NCBI RefSeq assembly: GCF_040183065.1
Contig: NC_091121.1
Coordinates: forward strand, 38,281,287-38,345,286
From: Periplaneta americana
Lineage: Eukaryota > Arthropoda > Insecta > Blattodea > Blattidae
Length of the DNA stretch: 64,000 bases
Direction of reading: 5' to 3'
The first letter of the stretch is position 1. Each line of letters begins with the position of its first letter. The translations under genes were made by a program, and so were the position numbers. Of the stretch, positions 1 to 64,000 are shown piece by piece. The notes under the pieces are model-generated. The model was not told where the DNA came from, ran no database searches, and saw only the letters and a list, made by a program, of their open reading frames with translations.

Positions 1-442
1 ACTGACAAACTGCTGCAAATTTTGCAGCGCCTGGAAACTCTGGATTCACGGCAAGGGGCAGCAGGGAGGAGGGGTAAAATTAACGCGCAAAGCATCCGAG
101 ACGAGACTGGCAGCTCCAGGGGAGGAAGTGGCTTCACCCTATAGTCCTTGACTCTGGTTTCGCTCTGACAGCACCAGGGGAGGAAGTGACTTCACTAACG
201 ATTGCGTGCATGTCATTGAGAGCGAAATTTTAAAAAAAAATTCGACCGCTAAATAGAGACTGCATAACAAATGTTTTTCACAACATAAAACGAGACAAGA
301 ACCACAAATGTCTGGGGGTGCTGCAGCTCCGCAGCCCCTCTTCGAAAGCCGCCCCTGGTCACCGACAATACCACCACCAGAGTGCTGCATTGGAGTTAAA
401 TCGCTCGCTTGAACTCGGTCGAATGTCGCACCCTCGAGTGAG
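1..442. other. No gene seen
   Basis: No convincing coding region. An imperfect direct repeat sits at about 112-139 and 167-195 (shared core CCAGGGGAGGAAGTG). Short open frames here have no family resemblance. Confidence 0.4.
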
Positions 443-452
443 ATAAGATCGA

Positions 453-686
453 ATGTTAAAAATGTTATGTTTTATTTAACGACGCTCGCAACTGCAGAGG
501 TTATATCAGCGTCGCCGGATGTGCCGGAATTTTGTCCCGCAGGAGTTCTTTTACATGCCAGTAAATCTACCGACATGAGCCTGTCGCATTTAAGCACACT
601 TAAATGCCATCGACCTGGCCCGGGATCGAACCCGCAACCTTGGGCATAGAAGGCCAGCGCTATACCAACTTGCCAACCAGGTCGAC
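453..686 (-). mobile_element. tRNA-derived SINE, family G copy 1
   Basis: The element runs on the minus strand. Its head (right end) has a tRNA-like Pol III promoter with B box GGTTCGATCCC, and its tail ends in GTTAAATAAAACATAACAT-like sequence. It is flanked by a 10-bp target-site duplication, ATAAGATCGA, at 443-452 and 687-696. Three further copies lie at 50129, 51130 and 62736. The open frames that cross it are by-products of the SINE, not genes. Confidence 0.88.
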
Positions 687-696
687 ATAAGATCGA

Positions 697-1974
697 TCGT
701 GATACGCTCGTAATAAATAGAAGCACAGTACAAGGTCATCTCACTGACATGTCTTATCTTGTATGGAAGGCGACAGATAAGATACACTTACGTTTTGCTC
801 AAATGGTAAAAATAAGGCTTTATTTTCTGCGTTTATGACAAACGTCTAATGCAGCAATCTAATGGAACGTACGAAAACATTAACATGAAGTTATAAATAA
901 AATAGTATGAAAAACTTCGATATACAGTTATTATTGTTAATTAATAATTATTCTATATTTGATTTATCACATAATATAATATACTAGGTCCATACATAGT
1001 GTTCCGCCTATATACTGCGACAATGTAGAAACGTTTTACAAAATATTATTGATATAGCAGTAGATTAATAACAATATTAGTACAGAGATAACGTCACACA
1101 AAATATAATAAAACGAATAATCATGCTGCACAACTGTTACAGACGCAAAGATTGATACACTATTAGAGATTATTTTTATTACTAGAAAACTTGATACGGT
1201 TCTTGCATTATCGTGATTGTGTTCTCCGTTTGTAATAATTACATTTACACCCAATAACATCTATCAGTTGTGGCAAAAACAAAATCACTCCTGTATGGAA
1301 AAAGAAAAACATTTACCTACAACATGTATAAGATATATCTTAAAGCAGGTTTTATAGTTGTACTATGGAGAGGTTAGTTAAACACTGCATAGTTTTGAAA
1401 TGATAAACATCTATGATGTTACTACACAGTTCATCATTGTAACAAGAACGAATGTCTAACGCTCGGCTTACACCGTTAGAGGATTTATCGCTCGCGACAA
1501 TTTTACCCATCATGCATGTGCGCTACCTATCGGATTATGCTATGAACTACTTGGCGCTCGAGCGAAAACGTCCGATGCAGACCTCTGACAACCACTGTTT
1601 GTCTTCAGTAGTTGAATGAGACACAGAAATATACCGCAAACTTTTCTTACCCGTTAGAATGTATATGTGATTACTACTGATTACTAGGGATCGAACCTTA
1701 TACACCAAGTTACTGGTGACAGCTACATAGCATGACGTTACTGCACAAGAACTGTCACAGTACAACACAACACAAGCAGACGGAGTTCGAGTCCATGCAG
1801 ATCAGAACGTGCGTTCACTACATTAACTTCGATGGTAAAGTATCGCATCGCTTTCTGTTGTATGTAGCTTCATCGCCGACGCTGGTGAAAACAGTTAAAA
1901 AAGCTCGTAACATTCAAGTATTGCGAAACGTGTAGACGAATTTGGCAGTCAACATTTTTCAGCAAAAGTTGACA
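697..1974. other. No gene seen
   Basis: AT-rich sequence with only short, unsupported open frames. I see no repeat shared with the rest of the window. Confidence 0.4.
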
Positions 1975-2024
1975 ACTTACTTACTTACAAATGGTTTTTA
2001 AGGAACTCGGAGGTTCACTGCCTA
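1975..2024 (-). mobile_element. LINE family D, 50-bp 3' end scrap
   Basis: Reads on the minus strand as the last codons of the family D LINE (AACCTCCGAGTTCCTTAAA), followed by the short spacer and GTAAGTAAGTAAG tail seen in every other copy. It is severely 5'-truncated. A hAT element begins 15 bases to its right. Confidence 0.75.
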
Positions 2025-2038
2025 CAAATTCCTTAGAA

Positions 2039-3224
2039 CAGCGTTTCTCAAACTATGGTCCGCAGACCACCTGTGGTCCTCGAGGTCTGCCCTTGTGGTC
2101 CTTCAAAAAAGGCAGAAGAAAAATAAAATTCAAACGAATTGCGTATCATTCTACAGCTGAAAATCTCAGAGTTTGGAAATGACACATGGCAATCGCCTTT
2201 CACTTTTTCTCCCAGTACTGACATTTTATGAAATTTATTACCCTATCCGTCTACGGACTTCCCACTCTACTCTCAACAACAAAAGAGGGATTTAAAGCAC
2301 TATGAACGTGGTATTTCTCACCATCTTTTCCCTGCACATCTGGCGCCGCACCTGTAACCCAGCCAGGGACCACCCGAATTCATAACAGAGGACCGAAACT
2401 TTTCATGTATTATGACTTTCTTAACAGTTTCACCGACACCCAGTCTGTACATTGAAATGGTCACGTACTGTACATCGTACACCAATAATACAACTCTGAG
2501 GTCACAATTTGAAACTTATTTTCCAAGTAAATATGACGAATTTTCATGGGTTCGTGATCACTTTCTTTGCGATATTGAAACTAACTTTCATTGAGTGAAA
2601 GAGGACAGTTGAACTGTCGAATGAGAACGGACTTCAAATGAAATTCTAGGAGGAAGATATGGTTAATTTCTGGACCTCATTACAAGTGAAAAGAGAATAC
2701 AGTGAACTCTACAATGGTGCTTTATAGATTATAAATCAGTTTGTTTCTACGTATCTGTATGAGAAAATATTTTCATCACTAACTCTAATGAAAACAAAGT
2801 AGGCTACGGAAATAGACTCGATGTATATGACGATTTCCGACTTAAGCTCACCACCATAGTTCAAATATAGAATAACTGTGCAAGAATCAGCAGGCTTATC
2901 CATCTCATTAATTTGAGTACAAACATTTGTTTTATTTTTAGTTAATAAATTAAAGATTATCCAAACTCTAATAGCCTTATTAAAGAAACAAAAATGAATT
3001 TTCTTCTATTAACATTAGCTTAATTAGTTAATACTGATATAAAATTAATTTAATTTCATTGATTAATTCTATTTTAAAATATAAGTAGGCCTATATACTG
3101 GTATTAAAATATGCTACAAAAATGATTAAATTTGCTTTCGAAGGGAGCAAGAGTAAGGTGGTCCGCGGAACTGTTCTGACTTAAAAAAAGTGGTCCCCAC
3201 TTCAAGAAAGTTTGAGAAACGCTG
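2039..3224 (+). mobile_element. hAT transposon, family E copy 1
   Basis: The left end, CAGCGTTTCTCAAACTATGG, and the right end, whose complement begins CAGCGTTTCTCAAACTTTC, form terminal inverted repeats. The flanks are near-identical octamers, CCTTAGAA at 2031-2038 and CTTTAGAA at 3225-3232. An 8-bp target duplication and a CAG... terminus are typical of hAT elements. Copy 2 at 42822-44397 shares both ends with it. The interior keeps only transposase scraps, so this copy is non-autonomous. Confidence 0.85.
2412..2905 (+). pseudogene. hAT transposase C-terminal remnant (in E1)
   Basis: A 60-codon frame from 2412 reads like the region before the hAT dimerisation domain (LRSQFETYFPSKYDEFSWV). 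Further on, around 2745-2905, there are YLYEKIFSSLTLMKTK, which resembles the family's YLCEQxFSxLxxIKxK block, and CARISRLIHLIN. The frame shifts between these pieces, so this is a dead fragment. In ZBED/SCAND3-like hAT proteins these blocks form the C-terminal part that mediates dimerisation. Assignment rests on motif order by eye. Confidence 0.5.
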
Positions 3225-3232
3225 CTTTAGAA

Positions 3233-3640
3233 TGATAGGTAATTTCGAAGCGAAGGTCGCTCTTCCTCCTTCACCAGATCTAAACTAAACAAACCTATCT
3301 TAATCTCACGTAGTTTAGTTTCGGTTTGGATTGGTGAGGAAGGGAGAACGAAGTTTCTTTAAAAATTAACAAAGACAGGAAAATGGACTGAATATAAATC
3401 TCTTTAAGACCAGAGTAAAAATCTAGCTACAAGTTTATACTTTGTAATTTTAATACAGAAATAACTTAACACTAATTCTTATGCACGAACTTACAGAATG
3501 ATTTCATTGCAGATATGAAATGAGAGCCCCCAGATTTCTATTTACTCGTACGCCTTCTTCACTTGATGTTTTATCTACACCACGAGGTAACATTAATACG
3601 TAGATGGGCGACCTTCACTGTGCGGCAGCAGCAAGCAAAC
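3233..3640. other. No gene seen
   Basis: Nothing recognisable between the hAT E1 element and the next hAT remnant. Confidence 0.35.
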
Positions 3641-3899
3641 TGACCTGTTGAGGAGTGGACTCTTCGAATTCGCGGCGCATCATTGTTAAAAGCGATCACC
3701 TTTACAAATACCTACAGCAGCCGCGGCGAAAATGCGACTCACGAGCACATTGTGGCTCGCAGTGCTTTTCTCTCGCTTCCTACCTACAACCCCCACCCTC
3801 TCACTCACTGGAGTCAAACTCCGTTCTATTTGTATTTGTCTCGGACATGCGAGTGGCGTATCGTCGCAATATCTCTCTCGAAACCATGTACCTCTATAA

Positions 3900-4067
3900 A
3901 AAACGAAAGTTTCAAGTAGGATGGGAGGATGCATTCTTTTGCTTACAATATGATGAAAATATTAAATGTATGATTTGTTCACAAATATTACTAGGAAAAC
4001 GGTTGTATAACATAAAACGGTATTATAAGTTACTACATGTTACTGATGAAACGTTAAAAGGTTAAGT

Positions 4068-4111
<44 letters not shown>

Positions 4112-4454
4112 CATCATTATCATCTCTGTACGTCCATTCTTTTACAGCAGATGTACGAATAATGCGGTTAGATTTTCAATTTAAACTCACAGATTTACAA
4201 TGTGACGTTAAATGAAAGCTAGATGTAAGGACTTGACAGATACTGAACTTTTCAAATCTTTGGAAAAAAATAAATATTTGAAGCTTCGTTCTTTCGCTTG
4301 CTCTGTTGAAGCCATGTTCGCTGTAACTTACGTTTGTGAAAAATTATTTTCAACAATGAAAATAGTAAAAATCAAATTTAGATCACGACTGACAGACAAA
4401 TACTTTCGTGCTCAACTACGATTGGCAGTAAGTGACATAATTCGTGATTTTTAA
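3900..4454 (+). pseudogene. hAT transposase, BED finger joined to C-terminus
   Basis: Two ends of a GTF2IRD2/ZBED-like hAT transposase lie close together with the middle missing. 3900-4065 encodes KRKFQVGWEDAFFCLQYDEN and then CMICSQ with a later H, which fits a BED-type zinc finger (W-E-D...C-x2-C...H). 4212-4454 encodes the dimerisation block, VTYVCEKLFSTMKIVKIKFR then SRLTDKYFRAQLRLAVSD, ending in a stop. An ATT microsatellite lies at the junction. It is an internal-deletion derivative and not a host gene. I did not find confident termini. Confidence 0.65.
4069..4110. repeat. (ATT)n microsatellite
   Basis: About 14 uninterrupted ATT units, then imperfect ATC/ATT units, at the internal-deletion point of the hAT remnant. 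Confidence 0.95.
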
Positions 4455-4469
4455 ACTTTGTCGCAGAGA

Positions 4470-4792
4470 TATTCTGAAGACAGTTAATTTTAGGTTGTGA
4501 TAATGTGTCCTATGTTTTCTTGCTCATTTCTTTCTTCGTTACACGTCTTAAACATTAACTTCCCCTTCGGTTGTCCGCCTCCCTCCATAGATGCTATGCA
4601 CCTTGCAGCTTACACAGTGGCTCGGTGCACCATGGCCTTTTCGCCACGGCTGACCTACACTATTCCTTCGGACCAAGATAATAAAAAAGATGACATACAC
4701 AATCATACGAGAATTAGGATAAATAAATGCAATTTTCTGTAAGGTTTAAGTGTGTCTAATGAACAGAATGAAATAAGCTACGAATAACAATC

Positions 4793-4864
<72 letters not shown>

Positions 4865-5024
4865 TGTTAAATCAGAATTGTTGAACATCTTTGCCCAGTA
4901 TCAAACATCAAAATTGTAAACTTATATGAGAAAACTTGTGATCATTTTTTTCAATACCATTTCAAATACAGAAAAAGTGACAGGGAATTTGATGAAATTG
5001 CTATGATTGCGCCTAAAGTTTATA
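4470..5024. repeat. (AAT)n microsatellite in otherwise blank sequence
   Basis: An uninterrupted AAT tract spans about 4795-4863. The rest of the stretch shows no gene or shared repeat. Confidence 0.85.
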
Positions 5025-6135
5025 CAGAGACATCACTTTATTTTTTCTAACATTTCTAATATTAACCTGGCTATACCTTTCAATCAACAGTTAAGAACCG
5101 AAAACATCGTTTGCTACCCCCTTCCACGACTGGAGCTCGATGGTACTGGCGTAAAACACAATCACTTTACTAGGAGGGAAGAAAAGTAGTTCGTCCATTT
5201 ACGTAAAGTAGGAAATATTTTGAGTTTGATAATTTTCATTAGGTTTTTGTTTAATCAAAATACAGTACAGTATTAGCAATGAGTGTTTTTACTCACGAAC
5301 TGAGCTGTCCATGCGGACGTATTCATTATGCAGTGTATATTATACTGTCTACAGAACATTAGCGTACACTATAGAGAATGAAGTTAAATTGAAAAATAAT
5401 CATAATATGGATATTTAAACAAATATTTGAAAATGGTGGCCATTGGTTTCGATACAGGTTTCAGTTCTAATGTGCATATTATCGCACTATAGACGATTGC
5501 ACCTAATTCCAATTACCAGTTTCGTCCTTCGTACTAGTAACTCATGTTGAAATAATTCTGTACCTACTCTATAAGAGTATCTTACGTACTACTGTAAGTT
5601 AAATCTTCACTTCTACCCGATCCGAAACGATAAAATTACTCAGACATGCTATCTACCTCCGTCCAAGTTGTTATGTCGCAGGGTCGTAGAAAGGGGGGAA
5701 ATGACGTGATAGTTAATTACTTAACGAAGCCCTTTTATTTAAATTATTTTAAACAGTTGTATAATATTACGTAGACGTCCAATTCCTAACAGAAATTAAT
5801 GTCCTCAAAAAAAAAAAAAGCGAAGACAGCCCAGCCACTAGTCATTATAGAGAGGCGAATTGAAGCTGGTGGGGGAAACCGGGATGCGACGTAGGCAAAT
5901 GGACGACAGTACCTGTGAGAAAATGATTCATTACTGGAAGCTCTTTCGTCACTGGAAAAGGCGAACATATTTTTGGAATGTACTGTTTATTATGATCGTA
6001 AGGCTACTATAACTGTATATGCGGTGTTGGATCTGTGTGGAGGACAGTTGAACTTCATTAGAAGGGGTGGGAGTGAAGTACATTAAAAAACTCAGGTACA
6101 ATAAAAATTGAAGTAAAAATAAAATGATGTCCCTG
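5025..6135 (+). mobile_element. TIR transposon family A, copy 1
   Basis: The left end CAGAGACATCACTTTATTTT and the right end ...AAATAAAATGATGTCCCTG are inverted repeats with TA on both outer sides, suggesting a TA-inserting superfamily. Three more copies (23960, 26122 and, inverted, 32875) align over their full length of about 1.1 kb. No transposase frame is visible in any of them, so the family looks non-autonomous. Confidence 0.85.
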
Positions 6136-6499
6136 TACAAGAATGAAAGTATTGTCTAATGAATGGAATGACATATGCTATAAATAGCAGTCAATCCTAT
6201 AAAGTTATTAACAATAATGCATTAAAGCAGAGAGGACAAGACGTAACTGAATTTTAGCCACAGACAATAATCAACAATTAACTGGTATGCTGTATATAAG
6301 CACATGAGAATATGCCACAAATATTATTTTTGGAATGCCAAGCTTGCATAAATTTTCTAAAGTTACGCATGCATTATGCACGCGTCTTTTCGCGTACTTG
6401 TCGAAGCACAGCTGAATAAAATTATTTTCTAAATATATTGTAACCCCTCATGGATTGTAATAAAATCTTCCAAGGAGGTTATGTGTATAGTAATGGCAT
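6136..6499. other. No gene seen
   Basis: No coding frame of note and no shared repeat. Confidence 0.35.
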
Positions 6500-6682
6500 A
6501 GTCTAGTATAGCCTACACAGACACGAAGCTTGAGTTGTTGTGGGTACTAGGAACAATAGACTGTGCCGGCACTATTTCACATTGTCTGTAATGGGGCGAT
6601 AGTAGCGACGCTAGTGGTTAGCAACTGTCTAGGGATGCATATTTCCTACATATTGAGCTTCGTGATATTATATACTAGTCGT
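6500..6682 (+). mobile_element. MITE family C, copy 1 (decayed ends)
   Basis: About 180 bp, including CACGAAGCTTGAGTTGTTG, GAACAATAGACTGTGCCGGC and TATACTAGTC near the right end. It matches, in opposite orientation, the copies at 27977, 35739 and 60548, whose ends are CACAGTCTA...TAGACTGTG. The termini here have drifted. Confidence 0.75.
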
Positions 6683-7158
6683 GGTAATGGTCTAGTTCAC
6701 ATTGTTGATTTTATCGGATATGACGTAAGCATCTCCATAACAACTGAAATCAAATAAAGTCAGTGTAATTTCCATTCCAGAAGATACTTTCATTTTTTCT
6801 ATTATTAGACTTTCGGACCTACACGTAAGAAAATAGCAATTAAATAATTACTAACATTTATTATTTTTGTTTGTTATAAATCGCTATAACATTATGCATA
6901 TATGTACAGTGAGGCATGTAACTGTTAAGCGGGTGAAAATATTTCAATATCTGTAACACGATTTCATTAGAGGTTATAGTTTCAATTCCTTCTCAATATA
7001 GATGCATAATGTTGAAACAGAAAAGCGAAGCGAATATCTCAACATATAACACAAAACTTTCGGCTCGAAGCATGCGCAGTGTGGCATTCTTTGACTTAGA
7101 AAAATTCGAATCGCTCAACTATTACGCCCCTCATTGTACCTAGGTACTTTCTTATTCA
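6683..7158. other. No gene seen
   Basis: AT-rich sequence with no supported feature. Confidence 0.35.
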
Positions 7159-7866
7159 AATATTTTGTGCGAGATCGTGTGTATTTGCTTGGTTTCCGCA
7201 CAAAACCAATCCGCGGAAAGTCTAAAATTCCACATTCAGTATTCCCAACCAAACACACATAACAGTTTCCCTCTTCTTACCGCTTAAGCGACATATTGAT
7301 TTTACTGCTTTAGGCTTTTAACATATTATTTTTAGAGACGTTCAATATAGTAATAATTATAAATTGGAAACTTACCACTGCAATTTCACCTAAATTGCAC
7401 TGTTAATTATTGTTTTTAAATATTTGCAAAAATTAAGTAAACTCTACAACTCCACTAAAGTCTGCATTCGTGATGCAAGTAACATTAAGGAAGCCGTGAA
7501 AAATCAACAAGATTCCAGACTCATCACAGACTGGGGGGGAAAAAAAGACAGACGTATATCACGGCCTGCTGGAGTATAGTAAACACAGAAAACATTTTAA
7601 AGCAACAATGTTGAAGATAGATATTTTTGTTTTACAAATTTGCCGTCATTGAACAGAAACCAAGATGGAGATTTCATTGCAACTAACTAGAAATTTCTCT
7701 TTCTGGTATGTAATAAACGATCTTCGCACAAAATAATGTACGATACACGAGCGGTATGTTTTCTTTCAATTCTCGGAAATTAAAAAAGCTCAACTACGTT
7801 TCGCTTTTTCAAACTTTTCCTCGAACATGAAAACTTCAACATACCGTTGTAACGCATATTAATAGT
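7159..7866. repeat. Dispersed repeat family B, copy 1
   Basis: About 700 bp aligning almost throughout with 20183-20897, from TATTTTGTGCGAGATCGTG to TTGTAACGCATATTA. Copy 2 sits inside a foldback element, so family B is mobile. I could not define terminal repeats or a coding frame, so the class is unknown. Confidence 0.8.
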
Positions 7867-8607
7867 CTATTATTGGCAATAAGCCATTACTTTGCACGTC
7901 AGTATATAAACAAATAGGCCTAAATTTCAACTAGGACTATTTGTACCATTTTTGCAAACGTTTACATAATAAATTGATAACAATACAAAGGAAAAAACTA
8001 CAAGTAGTGATTGGTGTACGAGAGAAATGTAATACAAAAATCTTAAGTGGTGTGTTAGAGTGTTTGTAATGTATCAAATAACTTGTTTCATGTGTGATTA
8101 TACTGAGATTGTATTGAATTACAATCAGATTCATTAGATCCACTTTGATTAGTATTAGATCAGATTATATCACGCTATATCCAATCAGATTAAATTATAT
8201 TAGATTACATATGTCACACTCTATCTGATTGGATTAGAACAAGCCATTAATTCATTGGTTACCTAACGATGCTGAATCTACTGCTAAGGTTATTAACGCT
8301 GATTTGGCCAAGAATTATATAACGGAAGATTTAATTGCATATTGGTGTAGCAATGAATTCCAGTTCCATATGTTACACAAGGGCCCTCAAAGTTGATCAA
8401 TTTGGCTACTTCTAACGTTATCTCTGATTAATTTTTTCCTCAATGTATAAGAATCCCTTATATGCAAATTTATTATATTAATTTTGTCTAAAATTTAGTA
8501 ATAAAATGTGATATTTTTTCTAAGTAGATTCGCAGACTTTAAGCACATTAGTGATATACATAGGAAGTTATATGGATTTTAAGGAAATATATAACTAAAG
8601 TGATAAC
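7867..8607. other. No gene; degenerate ATTAGATCAGATTA repeats
   Basis: 8135-8232 contains loosely repeated ATTAGATCAGATTA-like words. Nothing else is recognisable. Confidence 0.35.
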
Positions 8608-8961
<354 letters not shown>

Positions 8962-9089
8962 CTGGTAGAGATAAGGCCGTCAGGCCTTCTCTGCCCCTAT
9001 ACCAGGGGCCATGGTAATCAACCGATACGTATAAAGATCGTCCTAATCGATACACCACTGGAACAGATTATGAATTTTTACTATTTGGA

Positions 9090-9720
9090 AGTATATTTAG
9101 AAGTAAACAAAGACCAAGATATAAATAACGAAATTGATTGGAAAGGTTAAAAGAGAAACAATTTCAAAATTTTATCAAATGATGGCTGTCCCAATATTTA
9201 TATATGGTTTCAGGATGCTGGGTAACCACTAAAAGATACGAAAAAGAATTAAAGTGGCAGAACCGAGTCTTTTAAGACAACTGCCTGCATATAAATTAGC
9301 AGATAAAAAATAATTAATAAATAAATGAGAAAACTCAATATATTTCTGCTTGCCTAACGATCAAGAGTTGCGTTTGGCCTGATTACCTGATTGGGTTTTT
9401 TTTTTCTGATGTTTTCCCCAAACGTAAGACAATTGTCAGATAATCTATGGCGAATCCTCGGCCTCATCTCGTCAAATTCCATCCCGCTATCACCAATCTC
9501 ATAGATGCTAAAATATAACCTCGTAGTTGATACAGCATCGTTAAATAATCAAGTAAAAAAAAACGAGGCTCAGATGGGCGGACACGCGTGCCAGAAAGTC
9601 AGACAAGCAGTGGTTAAGGGCAGCGAAAGACAGAAGGAAGTGGGATGAACTAGTATAGAAACAACATAAAGGTCATTCCTATATAGGAGGCTTCAGCCCA
9701 GAGACGGGGAACTCGTATTG
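9090..9720 (+). pseudogene. Old LINE reverse-transcriptase 3' fragment, split by a SINE
   Basis: Around 9150-9290 broken frames read KETISKFYQMMAVPIFIYGF and, after a shift, GCWVTTKRYEKELKWQNRVF. This is the post-RT segment common to RTE-like and related LINEs (family pattern FY..MA.P.LLYGSE.W). After a SINE-like insert the C-terminal W..RA.DR..W pattern follows (QWLRAAKDRRKWDELV, about 9600-9650). Several frameshifts mark it as dead. Confidence 0.45.
9365..9558 (+). mobile_element. SINE body/tail (H-like)
   Basis: Starts near GATTACCTGATTGGG and ends TACAGCATCGTTAAATAATC plus an A-rich tail. The tail resembles the ends of SINE families H and G (GCGTCGTTAAATAA or GCGTCGTAAAATAA). No tRNA-like head is visible here, so the copy is probably 5'-truncated. 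It separates two parts of a LINE remnant. Confidence 0.55.
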
Positions 9721-10552
9721 TAAACAGAGCAGAAAGCATGAGTACCTACATACAACAGCAACTAAGGTAGCGGGAGAGGATAAACTCTCCGAGAGAGGTA
9801 CTTCCCCTTCTCTGCCTTAGCCATACCTGGGACACTAATGGCTCATTAATTCATTCCTCATTCATTTATTTATTCATTGGTGAAGTTGGTCTCATATGAG
9901 AATATACTGTTACTATTATTTACAGCAAATACTTAATATAAGCCTACTAATAATTATGGATGTTACTTCATGATGATTTAGGTGGTTAAAATGAATTGAT
10001 TTCAGTGAATATTTCGTAAAAAAAATCAAGCAAATTCGCGCATATTTCGCACCTTAAAGAAACTTAAAGAATTATAAAATACTGTAACATTTTTTTCTAA
10101 ATTATTATTGAAACAATCCCTTTGAAACTAACAGAAAATTGTTTGCATCATTAATTAAATTCATAATTAAATTTTATTCGGCTGCGAGGGGGTGACGGCA
10201 TGCGTTCTTGATCACAAGAAGGCAGTTGTTGCGGGAAAGAGAAATGACCGTTGTCTGCTTGCGCTGCTCCCTGAAAGTAGTCCCTGAAACTAGGCATACG
10301 TACTGTATGTAACGCTGAACGATTAAAAATGCAGAAATGTTCATGTATACTTCATAACGAAGGAAATTTTCACTTTTTCATTTGGAAGAAAGAGTCATTT
10401 TTCGTGCAAATTCTTCATGAAACCTGTAATTTTGTTGAAAATATCGTGATTATGAAGTAATTTCGTGAATTTATATCAATTTCGCTAAAATTCGGATATA
10501 TTTAACTTGATTTTGGACTTTCATTACGGAATTTTCATTTTAATTTATTCAA
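9721..10552. other. No gene seen
   Basis: A few GC-richer patches near 10185-10290, but no supported gene or shared repeat. Confidence 0.35.
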
Positions 10553-11150
10553 TTTATTTAACTAGCTAGCTAGTGAGTACAAATTAAAATTATAAAACAA
10601 AAATTTTACTAGCCACTACCGTAAGAGCCAGGCTCGTGTACGGTGTGGTCTTAGTCAATAATATAACATAAAATTTACAAGGACAGTTTACTAAATAAGT
10701 AACTTAATTCAAACCAATCAATAATACACAAGAGCAAAAAAGAGAAGAAAGAGAAAAAGAAAGAAAAAACATATTTAATATAAATTGATAATCAGATAGA
10801 AGCCAGTGATATTCAATAAAAACATGAATATAATCGATAGAAATAAAAGGTAAAAAATACACACATTTGTTAATATTATAATCACGAATAATTATATAAA
10901 TTTATTTTTTAAAAACTTCGATTTTAAAATATTTAAAATTTGGAAAATGGTTTGTAATGTTATTATAAAGTCTTGGGCCGAAACTAGCACCATGTTTAAG
11001 TGCTGCACTTGTATGACATTTAGGCTTAATTAATGGGAAAGTAGACTTTTGTCTTCAAGTATGATATTCATGTCGATTAGATTTAAGTTTTATTTGATTT
11101 CTGTGATAGTAAGTTAGTAAACTACGTATATTTATAAATTTCTTCAATAG
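10553..11150 (-). pseudogene. Jockey/CR1-like LINE C-terminal fragment
   Basis: On the minus strand from about 11145 to 10900 one frame reads FINIRSLLTYYHRNQIKL, SNRHEYHT, one in-frame stop, then PLIKPKCHTSAALKHGASFG and PRLYNNITNHFPNFKYFK, ending at a stop. The pattern R-H...T...(PK)...S....G..L-N-x-(L/I)-P is the C-terminus after the RT domain in Jockey/CR1-type LINEs. The sequence down to about 10553 would be its 3' UTR, ending in TTTA/ATTT repeats. Confidence 0.55.
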
Positions 11151-11447
11151 TTAATAGGCCTACTTTAAAATCTGTACAAATTAAATTTGTTGGGTAATCT
11201 ATATTTTTGGTTACACAAATTTTTATTAATCTTTTCCATGCACAAAATTAAGTTTAATAAGTTTTAACACATTTCGCGTACGTCTTTAATACCAAAAATC
11301 ACATCCCTACTAATCCCGTATATTAATGTACCACTAATTAATTTTTATCAATATATTAGGAGAAATTATATTATTGAATAGTTTAGTAGATTGATCGTGA
11401 TTAACTATATACACTGAAACACATTGTTTTATGAAACATTATGTATA
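11151..11447. other. No gene seen
   Basis: Nothing recognisable before the hAT element. Confidence 0.3.
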
Positions 11448-12129
11448 CTAATGATTAGGCAGTGGATGCGGGATGACTTAAGGAAAAGTGAAGTTGTTTC
11501 GTATCAGAGTATATGGCAAGTGCTGCGCCGTCCTCTTTTGTGTACCTGGCGAGTACAGTAGCGTACAAAACGAATGAACCCCGATCTGTTCATAGTAACA
11601 TTGCAACGCAGTTGTGCAGTATTTAGTACGCGTTGAATATGTTGTGCTGATCCATTCATATGGCAAAACGCTCAGAGATGCGAAATGCAATTAAGAAGTA
11701 TGAGAGTGACATTTTATGTATTAACGACGACAATATCGTGTGTAATGTATAGAGCGGTGCAGACGGAGCACATGACAGACAGAATGGCATCATAGCAAGG
11801 GTTCCGACCTTACTCGGCGTGTTCCCTGTGTGCAAGCGACGGTCATGCACACGATGTGTTGACGTACAGACGACACAATAGAAATGACACAGTTCCTTAA
11901 CGTTTCTACAATTAATTTTCTACAGATACTTTAGTAAGATTTCAAAATTGCAAAACTAATTAACCATTTCATCCTAAACAAATAATATACTGTATACATG
12001 TATGATTTCATACAGAACGCAAACAAAATCACTGTTTATTTGTAACGGGTTCATGTTATTCTATTCGCAAAAGCACTTGAAAAATTGTTTTTTGTTTTTC
12101 CTTTTCTTTACAATGAGTGTGATTTATTA

Positions 12130-12730
12130 ATGCACATGTGATACGTTATCAGATTTCTTGCAAATATTGTTACAATGCATAACAAGTGACATGTGTACGT
12201 TATTAACAGAAAACGATTGTCGTCTATCTGATAACATGGCTTTATATGTGGAGAAGCTTCTTTCTACGTCTGTTGAGACAACTGGGGCATACGTAAAATC
12301 CTGTAAAACATTTTTTTCAACTTCTGTTAGTTCTTCAAAGGAATCCTTATCTCCAGAAATACTGTCACTAATCTTTCAGAGTTTATAATATCCACCATTT
12401 TTTAAACTTATTTGTTATTTTCGCAGATATTATTTTACCAATTTTATCGTCTACTTGAGTCACTTTCTTCCAGATATTTCGCAGTAGGGAAATCTGATCA
12501 ACCAGTTTTGTACCAGACTTTTCTAAAGCTGTTATACAATCAGGAATAAACCCATAATTCGATTCAATGCATTCCAATTGTTTTATGCTTGAATCAATTA
12601 ACAAAAATATCACCATATTCGGAATTAAGTCTCTTAAACTTTGCCGAACGAATTTGCTCCGCCTTAGACATCGTAACACTAGAACCGAACTGTTCTTATG
12701 TTTCTTCAGTACTGACGTTTGCTTTACCAC
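12130..12730 (-). pseudogene. hAT transposase C-terminal half, reversed inside the hAT element
   Basis: The minus strand from 12730 reads a 115-codon frame with KFVRQSLRDLIPNMVIFLLI and IPDCITALEKSGTKLVDQIS, typical of the stretch before the hAT dimerisation domain. After a frame change near 12385 the dimerisation block itself follows: FTYAPVVSTDVERSFSTYK then AMLSDRRQSFSVNNVHMSL, and a stop. It opposes the transposase remnant at 12840-13239, so it came in as a separate piece or by inversion. No BED finger lies upstream on its strand. Confidence 0.65.
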
Positions 12731-12839
12731 GCTGTACCTACTGCTTGCAGCTATCCTGTGTACCGCAGAGTCAGTCCTCTGCAGGTAAACAAGGTGAATT
12801 TACAACCCTTGCCCTGTTGCCGGTGTGTCGAACAACTGC

Positions 12840-13239
12840 TCCCTTTGCACTGCTCTAGTAATGTATGTAAAATTGAAATAAAAACCAGAACAAGTCAGGC
12901 TATAGAGAAACATTGCAACAGTACATCGCACAGGAAATGCGTTGAAATGAAATCTGAGGAACCATCTACATCATCATCATCATCATCATCATATTCATCG
13001 TCATCATCATCATCATCATTTTGTTGTGCGGGTCTAACGACACGAGCAACATGATGCTCAGTACAAGTATTCCTCTAAAGAAATTGAGTGATCCCCATTT
13101 TAGAGGTTTTCTTCAGAAATTCTCTCGATACAAAAACTGTTTAAGCGATAGGCGAAGACGATTCAGCTTCGAAAACTTACGGGAATATATCGCCGTTTAC
13201 TGCAACGCTGGTAATTGCATCAATGATGACGAGGACTGA
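12840..13239 (+). pseudogene. hAT transposase, zinc finger fused to C-terminus
   Basis: Plus-strand frames encode a zinc-finger-like end (about 12865-12935, AIEKHCNSTSHRKCVEM), a poly-Ser stretch created by a TCA microsatellite, and from 13021 the segment KKLSDPHFRGFLQKFSRYKN then CLSDRRRRFSFENLREYIAV with a stop at 13239. The first part of that segment resembles the linker after the finger, and the second resembles the terminal dimerisation block, so the catalytic middle is deleted. This orientation matches the outer element. Confidence 0.6.
12969..13019. repeat. (TCA)n microsatellite
   Basis: Imperfect TCA/TCG units, translated as poly-Ser in the hAT remnant. Confidence 0.95.
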
Positions 13240-13436
13240 ACCTTGCAAGGTATGTACTACAGTACGTTATTTTTCTTTTCCTTCTGACTGTACGGAGATA
13301 CAGTAGCATGTTGACGTCGTCTGTTTATGTTTAAAATCTATTCAATCAATGGTCTGAATGAAAGAAATGTAACGTATAGTAAATGTGCACCTACATTCAA
13401 CGATATGTCATCCCGCATCCACTGTCTACTAATGAT

Positions 13437-13677
13437 AGAAAATAATAATTAACGTGCTAGCAAAGGTTCGACATCAGTAGTAGTGTAACAGCAGCAACAA
13501 TATTTTAGTAGGAGCACAATAGGAGTTATTAAAAATTAAAGGCTCATAGGATTACACAATTTAATGCAACGATGAAGATAATAATTATTCCTTTCACAAA
13601 TCGATGGAACCAACAGTTGCTTTAACAATAGAGCTAACATGGCGTAAGTTAAAAACTCTACAAGCCCGAAGAGGATA
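13437..13677. other. No gene seen
   Basis: Short spacer between the hAT element and the nested MITE. Confidence 0.3.
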
Positions 13678-14404
13678 CTGTACTCAAACCACGAGAAAGT
13701 CTCCAGGGAATGAAACGAAGCGGGGTGATGCTGTGAATGAATGTTGATGTCATAAGATGTCATAAGGTCACACACGTGGGCACTCGTATTTCTACTGTTC
13801 TCCAACCAGGAGATAAACCGTGAAAGGAATGTGCTTACTATTGCGTCATCTATTGGAGCGAAGTAGATAGATAATATTAGAGTAATAACGTCAGTTTAAA
13901 AATCATGCGCTCTCCTGCATATGTTATTTCCTGTATGGAGGGATTAAAAGACCAAGAGATTAACAGTGATCTAATTTTGTAACTAGGGTAGTATAAAAAT
14001 GTGTATATCAGTGTTATGGTTTGTGCTTTGAGAGATAGCCAATAGAGATACGAGTACCCACATGTGTGACCTTATAACATCTTATGACATCAACATTCAT
14101 TCACAGCATCACCCCGTTTCATTCCCTGGAGACTTTCATGTGGTTGGAGTACAGTATTGGCTATCTCTCAAAGCACAAACCATAACACTGATATACACAT
14201 TTTTATACTACCCTAGTTACAAAATTAGATCACTGTTAATCTCCTGGTCTTTTAATTCCTCCATACAGGAAATAACATATGCAGGAGAGCGCATGATTTT
14301 TAAACTGACGTTATAACTCTAATATTATCTATCAACTTCGCTCCAATAGATGACGCAATAGTAAGCACATTCCTTTCACGATTTATTTCCTGGTTGGAGA
14401 ACAG
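13678..14404 (+). mobile_element. MITE family O, outer copy (interrupted)
   Basis: The left part is 13678-13794, starting CTGTACTCAAACCACGAG. The right part is 14157-14404, ending ...CCTGGTTGGAGAACAG. TA lies outside both ends. Together the parts make 365 bp. A third copy at 41993-42259 reads across the interruption as CGTATCTCTATTGGC, which gives the uninterrupted sequence directly. No coding capacity. Confidence 0.92.
13795..14154 (-). mobile_element. MITE family O, inner copy inserted in reverse
   Basis: 360 bp, starting CTGTTCTCCAACCAGGAG and ending GTGGTTGGAGTACAG, bounded by TA at 13793-13794 and 14155-14156. It is the reverse complement of the surrounding family O element. The inverted nesting makes arms of about 245 bp (13795-14042 with 14157-14404) that can pair as a hairpin. 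Confidence 0.92.
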
Positions 14405-14406
14405 TA

Positions 14407-15292
14407 CAGATAGTTCTGAAAAGAATAACCGTTGAACAAGAAACCTATCAGTCATCAGAAGTTAAAAATTGCAGAACTGACTGTACTTTATATTATTATT
14501 AGAGTATTTTAGACCAAGGAAATGCTCTTTTCTCAAGAAAAAGAAAAGAAAGCCGTTATCTGGCTTGGTAGTTTTACAACCGACCGGCGTCACGAGGGGT
14601 GGCGCCACAGTTGCATCGCAAGCAAACTTCCCTTCTCCTCACCTCCAAGTTGTACGTGCATTTTTACGACGAAGAAAACCACAAAGAAGACAGACGCGTT
14701 CTCAAGAGAGTATAAGGCCAACAATTTCTCATTCTTATTAAAATCCTCTGCTGAGGGCACGTCAGTGGTGACGAGATGATGTCATAAGCCACGGCTGGCG
14801 TCGCACGTCAAAAAGACGTTAACCGCGAGCAGGCACCAAGAGATTATAAAAAAAAGTGTCGAACGACCTGACATCACACTCAAAGTATCTCAATCTTCCA
14901 GTTCATTGAGTACTATATACATAGGATGTATATAATCACGGCAACGCAACGTGGAGGCTGTTCTTAACGCCGGGCCATAAACTTCACATGGCCCAGAATA
15001 CGGAGGGTATTTGCGTATTCGACTGTTCAGAATTAGACTACACAGAATCAGGAAACGTACTCCCACTGCCTGTTCCGCAACTCTGCTCTCCCTCGACTAG
15101 TGAATATTTTGTCATTAAGTAATGTAAACCTCGGATTTTTGGGCTGGAATAGGATAGTTTGCAACAATTTAGGTAAAAATCCCTAAGTGTATGCAACACG
15201 AGAACATCTCCAGCGATAATATTACATAAAACTAGATGCATTAGAGAGAGAGACAGACAGACAGAGAGACAGAGTGTATACACATATATACA
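14407..15292. other. No gene seen; short (AGAC)-rich tract near the end
   Basis: No supported gene. 15244-15275 is AGAGAC-rich simple sequence. Confidence 0.35.
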
Positions 15293-15998
15293 CACGGTGT
15301 TTCCGAGGTAGTGTTACAAACTTTCAGGGATGATGGCGAAAGGCACATGTACCAATTTGAGATAAGGAACTCCGGTCCGGAAATGACCGAGTCGAAAGTT
15401 ACAAGCAAAAATAGTTCTGTGGAAATAAAATAATTTTATTCCTCTGTAACCTTATTTATGTGCATTTATCTGTACATCTTACACATACTGTATTCATCTG
15501 ACGTTGTTTACGTTGCCTACTTACAGTATTCCATTCAGTGCGCTGTCTGAGGGATGGGGACAGGAAGCTACACTAAAGCAATGCAGATAGCGTAATGTGT
15601 AACGGACATGGTCGGTCCTGATATGCACGTATATGTGTACAAGTTGCAGTGTCCAGTCGATCAGTCCTAGTGAAATGGAGGAGTACACGAGAGCGGAATA
15701 TGCAGACCTGATTTTCAATACGGATGAGCCAATGGGAACAGTAGGCAAGCTCACGATTGTATCGGGGCAAGTACCCACGTAGGAGACATCCGGCCAATAC
15801 CATCTTTCCACGATTGTTCCAAGGGTTAAGGGAAGGAGGGCACGTGGTGCCAAATTACAATTCCATTTCCACACAACTATTTTTGCTTATAACTTTCGAC
15901 TCAGTCATTTCCGGACCAGGGTTTCTTACCTCAAATTGATACATGTGCCCTTCCCCATCATCACTGAAAGTTTGTAACACCAGCCCGGAAAAACCCTG
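15293..15998 (+). mobile_element. TIR transposon L with about 140-bp inverted ends
   Basis: The left end CACGGTGTTTCCGAGGTAG and the right end, whose complement begins CAGGGTTTTTCCGGGCTGG, pair for about 140 bp, including GTTACAAACTTTCAG and TTCCGGACC/GGTCCGGAA. TATATA-rich DNA flanks it. The interior keeps the start of a helix-turn-helix transposase, so this is a deletion derivative. Confidence 0.82.
15675..15866 (+). pseudogene. Transposase N-terminal HTH fragment (in L)
   Basis: ATG at 15675 starts MEEYTRAEYADLIFNTDEP, and after a frame change PRRRHPANTIFPRLFQGLRE follows. I recognise this as the N-terminal helix-turn-helix segment (DUF4817-like) of an insect IS630/mariner-like transposase family, in which a GRRHP motif precedes F.R....LRE. 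The catalytic DDE region is absent. The transposase pseudogene at 40357-42640 appears to be from the same broad group. Confidence 0.55.
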
Positions 15999-16008
15999 TA
16001 TATATGAG

Positions 16009-16807
16009 TAGGGACCGGATTTATAGTTTTTTACCTATTGTTTTCCTTACTTCTAAATTCATAATTTCTTTTAAAATTTTCCGAATCATGGTCATAAGAT
16101 TCATATATGTAAATTCTGTTGAACCTAAAAAAGCCTAAATTGGACCTTAAGAACTAAAAAAAAATCATACTTAATATGTGTTCTTCTATATTTACTGCGT
16201 TTTACATAACTATGTTTAGAAATTTCAATACATCTTCTCATTTTTATTCTCTTCTACACTGAAGAAAGCGAGGCTTCACTCTCTCAAGGGTACTGATTGG
16301 GACTGTAGGTATTTTAGCATTTCCACTGATCGCAGATATGACATACGAGTATAAGACTATGAAGTGACTGACCTTTCTCTTGAGATGAATGAACTGCGAA
16401 AAAGTCGCATTGTTGAAATTCATGACGTTTTCGGACATGTTTTCTGATAGAAGATTGTGATCTTGCGTGTGCGGGTACAAGCTGTGAACTTTTCTGAGGT
16501 CTCTGTACAGTCTGTCTTATTCTGGTACTTCTGGTATTAACATTTGAATTTTTATAGTTTATGCTTTGTTAAGCTATGCCAAACAAATAAAATCACATTT
16601 ATTACGACGACATTGGATTGGAAATGATTCCATCTTTATAACCGAGGGAAAAGTTATGTTATTTAAAATTAACTGCAAGGGTACATTTTTAACAAACAGG
16701 CAATTTTTGCGGCCCCATACACAGTTTGGACAAAAAAAAAAAACACTATTTCACATATTCTAATAACCTAAAATGGACTTCTTAAAAACCTAAAAATCCG
16801 GTTCCTA
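16009..16807. mobile_element. TIR-bounded element X, about 800 bp
   Basis: The left end TAGGGACCGGATTTATAG and the right end, whose complement begins TAGGAACCGGATTTTTAG, are inverted repeats. Subterminal words CCTAAATTGGAC and CCTAAAATGGAC occur near each end. There is no clear target duplication and no coding frame. It abuts element L on the left and Y on the right. Confidence 0.6.
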
Positions 16808-17040
16808 ATAATGACACTGTATCAACATAAGGTCTTACTAATAAACCGTGTACAATTTTTATAGCTACCAGACTTATACAGAGTTGGGACAAAAAACGTT
16901 ACTAATAAATCATACATAAGCGATGAATGAATAAGCAGTGTGTAACTATACATGGGATTTGATTTGCTGTAGTTATATACACGAAATGCCCTGTTTGAGC
17001 GTTGTACACAGAGAAATAAATGGCCGCCTCTCTAACAGCT

Positions 17041-17720
17041 GTTCGTATCGATTGTCATTTTATGATAACGATTGCCTTGTAATCACAGAATAACAAATCA
17101 AAGAGCATAGGATAATTAGAATAATATTGCTGTAGCTATACGCTTTGATCAAAATATAGCGTGGTAATCGATCAGACCCAGTTTTACTATCGATACTTAG
17201 CGCGGCACACATGCTTACACTATCTGATGCAACATAGTTATTCTGATAACTGATAACTCTCGTAATAAAATAACGACGAAATTATGAAGTAATTCTGTTA
17301 ACAGTTATATTGTTATACACTATCGGTCTTACTAATAAAAACTCTATGTACAGACGTTTAACTGTCTTATACTTATACAATGAGTAGCTCGTTTATAAAT
17401 CGTGTGTAAATTCCTTACTAATAATCACTACATACCTCGTGTATAACAGTACAACTGTTACACAGCTACGTCATAGTTTCGTCATTACTTCGTTACGAAA
17501 GGTAATAGAATATCTGAGGTTCTCTGTTGCATCCGGTAGAGCGCTCTAGTGTGGCGTGTTAAGTATGGATAGTACAAATGGCTCTAATCGATTACCACAC
17601 TACATTTTGGTCAAAGAGTACAAGCTACAGCAATATTATTCTAATAATTCTATGATCTTTGGTTTGTTCTTCTGTGGTTACAAGGTAACCATCATCATGT
17701 GGTTTTTCTGTTAACGAACG
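17041..17720. repeat. Long imperfect palindrome next to the array
   Basis: 17041-17320 pairs with 17440-17720. GAATAATATTGCTGTAGCT is mirrored in 17600-17660, GTGGTAATCGAT at 17161 is mirrored near 17590, and the outer ends are GTTCGTATCG and CGTTAACGAACG-like. The arms continue inward through GATGCAACA and ACGAAA..ATGA words to a centre near 17380. Its last 22 bases (17698-17720) are also the complement of the GTTCGTTAACAGAAAAACC word in every array unit. Confidence 0.75.
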
Positions 17721-17918
17721 ATTATTCAAATCAACTTTACAGGGAGTTATACCTGAAATCTTGATTTGCATAATACACGTCACTGTTCGTTAACAGAAAA
17801 ACCACAATTTAAGTCACACGGAGTTAGTGTGCACTCGAAGTTGGTTGCTTGACGGTTGTCAGCCCACTTTGAGGTCTGTGGATATAGAGGGAAGAATTGG
17901 ATCGGTGTCGGTTAGAGT

Positions 17919-17990
17919 TCCCGGGTAGCTCAGTGGTAGAGCGTTGGTACGTTAAACCAAGGGTCCCGGGTTCGATACCCGGCTCCGGAA
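17919..17990 (+). tRNA. tRNA-like gene, unit 1 (GTT anticodon position)
   Basis: A 72-base cloverleaf: acceptor TCCCGGG with CTCCGGA (one C-C mismatch at 4-69), D stem GCTC/GAGC, anticodon stem TTGGT/ACCAA with loop ACGTTAA, T stem CCGGG/CCCGG with loop TTCGATA. The A box is TAGCTCAGTGG and the B box GGTTCGATACC. Three bases after the end comes TTTTT (17994-17998), a Pol III terminator. Position 34-36 reads GTT (Asn), but position 33 is C instead of the usual U, so it may be a tRNA pseudogene or tRNA-derived repeat. Confidence 0.6.
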
Positions 17991-18204
17991 CAATTTTTCC
18001 CTCGAAATTATTCAAATCAACTTTACAGGGAGTTATACCTGAAATCTTGATTTGCATAATACACGTCACTGTTCGTTAACAGAAAAACCACAATTTAAGT
18101 CACACGGAGTTAGTGTGCACTCGAAGTTGGTTGCTTGACGGTTGTCAGCCCACTTTGAGGTCTGTGGATATAGAGGGAAGAATTGGATCGGTGTCGGTTA
18201 GAGT

Positions 18205-18276
18205 TCCCGGGTAGCTCAGTGGTAGAGCGTTGGTACGTTAAACCAAGGGTCCCGGGTTCGATACCCGGCTCCGGAA
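18205..18276 (+). tRNA. tRNA-like gene, unit 2
   Basis: Identical to the unit 1 cloverleaf, with TTTTT three bases downstream. Confidence 0.6.
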
Positions 18277-18490
18277 CAATTTTTCCCTCGAAATTATTCA
18301 AATCAACTTTACAGGGAGTTATACCTGAAATCTTGATTTGCATAATACACGTCACTGTTCGTTAACAGAAAAACCACAATTTAAGTCACACGGAGTTAGT
18401 GTGCACTCGAAGTTGGTTGCTTGACGGTTGTCAGCCCACTTTGAGGTCTGTGGATATAGAGGGAAGAATTGGATCGGTGTCGGTTAGAGT

Positions 18491-18562
18491 TCCCGGGTAG
18501 CTCAGTGGTAGAGCGTTGGTACGTTAAACCAAGGGTCCCGGGTTCGATACCCGGCTCCGGAA
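18491..18562 (+). tRNA. tRNA-like gene, unit 3
   Basis: Identical to the unit 1 cloverleaf, with TTTTT three bases downstream. Confidence 0.6.
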
Positions 18563-18776
18563 CAATTTTTCCCTCGAAATTATTCAAATCAACTTTACAG
18601 GGAGTTATACCTGAAATCTTGATTTGCATAATACACGTCACTGTTCGTTAACAGAAAAACCACAATTTAAGTCACACGGAGTTAGTGTGCACTCGAAGTT
18701 GGTTGCTTGACGGTTGTCAGCCCACTTTGAGGTCTGTGGATATAGAGGGAAGAATTGGATCGGTGTCGGTTAGAGT

Positions 18777-18848
18777 TCCCGGGTAGCTCAGTGGTAGAGC
18801 GTTGGTACGTTAAACCAAGGGTCCCGGGTTCGATACCCGGCTCCGGAA
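18777..18848 (+). tRNA. tRNA-like gene, unit 4
   Basis: Identical to the unit 1 cloverleaf, with TTTTT three bases downstream. The 3' part of the repeat in the next unit carries the ATATTG variant. Confidence 0.6.
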
Positions 18849-19061
18849 CAATTTTTCCCTCGAAATTATTCAAATCAACTTTACAGGGAGTTATACCTGA
18901 AATATTGATTTGCATAATACACGTCACTGTTCGTTAACAGAAAGCCACAATTTAAGTCACACGGAGTTAGTGTGCACTCGAAGTTGGTTGCTTGACGGTT
19001 GTCAGCCCACTTTGAGGTCTGTGGATATAGAGGGAAGAATTGGATCGGTGTCGGTTAGAGT

Positions 19062-19133
19062 TCCCGGGTAGCTCAGTGGTAGAGCGTTGGTACGTTAAAC
19101 CAAGGGTCCCGGGTTCGATACCCGGCTCCGGAA
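19062..19133 (+). tRNA. tRNA-like gene, unit 5
   Basis: Identical to the unit 1 cloverleaf, with TTTTT three bases downstream. Array similarity ends 67 bases later, where the complement of the outer GTCTTACTAATAAAC repeat follows. Confidence 0.6.
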
Positions 19134-19223
19134 CAATTTTTCCCTCGAAATTATTCAAATCAACTTTACAGGGAGTTATACCTGAAATCTTGATTTGCAT
19201 TATACACTGTTTATTAGTAAGAC

Positions 19224-19569
19224 TGTATGTGTATAATGATTACTGGTCAGTAATTTACACATGACCAGACTGTATCGCAAGGTACCGAAACGCATTAAGT
19301 TTGTATGTATTTATTTATTTACACCGGGCGGGCACCCGGTGGCAGTGGTATAAACAAGACACAATAAAATTACAATGCACAATACAATTATACAATACAC
19401 AATACAATTTAACACAATAATTACAAAGTTACGAACGCATTGACCACTGTGTTATGTAGATCGAGGGGAATGGGGGATTGAGAGTGCAGTTACTTCTTGC
19501 CTCAATATGTAAACATTCAGTCAAAGTAGGATACAAAATAAATGTTCACGTTTACAAATATAATACATT
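19224..19569. other. No gene; possible LINE 3' end
   Basis: 19305-19320 is a short TATT run followed by ACCGGGCGGGCACCCGGTGG, a 7-bp hairpin with a short loop. The layout (simple repeat, then a hairpin) resembles a minus-strand LINE 3' end. Otherwise blank. Confidence 0.3.
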
Positions 19570-21033
19570 CAGGGTGATTCACGAGGATTTAACGTCCCTT
19601 ACGGAGCTTATTTCCGAAGACATTCTGAGCAAAAGATGTCATATAAACATTTGTTCTAATCTCAATATTTTCCGAATTACACTAATTTGAAGTTGTTTGT
19701 AAAATATCACTATTCTTGAGTTTTAAAGGTAAAAGAATATTAGAGATAAAGAATGAACTATTCATAAGTATCATTTATTTAATTAGCTAGTATTCTGAAG
19801 CTAAAAATGTGTTATGAATTCCATAGTTGCTTCGTACAGAATTTTTTTTTCCGATTTTTAACTACAAAATTACATTTTCTTATGCATTTATCACAACAAT
19901 TGTTACAAATCACGCCACTCTTGTAATTTTTTTAAGACTGTACATTAGGAAGCATAATTAAACTGTAAAGAATCAAGTTCTTAAAGTCATATGATTTGTA
20001 ACAATTTTTGTGAAAAGTGCGTAAGAATGATGTAATTTTTAATTAAATATTGAAAGACAAAATCTGTACAAAGCAATTAACAACACATTTTTAGCTTCTG
20101 AACACTGGCTGATTAAAGAAATGACACTTCTGAATAGTTCATTCTCTATTTTTAATATTTTTTTTTTACTCTTAACACTAAAGAGGAAAGGTATTTTGAG
20201 CGAGATCGTGCATATTTGCTTGGTTTCCGCACAAAACCAATCCGCGGAAAGTCTAAAATTCCACATTCAGTATTCCCAACCTAACACACATAACAATTTC
20301 CCTCTTCTTACCGCTTAAGTGACATATTGATTTTACTGCTTTAGGCTTTTAACATATTATTTTTAGAGACGTTAAATATAGTAATAATTATAAACTGGAA
20401 ACTTACCACTGCAATTTCACCTAAATTGCACTGTTAATTATTGTTTTTAAATATTTGCAAAAATTAAGCAAACTCTACAACTCCACTACAGTTACTCCAT
20501 TCGTGATGCAAGTAACATTAAGGAAGCCGTGAAAAAATCAACAAGATTCCAGACTCATCATAGACTGGGGTGGGGGGGAAGACTGACGTATATCACGGCC
20601 TGCTGGAGTATAGTAAACACAGAAAACATTTTAAAGCAACAATGTTGAAGATAGATATGTTTGTTTTGCAAATTTGTCGTCATTGAACAGAAACCAAGAT
20701 GGAGATTTCATTGCAACTAATTATAAATTCCTCTTTCAGGTATGTAATAAACGATCTTCGCACAAAATAATGTACGGTACACGAGCGGTATGTTTTCTTT
20801 CAATTCTCGGAAATTAAAAAAGCTCAACTACGTTTCGCTTTTTCAAACTTTTCCTCCAACATGAAAACTTCAACATACCGCTCTTGTAACGCATATTACT
20901 ATTACAAACAACTTCAAATTAGTGTAACTCTGAAAATATTGAGATTAGGACACATATTCATATAACATTTTTGCTCAGAATGTCATCGGAAATAAGATCC
21001 GTAAGGGACGGTAAATCCTCGTGAATCAATCTG
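19570..21033. mobile_element. Foldback TIR element interrupted by repeat B
   Basis: The left end CAGGGTGATTCACGAGGATT and the right end, whose complement is CAGATTGATTCACGAGGATT, pair, and pairing continues inward for most of the element: 19570-19935 against 19940-20183 plus 20898-21033. The centre is near 19938. The right arm is broken by a family B repeat (20183-20897). Without it the element would be about 750 bp and nearly all palindrome. No coding frame. Confidence 0.78.
20183..20897. repeat. Dispersed repeat family B, copy 2
   Basis: Aligns with 7159-7866 over about 700 bp with few differences. Its position inside one arm of a palindrome shows it inserted after the foldback element formed. 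Confidence 0.8.
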
Positions 21034-21563
21034 TTTAGTGCATTTCTAGTATAAAAATTATTGCCAAATATTACCCGTTTCAATTTACATCATACTGCAC
21101 AAGTTTTAACAATATAGAATAACCATTTCTTGTTGCAGGATCTGACTAACACTCTCTACTATAATAGGGACTACATGTGAACTTGCAGACTGTTCTTACA
21201 CATAATTTAATCACTCCATTTGTTCCCACCATAAACACCAGCTGACAAATATAATTTAACAATAAAGGCACTTTCAGCAGTACATGAAACAACGGCACAA
21301 GTCATCTGAATTCAGACAATAGTGCTCAGGAGTGTACAGAATGTACAAATTAATTCAGCTTACTTTTATGACAGCATAAGTCAGCAATTATGCCGCTCTT
21401 TCATACAAAGCAGAGGATTTTAATTATTGTTTTGGCAATGGCACGAAGGTCCTACTTAAGCCCATGTGTTGCAAATAAGGAACAAGACGGAAAACCATAC
21501 ACATTCGCGTAATAATTGAGGTGCGTTCGTGCACGATATTGTTTTCAGTCATTTATTGTTCGT
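21034..21563. other. No gene seen
   Basis: Nothing supported between the foldback element and the LINE fragment. Confidence 0.35.
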
Positions 21564-21575
21564 ATAGATTGCAAT

Positions 21576-21855
21576 TTTTAGGAACATTAAATCCAGACGT
21601 TTGAGATGGGCAGGGCATGTAGCAACGTATGGATGAATCCAGAAATGCATATAGAGTGTTAGTTGGGAGGCCAGAGGGAAAAAGACCTTTGGGGAGGCCG
21701 AGACGTAGATGGGAGGATAATATTAAAATGGATTTGAGGGTGGTTGGATATGATGATAGAGACTGGATTAATCTTGCTCAGGATAGGGACCAATGGCGGG
21801 CTTATGTGAGGGCGGCAATGAACCTCCGGTATCCTTAAAAGCCAGTAAGTAAGTA
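21576..21855 (+). mobile_element. LINE family D 3' end, 5'-truncated
   Basis: Encodes the C-terminus of the family D protein ([20 protein letters not shown] and [20 protein letters not shown]), with one frameshift early (GTAGCAACGTATGGATG), then the stop, CCAGTAAGTAAGTA tail and a 12-bp target duplication, ATAGATTGCAAT, at 21564-21575 and 21856-21867. A textbook target-primed insertion. Confidence 0.9.
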
Positions 21856-21867
21856 ATAGATTGCAAT

Positions 21868-22177
21868 CTTAATGAAATTGACCTTTTTATGGCTCAGTAA
21901 TTTGAAATGTATTATTGTACCATCTCAACATTACAAATATTACGCTAGATGGCAGTAGTGTGTTATTATTAGCTATTTTCTTGTTATTATTATTCTTGTT
22001 AAGACAAGGGTCCATGTGACCTGGAACTTGTAATGACATGTGTCTTTATTGACACCATTAAATAATAGTACATTATGCAACGAGCCTATAATGAAGGTAA
22101 TTAAGAAGTGAGTATGGATATTTATGAAACGAGCGCAAGCGAGTTTCATAATTTTCATACGAGTTTCATACGACTTT
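21868..22177. other. No gene seen
   Basis: 22115-22180 has short self-complementary words (GAAACGAGCGCAAGCGAGTTTC). No gene. Confidence 0.3.
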
Positions 22178-22694
22178 TTATGCTCGACCATTTTTCTAAC
22201 TTGATATTAATTTTATTGTATCTGACCTTGAGCAATGTTCCGTATGTTGTGAGATGTGCGCAGACGCGAAAGTATTGATTTTTTCCGAGGAACAGATGTC
22301 CACATTGACCTTGCTAGGCCATAAGAACCTACAGAGATAGCATTGAAATTAAATTAGACATTGAAAAACCAGATGACAAATTGAATTTATTTGAATATTA
22401 TTTACAATTAACGCTAATTATTATAGTAACAGAACATAACCTTCTGCGACAGTATTGGATTTCAAACCTACGTGACTTTTCGCTAATTCTCTTTCGATTG
22501 CATATCCGAGAATAATCGATACTTGCGGTTTTATAACGGTAGAAAGCTGACCTGTCATTGGCTGAACAGTTGTAACCTGAGTCGTCATTGGCTGAAAGAC
22601 CTGACCTTTAATGAGTAGGTGTACTTTAATGACATGCATTAAAGGTCTGCTGCCAGGTGTATAATTACTACATGTCGGCATGGTCGAGCATAAA
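22178..22694. mobile_element. Candidate MITE with 15-bp inverted ends
   Basis: TTTATGCTCGACCAT at 22178-22192 and ATGGTCGAGCATAAA at 22680-22694 are perfect inverted repeats 517 bp apart. There is no clear target duplication and no other copy in this window, so this is tentative. Confidence 0.45.
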
Positions 22695-22817
22695 TAAATA
22701 AATAATTAATAAATAAATCTTGTTATTAGTCGTGCCAACTATGGAATCGTCGTTGAACTTTGTGGACGGTTACTAGTCAAGAAGGCTTTGTTGATTGTTT
22801 CATTTTTATTAAAACAG

Positions 22818-22893
22818 TTGAATTTCACTTCAATTATCCGGAGCCCAGTAATCGCATTTCACTTCAATGATCCGGATCCAAGTAATCAACGTC
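22818..22893. repeat. Two-unit 38-bp tandem repeat
   Basis: ATTTCACTTCAATTATCCGG...AGTAATC is followed at once by ATTTCACTTCAATGATCCGG...AGTAATC. Confidence 0.7.
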
Positions 22894-23178
22894 ACTTGAC
22901 AGATGATTTTCAATAAATCTTAATATTAAACAATCTCTGATACGTGACTATCCATAATATCATTTAGCAGAAGCTATAACATAACCTAAATAATATAAAC
23001 AAGTGTTAGAAAAGTTTTAATTAAGGACGATGAAATAAAAAATAAACATGAATAATTTTAAAAGGAACAATTACTGAAAGTACAATTTTTAAATTGGAAT
23101 GTTTTAGTAGTTGGTGGTTCAGTTTATGTTATATTGTATATGTGCGTAAAAGAAATGGAATTCGTTGATGTGCGAGTG
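22894..23178. other. No gene seen
   Basis: Blank. Confidence 0.3.
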
Positions 23179-23355
23179 GTCGTCAGCACTCGCTGAAATG
23201 TGCAACGGGTAAGCGGTGCCGTCACGTGTGCACCGTCGTGTAGTAGGGAGAGATAGAGAGCATACTCGCTAGCAGCTACGAGAGCAGCATGGTGCACTGC
23301 GTTCTCTGCGGGTAAGGGACGCTAGCCCCATGGTGCTCTGCGCTGACGACCCCTG
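23179..23355 (+). mobile_element. Repeat family M, short form
   Basis: Starts GTCGTCAGCACTCGCTGAAA and ends GTGCTCTGCGCTGACGAC plus CCCTG. GTCGTCAGC is an inverted repeat at the two ends. The first 125 bases and the last 35 align with the long form at 31492-32389, so the long form carries about 700 extra bases internally. Confidence 0.7.
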
Positions 23356-23959
23356 ATGTACATGGTTTATTCCTCAACTTATTCAGGATTTCCGAATGGT
23401 GCTCTTCATTTACTCGTATTTGTAAATAGGGTTTCAGGGAAGATGCATAGCTATGACCAGTGATCTTTATTAATTCTTGTTCTTGAATGTCATTGCGAGT
23501 CATATTTGAAACTGCTGTGCATCGACTGGAGTGCTTTGTAATTTTGTATTTCTTTTTTACGTCCAGATCAGTGCAGTTTGAAATGTTGGCAAACAAAGAA
23601 ACAAATGCTAGGGTAGTGAAACAAACAAATGCTAGGGAAGCGATAAAATTAAACAAATTCTAGGAACGCGATAAAATTGTGCGATAAGCGGCCATGATTG
23701 GTTGAAAGACGTCCTTTCGTACCGTTTTATTGGTCAAAAGTAGTATGACGTTGTAAAAGAATGCACTGTAAATAGTCTTATGAGGTCTAATTTTGAATCA
23801 TGAATAGAAAATCAACTTCAGCACACAGAAGACCCAAGTGTTTCCTGACAGTACCTGTTCGACGCGTCAAATATGACGTCACGTCAATATACATAGTGTA
23901 TGAACAACTAATCTTATTTCCGTATACACTGGGCCAGACTACGGTCCCTATTCATTATA
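23356..23959. other. No gene; short direct repeat
   Basis: AAACAAATGCTAGGGAAGCG-like words repeat two to three times at about 23600-23670. The 126-codon minus-strand frame (23276-23656) has no family resemblance and overlaps repeat M. Confidence 0.35.
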
Positions 23960-25060
23960 CAGAGACATCATTTTATTTTTACTAACATTTTTAATATTAA
24001 CTTGGCTATACCTCTGGATCAACGCCGCTTGCTACCCCCTTCCACGACTGGAGTTCGATGATGCTGGCGTAGTATACAAACAAATCACTTTACTAGATAT
24101 AGGAGGGAAGAAAAGTAGTTCATCCATTTACGTAAACTAGGAAATATCGCGCTTTTGAGTTTGATCAGTTTCATTAGGTTTTTGTTTAATCAAAATACAG
24201 TACAGTATTAACAATGAGAGTTTTTACTCACGAACTGAGCTGTCCATGTGGACGTATTCATTATGCAGTGTATATTATACTGTCTACAGCACATTAGCGT
24301 ACAGTATAGAGAATGAAGTTAAATTGAAAAATAATCATAATATGGATATTTAAATACAGTTTTTTTAAAATGGTGGCCGTTCATTTCGACACAGGCTTCA
24401 GTTCTGATGTGCATATTATCGCACTATAGACTATTGTACCTAATTCCAATTACCATGTTCGTATTTCGTATCAGTAACTCATGTTGAAATAATTCTGTAC
24501 CTACTCTATAAAAGAGCACCTTACGTAATGTAAATTCAATCTTCACTTCTGCCCGATACGAAAAGATAAAATTACTCAGACATGCTATCTGCTGTCCGTT
24601 CAAGTGATTATGTCGTAGGGTCGTAGAAAGGGAGGAAATCACGCGACATTTAATTAATTAACGAGCCCCTTTTATTTAAGCTATTTTAAACAGTTGTATA
24701 ATATTACATAGACGTCCAATTCTTAACAGAAATTAATGTTCTCAGAAAAGAGCTAAGACAGCCCAGCCACTAGCTGGCGAATAAAAGCTGGTGGGGGAAA
24801 CCGGGATACGACGTAGGCAAATGGACGACAGTACCTGTGCGAAAATGATTCAATATTGAAAGCTCTTTCGTCACTGAAAAACGCGAACATATTTTTGGAA
24901 CGTACTGTTTACTATGACCGTAAGGCTAGTATGACTGTATATGTGGTCTTGGATCTGTGTGGAGGACGGTTGAACTTCATTAGTAGAAAGGGTGGGAGTG
25001 AAGTACATTAAAAAATTCAGGTACAATAAAAATTGAAGTAAAAATAAAATGCTGTCCCTG
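23960..25060 (+). mobile_element. TIR transposon family A, copy 2
   Basis: Same termini as copy 1 (CAGAGACATCATTTTATTTT ... AAATAAAATGCTGTCCCTG) with TA outside each end, and full-length alignment with copies 1 and 3. Confidence 0.88.
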
Positions 25061-26121
25061 TACAACAGCGATTCATTCCCTGTCAAGTACCCGTACCTCT
25101 CTGTTTCAACCTGCTTCTCCCTATTTCATTTCATCAGGAAATATGCCCTGGAGTAGCTTAGTATGTGGTCAGTTCTGTGGAATTATAGCCCTATTCCTAA
25201 GCTCTCGAAATGTTCAATAATTCCCAACGGACTCGTGGCCACAGGTTTGCGTCTCACTAATAGCTCATTCACAATGGTTTTCGTTGCCCAGGTTACTGTG
25301 GCAGTAAGTATGTTTCGTTCGACACTTGAAAATAATATATAATCTGGATTCAAACCCTAAACTATCAACATAAATAACAGCATATAGTTCAAAGTGGTGT
25401 TAGTATGGCGTATCAAAACGCTCAAAATGAAGCTCGCAGTGTCTTTTGTCTCTTGAGTTATGTGAAGTCATTAACAAAACGGCTATAACCCTGTTCTCCT
25501 CCCTCAGTTAATATTGGACGGGGAGTGCCCCCTCTGTGGCTTTTGTACGAAGGTAATGTCCTTGTTAAAGGTCAAATTATTGGGCTGACCTAGACCTAAC
25601 CTTACTACGGCTTATCAACATGTCACAACCATTCTAATACTGCTATAAAATATCCTCAATATTCCATTTATAGAAGCAGTAAAAAAATATAAAAGCAATT
25701 TTTCTCTCTCTTCGCAATCGCAATAGTTGGATTCAAACTGTAAGCTCTATATTAATGACGTATTTTATCGTCATTTTATGTAGAGGCTCATAAATAAAAA
25801 TTACAATATTAAGAGTCAAAATAAAGTGCATTAGACCTATACTTCAGTCTTTCCCATAGTTCCAGTTCACTTAGGATACAACCGATTCATTATCACTTAA
25901 TAAAAACAATGATTCTACGATTTCATGTAACAATTCTTCTCATGACAAACATAATTATTTAAAACTAAACCAATACTGGCACCAATGCCATTTTTGAATA
26001 TCACACTCTTAATTACGTTGTCAGAGTATTGATACTCATATAATATCCGTACCTGAGAAGCAAAGGGGCGAATGTCCATTTTCATAACTTTTCAGGAGAG
26101 CCAAAAAACTGTTCCTAATTA
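25061..26121. other. No gene seen
   Basis: One kilobase with no supported frame, repeat or splice-like structure. Confidence 0.35.
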
Positions 26122-27253
26122 TAAGGATATCATTTTATTTTTACTAACATTTCTAATATTTACCTGGCTATATCTTTGGATTAACGGTTGAGAACCGGAA
26201 ACACCGTTTGCTACCCCTTTCCACGACTGGAGTTCGATGATACTGAGTAAAATACAAACAAATCACTTTACTAGGTATAGGAGGGAAGAAAAGTAGTTCA
26301 TCCATTTACGTAAACTAGGAAATAACGCGATTTTGAGTTTGATAATTTTCATTAGGTTTTTCTTTAATCAAAATACAGTACTGTATTAACAATAAGTGTT
26401 TTTACTCACAAACTGAGTTATCCATTCGAACGTATTCATTATGCAGTGTATATTATACTGTCTACACCATATTAGCGTACAATGTAGAGAATGAAATTAA
26501 ATTGAAAAATAATCATAATATGGATATTTAAACATATTTTTTTTAAATGGTGGCCTTTCATTTCGACACAGGCTTCAGTTCATTTGTGCATATTATTGCA
26601 CTATAGACTATTGTACCTAATTTCAATTACCAGTTTCGTCCTTCGTACGAATAACTCATGTTTAAATAATTCTATACCTACTCTATAAAAGGGTACCTTA
26701 CGTACTGTAAATTCAATCTTCACTTCTTCCCGATACGAAAAGATAAAATTACTCAGAAATGCTATCTACCGTCCGTTCAAGTGGTTTTGTCTCAGGATCG
26801 TAGAAAGGGGAGAAATCACGTGACAGTTAAATACTTAACGCAGTCCTTTTATTTAAGTTATTTTAAACAGTTGTATAATATTACGTAGACGTCCAATTCC
26901 TAACAGAAATTAATGTACTCAGAAAAGAACTAAGACAACCCAGCCACTAGCCTTTGCAGAGAGGCGAATAGAAGCAGGTGGGGGAAACCGGGATACGACG
27001 TAGGCAAACGGACGACAGTACCTGTGCGAAAATATGATTCAATATTGAAAGCTCTTTCGTCACTGGAAAACGCGAACGTATTTCTGGAACGTACTGTACT
27101 CACTAACTCAATACTGTTTACTTTGACTGCATACGCGGCCTTGGTTCTGTGTGGAGGAAGATTGGAAGTATACTAGTAGAGGGGGTGGGAGTGAAGAACA
27201 TTCAAAAACTCAGGTACAATAAAAATTGAAGTAAAAATAAAATGATGTCCCTG
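26122..27253 (+). mobile_element. TIR transposon family A, copy 3
   Basis: The left end is decayed (TAAGGATATCATTTTATTTT); the right end is intact (AAATAAAATGATGTCCCTG). TA lies on both sides. Same orientation as copy 2, separated from it by about 1.06 kb of unrelated DNA. Confidence 0.87.
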
Positions 27254-27976
27254 TATATAACTGCCATGGCTTATGAAATATAAAACTTAGGACTGTGATT
27301 TTCAGGTATGTTATTTAGTCATTTGGTATCATTATGTATATGAAATTATGTAACATTTCATTCAACAGTTTCGTCCTAAATTAATTATTTACAAAAATAA
27401 AATGTACATACGCCGCTTTTCCATAAAATTTCTTTCGTAGTGTTTCTGGTTTCCTATTTGATTTTTTATGCGATATGAAGTATTTAAAAGTTAAAAATGT
27501 ATTTATTAGATCCAACATACTACATAAAAAATTGATTGCACGGATTAATATGCATAGAATGACATTTTTGTTTATAACTAAGCCTACAGAGTGACCAACA
27601 TGCTAACATGTCGATGTGACAACATTACTTTCGAAACTTCAGCTTCCGTATTCGTTAACTTCCGTATTCAGATCGTTTTCAATGCGTATTGAAAATTGCA
27701 TGAAAACCGAGATCAAGGACATCGTTTTCAATACGAAAACTGTATTCAAATCGATCTGAATGCTCCATGAAAATGTACTAATTTTAACTAGCGCTTCCAT
27801 GAACACTAACTTTACTATTTACATTAGTTTAACTAGAAGTTTAAAAAACACTGACTTTACTATTTACAATATTTTTACACATCTGTTTGGTATTCTCAAT
27901 TAAGACTTTTCAAAATCACTCAAATTACTATTTACAATATTTAATATCCTGCCAGAAACCAATCATAGAATGGCAC
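27254..27976. other. No gene; weak internal repeats
   Basis: CTTTACTATTTACA-type words recur near 27811, 27852 and 27925, and CAGATCG (27670) faces CGATCTG (27753). No gene. Confidence 0.35.
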
Positions 27977-28157
27977 CACAGTCTATTATACACAGTCACG
28001 AAACTCAATACATAGGAAATATGCATCCATATAGTTGCTAACCGCTAGGACCGCTATTATCGCCTCATCACATACAATGTGAAACAGTACCGGCACAGTC
28101 TATTGTTCCTAGCACCCTCAACAACTCAAGCTTCGTGACTGTATATACTAGACTGTG
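27977..28157 (-). mobile_element. MITE family C, copy 2
   Basis: Ends CACAGTCTATTATACACAGT and TATATACTAGACTGTG are inverted repeats; 181 bp. The interior carries GCATCCATATAGTTGCTAACC and CTATTGTTCCTAGCACCC, as in the other copies. Confidence 0.87.
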
Positions 28158-28539
28158 ACGTCACTGTGACAAGACGAGCGAGAACAGCTGATCAGAGTTG
28201 CCGCGTCTCGTTTTATTAGTCAGGCAACAAATCTGCAATATTTTTATTTAATTTATATGAAAACTGTCCATTCTAACGAAATACGACAAAGAAAACAAAT
28301 TTTCTTCTTTACATTAACTATTGGTATTGAGAGAAATCAAAATCCTATGCATAGTAATTATCCACAACAACGGCTTTGAAGTTTTAGGAAAAAACATTTT
28401 TATTTCGAAAACTATAAACTTCCCACCGATATGATATTAGACTCTTTTGTTATACTCAATATGAACAATTCGCTCTGCAAAGCTGAAGGGTTATTTGACT
28501 TCCAACCTATGTCTGTGTCTGTGCCTGTATGGTTATTCT
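28158..28539. other. No gene seen
   Basis: Nothing supported. Confidence 0.3.
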
Positions 28540-30577
28540 GAAACTAAGAAAAAGAAACCGTCGTTTGATGAAGATTGTTCCTTGGTAGTATAAAGAAGGA
28601 AACAGGCAAAATTACAGGATCCAGTTGAGGCGAATAGAGATAATTATTTCAATGAAAGACGGGAAGCAAGTCGTACACTTAAGGCCCATTCACAATGAAA
28701 ATTAAACATAACCGTAACATAAACATATAAGTTTGCGGCCAAGCTACCAAATGAGATCATTCACAATGATTCACATAAACAGACATTAACATTACCGTAA
28801 GACGTTAACTTGAAAGTTTGCAGACTCCAAACTTTCATGCGTATGACTGATTTTCAAACAGAACACAATCGTGGAGCGCTGAAGTATACGAAAGAATATG
28901 AGGAAATGGCGTCGTTATGTTTCCATGGTTACCAAGTGTGTTTGCTGTTATGTTTATGTCCCCATCGTGAATGATGGTATGACTTCTTGATTTTACCGTA
29001 ACGTTTACATTCTTAATTTAACGCTTATGTTACGTTTAATTTTCATTGTGAATGAGCCTTTAGGAATAAAAAGAGAGATTGCTTGAGGAAAAAACTCAAT
29101 AAAATAGAAACAAATAGCAAGAATAAAAACATTAGAGATTTATATAACGGCATAAACGAATTTAGGAACGGTCAACGGATATCGGGCAAGAGTAAACGTG
29201 ATCAAGGGTGAGAAGGGATACTTTTTTGCGGACACTCATTCAATCCTGAACAGATGGAAAAACTATTTTGGACAATTACTAAATATACATAGGCCAAATA
29301 GGAATGATCGGGACGAAATTCAAATACAAACTGCTGAGCCATTTATACTCGAACCCACACTTTCTGAAGTCGAAATTGCGATAGAACATCTGAAAACGTA
29401 TAAGTGTCCAGGTATCGATCAAATTCCAGCAGAATTAATACAAGAGGATATAAGTGCATTATCTAGCGAAATGTATAAATTCGTACTTGCTATTTGGGAA
29501 AAGGAAATTGTACCAGAACAATGGAAGGAGTCCATAATTGTACCTATCTTTAAGAAGGGGGACAAGACTAAATGTAGTAACTTTCGAGGTATAGGCCTAT
29601 CACTTTTGTTGACGTCGTACAAAATTTTGTCCAATATTCTTTTGAGAAGATTAACTCCATATGTAGATGAGATTATTGGGGATTATCAGTGCGGTTTTAG
29701 GCGTAATAGATCGACTATTGATCAGATTTTTTGTATTCGACAAATATTGGAGAAAGCTGGGAGTATAAGGGTACAGGACATCAGTAATTCATAGATTTCA
29801 AGAAGGCATATGACTCGGTTAAGAGAGAAATTTTAATATGATATTCTTATTGAATTTGGTATTCCCAAGAAACTAGTTCAATTAATTAAAATGTGTCTCA
29901 GTGAAACGTACAGCAGAATCCGTATAGGTCAGTTTCTGTCAGATGCGTTTCCAATTCACCGTGAGCTAAAGCAAGGAGATGCACTATCACCTTTACTTTT
30001 TAACTTCGCTCTAGAATATGCCATTAGGAAAGTCCAGGATAACACAGAGGGTTTGGAATTGAATGGGTTACATCAGCCTATTGCATATGGGGATGACGTG
30101 AATATGTTAGAAGGAAATCCACAAACTATTAGAGAAAATACAGGAATTTTACTTGAAGCAAGTAAAGAGATAGGTTTGGAAGTAAATCCCGAAAAGACAA
30201 AGTAGGCCTATATGATTAGGACCTACGTCTCGTGACCAAAACATAGTACAAAATGGAAATATAAAAATTGGAAATTTATCCTTTGAAAAGGTGGAAAAGT
30301 TCAAATATCTTGAAGCAACAGTAACAAAATATGAATGACACTCGGGAGGAAATTAAACGCAAAATAAATATGAGAAATGCGTGTTATTATTTGGTTGAGA
30401 AGATTTTGCCATCCAATTTGCTCTCAAAAAAGCTGAAAGTTAGAATTTATAAAACAGTTGTATTGCCGGTTGTTCTGTATATTTGTGAAACTTTGACTCT
30501 CACTTTGAAAGAGGAACAGAGATTAAGGGTGTTCGAGAATAAGGTGCTTAGGAAAATATTTGGGGCTAACAAGGGAA
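28540..30577 (+). pseudogene. LINE family D, long reverse-transcriptase copy, broken
   Basis: The longest family D copy. From about 28547 the frame reads KKPSFDEDCSLVV, stop, RRKQ... and NYFNERREASRTL, is cut by a MITE (28682-29059), then resumes with RNKKRDCLRKKLNKIETN. 29198-29791 encodes the RT fingers (PEQWKESIIVPIFKKGDKTK, FRRNRSTIDQIF). 29891-30205 encodes the palm, where the usual YADD catalytic box reads YGDD. 30331-30577 continues with [15 protein letters not shown], then similarity stops with no tail. Stops and frameshifts separate the pieces. The absent 3' end is unusual for a LINE. Confidence 0.88.
28682..29059. mobile_element. MITE with TTA target duplication (PIF/Harbinger-like)
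   Basis: 378 bp. The left end is AGGCCCATTCACAATGAAAA and the complement of the right end begins AGGCTCATTCACAATGAAAA. TTA lies on both sides (28679-28681 and 29060-29062). Removing the element and one TTA rejoins the host LINE in frame (R-T-L | R-N-K-K). A 3-bp TTA duplication is characteristic of PIF/Harbinger; the class is inferred from that. Confidence 0.85.
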
Positions 30578-31481
30578 CATTCTTTACCTATGAACTGCGA
30601 TTTCAATAAAAATTCTCATAATTGCTAAGTTTGAATCAGTAAATAATCTGGTAATAGTCACTCACTTAGCTTTTCCCTCATTAAAGAAATATAACGTGTT
30701 TAATTATGTCTTATACGCCGCTCTTATACGCAACTAACAATGCCACTGTGCTGACTGCTTACCTGCCTAACACAGCGACACACGAAAATCTATTACTTGC
30801 TACAAACAGTATCGAAAGATTTTAAGAAACGTTGTTTGTTATATATACACACATATATCAACCCCGTATACAATAGTATAATTTTATTATCTACACATAC
30901 CTGAATCATTATCCTCTGTGATAATGCGGCTCTGTTACGAAATGGTCAGGGCAGAGGGTCCTTTTGCAGTACAATCATGTCACAACAGCTGGTTCTCCAC
31001 ATCCAGGTGTTTCACAAATACTATTTCCAGTACGCAGAACTGTTTGGAGAATATTGCTGCAATCATTTATGTCCTTTTCTGTCATATATCCACATTTCTG
31101 CCAAGCATATACCAGCATGTCTCGGAATTCGGGTGAACAGAACTAATGATACACAACAGAATGCATTTTTAAATTAAAGATTCTATCATGTAATTTTTTT
31201 TTCCGATTCCTGAGTAATTAGTTTGGACCTGAAATAATTTTTTACTCTACGAATCACAAGCTTATACTGTCTGAAATATATATATATACATCTCATGGCT
31301 GCATAAACCGCGTTGTTTTCGGTGAGTTAATTTCCATACTTATAGTTTTTTCCATCCAGAAAAGCGATTTATTTCATTTGTTAATATATTTATATTTGTT
31401 TGTCCACTCCAGGAATCTAAAAGTAGTAAAGTATCTTTCTGTTCAACAGGAATGAAGTTTTTACAGGGAGTTTAGAGAGTT
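30578..31481. other. No gene seen
   Basis: Overlapping frames at 30918-31177 lack any family pattern or splice context. No shared repeat. Confidence 0.35.
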
Positions 31482-31491
31482 TACCTCAGTA

Positions 31492-32389
31492 GTCGTCAGC
31501 ACTCGCTGAAATGTGCAACGGGTACGCGGTGCCGACCAGTGTGCACGGTCGTGCAACAGGGAGAGATAGAGAGCATACCCGCTAGCAGCTACGAGAGCAC
31601 TACAGTGCACTGCGTTTTCAGCGGGTATACTCCAGGTCAGCTTACTTCATACCCTAAGGGTGAAACCTAACCATTTTTCCGCCATTACTACATATGCTAG
31701 TGGATTGTGGTGATTTTCTAGTTTGCAGGTTGAATTTTCTTTTGCCAACTTCGTTTCGAATTTCGGTACTGTCAAATACTACAAATGGTAGTGATTTTGT
31801 AACTGGTATGTTGGCAACCGAGACAAATATCGACAATATTTGTCGGTACTGGAGTTCCATGAAATTGAAATTGTACTAGATTTCTGAGCCTGTTACTGAA
31901 AACTACCGGTAGTGAAATTTGAACATACTAATAATTAATTAATATCAGTATTAATATTAATACATAATAGTTATTTTATGTGTTGCGTTGTGATTATAAT
32001 TCAAGACTATAGTCAATTAAGTTTTCGAGTTAATAGTAATAATTTCATGTGGTCAAGCAAAATACATTTTTAGGTTAGGTCTCGTGAGTTTATTGTTTTT
32101 GTCAAACCAATGAATTTCGTATTGCCAGACAAAATACTTGACATGTTGATCCCTTTCTCGTATAGTTTGCCTACGAAAATATATTACAAATTATTTAATT
32201 ATTTAGAATAACCTTCCAGCATAAAGTACGGTAAGTAAATAAAGTAATTTAGTACGAAGGATCGTGTGATATCTGGTAACAGTTGGCAACACTGACAAGA
32301 CGGCAATATTTGCTGTTTAGGAACTGTTCTTATGTGACCCTCACTATAAGAGAGGCTAGCCCCAGCGTGCTCTGTGCTGACGACCCCTG
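31492..32389 (+). mobile_element. Repeat family M, long form
   Basis: Starts GTCGTCAGCACTCGCTGAAA and ends GTGCTCTGTGCTGACGAC plus CCCTG, as in the short form. GTTTACCTCA lies just outside the left end (about 31479-31488) and GTTTACCTGA just outside the right (from 32390), a probable 8-9 bp target duplication. The interior has only short frames. Confidence 0.65.
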
Positions 32390-32398
32390 GTTTACCTG

Positions 32399-32874
32399 AT
32401 AAGCTGGCACTTATTACAATATTAAAAGGGTTTCCTTCTCTATCAATTGCTTTACTCTAGGACCAAATTCGCCCTTCATCTTCCTATAGTTCATTGTATT
32501 TTGAATCGACTAGATTTTCTAGAATGTACATATTCGTATTTGGCATTAACTGGATTAATAGATCTCATTTTTAGAAACTAAAATAGTGAAAATAAAAGCA
32601 ATTACTCTTAAATACTCTAATTAGGACAGCCCTCAAACTTAATAATAATTCTTATAGACGCTTCCAAACTAAATTCAATGTCCTATCACTTTTGTTATTC
32701 TTCAAAACATATACTATACAACCACAACTTTTCACAACATCACTTCCACATGATTCGTCAGAAGACACTAACATACAACTCACAGTACGGCAACTGCAAC
32801 ACCCTCTCAAATACACAGGGTTACAGATATGATTTGAAGGTCAAGAGCGTGGTCATGGATAAATATATATTATA
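32399..32874. other. No gene seen
   Basis: An 82-codon frame at 32678 has no supporting features. Confidence 0.3.
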
Positions 32875-33948
32875 CATGGACATCATTTTATTTTTACTTC
32901 AATTTTTATTGTACCTGAGTTTTTGAATGTACTTCACTCCCACCCCTTCTACTAATGAAGTTCAACCGTCCTCCACACAGATCCAAGACCGCGTATACAG
33001 TCATAGTAGCATCACCGTCACAGTACGTTCCAAAAATATGTTCGCGTTTTCCAATGACGAAAGAGCATTCAATATTGCATCATTTTCGCACAGGTACTGT
33101 CGTCCATTTGCCTACGTCGCATTCCGGTTTTCCACACCAGCTTCTATTCGCCTCTCTGTAAAGGCTAGTGACTGGGCTGTCTTATCTCTTTTCTGAGAAC
33201 ATTAATTTCTGTTAGGAATTGGACATCTACGTAATATTATACCCATAAAACTGTTTAAAATAACTTAAATAAAAGGGCCTCGTTAAGTAATTAACTGTCA
33301 CGTGATTTCCCTCCTTTCTACGATCCTGCGACATAACCACTTGGACGGACAGTAGATAGCATGTCTGAGTAATTTTATCTTTTCGGATCGAGCAGAAGTG
33401 AAGATTGAATTTACAGTACGTAAAGTATTCTTTTACAGAGTAGGTACAAAATTATTTCAATATGAGTTACTAGTACGAAGAACGAAACTGGTAATTGGAA
33501 TTACTCACATTAGAACTGAAGTCTGTATCAAAATGAACGGCCATCATTTTGAAAAATGTGTTCAAATATCCATATTATGATTATTTTTCAATTTAACTTC
33601 ATTCTCTATATTGTACGCTAATGTGCTATAGACAGTATAACATATACTCTGCATAATGAATACGTCCGTATGGACAGCTCAGTTCGTGAGTAAAAACACT
33701 CATTGTTAATACTGTACTGTATTCTGATTCAACAAAAACCTAATGAAAATTATAAAACTCAAAAGCGTGATATTTCCTAGTTTACGTAAATGGATGAACT
33801 ACTTTTCTTCCCTCCTATACTTAGTAAAGTGATTTGTTTGTATATTACGCCATCGAACTCCAGTCGTGGAAGGGGATAGCAACCGTTGATCCAAAGGTAT
33901 AGCCAGGTTAATATCAGAAATGTTAGTAAAAATAAAATGATGTCCCTG
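32875..33948 (-). mobile_element. TIR transposon family A, copy 4 (inverted)
   Basis: Starts CATGGACATCATTTTATTTTT and ends AAATAAAATGATGTCCCTG, with TA on both outer sides. Aligns in reverse with copies 1-3. The frames at 32927-33196 are non-coding reading of the element. Confidence 0.88.
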
Positions 33949-33955
33949 TATATTT

Positions 33956-34236
33956 ATTCATGGCGTGGTCGCAAACCGGTACGTACCGTATATACAGAAC
34001 GAACGAATTCATAGCATGTTGCGGTGCGTATTCTGATTGCGTGTAAGAGCAGCATATGAGACGTAAGACGTTGTTGGAATACCATGAGATAACTGGAGCT
34101 TCTGGAGAAAACCCCTGTTTTTTCTGGATCGCGGGCTTGCCCAATACAAGTTATAAATCGGAGGTTGCCGGGGATGGAACCTGAATCCACAGGATTATAA
34201 GTCCAGCGCTCTAGCCACTAAACCACCGTGGCAGCT
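33956..34236 (-). mobile_element. tRNA-derived SINE, family W
   Basis: On the minus strand the head (about 34236 to 34165) reads GCTGCCACGGTGGTTTAGTG, with A box TGGTTTAGTGG, a short stem-loop with CTTATAA, and B-box-like GGTTCCATCCC. The body runs down to the AT-rich end at 33956. It is a fifth SINE type for the window, and I see no second copy here. Confidence 0.65.
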
Positions 34237-34460
34237 TGACTTTTAAAATAAATATATCATCTACATAGTGAATTTTTCGTGCTTTTACTACTGATTTCGT
34301 GGCTACTAGGGTTGGCAACACTGTGTACACAGAGTTTGTTGACTTGTGTGAGGCGGCGAGATGACCAGTATTTGAAAGTTAATTGTGGTATTTTATTAAA
34401 TTTTTGTCCTTTAATAAATTACTGAAGGGGTAAGCCTGTATTTTAGCTTTGTCAGCCGAA

Positions 34461-37400
34461 ATGGGGGAGCCAAGTAAGTATACTCAGTTTCTATTCATTA
34501 CTATAATAATACTGCTTACACGTTTTTTCGGCACAATGTTGATATACGTACACAAAAACAGTTTTATTTTTTAGAAATGTGTTGATTGCTATCAGAATTA
34601 ATTATATAAAACGCATCCTAAAGTAATAATTTGCATGTTTCACCCTTGTGAGTTGGAGGCTGTAATTTAATGGGCTTTAGATGTTGCTAACCATGAAATT
34701 AGGCTTATGTACTAGTTTTGGTTAGGTTAGGAAATCGCCTTTCAGAATCTTTATCTGTACCATGAATGATTTATTTTACAATGACATTTAATAAACATGT
34801 TGAGTAAGTTTGTGGTACAAATAAACGTTGGTTATTACATTGCACGATTCTAACCTAGGCCTCTACGCTAAATTGGTTATTGAAGATAATTTTTTGTGCG
34901 TAGCTATAGATACATGTTAGTTTCAATCCGTTTACAGCTCAGAATATTTTTGTTGAATATTTTAAATTTTAATAGGTGTAAAATTAAATTTGGCAACCTC
35001 AGAGACACCATCTCCTTAAATAATAACTTAATTATACAGTACGAGTACATCATCCATAGGCTTATATTCCACACTTGGCATTAACTTACCGTAATAATCA
35101 ACTATGAATCGAATTAATTCAATAGATTATGATTGACTCAAATCTAGGATTTCGTCCAACATTGACAACTAGCCCTAATCATTTTTTTGCAGGAGTCTTT
35201 TCTTGAGGTTAAAGCAGTCCACTTTCATTTTACATACAGATTATAAGACTATTTCCTTAACAACTTTCATAGCCATTAGAACTTCGAACAGCTTATTACA
35301 ATATATAACTGTTTCACTAGGCCTATATTACCTAATTTCGCAATGTCACAAAATCTAAATCTGTGTCTTTAATTTCAGTGACAGAACACGATACATTGTT
35401 GTTCTCAGTGGCTAAGAAGAGGAAATCAATTCCACAGGCGTGTGCCCAGTTCCAGTCTCAGACAATGAAGTTGAAGATTAATATGTTGGTTTGTTATATT
35501 TTATCAAATAAAATGCAACATTTTACATATTTCGCGCCATAATAAGGGACTTACCAGATAAATATGAAATAAACGCCTTGCTTTAATCTCATTTTCTCTC
35601 TAGCCTATGTTAGTTATGTGTAATAAATCTTGATATCCAGTATGATTTATTTCCTAGGTTGTCGAATTTGTGAAAGAAAAGTTCTGGAACTTTCATTAGT
35701 TTCAATAGTTATATAAGTTACTAGGTCTAACGTGTTACCACAGTCTAGTATATACAGTCACGAAGCTCAATATGTAGTAAATATGCATCCATAGATAGTT
35801 GCTAACCACTAGGATCGCTATCGCCTCATTACAGACAATGCAAAATAGTATCGGCACAGTCAATTGTTCCTAGCACCCTCACAACTCAAAGAGCTAATTT
35901 TCTTCAGAACATTTTGTCGTTGATTTTATGAAATCTCTTATGTGACAGTACACAGCATAATTTTTCAGGAGGAAGGAAAAATTAATTAAAAATCAATGGG
36001 TCTACATAAGAATATGAAGAAATCCGTCTTGGTGAATATGATGAACATAAATGACATCAAGAATTAGTGTAGGCCAATTAATATTTAATTAATTCTTTCT
36101 TCCTCCTGAAAAATTATTTTCTGTATTGTCACATAGGAGGTTTCATAAAATCAACGTCGATTTATGACAACTCCAACATTACAGGATTTTTTTAAATTTT
36201 GTATTAATGTTTTAAAAATCGAAAAATGAGAAAACTTAACATGTTTTTTAATGTTCTAATCTTTTTTTTTTCTTTTTCCTACCTTCACAGAAATCCGCTA
36301 CAGTGAAGTTTGATGAATCTAGATATGATGATGAAGACCTATGGAAGAGCCAAAACAGCCTTAAAGAATTGATGGTGGGAGAAATGAAATGTATTAAATC
36401 ACAAGATGTTTTAAACAGGGTCAGTTTTTTTGGGGATAAAATAAGCACAAAATTGAAATAAAACTAAACAACATCAAATTTGATAGTGTTGTTATGCAGT
36501 GCCCTCTAAAATTATCATATCAAATTGAGAATAATCTTTGCCATAATGTTGATTCAATTACAAATTTAGCAGCACACAAAATTCTGTCGACAGCTTCTCT
36601 TTTTCATAAATGTGTTACACAGCTGAACACAGGAATACACAAGTGTTAAAAGTGTGTAAGTAAGAATGAACAAAATCATTAGTTTCGTTTTTGAAAGAGA
36701 CACATCACACAAATACAGCACTCTAATTTCAATCGAGAGTGAGTTTGTTATTGTTTGAATACGTACAGCACAGTAGATCATTTACTTACGAATCTCAATT
36801 TTAGCCCTTTTTGTAGACTGTTGTAAAATTTAGGGTCTCTTGAATCTGAAAATATGAGTGTTTTGGAATTCATTTAATGTATACTAAGGTATATAAATAT
36901 CAGTAACTTCTCCTTCAAAATTTGTTGTATATTCTCCCACAGAATGGTTAAATGAAAGAAGAAAGAAAAAGGGACATGTTCCTCCAGTTCCTGCTCCTCT
37001 TAATGCGATATAACAATCCATGTGTATAAATATGTAACACACACACCTGCGTGCACATGTACATACACATGAAACTTATTATAGCAATAACATTGTATTT
37101 CAGTCATTTTCAATCTCATACTACGCGACCAAGGTGGGAACCGTTTTGTTTGGTGGCGCTGCGATTCACTTCACAACACAGGCCGTGCTGTAAAGTCTGC
37201 ATCAGATGCAAAATGAAGCACATGCTGAACTTTTCTCTTGTTTCGTTATTATTAATACGCTTTATATGTTATATGTTCATATAAGTTTATAATTTATAGT
37301 TTATTGTTTAGTTTTATTTATCATATGCTTACACACATAGAAATCTATTTAGGAAACACACCACAACATCGGTGTTCATAAAGGAGAGAACATGAATCGA

Positions 37401-39511
37401 AAGTAACGTAAACTGAAGTAGCTACCGTATTTTATATGGTATTGCATTTGATGTGCATTTCTTATCTTAGCATTTCTCATTCTTTACCTTCCTTTCTAAT
37501 CCTACTAATTGTTTTTAGTAGGTTATTTTACAACGCTTTATCAACATTAGGTTATTTAGCATCTGAATGAGATAAAGTTGATAATGCCGGTGAAATCAGT
37601 CCGGGGTCCAGCACCGATAGTTACCCAGCATTTGCTCATATTGGGCAGTGGCGGCTGATTGACTGAGGCAAGTGAGGCCGGGCCTCAGTCACTTGGCTTA
37701 ACTGAAATCAAATTTTGTTTTTATGTAATGTATTAGTTATTTGAATTAAGCATATATCGCTGTAGAAGCATTTGAAAACTTTGTGATGTAGATAGACCTG
37801 TTTTGCAGTAAAATTTGTTCCTGAGGCCAGGATCACTCGTGCCGGGTCTGGCTTGTGATGTATATAGACCTGTTTTGCAGTAAAATTTGTTCCTGAGGCC
37901 AGGATCGCTCGTGCCGGGTCTGGCTTGTGATGTATATAGACCTGTTTTGCAGTAAAATTTGTTCATGAGGCCAGGATCGCTCGTGCTGGGTCTGCTTCTG
38001 GATTTTCGTTTGTCTTCGCGGGCTTTTGACGTTGCGCTTAAAACGTACTGAGGCACAATTCGGCTGGCCTGGTCAGGTTTCACTCCTCTCAACCATGGGC
38101 CGGCCTCAAGGGTAGAGTGGGGTGGGAATAGGGTGACTTGTCTTCCTAAATAGGCCATAAATAACAAACATTCCAGATCTTTGGCAGGCAGAGACCCATA
38201 CTATTCTCTCCTCTTATGTCTTAGTTTATGACTTAAGCGAGGGTGTTTTACTATTGTACTTCGTGTAGTGAATCTGGGCCAATGTTATGTATTTCGGGAA
38301 AATATAAACAGAAACAAATGCCAGAAATAATACAGGTGTAGTTAATTCATTGTTAGAGTGTCCTTTTTCGAGAAGAAATAATATTGAAAGAAAGGAAGTT
38401 TTAAATAAAGAAAGAGCCGACCGAGATACCTACGACATCGCAGACAATTTTTCTGACAGATAATCTTAAAACGCGAGTTTCTGTTGCATCCTGGTATGGG
38501 CAACATAAATGGTTAAGTGGTAATGTGGTGCAAAATAAACTTCTCTGTTGGCCTTGTTTGTTGCTGTCAAAGAAAAAAAATAAAAAGAAAAGAAAGAAAG
38601 GGAAATTTCAACACATAATATGGGTTGCTTCATCACACTGAAACAATCACTGAAACTCGCAGCATAACAGCTTATTTGATGAGTGAAATTATTATTTTTC
38701 ATTACTAGTACTAATAATAATAATAATACAGTAATAATGATATTAATAATATAACAACAATAATAATTAATATCATAAATAAACATTTTCTATCGGAGGC
38801 ACTTGAACTAGTTGCATCTGGACTCACCGAGGATTTGGATCACTGACCACTACTGATATTGGGTTGAGGGAAAACCCCGGAAAAACCTCAACCAGGTAAC
38901 TTGCCCCGACAGGGAAATCGAACCCTGGTTTCACGGCCAGACGCGCTAACCGTTACTCCACAGGTGTGGACTACTAATTGTTTCCTTATTTGTCTTCACA
39001 ATAGCAGCACCAAGCTCTGTTGCCTTCGACAGAGGTAGGAATAAACCAGTTGTCTTTTCTTCATCACAAAACTTTATGGCATTACAACGCTCTGCGCTTG
39101 GCTACGAAACACACATCTTCCTACACGCGGTATTACGACTAGATTGAAACACTAGGCACTGGATGTGACGACACTCCAGCAGTATACATACCCAGCGAGC
39201 ACAGAGTTCCTCATTCTGCCATGACGGGTCCCACCTTGGTCGCGTAGTATGTTCAGTATACTCAAAAAACTAACAAAAAATATTATTTTGAAAGTGTGTT
39301 GAAATAGTGGATCAACTGTAACTAACCTTCAGTTTTATTTTGAAAATGGTTTCGGTTACAGGCCCATAAAGTACTGGAAGAGATGCAGTCCATAGCACGT
39401 GTGGTGAGCAATCTGGAGAAGGAACAAACTTCTGAGATGGACATAAATATGAAAAAGTTCTGTGATTCTTATGCAGCAGAAACAAAATGCCTACATGAAT
39501 GTGACGGATAA
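34461..39511 (+). CDS. Four-exon gene, unrecognised protein of about 133 aa
   Basis: Coding exons are 34461-34473 (ATG GGG GAG CCA A, then GTAAGTA), 35379-35488 (after TTTAATTTCAG, donor G|GTTTGT), 36291-36419 (after CCTACCTTCACAG, donor AGG|GTCAGT) and 39362-39511 (after TTCGGTTACAG, ending TAA). Phases 1, 0, 0 join without a stop, which chance rarely gives. The product is hydrophilic: a basic stretch SVAKKRKSIPQACAQFQ in exon 2, acidic FDESRYDDEDLWKSQNS in exon 3, and a likely coiled coil, AHKVLEEMQSIARVVSNLEK, in exon 4. No signal peptide or membrane segment. It looks like a small coiled-coil adaptor or complex subunit, but I cannot name it. A four-codon upstream frame (34361-34375) may lie in its 5' UTR. 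Intron 3 is loaded with transposons. Confidence 0.78.
34474..35378. other. Intron 1 of the four-exon gene
   Basis: No repeat or second gene recognised in it. Confidence 0.6.
35739..35890 (-). mobile_element. MITE family C, copy 3 (3' truncated), in intron 2
   Basis: Starts CACAGTCTAGTATATACAG; similarity ends at CACAACTCAAAG, so the terminal CTTCGTGACTGT...TAGACTGTG is missing. Confidence 0.82.
35920..36155. mobile_element. Small foldback repeat in intron 2
   Basis: 35920-35991 and 36084-36155 are inverted copies, roughly 62 of 71 positions matching (TTGATTTTATGAAATCTC mirrored by GGTTTCATAAAATCAA, and a shared ATAATTTTTCAGGAGGAAG word). The loop is about 90 bp. Likely a MITE; no target duplication was identified. 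Confidence 0.65.
37646..38855. mobile_element. Non-autonomous hAT element T inside the SINE
   Basis: The left end is CAGTGGCGGCTGATTGACTG and the right end ...CACTGACCACTACTG (complement CAGTAGTGGTCAG). A perfect 8-bp duplication ATATTGGG lies at 37638-37645 and 38856-38863, and this octamer is present once in the intact SINE H copy at 51429. 1,210 bp; no transposase. Confidence 0.9.
37789..38004. repeat. 72-bp tandem repeat, three units, in hAT element T
   Basis: Units begin GTGATGTA(G/T)ATAGACCTGT at about 37781, 37855 and 37927 and end GCC(A/G)GGTCTGGCTT. The period, a multiple of three, keeps a minus-strand 144-codon frame open (TSDPGLRNKFYCKTGLYTSQ repeated). I regard that frame as a by-product. 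Confidence 0.9.
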
Positions 39512-39715
39512 GAAGAGAGATTGTAAATAATTTTGTATAGAGGCCAGGAATATTTTTGTAATTTACTGTTTATATATTTTTAGATTTATACTGTATAATT
39601 AGCTTAATATTAACTGATTTTAAAAATGCTTTCATACTTACATTGTGACATATGGATTGTATTTAGATAAGGTTTTCTATGTAATGTTTCTCTCAATATT
39701 TTTGTCATTTAATTT

Positions 39716-39721
39716 ATTAAA
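39716..39721 (+). promoter_or_regulatory. Possible poly(A) signal ATTAAA
   Basis: ATTAAA lies about 205 bases after the stop codon of the four-exon gene. No perfect AATAAA is nearer. Weak evidence. Confidence 0.3.
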
Positions 39722-40356
39722 ATTTTTATTTTCTAATCAATTCTTGTATCACATAAAAAATTCTGTTTTATATTTAGAATGAAGAGCAAGTCTCTGTGTG
39801 TAGCCTTTTGACTTTTTCCCTGCTCCTGCATCCTAATATTATTAATCCAGTTCTGCTCCTTTCACAGATTTTGACCATTTCGGTCTCAGACTGCAGAAAC
39901 ATGTTGTGCAGACCAGTAAATTTCGCTTGAGCTCTTTCATTCAGAGACTGTGCTTTTACATATCATAAATCTAAGACATAAGATCCCTTCCTTTATCCAA
40001 AGTAAGCCAAGTTAATGATCTTCATTACCTTAAAAATCCATCACTGTTAGTTGGGTTTGAACCTCCAAACCTTGGAACAGCATGGTGGCAACCATCAATG
40101 AATGCTTCTTTTTTCTTCACTCTTCTTACTTGCAGACTTGTCAGAGAAAAGCAGTAAAATTAACATAAGAGATTTAAATATTCAAAATAGAACTAACAGA
40201 TGATTCTAAAGAACAAATGTTATACGAGAGATGTAGTTGTGCCAAGACGAGCATGGATGCCGCCACGATACTTTTTTCTGCAACCTAAGAGCGTTTTACT
40301 TCTTTTGAACACTTCCATTCAACTTCATTTTTGTTCAAGTCTTGGTATTGTAGGTT
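39722..40356. other. No gene seen
   Basis: Sequence between the gene's 3' end and the transposase pseudogene; nothing supported. Confidence 0.3.
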
Positions 40357-40420
40357 CATGATTACAATGTACACAAACCAAGACACTTGTTCATAAATAT
40401 TGGCAAAAGGGTTAATTTAA

Positions 40421-41504
40421 GAGGACACTCCACTAAGAATGATAACTTTTTTTCCTTATCATTTTTTCTACCAAATTTTGAGAGGATTTTTACTATGTAA
40501 AGGACTAACAAAATCCAAATTTTGAACTCCCAAATGTTTTTGGGTTTCTAATTTTCATTTTTTTCTATTCTTTTTAGAAATATTTTGAAACTCAAGAATT
40601 TAGTACAAGATCTCAATTGAAGGGTTGATAGGAAAAACAACCCATGTCAGTTTTAGCCGAAAATGAGATATTGGTACTAATGGAAAGCTAAAATCATGTG
40701 GCGTCTGTGTATGCTTAAAATACAAGCAATATATTTATAAAGCATTGGTATTTATACCTATACTTTAAGTTTCTTATCCTTTTTACATAACGAGATATAA
40801 TGTTTTTTCGCTCCCCTGAAAAAAGTGTTTTTTTTTACATGGGTTGTTTTTCCTATCAACCCTTCAATTTTTAAGTTTGCCTTTTGTTTGGTTACATTCA
40901 CAAGACGTGGAGAAACATTTCTATGCATTCATTTTATGAAATATCTCATTTATTTACTTTCAATTTTTTTTAAATTTGAAAATGTTATTTTTTATAGTTT
41001 ATAAAAATATTAATGAAATGAATTAGAAGCATTTCTTGCAAAATAAATACATAGAAACATGCAGCTACCACATAAATACTTGCAGCAAAAATTTCACCAG
41101 ATTGATGAATATTTGTTGTAAGAAAGTTGGTGTTGAATCAAAAAAAATAAACTTAGGGACAAATGAATTTGGAAGTAAAATTAATAGTTATGTAACACAT
41201 ACCTACTAAAATTCTCATCTGCTGGATTCATCTAGAAACTTCAGGGAACCAACTTTAGAACAAAACGTTATTTGATTTGTAACCAGAAATTTGTATAAAA
41301 GAATTCTTTGATGAAAAAATAATTTTGACAGCTTTTTAAATGCCACGCCACCTTAGAACCTTAATTTAAAAAAAAAAAAAACATATTTTTAATTAGAATT
41401 GAACTAAATCCATTTGGGGTGTGAAAATGTAATACATTCTAAAGAAATGAAACAGCCAATAAAATTCTTTGGAAAATGTTCATGATTTTCAGTGGAGTCT
41501 TCCC
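40421..41504. mobile_element. TTAA-flanked TIR element Q
   Basis: The left end is GAGGACACTCCACTAAGAAT and the complement of the right end GGGAAGACTCCACTGAAAAT. TTAA lies on both sides (40417-40420 and 41505-41508). Removing it with one TTAA rejoins the transposase pseudogene sequence (KG*F | KACQ). A TTAA duplication suggests a piggyBac-type element. A perfect 33-bp inverted repeat lies inside (40615-40647 with 40837-40869). No transposase. Confidence 0.82.
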
Positions 41505-41992
41505 TTAAAGCATGTCAAAAGGCATTTCAGACTGAATTTGTTGGCAGACGATTACCTTTAAAGTGCTATATCCAGAAATAAAAAAATAGATAACAAACAG
41601 CCTTGTTATACATCCGGAAAATATCTAAAAAAGACAATACAGGATGTAAAGGAGTGATTCCGAAGATATTAATGTTCCATATTCTATGTGTCAAAGAGCT
41701 GCAAAGACATCAAAACTACATGCTTACTATGTAAAATGTGTTCAAGAATTGCAACCAATGGACCATGAAAAATATGTGCACTATTGTATATGGTTTCAAG
41801 CTTTTCTTATTCAGAATCCTGCGATTTTGCACCTGACTTACTTTGATCTCGGTGGCTATGTAAATACTCAAAACACGCATACATGGGCAAAGTGATGTTC
41901 TCATGCATTGGAGTATGATGTGGAATGTATCGTTGATGAATTGTAAGTCCAAGTTTTTTTTTTTTTTTTAAGAGAGTTACCACAGAAATCTA

Positions 41993-42259
41993 TTGTACTC
42001 CAACCACGAGAAAGTCTCTGGGGAATGAGACGAAGCGGGATAATGCTGTGAATGAATGTTGATGTCATAAGGTCACACATGTGGGTACTCGTATCTCTAT
42101 TGGCTTTTAATCTCTCCATACAGGAAATAACATATGCAGGAGAGCGCATGGTTTTTAAACTGACGTTATAACGGTAATATTATCTATCTACTTTGTTCCA
42201 ATAGATGACGCAATAGTAACCACATTCCTTTCACGGTTGATCTCCTGGTTGGAGAACAG
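41993..42259 (+). mobile_element. MITE family O, copy 3 (internal deletion)
   Basis: 267 bp, TTGTACTCCAACCACGAG to GGTTGGAGAACAG, with TA on both sides (41991-41992 and 42260-42261). Removal restores the codons T-E-I-Y-L-E-I-F in the transposase pseudogene. Compared with the 360-bp copies it lacks about 95 bp after TATTGGCT. Confidence 0.92.
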
Positions 42260-43270
42260 TACCTGGAAATATTCAATGAACGTATCAGTCAGTTAATAGA
42301 TGATGAACTAACTGGATGATATTTCCAACAAGTCAGTGCAACATCTCACACTTCAAATGACAACATGAGAAAATTGAAAGATTTTTTTGGAGACAATTAT
42401 CTAAAAAAATATTTGGCCATCAAGATCTCCTGATCTGATGCCACCCAACTTCTTACTGAAGGGAAAAGTGTACAAAAATGAACCCAGCACAATCGAAGCC
42501 CTGAATGAGGCTACATATCAAGAGACTGCAGTCATTACAGACACTACTTTAGAAAAAGTATTCCAGAATTTGGAGGGACGTGTACAAGTGTGCTTGGATG
42601 TGGAAGGAGACAATTTTTACCATCGGCTATGAGCAGATCCTGTTTTATATTGTAAAAGATATGTATGTGCCTATAAATGTTCAAGACATTTTAAGTAACT
42701 TACAATTTTATATACAAAACTTTGGGCCTCTAGTGAGAGAAAGTAGACAACTCCGAGCAAAATGCAAATTAGGCTCTCATTATCACAATAGAAAACATAC
42801 TACTTTGCTAATTGCTTAAGGCAGCGTTTCTCAAACTATGGTCCGCGGACCACCTGTGGTCCTCGAGGTCTGCCCTTGTGGTCCTTCAAAAAAGACAGAA
42901 GAAAAAATAAAATTCAAACGAACTGCTTATCACACTATAGCTGAAAATCTCAGAGTTCGGAAATGACACATGGCAATTGCTTTTCATTTTTTCTCCCAGT
43001 ACTGACATTTTGGAATTTATTACCCTACCCGTCTACTGACTTCCCACTCTACTCTCAGCAACAAGAGAGAGATTTAAAGCAATATGAACGTGGTGTTTCT
43101 CGCCATCTTTTCCTGCACATCTGGCGCCGTGCCTGTAACTCAGCCAGGGACCACCCGAATTCATAACAGAGGACCAAAGTACCAAATATTTTCATGTATT
43201 TATGATTTTCTTAATAGTTTTGCCGACACCCAGTCTGCACATTGAAATGCTCACATACTATACGTCATAC

Positions 43271-43560
43271 TTACTTACAAATGGCTTTTAAGGAACCCGA
43301 AGGTTCATTGCCGCCCTCACATAAGCCCGCCATCGGTCCCTATCCTGTGCAAGATTAATCCAGTCTCTATCATCATATCCCACCTCCCTCAAATCCATTT
43401 TAATATTATCCTCCCATCTACGTCTCGGCCTCCCTAAAGGTCTTTTTCCCTCCGGTCTCCCAACTAACACTCTATATGCATTTCTGGATTCGCCCATACG
43501 TGCTACATGCCCTGCCCATCTCAAACGTCTGGATTTCAAGTTCCTAATTATGTCAGGTGT
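43271..43560 (-). mobile_element. LINE family D 3' end with 14-bp TSD (in E2)
   Basis: Minus strand: tail GTAAGTAAG, then the C-terminal coding region ([40 protein letters not shown]), 5'-truncated. A perfect duplication ACTATACGTCATAC flanks it (43257-43270 and 43561-43574). Confidence 0.94.
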
Positions 43561-43909
43561 ACTATACGTCATACATCAATAATAATAAAAAGTGCCAAAT
43601 TGCATCTTTACTTGTTTAAAATCGGGCATGTTTCTGCATTAATTTTTTTTTTATTTCTGTTTTTCCAGATGACGATATAAGACAATTCAGACTCCGCCTA
43701 TTTTAAAATCCAGGCGAATCAGATTCAGAAATTCAAATTACAATACTTTCCTAATTATATTTTTTGTAGCCAATCACAAGTAACTTATAACAGATTCAGT
43801 GCATTGTTGATTCGTCACTTGCCTGTTAGCAGTTGTTTGAAATCCTTTTTATGTGGTACATGCTAGTATAGTTGTCTATGTCTCTGTTAAATAGTGCCCG
43901 TTATACATA

Positions 43910-44065
43910 ATGAAAAACTGGATTCGATCCGGATCTTTGAAAAGAAAGGAATGTGATGATATGCTTCATTTAGGCAGTGTTAATAGTTCGGAAACTGTAT
44001 GTGAAGATATTAATATCAGTGATTCTAGTGTCATTAATGAAATATCTAGACATCCAAATATATAA
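43910..44065 (+). pseudogene. hAT transposase N-terminal remnant (in E2)
   Basis: A 51-codon frame begins MKNWIRSGSLKRKECDDMLH and ends in a stop. ZBED5/SCAND3-like hAT transposases characteristically begin M-x-x-W-(L/I)-x-x-G-S-x-K-R-K. The BED finger and all catalytic parts are missing; only terminal non-coding sequence of the element follows. Confidence 0.6.
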
Positions 44066-44405
44066 CCACTGTGCAAGAATCGGCAAGCTCATCCATCTCA
44101 TTAATGTGAGTACCAACATTTATTGATTTTTTTAAAAAATAGCCTTGAATTATTAAGTAAACGAAAATGAATTTTCTTCTGTTAACATTAACTTAATTAG
44201 TTAGTACTAATATAAAATTCATTGAATTAAATTAACTTTAATTAATTAATTCTATTTTAAAATGTAAGTAAACTGGTATTAAAATATGCTACAAAAATTT
44301 TAATTTGCTTTCGAAAGGAAACAAGAGTAAGGTGGTCCGCGGAACTGTTCTGACTTAAAAAAGAGGTCCCTACTTCAAAAAAGTTTGAGAAACGCTGGCT
44401 TAAGG

Positions 44406-44967
44406 CATTCTACTGATCTTATATTTTATCTCTGTCAGTGACCCTGCCATTGGGTTTCTAGTGACTTATCTTGGTCGTGGGTGTTAAGTACTTATAAATC
44501 AAAACAAAAGATATCTGGTTGCCTTGAGCCCAGTAGAGCTGCTCTCTTAGTGTCGGAGAATTTGGGTAAACTTTTTTTTTCACAGACTACTACAATCATT
44601 GCTCTCTTTTTCTCCCCATCATAAATTATGATGTCGCTCACCAGAAGAGATATAATACAAGAACTGTATGTCACTTTCTTTTTTCTACAGTGTATTCAGA
44701 GTAAAGCTACATTCAGCCAAGCTAGTATACTTCCCTATTCTTATTAGAAATATTAGATAATTCTTCTGAAAAAGATTCATCAATACGCTATGATTAGTTT
44801 AAAATCATAAAATCATGGTGTTTGTTATGGAACAGAATGCTAAGCAGAATTTGAAAACACGGTCACGTGAAGACAAATTCAAGCAGTACAGTATTCTTTC
44901 CCAGAAGACATTACATGTCGATTCCATAAACAGTAGGCTTTTGTTTTATAAATATTGTATTACAATC
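44406..44967. other. No gene seen
   Basis: Nothing supported. Confidence 0.3.
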
Positions 44968-44975
44968 CCAGAGAT

Positions 44976-45317
44976 TTTTTTTTTTTTTCATTGTTGGTAA
45001 CTCTATAGCATCTATTAGATGCTTTATGGTTGTGCTAACAGATAGAGTTACTTGTCAACAATGTGACGCTGAAACTTGTGTTCAGGTTACTGAACAGCGA
45101 CAGTCATGATGTATTTTTTATATTTGTGATGATTGGTTAATTAATATTAACCCTGCACACTCACAATCACACTCACATTCATACAAATTTCCAGACTCTA
45201 GACACCCAGGGAATTCTTCTTCTTCAAGAAAAATTCACCCGAAGCCCAACCCGCGAATCGAACCCGGGACCTCCTGATCTGGAAGCCAGCATGCTGACCA
45301 ATAGACCACGGAGGCAG
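44976..45317 (-). mobile_element. tRNA-derived SINE, family F copy 1 (complete)
   Basis: Minus strand: the head GGCTGCCTCCGTGGTCTATT (A box TGGTCTATTGG, B box GGTTCGATTCG), the body with CCCTGGGTGTCTAGAGTCTGG, and the tail GAGTTACCAACAATGAAAAA. An 8-bp duplication CCAGAGAT flanks it (44968-44975 and 45318-45325). It is the only copy here with its head; copies at 50843, 53774 and 56712 are partial. Confidence 0.9.
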
Positions 45318-45325
45318 CCAGAGAT

Positions 45326-46336
45326 ATTTATTGAGGAATTAAAGTCAATAATGAATTTAAGTTTTTGAAATACGCCATTTCATTCCATAGTACTTCACCA
45401 TGACTTGGCAGAAAGTGTTAAACACATAAAAAAATAACGGTTTCATAAATCAGTGTATAAAGAAAACTACAAAGATGCAATTCATTCCATGTATTCAGTA
45501 ATACAGCTAACAAAACAATCAACCACATTACAATAATACAAACTGTAGGCACTGCATTGTGGTACCTGCAAAACCATCCTACCACGATATTAATAAAAAA
45601 ACGATAATTTTAAATACTACATTAAAAAAAAACCTTACAAATGCAAACGATACTACTGTATTTAAAGCTAAGTATATTTGTGAGATAGAAATGACATATA
45701 TTCCAATATGATGATGAAATATTTATTTTTATACCAACATATACGTATTTTTAAAGCACGTCTCTGTTAATTTGGATGGGATAGTGATTTCTACACAATT
45801 ATTACAATATTTACGTCATTGTATTAAATTATACGTATTTCAAAATATTACAATTCATTTTATATTAAAATAAAAAGACAGTTTTCCATATGACTAAGCA
45901 CCACAATATGATTATGCTTAAAAAACATGGAGGAAAAATGTATAACCACGGCACAAGGTGGTGGTCAGTTGTATCCAATCAAATTTCAATACACTGATGT
46001 TGATTTAATATTTTCAAGTCTTGTTACTGAACAGAGGAGTTTTAAATATGGATCTGTAACTTGAAAGTAACATATTCAACACCTTTAAAGGTATTTTTAT
46101 TTTCAGGGATTATAAGATCATGGATAAACCTTACGAAATTCAGACCTGCTGCCTAAACATAATATATATATATGTTTAAACAATGTACGTTTATACGTAG
46201 GCTATTACAAAAACCAACTGATAAATTTCTAGAACATGTGCCACTAAAAAAACTGTTTCGAAAATGCCAAAAGAAACAGCATCTTTGATTTTTAGATACC
46301 GGTATTATGGGGAAAAGGTGCCAATTTGTGATGTCA
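45326..46336. other. No gene seen
   Basis: A kilobase of AT-rich sequence with no supported frame or repeat. Confidence 0.35.
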
Positions 46337-46349
46337 CTATCACCTATTA

Positions 46350-47191
46350 AGTCCAGGAAAACAAAGAGGGTTTGAAATTGAATGGGTTACATTAGCTGCT
46401 TGTTTATGCGGATGACATGAATATGTTAGGAGAAAATCCAAAACTATTAGGAAATTTTACTTGAAGCAAGTAATGAGACAGGTTTGGAAGTTATGTCCTG
46501 AAAATACAAAGTATATGATTATGTCTCGTGACCAGTACATAGTACGAAATGGGAATATAAAAATTAGGAATTTATCCTTTGAAGAGATGAAAAACTTCAA
46601 ATATCTTGGAGCAACAGTAACAAATATAAATTACTCTTTGGAGGAAATTAAACATAAAATATATGTGGGAAATCATCCTATTAATCAGTTGAGAAGCTTT
46701 TGTCATCTAGTCTGCTTCCAAAAAAACTGAAAGTTTGAATTTATAAAACAGTTATATTACTGGTTGTTCTGTATGGTTGTGAAACTTGGACTCTCATTTT
46801 GAGAGAGGAACAGAGGTTAAGAACATTCGAGAATAAGGTGCTTAGGAAAAATATTTGAGGCTAGGAGGGATGAAATTACAGGAGAATTAAGAAAGTTACA
46901 CAACGCAGAACTGCACACACTGTATTCTTCACCTAACATAATTAGAATGTAGCACGTATGGAAGAATTCAGAAATGCATATAGAGTTAGTTGGGAAACCT
47001 GAGGAAAGAAGACCTTTGAAGGAGGCTGAGACGTAGATGGGAGGATAATATTAAAATGGATTTGAGGGAGGTGGGATATGATGCTAGGGACTGGATTAAT
47101 CTTGCTCAGGGTAGAGACCAATGGTGGGCTTATGTGAGGGTGGCAATGAACCTCCGAGTTCTTTAAAAGCCATTTGTAAGTAAGTAAGTAT
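46350..47191 (+). mobile_element. LINE family D, 5'-truncated, decayed, 13-bp TSD
   Basis: Starts GTCCAGGAAAACAAAGAGGG in the RT palm (the YADD box is read as YADD in LLVYADDMNML), continues through RNLSFEEMKNFKYLGATVTN and ends with CCATTTGTAAGTAAGTAAGTA. Target duplication CTATCACCTATTA at 46337-46349 and 47192-47204. Several frameshifts (for example an extra A in GGAAAAATATTTGAGG). Confidence 0.93.
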
Positions 47192-47204
47192 CTATCACCT
47201 ATTA

Positions 47205-47512
47205 CGATGCAATTCAGTATGTTTATATCTAATATAAGTTTACTAGTAGAGTTGAAGGCAGAATAAATAGTCGGGTAAAAGACAGCCTAGCACATTATAT
47301 ACAAAAAAATAGAATCAGTTGACGTGTATGTGAAATTTATATTTACGCAATTCTTGTCGCCATTTTGAGAGTTTAATGCGTAAACTTATCCATACAATAC
47401 TCACAATAAGTTCGTTATTTTAATTTTCTATTAAAATGAGTGAAAAAGTAGAACATAAAGAGATGACAGAAAGCATTCATTATTTATCATAAACGAGAAT
47501 AAAATTATTAAT
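47205..47512. other. No gene seen
   Basis: Short spacer between two LINE copies. Confidence 0.3.
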
Positions 47513-47521
47513 AGAGCTAAT

Positions 47522-48340
47522 GACGTGAATATGTTAGGAGAAAATCCACAAACGATTAGAGAAAACACGGGAATTTTATTGGAAGCAAGTAAAGAGATAG
47601 GTTTGGAAGTAAATCCCGAAAAGACAAAGTATATGATTATGTCTCGTGACGAGAATATTGTACGAAATGGAAATATAAAAATTGGAAATTTATCTTTTGA
47701 AGAGGTGGAGAAGTTCAAATATCTTGGAGCAACAGTAACAAATATAAATGATACTCGGGGGGGAAATTAAACACAGAATAAATATGGGAAATGCCTGTTA
47801 TTATTCGGTTGAGAAGTTTTTACCATCCAGTCTGCTGTCAAAAAATCTGAAAGTTAGAATTTATAAAACAGTTATATTACCGGTTGTTCTTTATGGTTGT
47901 GAAACTTGGACTCTCATTTTGAGAGAGGAACAGAGGTTAAGAACATTCGAGAATAAGGTGCTTAGGAAAATATTTGGGGCTAAGAGGGATGAAGTTACAG
48001 GAGAATGGAGAAAGTTACACAACACAGAACTGCACACATTGTATTCTTCACCTGACATAATTAAGAACATTAAATCCAGACGTTTGAGATGGGCAGGGCA
48101 TGTAGCACGTATGGGCAACTCCAGAAATGCATATAGAGTGTTAGTTGGGAGGCTGGAGGGAAAAAGACGTTTAGGGAGGCCGAGACGTAGATGGAAGATA
48201 ATATTAAAATGGATTTGAGGGAGGTGGGATATGATGATAGAGATTGGATTAATCTTCCTCAGGATAGGCACCAATGGCAGGTTTATGTGAGGGCGGCAAT
48301 GAACCTCCGGGTACCTTAAAAGCCAGTAAGTAATTAAGTA
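47522..48340 (+). mobile_element. LINE family D, 5'-truncated, 9-bp TSD
   Basis: Starts GACGTGAATATGTTAGG, just after the YADD box, and ends CCAGTAAGTAATTAAGTA. Duplication AGAGCTAAT at 47513-47521 and 48341-48349. Two long frames (47525-47770 and 47748-48218) overlap where an extra G sits in CTCGGGGGGGAAA, so one indel splits an otherwise long coding stretch; a second loss near 48194 (GATGGAAGATAAT) ends it. Confidence 0.94.
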
Positions 48341-48349
48341 AGAGCTAAT

Positions 48350-49109
48350 CATTCATTCCATTGGCCTATTTTAAAATGTAATATAAATTATATGCAGAAT
48401 CATAATTATTTTTCTCAGACTGTAGAAGATTCTACAATAATGTCAACAGTGTAATAATGATTATGTTCATAATGAACTTAATGGAGTTTGCTACTGATTT
48501 ATTTGCAGAATCTTTGGTTTCGTCTACTGAGACACAAATTTTATCTACTACTATTTCCCTTATGTAATCATCACTTTTTTATAGCAAATTTCGAAGTAAT
48601 ATTTCCATAACCTCAAATCACTTGGCAATTTTCTGTTTGTGTGTATTTATAGGAATTCTTTACGGAAGAATTTCGATGTTTTCGAAGTGGAATATCAGCA
48701 TGAACAAATGCATGGCATAAATCTTAAATAAAAAGTTTAGTCTGATTACTTGGAAATGATGAAGTAGGGGATGTTCCTTCCTGTTAGTTCATTCGTAAAA
48801 TTTTAAGTTGGTTTTTGTGTCCTTTAGAGGTTAAATGCTGTTGTATGTAGAGCCTCTGAATACCACTAATTTTTAAATTACTGGTTACATCACTTGCATT
48901 CGATTACTTTCCATCACTAGAAGAATAAAGTCTACAAAACTCCTGTACAGGTAATAATATAGTCCTAAGCCATAAAAATAACATTTTACAGGAGAGCTTA
49001 TTGAAAGTTTTCGAGTCAAATGCTATTAGGTGCGGTATCATAATTTCTTCAGCAGCATTTCTGTTATTTGTTGAGTAAATTTTATAATATTTTACTAGTA
49101 GCTTCCACA
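48350..49109. other. No gene seen
   Basis: Nothing supported. Confidence 0.3.
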
Positions 49110-49111
49110 TA

Positions 49112-49547
49112 CAGTGGACTCTCCTAAGTTCGACTGAACAGAATTGAAAGTTCAGTCCAATAAGGGTAGTGGGTGTGGCAGGTGAAATGAATACAAATTC
49201 TTATTGGTTCTCCATCAACGAATACAGTACTCTACTTGCATTTTCTGCCCGCCCAGAGACTTATGTATGCACTTCTAGTACCACAGTGGGTTTCGACAGT
49301 TCCGTGTCACAAATAGCACAATTCTGAAATAGAAAAAGGAGAGTTCATTAATTTAAAATCAGTGATCAATATGGATGTCCTAATCAATAAAATATTCTGT
49401 TTTCCTTTAACAGAAGTATCACTAAAAAGACAGAACCAATTCCCATTCAAATGGCAAACCCATTTCTTAGTGTCCGTATAGGGGCATGTCTAATTCTCCT
49501 ACGTAAGCAGTCGAACTATAGGATGTCGAACTTAAGAGCTTCCACTG
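49112..49547. mobile_element. pogo/Tc1-mariner-like MITE U
   Basis: The left end CAGTGGACTCTCCTAAGTTC and the complement of the right end CAGTGGAAGCTCTTAAGTTC form the TIR; TA lies on both sides (49110-49111 and 49548-49549). 436 bp, no coding. CAGTGGA..CTC-type ends with TA duplication suit the pogo/Tigger group. Confidence 0.8.
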
Positions 49548-49549
49548 TA

Positions 49550-50128
49550 TGTCTAAGAAATGAACTCGCACAAAAAAACAGTTTTTGGTAAAAGTGTGGC
49601 TTTGGACTACCTCATTCTCACCCTTCAATTGTAATTTGTAATTTAGAGACTTCTTTACTTTGGGTATATTTATTAATTTTTTATCACCAATATTTTGCCA
49701 TACGATCACCACGTCTGCTTCGAAACATCTAGTTAGGTACAACGAGTGTATGTATTCAACCCCCTTTGCAACGACATTGCTGCTGGAATATAGTAAGCGT
49801 TACATTGTCTTGAGTCCACTTGATCCAGGGGTCTGTGTCTAAAAAGTCAGCAGTCTAGCAATAACATAAAACAACACATATCTCTGCACTGTGAGGTCTT
49901 AAAAATAGTTGGGCTCAGGATACTACTTCTTTTGTCAACTTTTGACTCAATGTCATTCTTTTGCGGCAAAACATGTCTTAGAAGATTGTCAGTCGAATTC
50001 TGAGACACCCTGTATAATTAATTAGTCAAAATATTTAATAATTCAAAGTTTATTACTATTTTCATAGCTCAAAATATCATCACTGTCCTGAAATGCTGTA
50101 TAATTTTTAATAATTTATATTCATGTTT
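49550..50128. other. No gene seen
   Basis: Nothing supported. Confidence 0.3.
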
Positions 50129-50350
50129 AGTCGGTCTGGGTGGCGCAGTTGGTATAGTGTGGTATTCTGTGCCCGATGTTGTGGGTTCGATCCTGGCCCA
50201 GGTCGATGGCATTTAAGTGTGCTTAAATGCGACAGGCTCATGTCAGTAGATTTATTGGCATGTAAAAGCACTCCTGTGGGACAAATTTCCGGTACACCAG
50301 TGATGCTGATATAACCTCAGCAGTTGCGAGCGTTGTTAAATAAAACATAA
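50129..50350 (+). mobile_element. tRNA-derived SINE, family G copy 2
   Basis: Head GTCGGTCTGGGTGGCGCAGT, B box GGTTCGATCCT, body GATGGCATTTAAGTGTGC, tail GTTGTTAAATAAAACATAA. It is the most diverged of the four G copies (TGGGTGGCGCAG in place of TTGGTTGGCGAG). Confidence 0.88.
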
Positions 50351-50715
50351 TTTGATCTTTATTAGTATTTTTCAAGTTTAAAAGCACAAGAATGGCCATA
50401 AACGTACTAGATATTGGTTCTCACCTGGAAACAAAGATTCTGGGAACTTATGAGAAATTGTTGCAGGAAATTACAAACTGTGAAATTGTTTCAGTCAAAT
50501 AACATTATTACTAGAAACTTTAGCTTTGAAGGAACACCCAAGTATCGAAATATTTTATAAAACCAGTTTCTTTTCAGGTTTCAACAAACAATTCATTACT
50601 TTCTGGAATCTCAAAATATACCGGTAAGTATACTATAACTGTCCAGTATACAGAGTTTATCAGAAATGTTGTTAGCCTACATAGAATAGAAGCAGGTTCA
50701 ATGGTCCTTTGCTTC
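50351..50715. other. No gene seen
   Basis: Nothing supported. Confidence 0.3.
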
Positions 50716-50842
50716 AGTGGCGCCAAATTAAAATTAATTTTGTGGGAGGGGGCAAAAGTCTTGACAAAAGAACATTGGGATTTGGAGGGAAAAAATGAAA
50801 AAAATAAGCTGAACATTGCTATTCTTATTAATATTCAATCTA

Positions 50843-51078
50843 GATCCTCTATAGCATCTATAAGATGCTTTATGGTTGTGCTAACAGATGGAGAGTTACT
50901 TGTCAACAATGTGACGCTGAAACGTGTGTTCAGGTTATTGCCCAGCGACAGTCCTGATATATTTTTATATTTGTGATGATTGGTTAATTAATATTAGCCC
51001 GGCACACTCACATTCATACAAATTTCCAGACTCTAGACACCCAGGGAATTCTTCTTCTTTAAGAAAAATTCACCGAAA
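50843..51078 (-). mobile_element. SINE family F copy 2, headless
   Basis: Matches the body and tail of F1 (CTATAGCATCTATAAGATGC ... GAAAAATTCACCGAAAG); the tRNA-like head is absent. Confidence 0.85.
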
Positions 51079-51129
51079 GTAGAAAAGTAAACACAACACT
51101 AATAACTCGCTTCCCAAATACATTTTTTG

Positions 51130-51361
51130 GTCGACTTGGTTGGCGAGTTGGTATAGCGCTGGCCTTCTATGCCCAAGGTTGCGGGTTCGATCCCGGGCCA
51201 GGTCGATGGCATTTAAGTGTGCTTAAATGCGACAGGTTCATGTCAGTAGATTTACTGGCATGTAAAAGAACTCCTGCGGGACAAAATTCCGGCACATCCG
51301 GCGATGCTGATATAACCTCTGCAGTTGTGAGCGTCGTTAAATAAAACAAAACATAACAAAC
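51130..51361 (+). mobile_element. SINE family G copy 3
   Basis: Head TCGACTTGGTTGGCGAGTTG, B box GGTTCGATCCC, tail CGTCGTTAAATAAAACAAAA. Perfect 12-bp duplication ATACATTTTTTG at 51118-51129 and 51362-51373. Confidence 0.94.
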
Positions 51362-51428
51362 ATACATTTTTTGAAGAAAAGTTCTATTTCTTTACTTATT
51401 TATTTATATTGACTTCAAAAGAACATTG

Positions 51429-51698
51429 AGTCCACACCTGTGGAGTAACGGTCAGTGCGTCTGGCCGCGAAACCAGGTGGCCCGGGTTCAATTCCCGGTC
51501 GGGGCAAGTTACCTGGTTGAGGTTTTTTCCGGGGTTTTCCCTCAACCCAATATGAGCAAATGCTGGGTAACTTTCGGTGTTGGACCCCGGACTCATTTCA
51601 CCGGCATTATCACCTTCATCTCATTCAGACGCTAAATAACCTAGATGTTGATAAAGCGTCGTAAAATAACCTACTAAAATAAAAAAAAAAATAAAAGA
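51429..51698 (+). mobile_element. SINE family H copy 2 (uninterrupted)
   Basis: Head GTCCACACCTGTGGAGTAAC, B box GGTTCAATTCC, body TACCTGGTTGAGG...CCCTCAACCCAATATGAGC, tail GCGTCGTAAAATAACCTACT plus poly(A). Duplication AGAACATTG at 51420-51428 and 51699-51707. It gives the intact reference for the split SINE at 37515-38970. Confidence 0.93.
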
Positions 51699-51815
51699 AG
51701 AACATTGCATTTCGGAGTGAAAAGAATAAATATTAAAATGAATGTTTCTATGCATTAAAATATTATCACATGTGGGCCTAACAGTAGAAAAATAAACATA
51801 ACACAACAGTATAAC

Positions 51816-52064
51816 TGAATGGAAAAATATGCCAAATAAAAGGGACTGCTAGAACAAATGGTGGATCTGCACTAGAACTTTAAATAACCTCATTGTATAT
51901 TCAGCCTTTCTTGTACAATTATTATGGATGTGCATTTTAATTCATTTGTTTAATAATATATATTTTATTATTTGGTTGCTAGTCTGTTGTTTAAATACGT
52001 CTCTTTTCTTTTATTAATTTAACAGTCTGGTTTCCACAAAACTATTAAAGTATATTTTTTACAG
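51816..52064. other. No gene; upstream flank of the Brf1-like exon
   Basis: AT-rich, ending in a plausible acceptor (TATATTTTTTACAG). Confidence 0.4.
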
Positions 52065-52349
52065 AGAAAGAAGAAAGATTATCAAAAGAAAAAGGTAAAT
52101 CAGAAAAGAAAAGGCGAAAGACAGGTCCAAGGAAGAATAAAAGCAACAATACTGCCAATTCGGGTGGTGAAGCTATAGAAAAGATGCTTCAAGAAAAGAA
52201 AATATCCTCCAAGATAAATTATGATGTTTTAAGAGTCTGAATGTTAAATCATTAGAAACTCCTCCGACATCCACAAAGGAGCCCAGTGAAAGTACACCAA
52301 TTCTTCCGAAACGAGATGGTGTTTCATTATTTGGCTCCCCAGAAAAAAG
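52065..52349 (+). pseudogene. Brf1: Brf1 (TFIIIB 90-kDa subunit) exon remnant with three frameshifts
   Basis: Brf1 is the TFIIIB subunit that positions RNA polymerase III at tRNA genes. This exon falls in its TBP-binding homology region. One frame reads EERLSKEKGKSEKKRRKTGP, another [13 protein letters not shown], another ISSKINYDVLR, another SLNVKSLETPPTSTKEP; the human protein has [20 protein letters not shown] at this point. Reaching them needs an extra A in the run at 52139-52143, a lost base near 52200, and a lost base near 52233. The borders are TTTTTTACAG| and AAAAAAG|GTACGA. No other Brf1 exon is visible. Decayed duplicate exon is favoured; an assembly with indel errors is the alternative. 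Confidence 0.75.
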
Positions 52350-52879
52350 GTACGACTTTTAAGACTTTATCCAACGTAGCTTCTCGTTCTATGCATTTCC
52401 ATGATAAAGATCTCCTAATTTATTAATTATGTTGCAAACACATTATTCTCGCAAACTCTATAAATGTGAGGCGTTTTCACATGATAAAACAATATGTTTA
52501 GCATTCCATGTAGTAGTGAATTATTTAATGAATTCCAGAAATGATATTTCTTCTTTTTTAAGGGGCCATTTGGAAAATAATCTCTCTAGAACATTATTGT
52601 ATTTTTTTATAGTTACCTATGGAAAGGCGTTTGAAGCAAGATTCTGGTCGCACTATCTCATTCTAGTGCCAAGATCATGAAATCATGGAACTCTACCTGT
52701 GCTCCTGTGAGCTTTCGCGGCATCTAAAGGGCTAGGGGGCTGCCTTTACTTATGCCTTCCCGTCCATCAAAGCCTATTTAAGTTTTTGGGCTGTTGAAAT
52801 TCCTTCATCAATTTTGTGAATTTTACGAGGTGTTCCTGATCAATTTTTTTAATTTGCTGCTCACATAATATAATACTTC
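52350..52879. other. No gene seen
   Basis: Downstream flank of the Brf1-like exon. An open minus-strand run near 52780-52890 (EQQIKKIDQEHLVKFTKLMK) has no assignment. Confidence 0.3.
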
Positions 52880-53545
52880 TGTTTGTGAAAATTTTATTTT
52901 CTGAAGGAATGTCCACTTTCTATATTACCGGTTGTTCCATATGATTGTGAAACTTGGGCTCTCACTCTGACAGAGGAACAGAGATTAGGGTGTTTGAGAA
53001 TAAGGTTCTTAGGAAAATATTTGGAGCTAAGAGGGATGAAGTTACAGGAGAATGGAGAAAGTTACACAACACAGAACTGCATGCATTGTATTCTTCACCT
53101 GACATAATTAGGAACATTAAATCCAGACGTTTGAGATGGGCAGGGCATAGCACATATGGGCGAATCCAGAAATGCATATAGAGTGTTAGTTGGGAGACCG
53201 GAGGGAAAAAGACCTTTGGAGAGGCCGAGACTTAGATGGGAGAATAATATTAAAATTGATTTGAAGGAGGTGGGATATGATAGAGAGTGGATTAATCTTG
53301 CACAGGATAGGGACCTATGGCGGGCTTTATGTGAGAGTGGCAATGAACCTGCAGGTTCCTTAAAAGCCATTTGTAAGAAGTAAGTATGTCCTCTTTCTTT
53401 GCTTATTTATTTATATTGACTTGAAAAGAACACTGGATTTCGGAATGAAAGGAGTAAGTTAAATATTAAAAATGAATGTTTCTATGCATTAAAAATATTC
53501 ACATGTAGGCATAACAGTAGAAAAATAAACATAACACAACAGTAT
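52880..53545 (-). repeat. Repeat family P, interrupted by a LINE
   Basis: TTATTTTCTGAAGGAATGTCC before the insert and CTTTGCTTATTTATTTATAT ... CAGTAGAAAAATAAACATAA after it match the P units at 51374-51815 and, in reverse, at 60788-61335. Confidence 0.8.
52922..53385 (+). mobile_element. LINE family D 3' end, 13-bp TSD (in P)
   Basis: Starts ATATTACCGGTTGTTCC and ends CCATTTGTAAGAAGTAAGT. Duplication ATGTCC(A/T)CTTTCT at 52909-52921 and 53386-53398. The frame breaks at GGGCATAGCACATATGG. Confidence 0.92.
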
Positions 53546-53773
53546 AATTGAATTGACTTCTGCAAAAAGGACACATGTTACAAATTTAGTTTTGAGATAA
53601 TCAAGAAAAATTGAATAACAGGAAAAATACTGAATATTTGTGACTGAAATTATTACTACATTAAATTAACAATAAATATAACTGAAATACAGTATTACCT
53701 TCTAAAAATCATTATATCTTAACTTGGTATAAATTAAAATATTTTGCAACATATGTCCTTTTTGCAGACCAAA
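53546..53773. other. No gene seen
   Basis: Nothing supported. Confidence 0.3.
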
Positions 53774-54632
53774 CTTTTTTTTTCGTTGTTGGTAACTCTG
53801 TGGCCCTCCAGCTTGGGAGTTGGGCGAAGGCCTAACAACTCATCACCGTAAAAAACAGCTTGTTACGAATCCTTCAAATAAGCCTTGTAATGGGACTGAT
53901 TCTCTAGCACGATTTATAAAACAGTTATATTACCGGTTGTTCTTTATGGTTGTAAAACTTGGACTCCCACTTTGAGAGAGGAACATAGGTTAAGGGTGTT
54001 TGAGAATAAGGTGCTTAGGAAAATATTTGGGGCTAAGAGGGATGAAATTACAGGAGAATGGAGAAAGTTACACTACACAGAACTGCACGCATTGTATTCT
54101 TCACCTGACATAATTAGGAACATTAAATCCAGACGTTTGAGATGGGCAGGGCATGTAGCACGTATGGGCGAATCCAGAAATGCATATAGAGTGTTAGTTG
54201 GGAGGTCGGAGGGAAAAAGAGCTTTAGGGAGGCCGAGACGTAGATGGGAAGATAATATTAAAATGGATTTGAGAGAGGTGGGATATGATGATAGAGAATG
54301 GATTATTCTTGCTCAGGATAGGGACCGATGGCAGACTTATGTGAGGGTGGCAATGAACCTCCGGGTTCCTTAAAAGCCAGTAAGTAAGTAAGTTGGTAAC
54401 TCTATAGAATCTATTAGATGCTTTATGTTTGTGCTAACAGATGGAGTTACTTGTCAACAATGTGACGCTGAAACGTTTGTTCAGGTTATTGCACAGCGAC
54501 AGTCCTGATGTATTGTTATATTTGTGATGATTGGTTAATTAATATTAACCCGGCACAATCAAACTCACATTCAAACAAATTTCCAGACTCTAGACACCCA
54601 GGGAATTCCACTTCTTCAAGAAAAAAACATTT
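53774..54632 (-). mobile_element. SINE family F copy 3, headless, split by a LINE
   Basis: The tail end with a poly(T) complement is at 53774-53799; the body resumes at 54404-54632. The break is the LINE copy at 53800-54391. Confidence 0.85.
53800..54391 (+). mobile_element. LINE family D, 5' leader fused to 3' end, 12-bp TSD
   Basis: 53800-53908 (GTGGCCCTCCAGCTTGGGAG ... GGACTGATTCTCTAGCACG) differs from every other D copy here and looks like the element's 5' leader. It is joined directly to the 3' coding part ([20 protein letters not shown] ... [20 protein letters not shown]) and tail. The whole unit is bounded by GTTGGTAACTCT at 53788-53799 and 54392-54403, so leader and 3' end inserted together, with the middle missing. 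Confidence 0.8.
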
Positions 54633-55449
54633 TTGTAACAACTAAATCAACAATATTTTATTATATTGCTTACATCTTACAATAATACGCAGTTTGTATA
54701 TCAAAAATAAATATTAAAGTGCAGAATACGGATTATCTTAAAAAAAAAAGATAAGATATTGTCATGTAATGTTTCATGAATGATGTAATAGTATATTCTT
54801 CAATATGTTTTAACATTAATATTCTGCTAACAACGTCAAAAATTTTGTCACTACACAACGTAAAGCGGGTAATTCTCCAATATCTTATGCGTAGTCCTCA
54901 ACGAGTGTGAAAGGCCATTGAAAATATAGTCATAAAATGAATACCATGGAATATAAAGTTCTAGTTTAGCTGAATCTTCAAGCCTCTCGTTTATAGGAAG
55001 TTTTTGTGAAATATGCACACTTTTGAGGTTGCGGTGGAGATGGACCAAGATCAAGTAAGAAGTATGTTGTACTAGTCCATTAACAAACTATCTTGCAATT
55101 AAATGACCTTCATTCGCATCTTCATACTCCAACTGCCTAAATTTGATAATCTAGAATGCCATGCTCTCTGCTCGTGATTTGTGTACTGACTCCTTGAAAA
55201 TGTTTGTTTTCTTATAACTTGTTGGCCACCACATCTTGAAAAGCAATATGTCAGCTGAAGTAATCAATTTTAAAGAAAATCTCCTCTTGACACTTGAAGG
55301 AATTAGTTCTCCATACTGCTCTGGAGTGTAGATTGTCTGCCCTTCTTATAAGCCTCTTAACAGTCTCAAAATTTCTATCACAGGCCAAAAATGATTGCCC
55401 TCTGATAGAAAAGATATGACTGATTTTCATCAGTCGTCCACTATCAACC
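54633..55449 (-). pseudogene. Antisense transposon-protein pseudogene, C-terminal part (duplicate 1)
   Basis: First copy of the segment described at 56950-57766. The 67-codon frame 54851-55054 (minus) is its last open piece. Confidence 0.55.
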
Positions 55450-56704
55450 TAACTCCATATGTAGATGAAATTATTGGGGATCATCAGTGTGGTTTTAGGC
55501 GTAATAGATCAACTATTGACCAGATATTTTTGTATTCGACAGATAATGGAGAAAAAATGGGAATATAAGGGTAGAGTGCATCAGTTATTCACAGATTTCA
55601 AAAAGGCATATGACTCGGTTAAGAGAGAAGTTTTATATGATTTTCTTATTGAATTTGGTATTCCCAAGAAACTAGTTCGATTAATTAAAATGTGTCTCAG
55701 TGAAACGTACAGCAGAGTTTGTATAGGTCAGTTTCTGTCAGATGTGTTTCCAATTCATTGTGGGCTAAAGCAAGGAGATGCACTATCATCTTTACATTTA
55801 ACTTTGCTCTAGAGTATAACATTAGGAAAGTCCAGGATAATACAGAGGGTTTGGAATTGAACGGGTTACATCAGCTGCTTGTCTATGCGGATGATGTGAA
55901 TATGTTAGGAGGAAATCCACAAACGATTAGGGAAAACACGGGAATTTTACTGGAAGCAAGTAAAGAGATAGGTTTGGAAATAAATCCCAAAAAGACAAAG
56001 TATATGATTATGTCTCGTGACCAGAATATTGGACGAAATGGAAATATAAAAATTGGAAATTTATCTATTGAAGAGGTGGAGAAGTTCAAATATCTTGGAG
56101 CAACAATAACAAATATAAATGATACTCGGGAGGAAATTAAACATAGAATAAAGATGGGAAATGCCTGTTATTATTTGGTTGACAAGCTTTTATCATCCAG
56201 TCTGCTGTCAAAAAATCTGAAAGTTAGAATTTATAAAACAATTATATTACCAGTTGTTCTTTATGGTTGTGAAACTTGGACTCTCACTTTGAGAGAGGAA
56301 CAAATATTAAGGGTGTTTGAGAATAAAGTGTTTAGGAAAATATTTGGGGCTAAGAGGGATGAAGTTACAGGAGAATGGAGAAAGTTACACAACACAGAAC
56401 TGCACGCATTGTATTCTTCACCTGACATAATTAGGAACATTAAATCCAGACGTTTGAGATGGGCAGGGCACGTAGCACGTATGGGCGAATCCAGAAATGC
56501 ATATAGAGTGTTAGTTGGGAGGTCGGAGGGAAAAAGAGCTTTAGGGAGGCCGAGACGTAGATGGGAAGATAATATTAAAATGGATTTGAGAGAGGTGGGA
56601 TATGATGATAGAGAATGGATTATTCTTGCTCAGGATAGGGACCGATGGCAGACTTATGTGAGGGTGGCAATGAACCTCCGGGTTCCTTAAAAGCCAGTAA
56701 GTAA
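55450..56704 (+). mobile_element. LINE family D, middle copy (recombinant)
   Basis: Begins TAACTCCATATGTAGATGAA in the RT fingers and ends with a stop plus CCAGTAAGTAAGTAAG. Frames 55465-55812 and 55719-56690 together cover RT fingers (FKKAYDSVKREVLYDFLIEF), palm ([20 protein letters not shown], catalytic YADD intact) and C-terminus ([20 protein letters not shown]). An early frameshift (ATATTTTTGTATTCG) and a second near 55793 break the protein. Product of the tandem duplication. Confidence 0.93.
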
Positions 56705-56711
56705 GTAAGTT

Positions 56712-56949
56712 GGTAACTCTATAGAATCTATTAGATGCTTTATGTTTGTGCTAACAGATGGAGTTACTTGTCAACAATGTGACGCTGAAACGTTTGTTCA
56801 GGTTATTGCACAGCGACAGTCCTGATGTATTGTTATATTTGTGATGATTGGTTAATTAATATTAACCCGGCACAATCAAACTCACATTCAAACAAATTTC
56901 CAGACTCTAGACACCCAGGGAATTCCACTTCTTCAAGAAAAAAACATTT
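56712..56949 (-). mobile_element. SINE family F copy 4 (duplicate of copy 3)
   Basis: Same sequence as 54395-54632, carried by the tandem duplication and not by a new insertion; the LINE tail precedes it in both units. Confidence 0.9.
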
Positions 56950-57766
56950 TTGTAACAACTAAATCAACAATATTTTATTATATTGCTTACATCTTACAAT
57001 AATACGCAGTTTGTATATCAAAAATAAATATTAAAGTGCAGAATACGGATTATCTTAAAAAAAAAAGATAAGATATTGTCATGTAATGTTTCATGAATGA
57101 TGTAATAGTATATTCTTCAATATGTTTTAACATTAATATTCTGCTAACAACGTCAAAAATTTTGTCACTACACAACGTAAAGCGGGTAATTCTCCAATAT
57201 CTTATGCGTAGTCCTCAACGAGTGTGAAAGGCCATTGAAAATATAGTCATAAAATGAATACCATGGAATATAAAGTTCTAGTTTAGCTGAATCTTCAAGC
57301 CTCTCGTTTATAGGAAGTTTTTGTGAAATATGCACACTTTTGAGGTTGCGGTGGAGATGGACCAAGATCAAGTAAGAAGTATGTTGTACTAGTCCATTAA
57401 CAAACTATCTTGCAATTAAATGACCTTCATTCGCATCTTCATACTCCAACTGCCTAAATTTGATAATCTAGACTGCCATGCTCTCTGCTCGTGATTTGTG
57501 TACTGACTCCTTGAAAATGTTTGTTTTCTTATAACTTGTTGGCCACCACATCTTGAAAAGCAATATGTCAGCTGAAGTAATCAATTTTAAAGAAAATCTC
57601 CTCTTGACACTTGAAGGAATTAGTTCTCCATACTGCTCTGGAGTGTAGATTGTCTGCCCTTCTTATAAGCCTCTTAACAGTCTCAAAATTTCTATCACAG
57701 GCCAAAAATGATTGCCCTCTGATAGAAAAGATATGACTGATTTTCATCAGTCGTCCACTATCAACC
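56950..57766 (-). pseudogene. Antisense transposon-protein pseudogene, C-terminal part (duplicate 2)
   Basis: On the minus strand from 57752: GRLMKISHIFSIRGQSFLAC then DRNFETVKRLIRRADNLH, a frameshift, PEQYGELIPSSVKRRFSLKL, ILLFKMWWPTSYKKTN, two stops, and the 67-codon frame 57371-57168 (HRNLKSVHISQKLPINERLE). The G-H-S-F-(L/M)-P-C-D-R-x-F-like core and WWP block recall an uncharacterised protein (DUF7869-like) abundant in arthropod transposons. It continues from 59036-59515 across the LINE insertion. Function unknown. Confidence 0.55.
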
Positions 57767-59021
57767 TAACTCCATATGTAGATGAAATTATTGGGGATCA
57801 TCAGTGTGGTTTTAGGCGTAATAGATCAACTATTGACCAGATATTTTTGTATTCGACAGATAATGGAGAAAAAATGGGAATATAAGGGTAGAGTGCATCA
57901 GTTATTCACAGATTTCAAAAAGGCATATGACTCGGTTAAGAGAGAAGTTTTATATGATTTTCTTATTGAATTTGGTATTCCCAAGAAACTAGTTCGATTA
58001 ATTAAAATGTGTCTCAGTGAAACGTACAGCAGAGTTTGTATAGGTCAGTTTCTGTCAGATGTGTTTCCAATTCATTGTGGGCTAAAGCAAGGAGATGCAC
58101 TATCATCTTTACATTTAACTTTGCTCTAGAGTATAACATTAGGAAAGTCCAGGATAATACAGAGGGTTTGGAATTGAACGGGTTACATCGGCTGCTTGTC
58201 TATGCGGATGATGTGAATATGTTAGGAGGAAATCCACAAACGATTAGGGAAAACACGGGAATTTTACTGGAAGCAAGTAAAGAGATAGGTTTGGAAATAA
58301 ATCCCAAAAAGACAAAGTATATGATTATGTCTCGTGACCAGAATATTGGACGAAATGGAAATATAAAAATTGGAAATTTATCTATTGAAGAGGTGGAGAA
58401 GTTCAAATATCTTGGAGCAACAATAACAAATATAAATGATACTCGGGAGGAAATTAAACATAGAATAAAGATGGGAAATGCCTGTTATTATTTGGTTGAC
58501 AAGCTTTTATCATCCAGTCTGCTGTCAAAAAATCTGAAAGTTAGAATTTATAAAACAATTATATTACCAGTTGTTCTTTATGGTTGTGAAACTTGGACTC
58601 TCACTTTGAGAGAGGAACAAATATTAAGGGTGTTTGAGAATAAAGTGTTTAGGAAAATATTTGGGGCTAAGAGGGATGAAGTTACAGGAGAATGGAGAAA
58701 GTTACACAACACAGAACTGCACGCATTGTATTCTTCACTTGACATAATTAGGAACATTAAATCCAGACGTTTGAGATGGGCAGGGCATGTAGCACGTATG
58801 GGCGAATCCAGAAATGCATATAGAGTGTTAATTGGGAGGCCGGAGGGAAGAAGATCTTTAGGGAGGCCGAGACGTAGATGGGAAGGTAATATTAAAATGG
58901 ATTTGAGGGAGGTGGGATACGATGATAGAGAATGGATTAACCTTGCTCAGGATAGGGACCAATGGTGGGCTTATGTGAGGGCAGTAATGAACCTCCAGGT
59001 TCCTTAAAAGCCAGTAAGTAA
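57767..59021 (+). mobile_element. LINE family D, right copy, 14-bp TSD
   Basis: Same start as the middle copy. The 323-codon frame 58036-59007 carries YADD and ends [20 protein letters not shown] ... [13 protein letters not shown]. Duplication GTCCA(C/T)TATCAACC at 57753-57766 and 59022-59035 shows this is the original insertion in the antisense pseudogene. Its 3' 300 bases differ from the other two copies ([10 protein letters not shown] against [10 protein letters not shown]). Confidence 0.93.
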
Positions 59022-59035
59022 GTCCATTATCAACC

Positions 59036-59515
59036 CGATTCATTAGAAAGCACACCACCGTATGGTTACAGTTCTGCCTTGCACATGCGTCGCTAAAAGG
59101 ATGTGTTTTTCTGCATTAGGAGATAGATCATTGTTAATGTAGTGAAGAAGGAAGTAGCATACTTCATTCGTGGTATTTCTACCTTGTTCTCCATCGCAGT
59201 CTCTTAGGAGTTATTCCATGAATGCAGATATGAAAGCACTTTCATCAAAATACAAGAAACTGTTGATTCTTGGTGTATCCCGTGTGGTTGCTGCAGCATT
59301 TCTACGACGAACAATATTTCTGGTAGTTTTAAGGCCTCTCAAATATAGATCCTGTTCATATTTTGTATGCATATTATTAAATAGCTGCATAATATTAAAC
59401 CGCGTATCATCATTGGCAGTCAACACATTCTTCGTTACCAACAAGGACAGTTGTACAGCACAAGTTTCATTTTTGCAGATAACCATATCTTTGCCTGCCA
59501 ATTGCTAATGAAACG
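59036..59515 (-). pseudogene. Antisense transposon-protein pseudogene, N-terminal part
   Basis: A 96-codon frame (59501-59211) includes FNIMQLFNNMHTKYEQDLYL and INSFLYFDESAFISAFME; after frame changes EVCYFLLHYINNDLSPNAEK and NCNHTVVCFLMNRVDNG follow. Joining over the 14-bp duplication keeps an open frame into GRLMKISHIF of the C-terminal part, so the LINE split one pseudogene. Same uncharacterised family. Confidence 0.5.
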
Positions 59516-59654
59516 AAACATGGAACAAATACCTTTTTGCAGCATTCGATGAGTCTATCTAAGGAGTTGCAGTTTCCACAATAATTTTCATGTAAAATTT
59601 CTACCTTGGGACTAGGAGAGATAGCGCTGCACAACTTCTAATCACTAAATTATG

Positions 59655-59960
59655 CACCAATATGTCTGGGCTAAAACCCAACTCTCAGTGCATATGAAGA
59701 GAAGGTATATGTCACTGTTGATAGTGATTCGTCAGTCGGATGGGGACGTTAAGCCTGGCGGCCTCCTTGGTGCTATTCGAGAGGAGTAGGCTATGTGCCA
59801 GCGATGGGTTTCTCCTTCTCCCTTCCTCACCATCATCATCATCCTCACCCATTCCCTACACTACACTTACACATACACTCACCCTAGTACACAATGTAAC
59901 TCTCACAGATACACATCATGTGGTGTGCAACTTGAAAGCGCACGCGCGCACACACACACA
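59655..59960. repeat. Repeat family N, copy 1
   Basis: GTAGGCTATGTGCCAGCGATGG, CACCATCATCATCATCCTCACC and CTACACTACACTTACAC... recur at 62662-63115. The leading GTCAGTCGGATGGGGACGTT resembles a LINE or SINE 3' end. It ends in a CA/CG-rich simple repeat (59940-59962). Confidence 0.65.
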
Positions 59961-60029
59961 CAAAACTAATTTTTACAAAAGTCCTTTTTGCAGAACTCAA
60001 TTTAATTTGATTTACAAATACATTTTTTG

Positions 60030-60260
60030 AAGGAATGTCCTCTTTCTTTGCTCATTTCTTGATACGAACTCATCTCACATCTTCTCCAGATCTAATGCCT
60101 TAGCAGCCTCCTTGTGGACATGTAAAATGCTCACAGAATTTAACCTCTGCTGTCCCATAGTTGAAGTCTTTTAAGACCAGAGAAAAATCTCTCTGCTGTT
60201 GCTGTTGACACAGGAATCATCATCACAATTTAAAAAAAAGTTGTACAGTTCTGAGAGCAT
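60030..60260 (-). pseudogene. hAT transposase dimerisation domain remnant
   Basis: Minus strand: IPVSTATAERFFSGLKRLQ, frameshift, STMGQQRLNSVSILHVHKEA, KALDLEKM, stop, DEFVSRNEQRKRTF. PV(S/T)TATAER.FS.L...K and M...RL..L.ll..H are the hallmark of the C-terminal hAT dimerisation domain (ZMYM1/P52rIPK-like). The RKRTF end is encoded by GAAAGAGGACATTC, which is also a core word of family P, so P is the downstream end of this hAT family. Confidence 0.72.
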
Positions 60261-60547
60261 TTTCTCAAGATGAACTTCTTACTCTTAGTTTTGATGGCAA
60301 ATTTGTCCATTTTATAAATATCTATAGCATCACTAACTATGAATACTCGTGTTAATAATTTATTATATCATTAATATTTATGTAGCGACAGCTTCACTTT
60401 ACTCTCACAGCTGACAAACTACACTGAGACTGAAAAACTCACTCTTCTTCATATATATTAAGGAGCCTGTGACACTGCAAATTTCGAGAATCTCGAATCG
60501 AACCCTAGCAGCAATTCGAATAGACCAAAGAGTACAGAAACTATGAT
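60261..60547. other. No gene seen
   Basis: Nothing supported. Confidence 0.3.
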
Positions 60548-60722
60548 CACAGTCAAGTATTTACAGTCACGAAGCTCAATACGTAGTAAATATGCATCCA
60601 TAGATAGTTGCTAACCACTAGAATTGCTAATATCATCTCATTACAGAAAATGCGAAATAGTACCTGCACAGTCTATTGTTCCTAGCACCCTCAAGCTTCG
60701 TGACTGTATATACTAGACTGTG
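60548..60722 (-). mobile_element. MITE family C, copy 4
   Basis: CACAGTCAAGTATTTACAG ... TATATACTAGACTGTG, 175 bp. CTATGAT before and CTATGAC after may be a target duplication (6-7 bp). Confidence 0.87.
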
Positions 60723-60787
60723 CTATGACGAACTCCTAAAGCTCGAATCTTCTTGTTTTAATAGTCAACACATGTGAATATATTTAA

Positions 60788-61335
60788 TACATAGAAGCAT
60801 TCATTTTTAATATTTATTTATTCTTTTCACTCCAAAAGCCGATGTTCTTTTCAAGTAATATAAATAAATAAGCAGAGAAAGAAGACATTCCTTCAGAAAA
60901 TACATTTGTAAATCAAATTATACTGTTGTGTTATGTTTATTTTTCTACTGTTAGGCCTACCTGTGGATATTTTAATGCATAGAAACATTCATTTTTAATA
61001 TTTACTTATTCTTTTCACTCCGAAATACAATGTTCTTTTCAAATCAATATAAATAAATAAGCAAAGAAAGAAAACATTCCTTCAGAAAATGCATTTGTAA
61101 ATCAAATTATACTGTTGTGTTATGTTTATTTTTCTACTGTTAGACCTACATGTGGATATTTTAATGCATAGAAACATTCATTTTTACTATTTACTTATTC
61201 TTTTCACTCCGAAATCCAATGTTCTTTTCAAATCAATATAAATAAATAAGCAAAGAAAGAGGACATTCCTTCAGAAAATGCATTTGTAAATCAAATTATA
61301 CTGTTGCGTTATGTTTACTTTTCTACTGTTAGGCC
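60788..61335 (+). repeat. Repeat family P, tandem, three units of about 185 bp
   Basis: Units start ATAGAA(G/A)CATTCATTTTTA at about 60791, 60980 and 61167, each with CTTATTCTTTTCACTCC, GACATTCCTTCAGAAAATGC and TTTTTCTACTGTTAGGCC. Immediately after (61338) comes CAGGGTGCGAATTAACGGGG with a G run, possibly a hAT terminus. Confidence 0.93.
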
Positions 61336-61477
61336 CAGGGTGCGAATTAACGGGGGGGGGGGGAGATGGGAGGGATTTCTCCCCCTGTTGGAAAGTTATC
61401 CCCCTCTCATAAATTCATATTAACATCTCTGCCAGAGATAACTTCTATTCCCCCCTCACAAAATATGTTGTTGTTTT

Positions 61478-62605
61478 CTAATGCCAAGCGTTTGACAATA
61501 AAGTCATTTGACCTCTTGCACTCCAATATTTTTCAAAGATATTATCATGACCAGCCACTGAAGCACAGATTTTGAGGTGTTCCGAATCCATTTCTTGGTT
61601 TGAGTTGCACAATGGGCAGTTAGGGGACTGATATATTCCAATTCTATGCAGGTATTTGGTCAAACAATCATGGCCTGATGCCAATCTAAATGCAGCTACA
61701 GACGATTTTCGTGGTAAATCGGGAATTAACTGTGGATTTTGATGCAGAGAGTTCCATTTTTTTCCATGGGATTGAGTTATCAAATTTTGTTTGTTGAAGT
61801 CTAAGTATGTAGATTTAATAAATCTTTTCACAGAGTAATACGTAGATTTAGTAACAGGTCTGTAAGTAGCAGTGCTGCCCTTCTTTGCTAAAGCATCCGC
61901 ATTCTCGTTTCCCAGGATTCCACAATGGGATGGTATCCATTGGAATACAATTCTTTTATTGAGTGATATTAATTGAGAGAGCATTTTAGTTATTTCTGCT
62001 GTTTGAGATGAAAGTGTGTGTTTAGAGAAGATTGATAGAATAGCTGCTTTGGAGTCTGACAATATAACTGCATTCCTAAATTTATTGATGTGGCATAGAA
62101 GATTCCTGAGACATTCACTTATTGCAATGATTTCACCATCAAAACTTGTTGTTCCATATCCAAGAGATCTATAAAGTGAGAAGAGACAGCACGTAACACC
62201 TGCACCGGCACCTTGTTCTCCGGAGATTAAGGATCCGTCGGTGTATAAATGAAGCCAGTTTTGTGGAGGGTACCTAATATTAATTGTCTCTAAAGACAAT
62301 TGTTTCAGTATTTCAGTGTTTACTTCTGATTTCAGTATTTCTTCTGTTAAATTTAGATTATACTCTATATTTAATAGAGTTAAAGGGTTTGGTTTAATTT
62401 GTAAGTTTTCTTTTAAATTCGGGATATTGATTTTCTGTTTTAATTCTTGAACAATGGATATGAAACTTTTTTGAGTTTTCAATCTACAGAGAGGACTGTA
62501 TGAATGCCAATTGTTTCCTGGTAATCTGATAAGTTTTTCATATTGAATCAGTGCTTTTTCTTCTATTGTCATTCTGATGCTGTTAATATTAGTGAGGAAT
62601 CTCAT
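61478..62605 (-). CDS. LINE ORF2 C-terminus: RNase H plus CCHC motif (375 codons, 5'-truncated element)
   Basis: Minus-strand frame of 375 codons without a break. RNase H residues are in order: D in HLYTDGS, E in GEIIAISE, D in ILSDSKAA, and H..N..D in WIPSHCGILGNENADALAK. After it comes CPLCNSNQEMDSEHLKIC, a CPLC...H...C zinc-knuckle-like motif. This layout is the C-terminal end of the polyprotein in RNase H-bearing LINE clades such as I and R1. The frame continues upstream of the first Met (TPIDSMRFL) to about 62635 and then stops matching, so it is a 5'-truncated copy with no RT domain. Its openness implies recent insertion. It could not act alone. Confidence 0.85.
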   Translation of the reverse strand: MRFLTNINSIRMTIEEKALIQYEKLIRLPGNNWHSYSPLCRLKTQKSFISIVQELKQKINIPNLKENLQIKPNPLTLLNIEYNLNLTEEILKSEVNTEILKQLSLETINIRYPPQNWLHLYTDGSLISGEQGAGAGVTCCLFSLYRSLGYGTTSFDGEIIAISECLRNLLCHINKFRNAVILSDSKAAILSIFSKHTLSSQTAEITKMLSQLISLNKRIVFQWIPSHCGILGNENADALAKKGSTATYRPVTKSTYYSVKRFIKSTYLDFNKQNLITQSHGKKWNSLHQNPQLIPDLPRKSSVAAFRLASGHDCLTKYLHRIGIYQSPNCPLCNSNQEMDSEHLKICASVAGHDNIFEKYWSARGQMTLLSNAWH

Positions 62606-62661
62606 AGAATCTATTGGAGTTGTTTTGATTCACAAAATATAAGTGTTTTAATATGAGTATG

Positions 62662-63115
62662 ACAGGAGTAGGCTACGTGCTGGCACCGGGTTTCTTCTTC
62701 TTTCTTCTTCACCTTCATCATCATCATCATCCTCACCGCCGACCTGATTGGCGAGATGATATAGCGCTAGCCTTCTATGCCCAAGGTTGCGGGTTCGATC
62801 CCGGGCCAGGTCGATGGCATTTAAGTGTGCTTAATGCGACAGGCTCAAGTCAGTATATTTACTGGCATGTAAAAGAACTCCTGCGGGACAAAATTCCGGC
62901 ACATCCGGCGACGCTGATAAAACCTCTGCAGTTGCAAGCGTCGTTAAATAAAACATAACATTTTCATCCTCATCCCTACACTACACTTACACGAAGACTT
63001 AACATACACTCACTCTAGTACACGACATAACTCTTCACAGATACACATCAAGCATAACGTGGCCCGCCGAAGTGGTGTGTAACTTTGGAAATGGGTCACA
63101 GTCCTGCCATCTATC
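62662..63115. repeat. Repeat family N, copy 2, split by a SINE
   Basis: GTAGGCTACGTGCTGGCACCGG and CATCATCATCATCCTCACC before the SINE, then CTACACTACACTTACACG ... CAGATACACATCAAGC after it, match copy 1 at 59790-59940. Confidence 0.7.
62736..62963 (+). mobile_element. SINE family G copy 4
   Basis: GCCGACCTGATTGGCGAGAT, B box GGTTCGATCCC, tail GCGTCGTTAAATAAAACATA. Duplication TCATCCTCA at 62727-62735 and 62964-62972, inside family N. Confidence 0.9.
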
Positions 63116-63356
63116 CACAGTATGCGGAACCCAAACCACGCAAGTGAAGTGGGTAGGCATTAGACACACACACTTTATAAAGTATAAAGTACGTAAGCAA
63201 AGAAAATAATACTGATGTATTATTATCACCAGCAAGCTGACAATAATCAATAACTTAGGAATTACACAGCTTATCTTAAGCCTGCTCATGGATATAATTA
63301 TTATTATGATCAAGATTCAAGACAAGCAACTCAGTGCGAGCAAGCATTGAGCTGTA
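63116..63356. other. No gene seen
   Basis: Nothing supported. Confidence 0.3.
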
Positions 63357-63530
63357 TCGATGCATAGAAACATTCATTTTTAATATTTACTTATTCTTTT
63401 CACTCCAAAATCCAATGTTCTTTCCAAGCCAATATAAATACATAAGCAAAGAAATAGAACTTTCCTTCAGAAAATGTATTTTGGAAGCGAGTTATAGTGT
63501 TGTGTTTACTTTTTTACTATAGGCTTAAAT
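63357..63530 (+). repeat. Repeat family P, single unit
   Basis: GCATAGAAACATTCATTTTTA ... TTCCTTCAGAAAATGTATTT ... TTTTTACTATAGGC; one unit matching 60788-61335. Confidence 0.88.
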
Positions 63531-63540
63531 GTGAATACAG

Positions 63541-64000
63541 TAAAACCCCGATAAGACGCTGTTCAATGGATCAGGTGTAAACCGCATTTTAACCGGGACC
63601 GTGTATTAGGCGGGTATACTAATTTTGACTTACTGTATATATAGTAACTATTAGCATTTTTCTTTATTAAAATACATGATTCATGAAAGGTAATATAGTA
63701 TTACTCTATTATGTAATTACTGTACTGTACGTCAAAGACATTTACAATATGTACTGCACTTAATTCTTTCGAAAAAAAAGTCACTTATAATTGTTTGCCG
63801 TGTGCGTGTTCTCCAAGTCCTCATGTTTACCACACTTCAGTTTCCTGCGATTACACCCTTCCGACGACGTCGCAGCTGTAGTGATTGAGTCGCGATTTTT
63901 TATTATCATCCTTAATATCGATGATGGGATTCCTAACGAATCAGAGAGTTGTTTCTGAGTAAGAGTACTGTTCTCATCATACTTTGTAAGATTTCCAATT
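63541..64000 (-). mobile_element. pogo/Tigger-like element, runs off the window
   Basis: CAGTAAAACCCCGATAAGAC at 63541 preceded by TA is a pogo/Tigger-type terminus. The matching end lies beyond the window. The interior carries the transposase remnant described next. Confidence 0.65.
63781..63999 (-). pseudogene. CENP-B/pogo-type HTH fragment (partial)
   Basis: The minus-strand frame enters from the right edge: TQKQLSDSLGIPSSILRMI, IKNRDSI, then RRKLKCGKHEDLENTHTANN and a stop at 63781. The pattern LGIP.STL..I(I/L)KN(R/K)D.I followed by (R/K)....(K/G)..ED(L/V)E is the N-terminal DNA-binding helix-turn-helix of pogo/CENP-B transposases. Catalytic residues would lie further on and are missing before the terminus at 63541. 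Confidence 0.65.

Follow-up and report, generated by a model that had tools for sequence, protein, structure and literature searches.

A tandem array of five tRNA-like genes in the genome of the cockroach Periplaneta americana is probably one insertion of a non-autonomous retroelement of the Penelope-like (PLE) type, the repeat unit of which carries an RNA polymerase III (Pol III) tRNA-like gene. The array is a copy of a dispersed element. A first-pass annotation made from the letters alone had observed the array correctly, while its reading of it as a local array is wrong.

The array and its flanks

The window, i.e., the whole stretch of DNA analysed, covers 64,000 nts of contig NC_091121.1. 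Tandem Repeats Finder places a tandem array at 17721-19207, with a period of 286, 5.2 copies and 99% matches. The units are 286, 286, 286, 286 and 285 bp long and are followed by a 58-bp partial unit, which the repeat finder extends to 19207, yet copies at other loci end at unit position ~48-50. Alignment of the five units leaves 3 variable columns, every one in unit 5; the units are thus almost identical, as had been noticed at first pass, and recent growth of the window array is compatible with this count. The features of the array are:

17721..18006, plus strand: unit 1, 286 bp, pseudo-LTR-like repeat unit (repeat finder, alignment; 286-bp matches at other genome loci)
18007..18292, plus strand: unit 2, 286 bp (repeat finder, alignment)
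18293..18578, plus strand: unit 3, 286 bp (repeat finder, alignment)
18579..18864, plus strand: unit 4, 286 bp (repeat finder, alignment)
18865..19149, plus strand: unit 5, 285 bp, 3 differences from units 1-4 (alignment)
19150..19199, plus strand: terminal partial unit, unit positions 1-50, with the hairpin tail at its end (~48-type end)
17698..17720, minus strand: remnant of an opposed (minus) arm, unit positions about 64-86
17728..17768, plus strand: hairpin "tail", unit positions 8-48, which marks one of the two insertion ends elsewhere

The array in the window is a plus arm only, with a short remnant of a minus arm on its left. This 23-bp inverted piece of the unit (17698-17720) pairs with 17785-17806 in unit 1 to give a 109-nt hairpin. 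The right end of the window copy obeys the ~48 rule seen at other loci (see below), while its left end is the truncated minus-arm remnant, adjoining a different, abundant repeat. A search for a target-site duplication (TSD) around the window copy found none.

The flank left of the array is a separate dispersed repeat, as judged from the best 40 of 4383 candidates. With a longer query, 17698 is the last base in 38 of its 39 other scored copies and the remaining copy stops two bases earlier, hence the flank repeat is a neighbour that abuts the array. Most scored copies of this repeat (17314-17698) start near 17299-17324, and a diverged inverted copy of it seems to occupy 17062-17313. The 637-nt palindrome at 17062-17698, together with the TTACTAATAA motifs, of which the window has 5, none of them outside 16835-19220, was considered as a composite foldback with the array and was rejected, as none of the 39 other loci of the unit matches 17062-17697.

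Dispersal in the genome

The genome search with one unit, which the first-pass annotation had proposed, returned 149 matches in the best 40 of 1268 candidates from P. americana. The matches were grouped into the window and 39 other loci, which were fetched with their flanks; because the scored candidates are the copies closest to the unit of the window, the 39 loci are no random sample.

Among 541 candidates, 27 predicted proteins of P. americana (P0121-P0147) match reading frames of the unit at E <= 0.1, and these matches make it likely that they are repeat-contaminated gene models. One of the 27 has the source name voltage-dependent calcium channel. A search with an 83-aa frame of the unit yielded nothing, exact DNA patterns gave 0 matches in collections of viral contigs and of genome contigs, and a plasmid search gave no match. 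Matches in six phage records lie over the tRNA region and cover 20-30% of the unit. A literature search with sequence words retrieved no paper.

The tRNA-like gene

In the array, ARAGORN calls tRNA-Asn (gtt) five times, and the Rfam tRNA model RF00005 scores 55.8 bits at each of the five sites, over 72 nts each. The five tandem tRNA-like genes in a 286-bp array are hence confirmed by Tandem Repeats Finder, ARAGORN and Rfam, the last of which also supplies the covariance-model check suggested at first pass. The genes and the terminator-like run of the first one are:

17919..17990, plus strand: tRNA-like gene of unit 1, Asn GTT by ARAGORN (ARAGORN, Rfam)
18205..18276, plus strand: tRNA-like gene of unit 2 (ARAGORN, Rfam)
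18491..18562, plus strand: tRNA-like gene of unit 3 (ARAGORN, Rfam)
18777..18848, plus strand: tRNA-like gene of unit 4 (ARAGORN, Rfam)
19062..19133, plus strand: tRNA-like gene of unit 5 (ARAGORN, Rfam)
17994..17998, plus strand: T5, Pol III terminator-like, 3 bases behind the tRNA of unit 1; it recurs in each unit

The 72-base cloverleaf, the promoter boxes (A box TAGCTCAGTGG and B box GGTTCGATACC, both intact in the window unit) and the T5 three bases behind are all as claimed in the first-pass annotation. The same holds for the GTT anticodon and the two features singled out there as unusual, i.e., the C at position 33 of the anticodon loop (ACGTTAA) and a mismatch in the acceptor stem, which is C4-C69. 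U33 is regarded as near-universal in tRNAs. Two properties were looked for as tests of a functional tRNA-Asn, U33 and a paired acceptor stem, and the gene has C33 in place of the first and C4-C69 in place of the second; a working tRNA is disfavoured for these two reasons.

Conservation was counted in full units of at least 90% identity, lower-identity or incomplete units being dropped. This left 87 units from 40 loci, in which intact copies number 83 for the A box, 83 for the B box, 82 for the T5 and 80 for the ACGTTAA loop. Unit position 241 (A in 71 units and G in 16) sets most of the 87 apart from the units of the window, and an A at unit position 204, found in 29 of 87, turns the G-U pair 6-67 into A-U. 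Rfam tRNA scores reach 60.7 bits in units elsewhere (20 of the 39 loci scanned). Among young copies, and with three highly variable positions left out, the tRNA region shows no extra conservation over the upstream body. In one copy of ~80% identity (L032:5760-6048), CAATTTTTC is identical in 9/9 columns, the tRNA in 58/73 and the body in 106/149. Strong conservation of the tRNA part was rejected as a reading, since it is absent among close copies and the contrast in this one distant copy is too little to build on.

Structure of the insertions

Head-to-head inverted arms are found in 26 of the 39 loci, always with the minus arm on the left and the plus arm on the right. The size of the arms ranges from about 0.1 to 6 units across loci, and the multi-unit arms at other loci show that the element itself is constructed with units in tandem. 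The point at which the arms switch differs between parsed two-armed loci, with only L022 and L046 having one in common. At 22 arm junctions, the two arms overlap by 1-7 bp (14 junctions), meet bluntly (3) or are separated by unassigned bases (5).

The outer ends recur at two unit positions, ~7 (CCTCGAAATTATTC) and ~48 (CTTGATTTGC), and scatter by a few bases around each. With element limits that were partly set by hand after an earlier inspection of the ends, here as for the end words below, both ends were recognised in 24 of the 40 loci (window included), one end in 15 and none in 1. Every one of the 24 loci with both ends recognised has one ~7 end and one ~48 end, implying exactly one 41-nt hairpin tail per classifiable insertion. 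Unit positions 1-58 fold into a hairpin of -16.5 kcal/mol, and the 41 nts between the two end positions lie inside it.

A word of at least 10 bp is common to both ends in 28 of 39 loci, compared to 2 of 546 control pairs made of shifted or mismatched flanks. The shared words are 10-15 bp long with a mode of 13, chance extensions included. No shared 10-bp word was seen in 11 of the 39 loci, of which L012 (13 bp) and L046 (12 bp) gave one in a wider search. Five plus-only copies (L012, L015, L017, L027 and L042) start within the tRNA region, at unit positions 242-260, and only L012 among them has a long end word, the 13 bp just mentioned. Judged by these words, most loci are separate insertions flanked by apparent target-site duplications.

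The dispersal of the unit throughout the genome, mostly between such duplications, does not support the first-pass suggestions of an amplified local tRNA pseudogene, a regulatory Pol III array or a satellite. More generally, a working or once-working tRNA-Asn(GTT) cluster, regulatory Pol III array or satellite that was amplified locally would account for five near-identical copies of a 55.8-bit cloverleaf with a T5, but we consider it very improbable in view of C33 and the C4-C69 mismatch, of the scattered and mostly TSD-flanked loci, some with about one unit only, and of an array that stops at ~48, the unit position where other insertions end.

The T5 directly behind the tRNA bears out the statement made at first pass that the layout is that of a tRNA gene and not that of a classical SINE transcription unit. 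Dispersed SINE copies continuing past the T5 had been named there as an observation that would refute its reading, and in substance this is what is seen: dispersed copies run past the T5 to the ~7 and ~48 ends. Most of them are TSD-flanked insertions with head-to-head arms, which is not the usual SINE layout. Because the T5 stands before both insertion ends, it blocks the simple case in which Pol III transcription alone supplies the RNA for retrotransposition. The tRNA-like gene would then act as a promoter whose terminator is read through, as a signal for the processing of longer transcripts, or would be a passenger.

This block weighs against a tRNA-derived SINE moved by a LINE with unusual tandem and 5′-inverted insertions, which we regard as unlikely, although the unit does have a tRNA head with A and B boxes. 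In its available text, PMC9191728 names four criteria for SINEs, and the present family has the Pol III promoter, the length (150 bp or more), the copy number (3 or more) and the TSDs that they ask for. The Blattella SINEs Sbg1-9 of the same source have, like the present family, a tRNA head and TSDs of 10-15 bp, which the end words also fit, and the five plus-only copies resemble 5′ truncations. However, the T5 of the present family lies between the tRNA and both ends, the ends listed have no A-rich or microsatellite tail, and no tail repeats were seen at them. The B box makes one departure from the SINE consensus quoted in that text. Furthermore, the outer ends are fixed and of opposite kinds in 24/24 loci, whereas after a 5′ inversion one of the outer ends should be random.

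Inverted arms of tandem units with variable arm length are also expected of a foldback-type DNA transposon, in which long inverted repeats consist of tandem subunits (as in Tetris, Galileo and FB), and Tetris, described in the accessible part of PMC4079207 as a foldback element that seeds satellites, offers a precedent. Such a transposon seems quite improbable here: in 24/24 loci the 41-nt tail sets one end apart from the other in place of matching terminal inverted repeats, the ends wobble by a few bases, the end words vary between 10 and 15 bp in place of a fixed TSD length, and the switch points vary between loci.

A proposed Penelope-like mode of insertion

From the dispersal, the TSDs, the end rule, the arm layout and the mostly intact promoter boxes, all of which are observed, we infer mobilisation by PLE machinery. 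The element works like a PLE derivative, the likeness lying in its layout. In the proposed mechanism, the 286-bp unit would take the role of a pseudo-LTR (pLTR) and positions 8-48 that of the terminal hairpin tail. The template RNA would cover one or more units and end at the tail (position ~48), and an endonuclease/reverse transcriptase of the PLE type would make a staggered cut in the target. A first cDNA, primed from one target strand, would begin at the tail, and a second, primed by the other target strand, would begin at position ~7, a little way inside the hairpin. The head-to-head joining of these cDNAs, at points that vary and often share 1-7 bases, would leave unequal inverted arms with a single tail, and a target duplication of roughly 10-15 bp, while tandem or circular RNA templates would give multi-unit arms. 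The tRNA-like gene is probably retained as an internal Pol III promoter; its transcript should stop at the T5, before either end, and the mobilised RNA would consequently need read-through or another promoter.

The unit contains no ORF for a reverse transcriptase or a GIY-YIG endonuclease. GIY-YIG, the PLE endonuclease domain, has 108 matches in the genome in the best 150 of 7670 candidates, and ten of the 108, counted by eye, stand in minus/plus pairs within about 10 kb. An autonomous PLE with the unit or the tail was not found; the search covered the two readable 3′ flanks of GIY-YIG matches (L048 and L049), which are unlike the unit. Downstream of the GIY-YIG matches, both flanks bear a core CTGATGATG..CGAAAACGTTC (L048:1091 and L049:944), which we tentatively take to be the PLE hammerhead. 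According to PMC7229834, in its available part, PLEs have minimal type I hammerheads, and the identification draws on that statement. Rfam did not report the cores of L048 and L049. The hammerhead core CTGANGA is absent on both strands of the unit, and Rfam reports no hammerhead in the unit, a weak result as it missed the two cores in L048 and L049 too. Against the PLE reading stand the two unlike 3′ flanks with their hammerhead cores, end words longer than the TSDs of Penelope, the 11 loci that gave no such word, the missing TSD and truncated left end of the window copy, the obstacle that the T5 poses to Pol III transcription, and a tRNA region without extra conservation among young copies.

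Comparison with known elements

As described in the accessible passages of PMC3846280, Penelope pLTRs occur in direct and inverted orientation, mostly as head-to-head arms, with partial tandems. The same passages report TSDs of 8-10 bp, a 31-bp tail that one inverted pLTR may carry and the mobilisation in trans of unrelated sequence between pLTRs, and leave the full elucidation of the PLE cycle to future studies. The PLEs of Adineta vaga, in that text, resemble the present family in their direct and inverted, head-to-head terminal units, palindrome, TSD, variable arms and partial tandems; apart from its longer TSD words, the family is like the Penelope elements described there on each of these points. 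The one-sided tail is 31 bp in A. vaga and 41 here, and TSD words are 10-15 bp here compared to the 8-10 bp of Penelope; no sequence link to PLEs was seen. Unlike the A. vaga elements, the present family has no ORF in the unit and a tRNA-like gene in every unit.

Metazoan retrozymes, according to the consulted part of PMC7229834, are likewise non-autonomous and made of non-coding tandem units of ~300 bp with TSDs of >4 bp; they carry a type I hammerhead, whereas the present unit has the tRNA-like gene in place of a CTGANGA core. Similarly, Helenus/TRIMp3, in the excerpted text of PMC10886601, is a non-autonomous retroelement with a tRNA-like Pol III promoter within its terminal repeat, but it has direct LTRs, a PBS, a PPT and TSDs of 4-5 bp, in contrast to the inverted arms, single tail and 10-15-bp words found here. 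Reptile SINE-derived satellites, as far as PMC10702118 describes them in its available sections, are also tandem units from a small Pol III element; the present loci differ from them in being mostly separate TSD-flanked insertions, not grown from a SINE copy.

Related families and other repeats of the window

Two further families were chance encounters in the flanks of fetched loci. The second family (L024:974-1604) has a different unit, which combines a tRNA-like gene (40 bits) with GAATTTTTCTC (T5). Its inverted arms are 96% complementary over 163 nts, a hairpin-rich tail stands at its right end and none at its left end, and AATTAATTT is found on both sides of the element, by eye only. Across the tRNA and T5 region, the third kind (L022:1900-2110, with the relatives L036:1595-1774 and L013:590-730) is ~83% identical to the window units. 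L041 contains three related copies (72%), at 208-319 (minus), 396-507 (plus) and 776-887 (plus). As far as these sequences can tell, the combination of a tRNA gene with opposed arms is probably not a single accident.

We hold a bolder proposal only tentatively and consider it doubtful: a clan of hammerhead-less cockroach elements may be mobilised by Penelope, in which a Pol III tRNA-like gene with its terminator would do the job of the retrozyme ribozyme, either as a promoter or as an RNA-processing module (RNase P and RNase Z would cut multi-unit transcripts and tRNA ligase would close the circles).

The window contains other repeats. On the minus strand, 34167-34226 gives a weak tRNA-like match (29.8 bits), which was read as part of a different SINE-like repeat. 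Further tandem arrays lie at 60770-61335 (189 bp x 3) and 37781-37994 (72 bp x 3), two repeat copies at 20192-20901 and 7161-7864 are 95% identical, and near-identical reverse-transcriptase frames of 328 aa stand in tandem at 55704-56690 and 58021-59007. The first of these frames (searched as 55704-56687) has its best protein match in P. americana, at 89% identity over 88% of the query, and all but one of the at least 120 matching proteins bear the name of this species.

Implications

A literature search for a Penelope-like or pLTR non-autonomous element with a tRNA-derived Pol III gene retrieved no description of one. If the tRNA gene is needed for movement, Pol III would be coupled to Penelope-type retrotransposition, a coupling not met with in that search. 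In addition, the near-identical copies and the strict two-end rule, together with the duplications and the readable junctions, would allow the succession of steps at both target strands to be inferred from sequence.

The RefSeq annotation of this genome comprises 4,974 tRNAs, as stated in the accessible part of PMC12774602, and cockroach tRNA gene calls may include many copies of mobile elements. Should the proposed clan exist, it would add to SINEs and TRIMp3 as a means for tRNA genes to spread, and some of the high number of tRNAs in this genome could be due to it.
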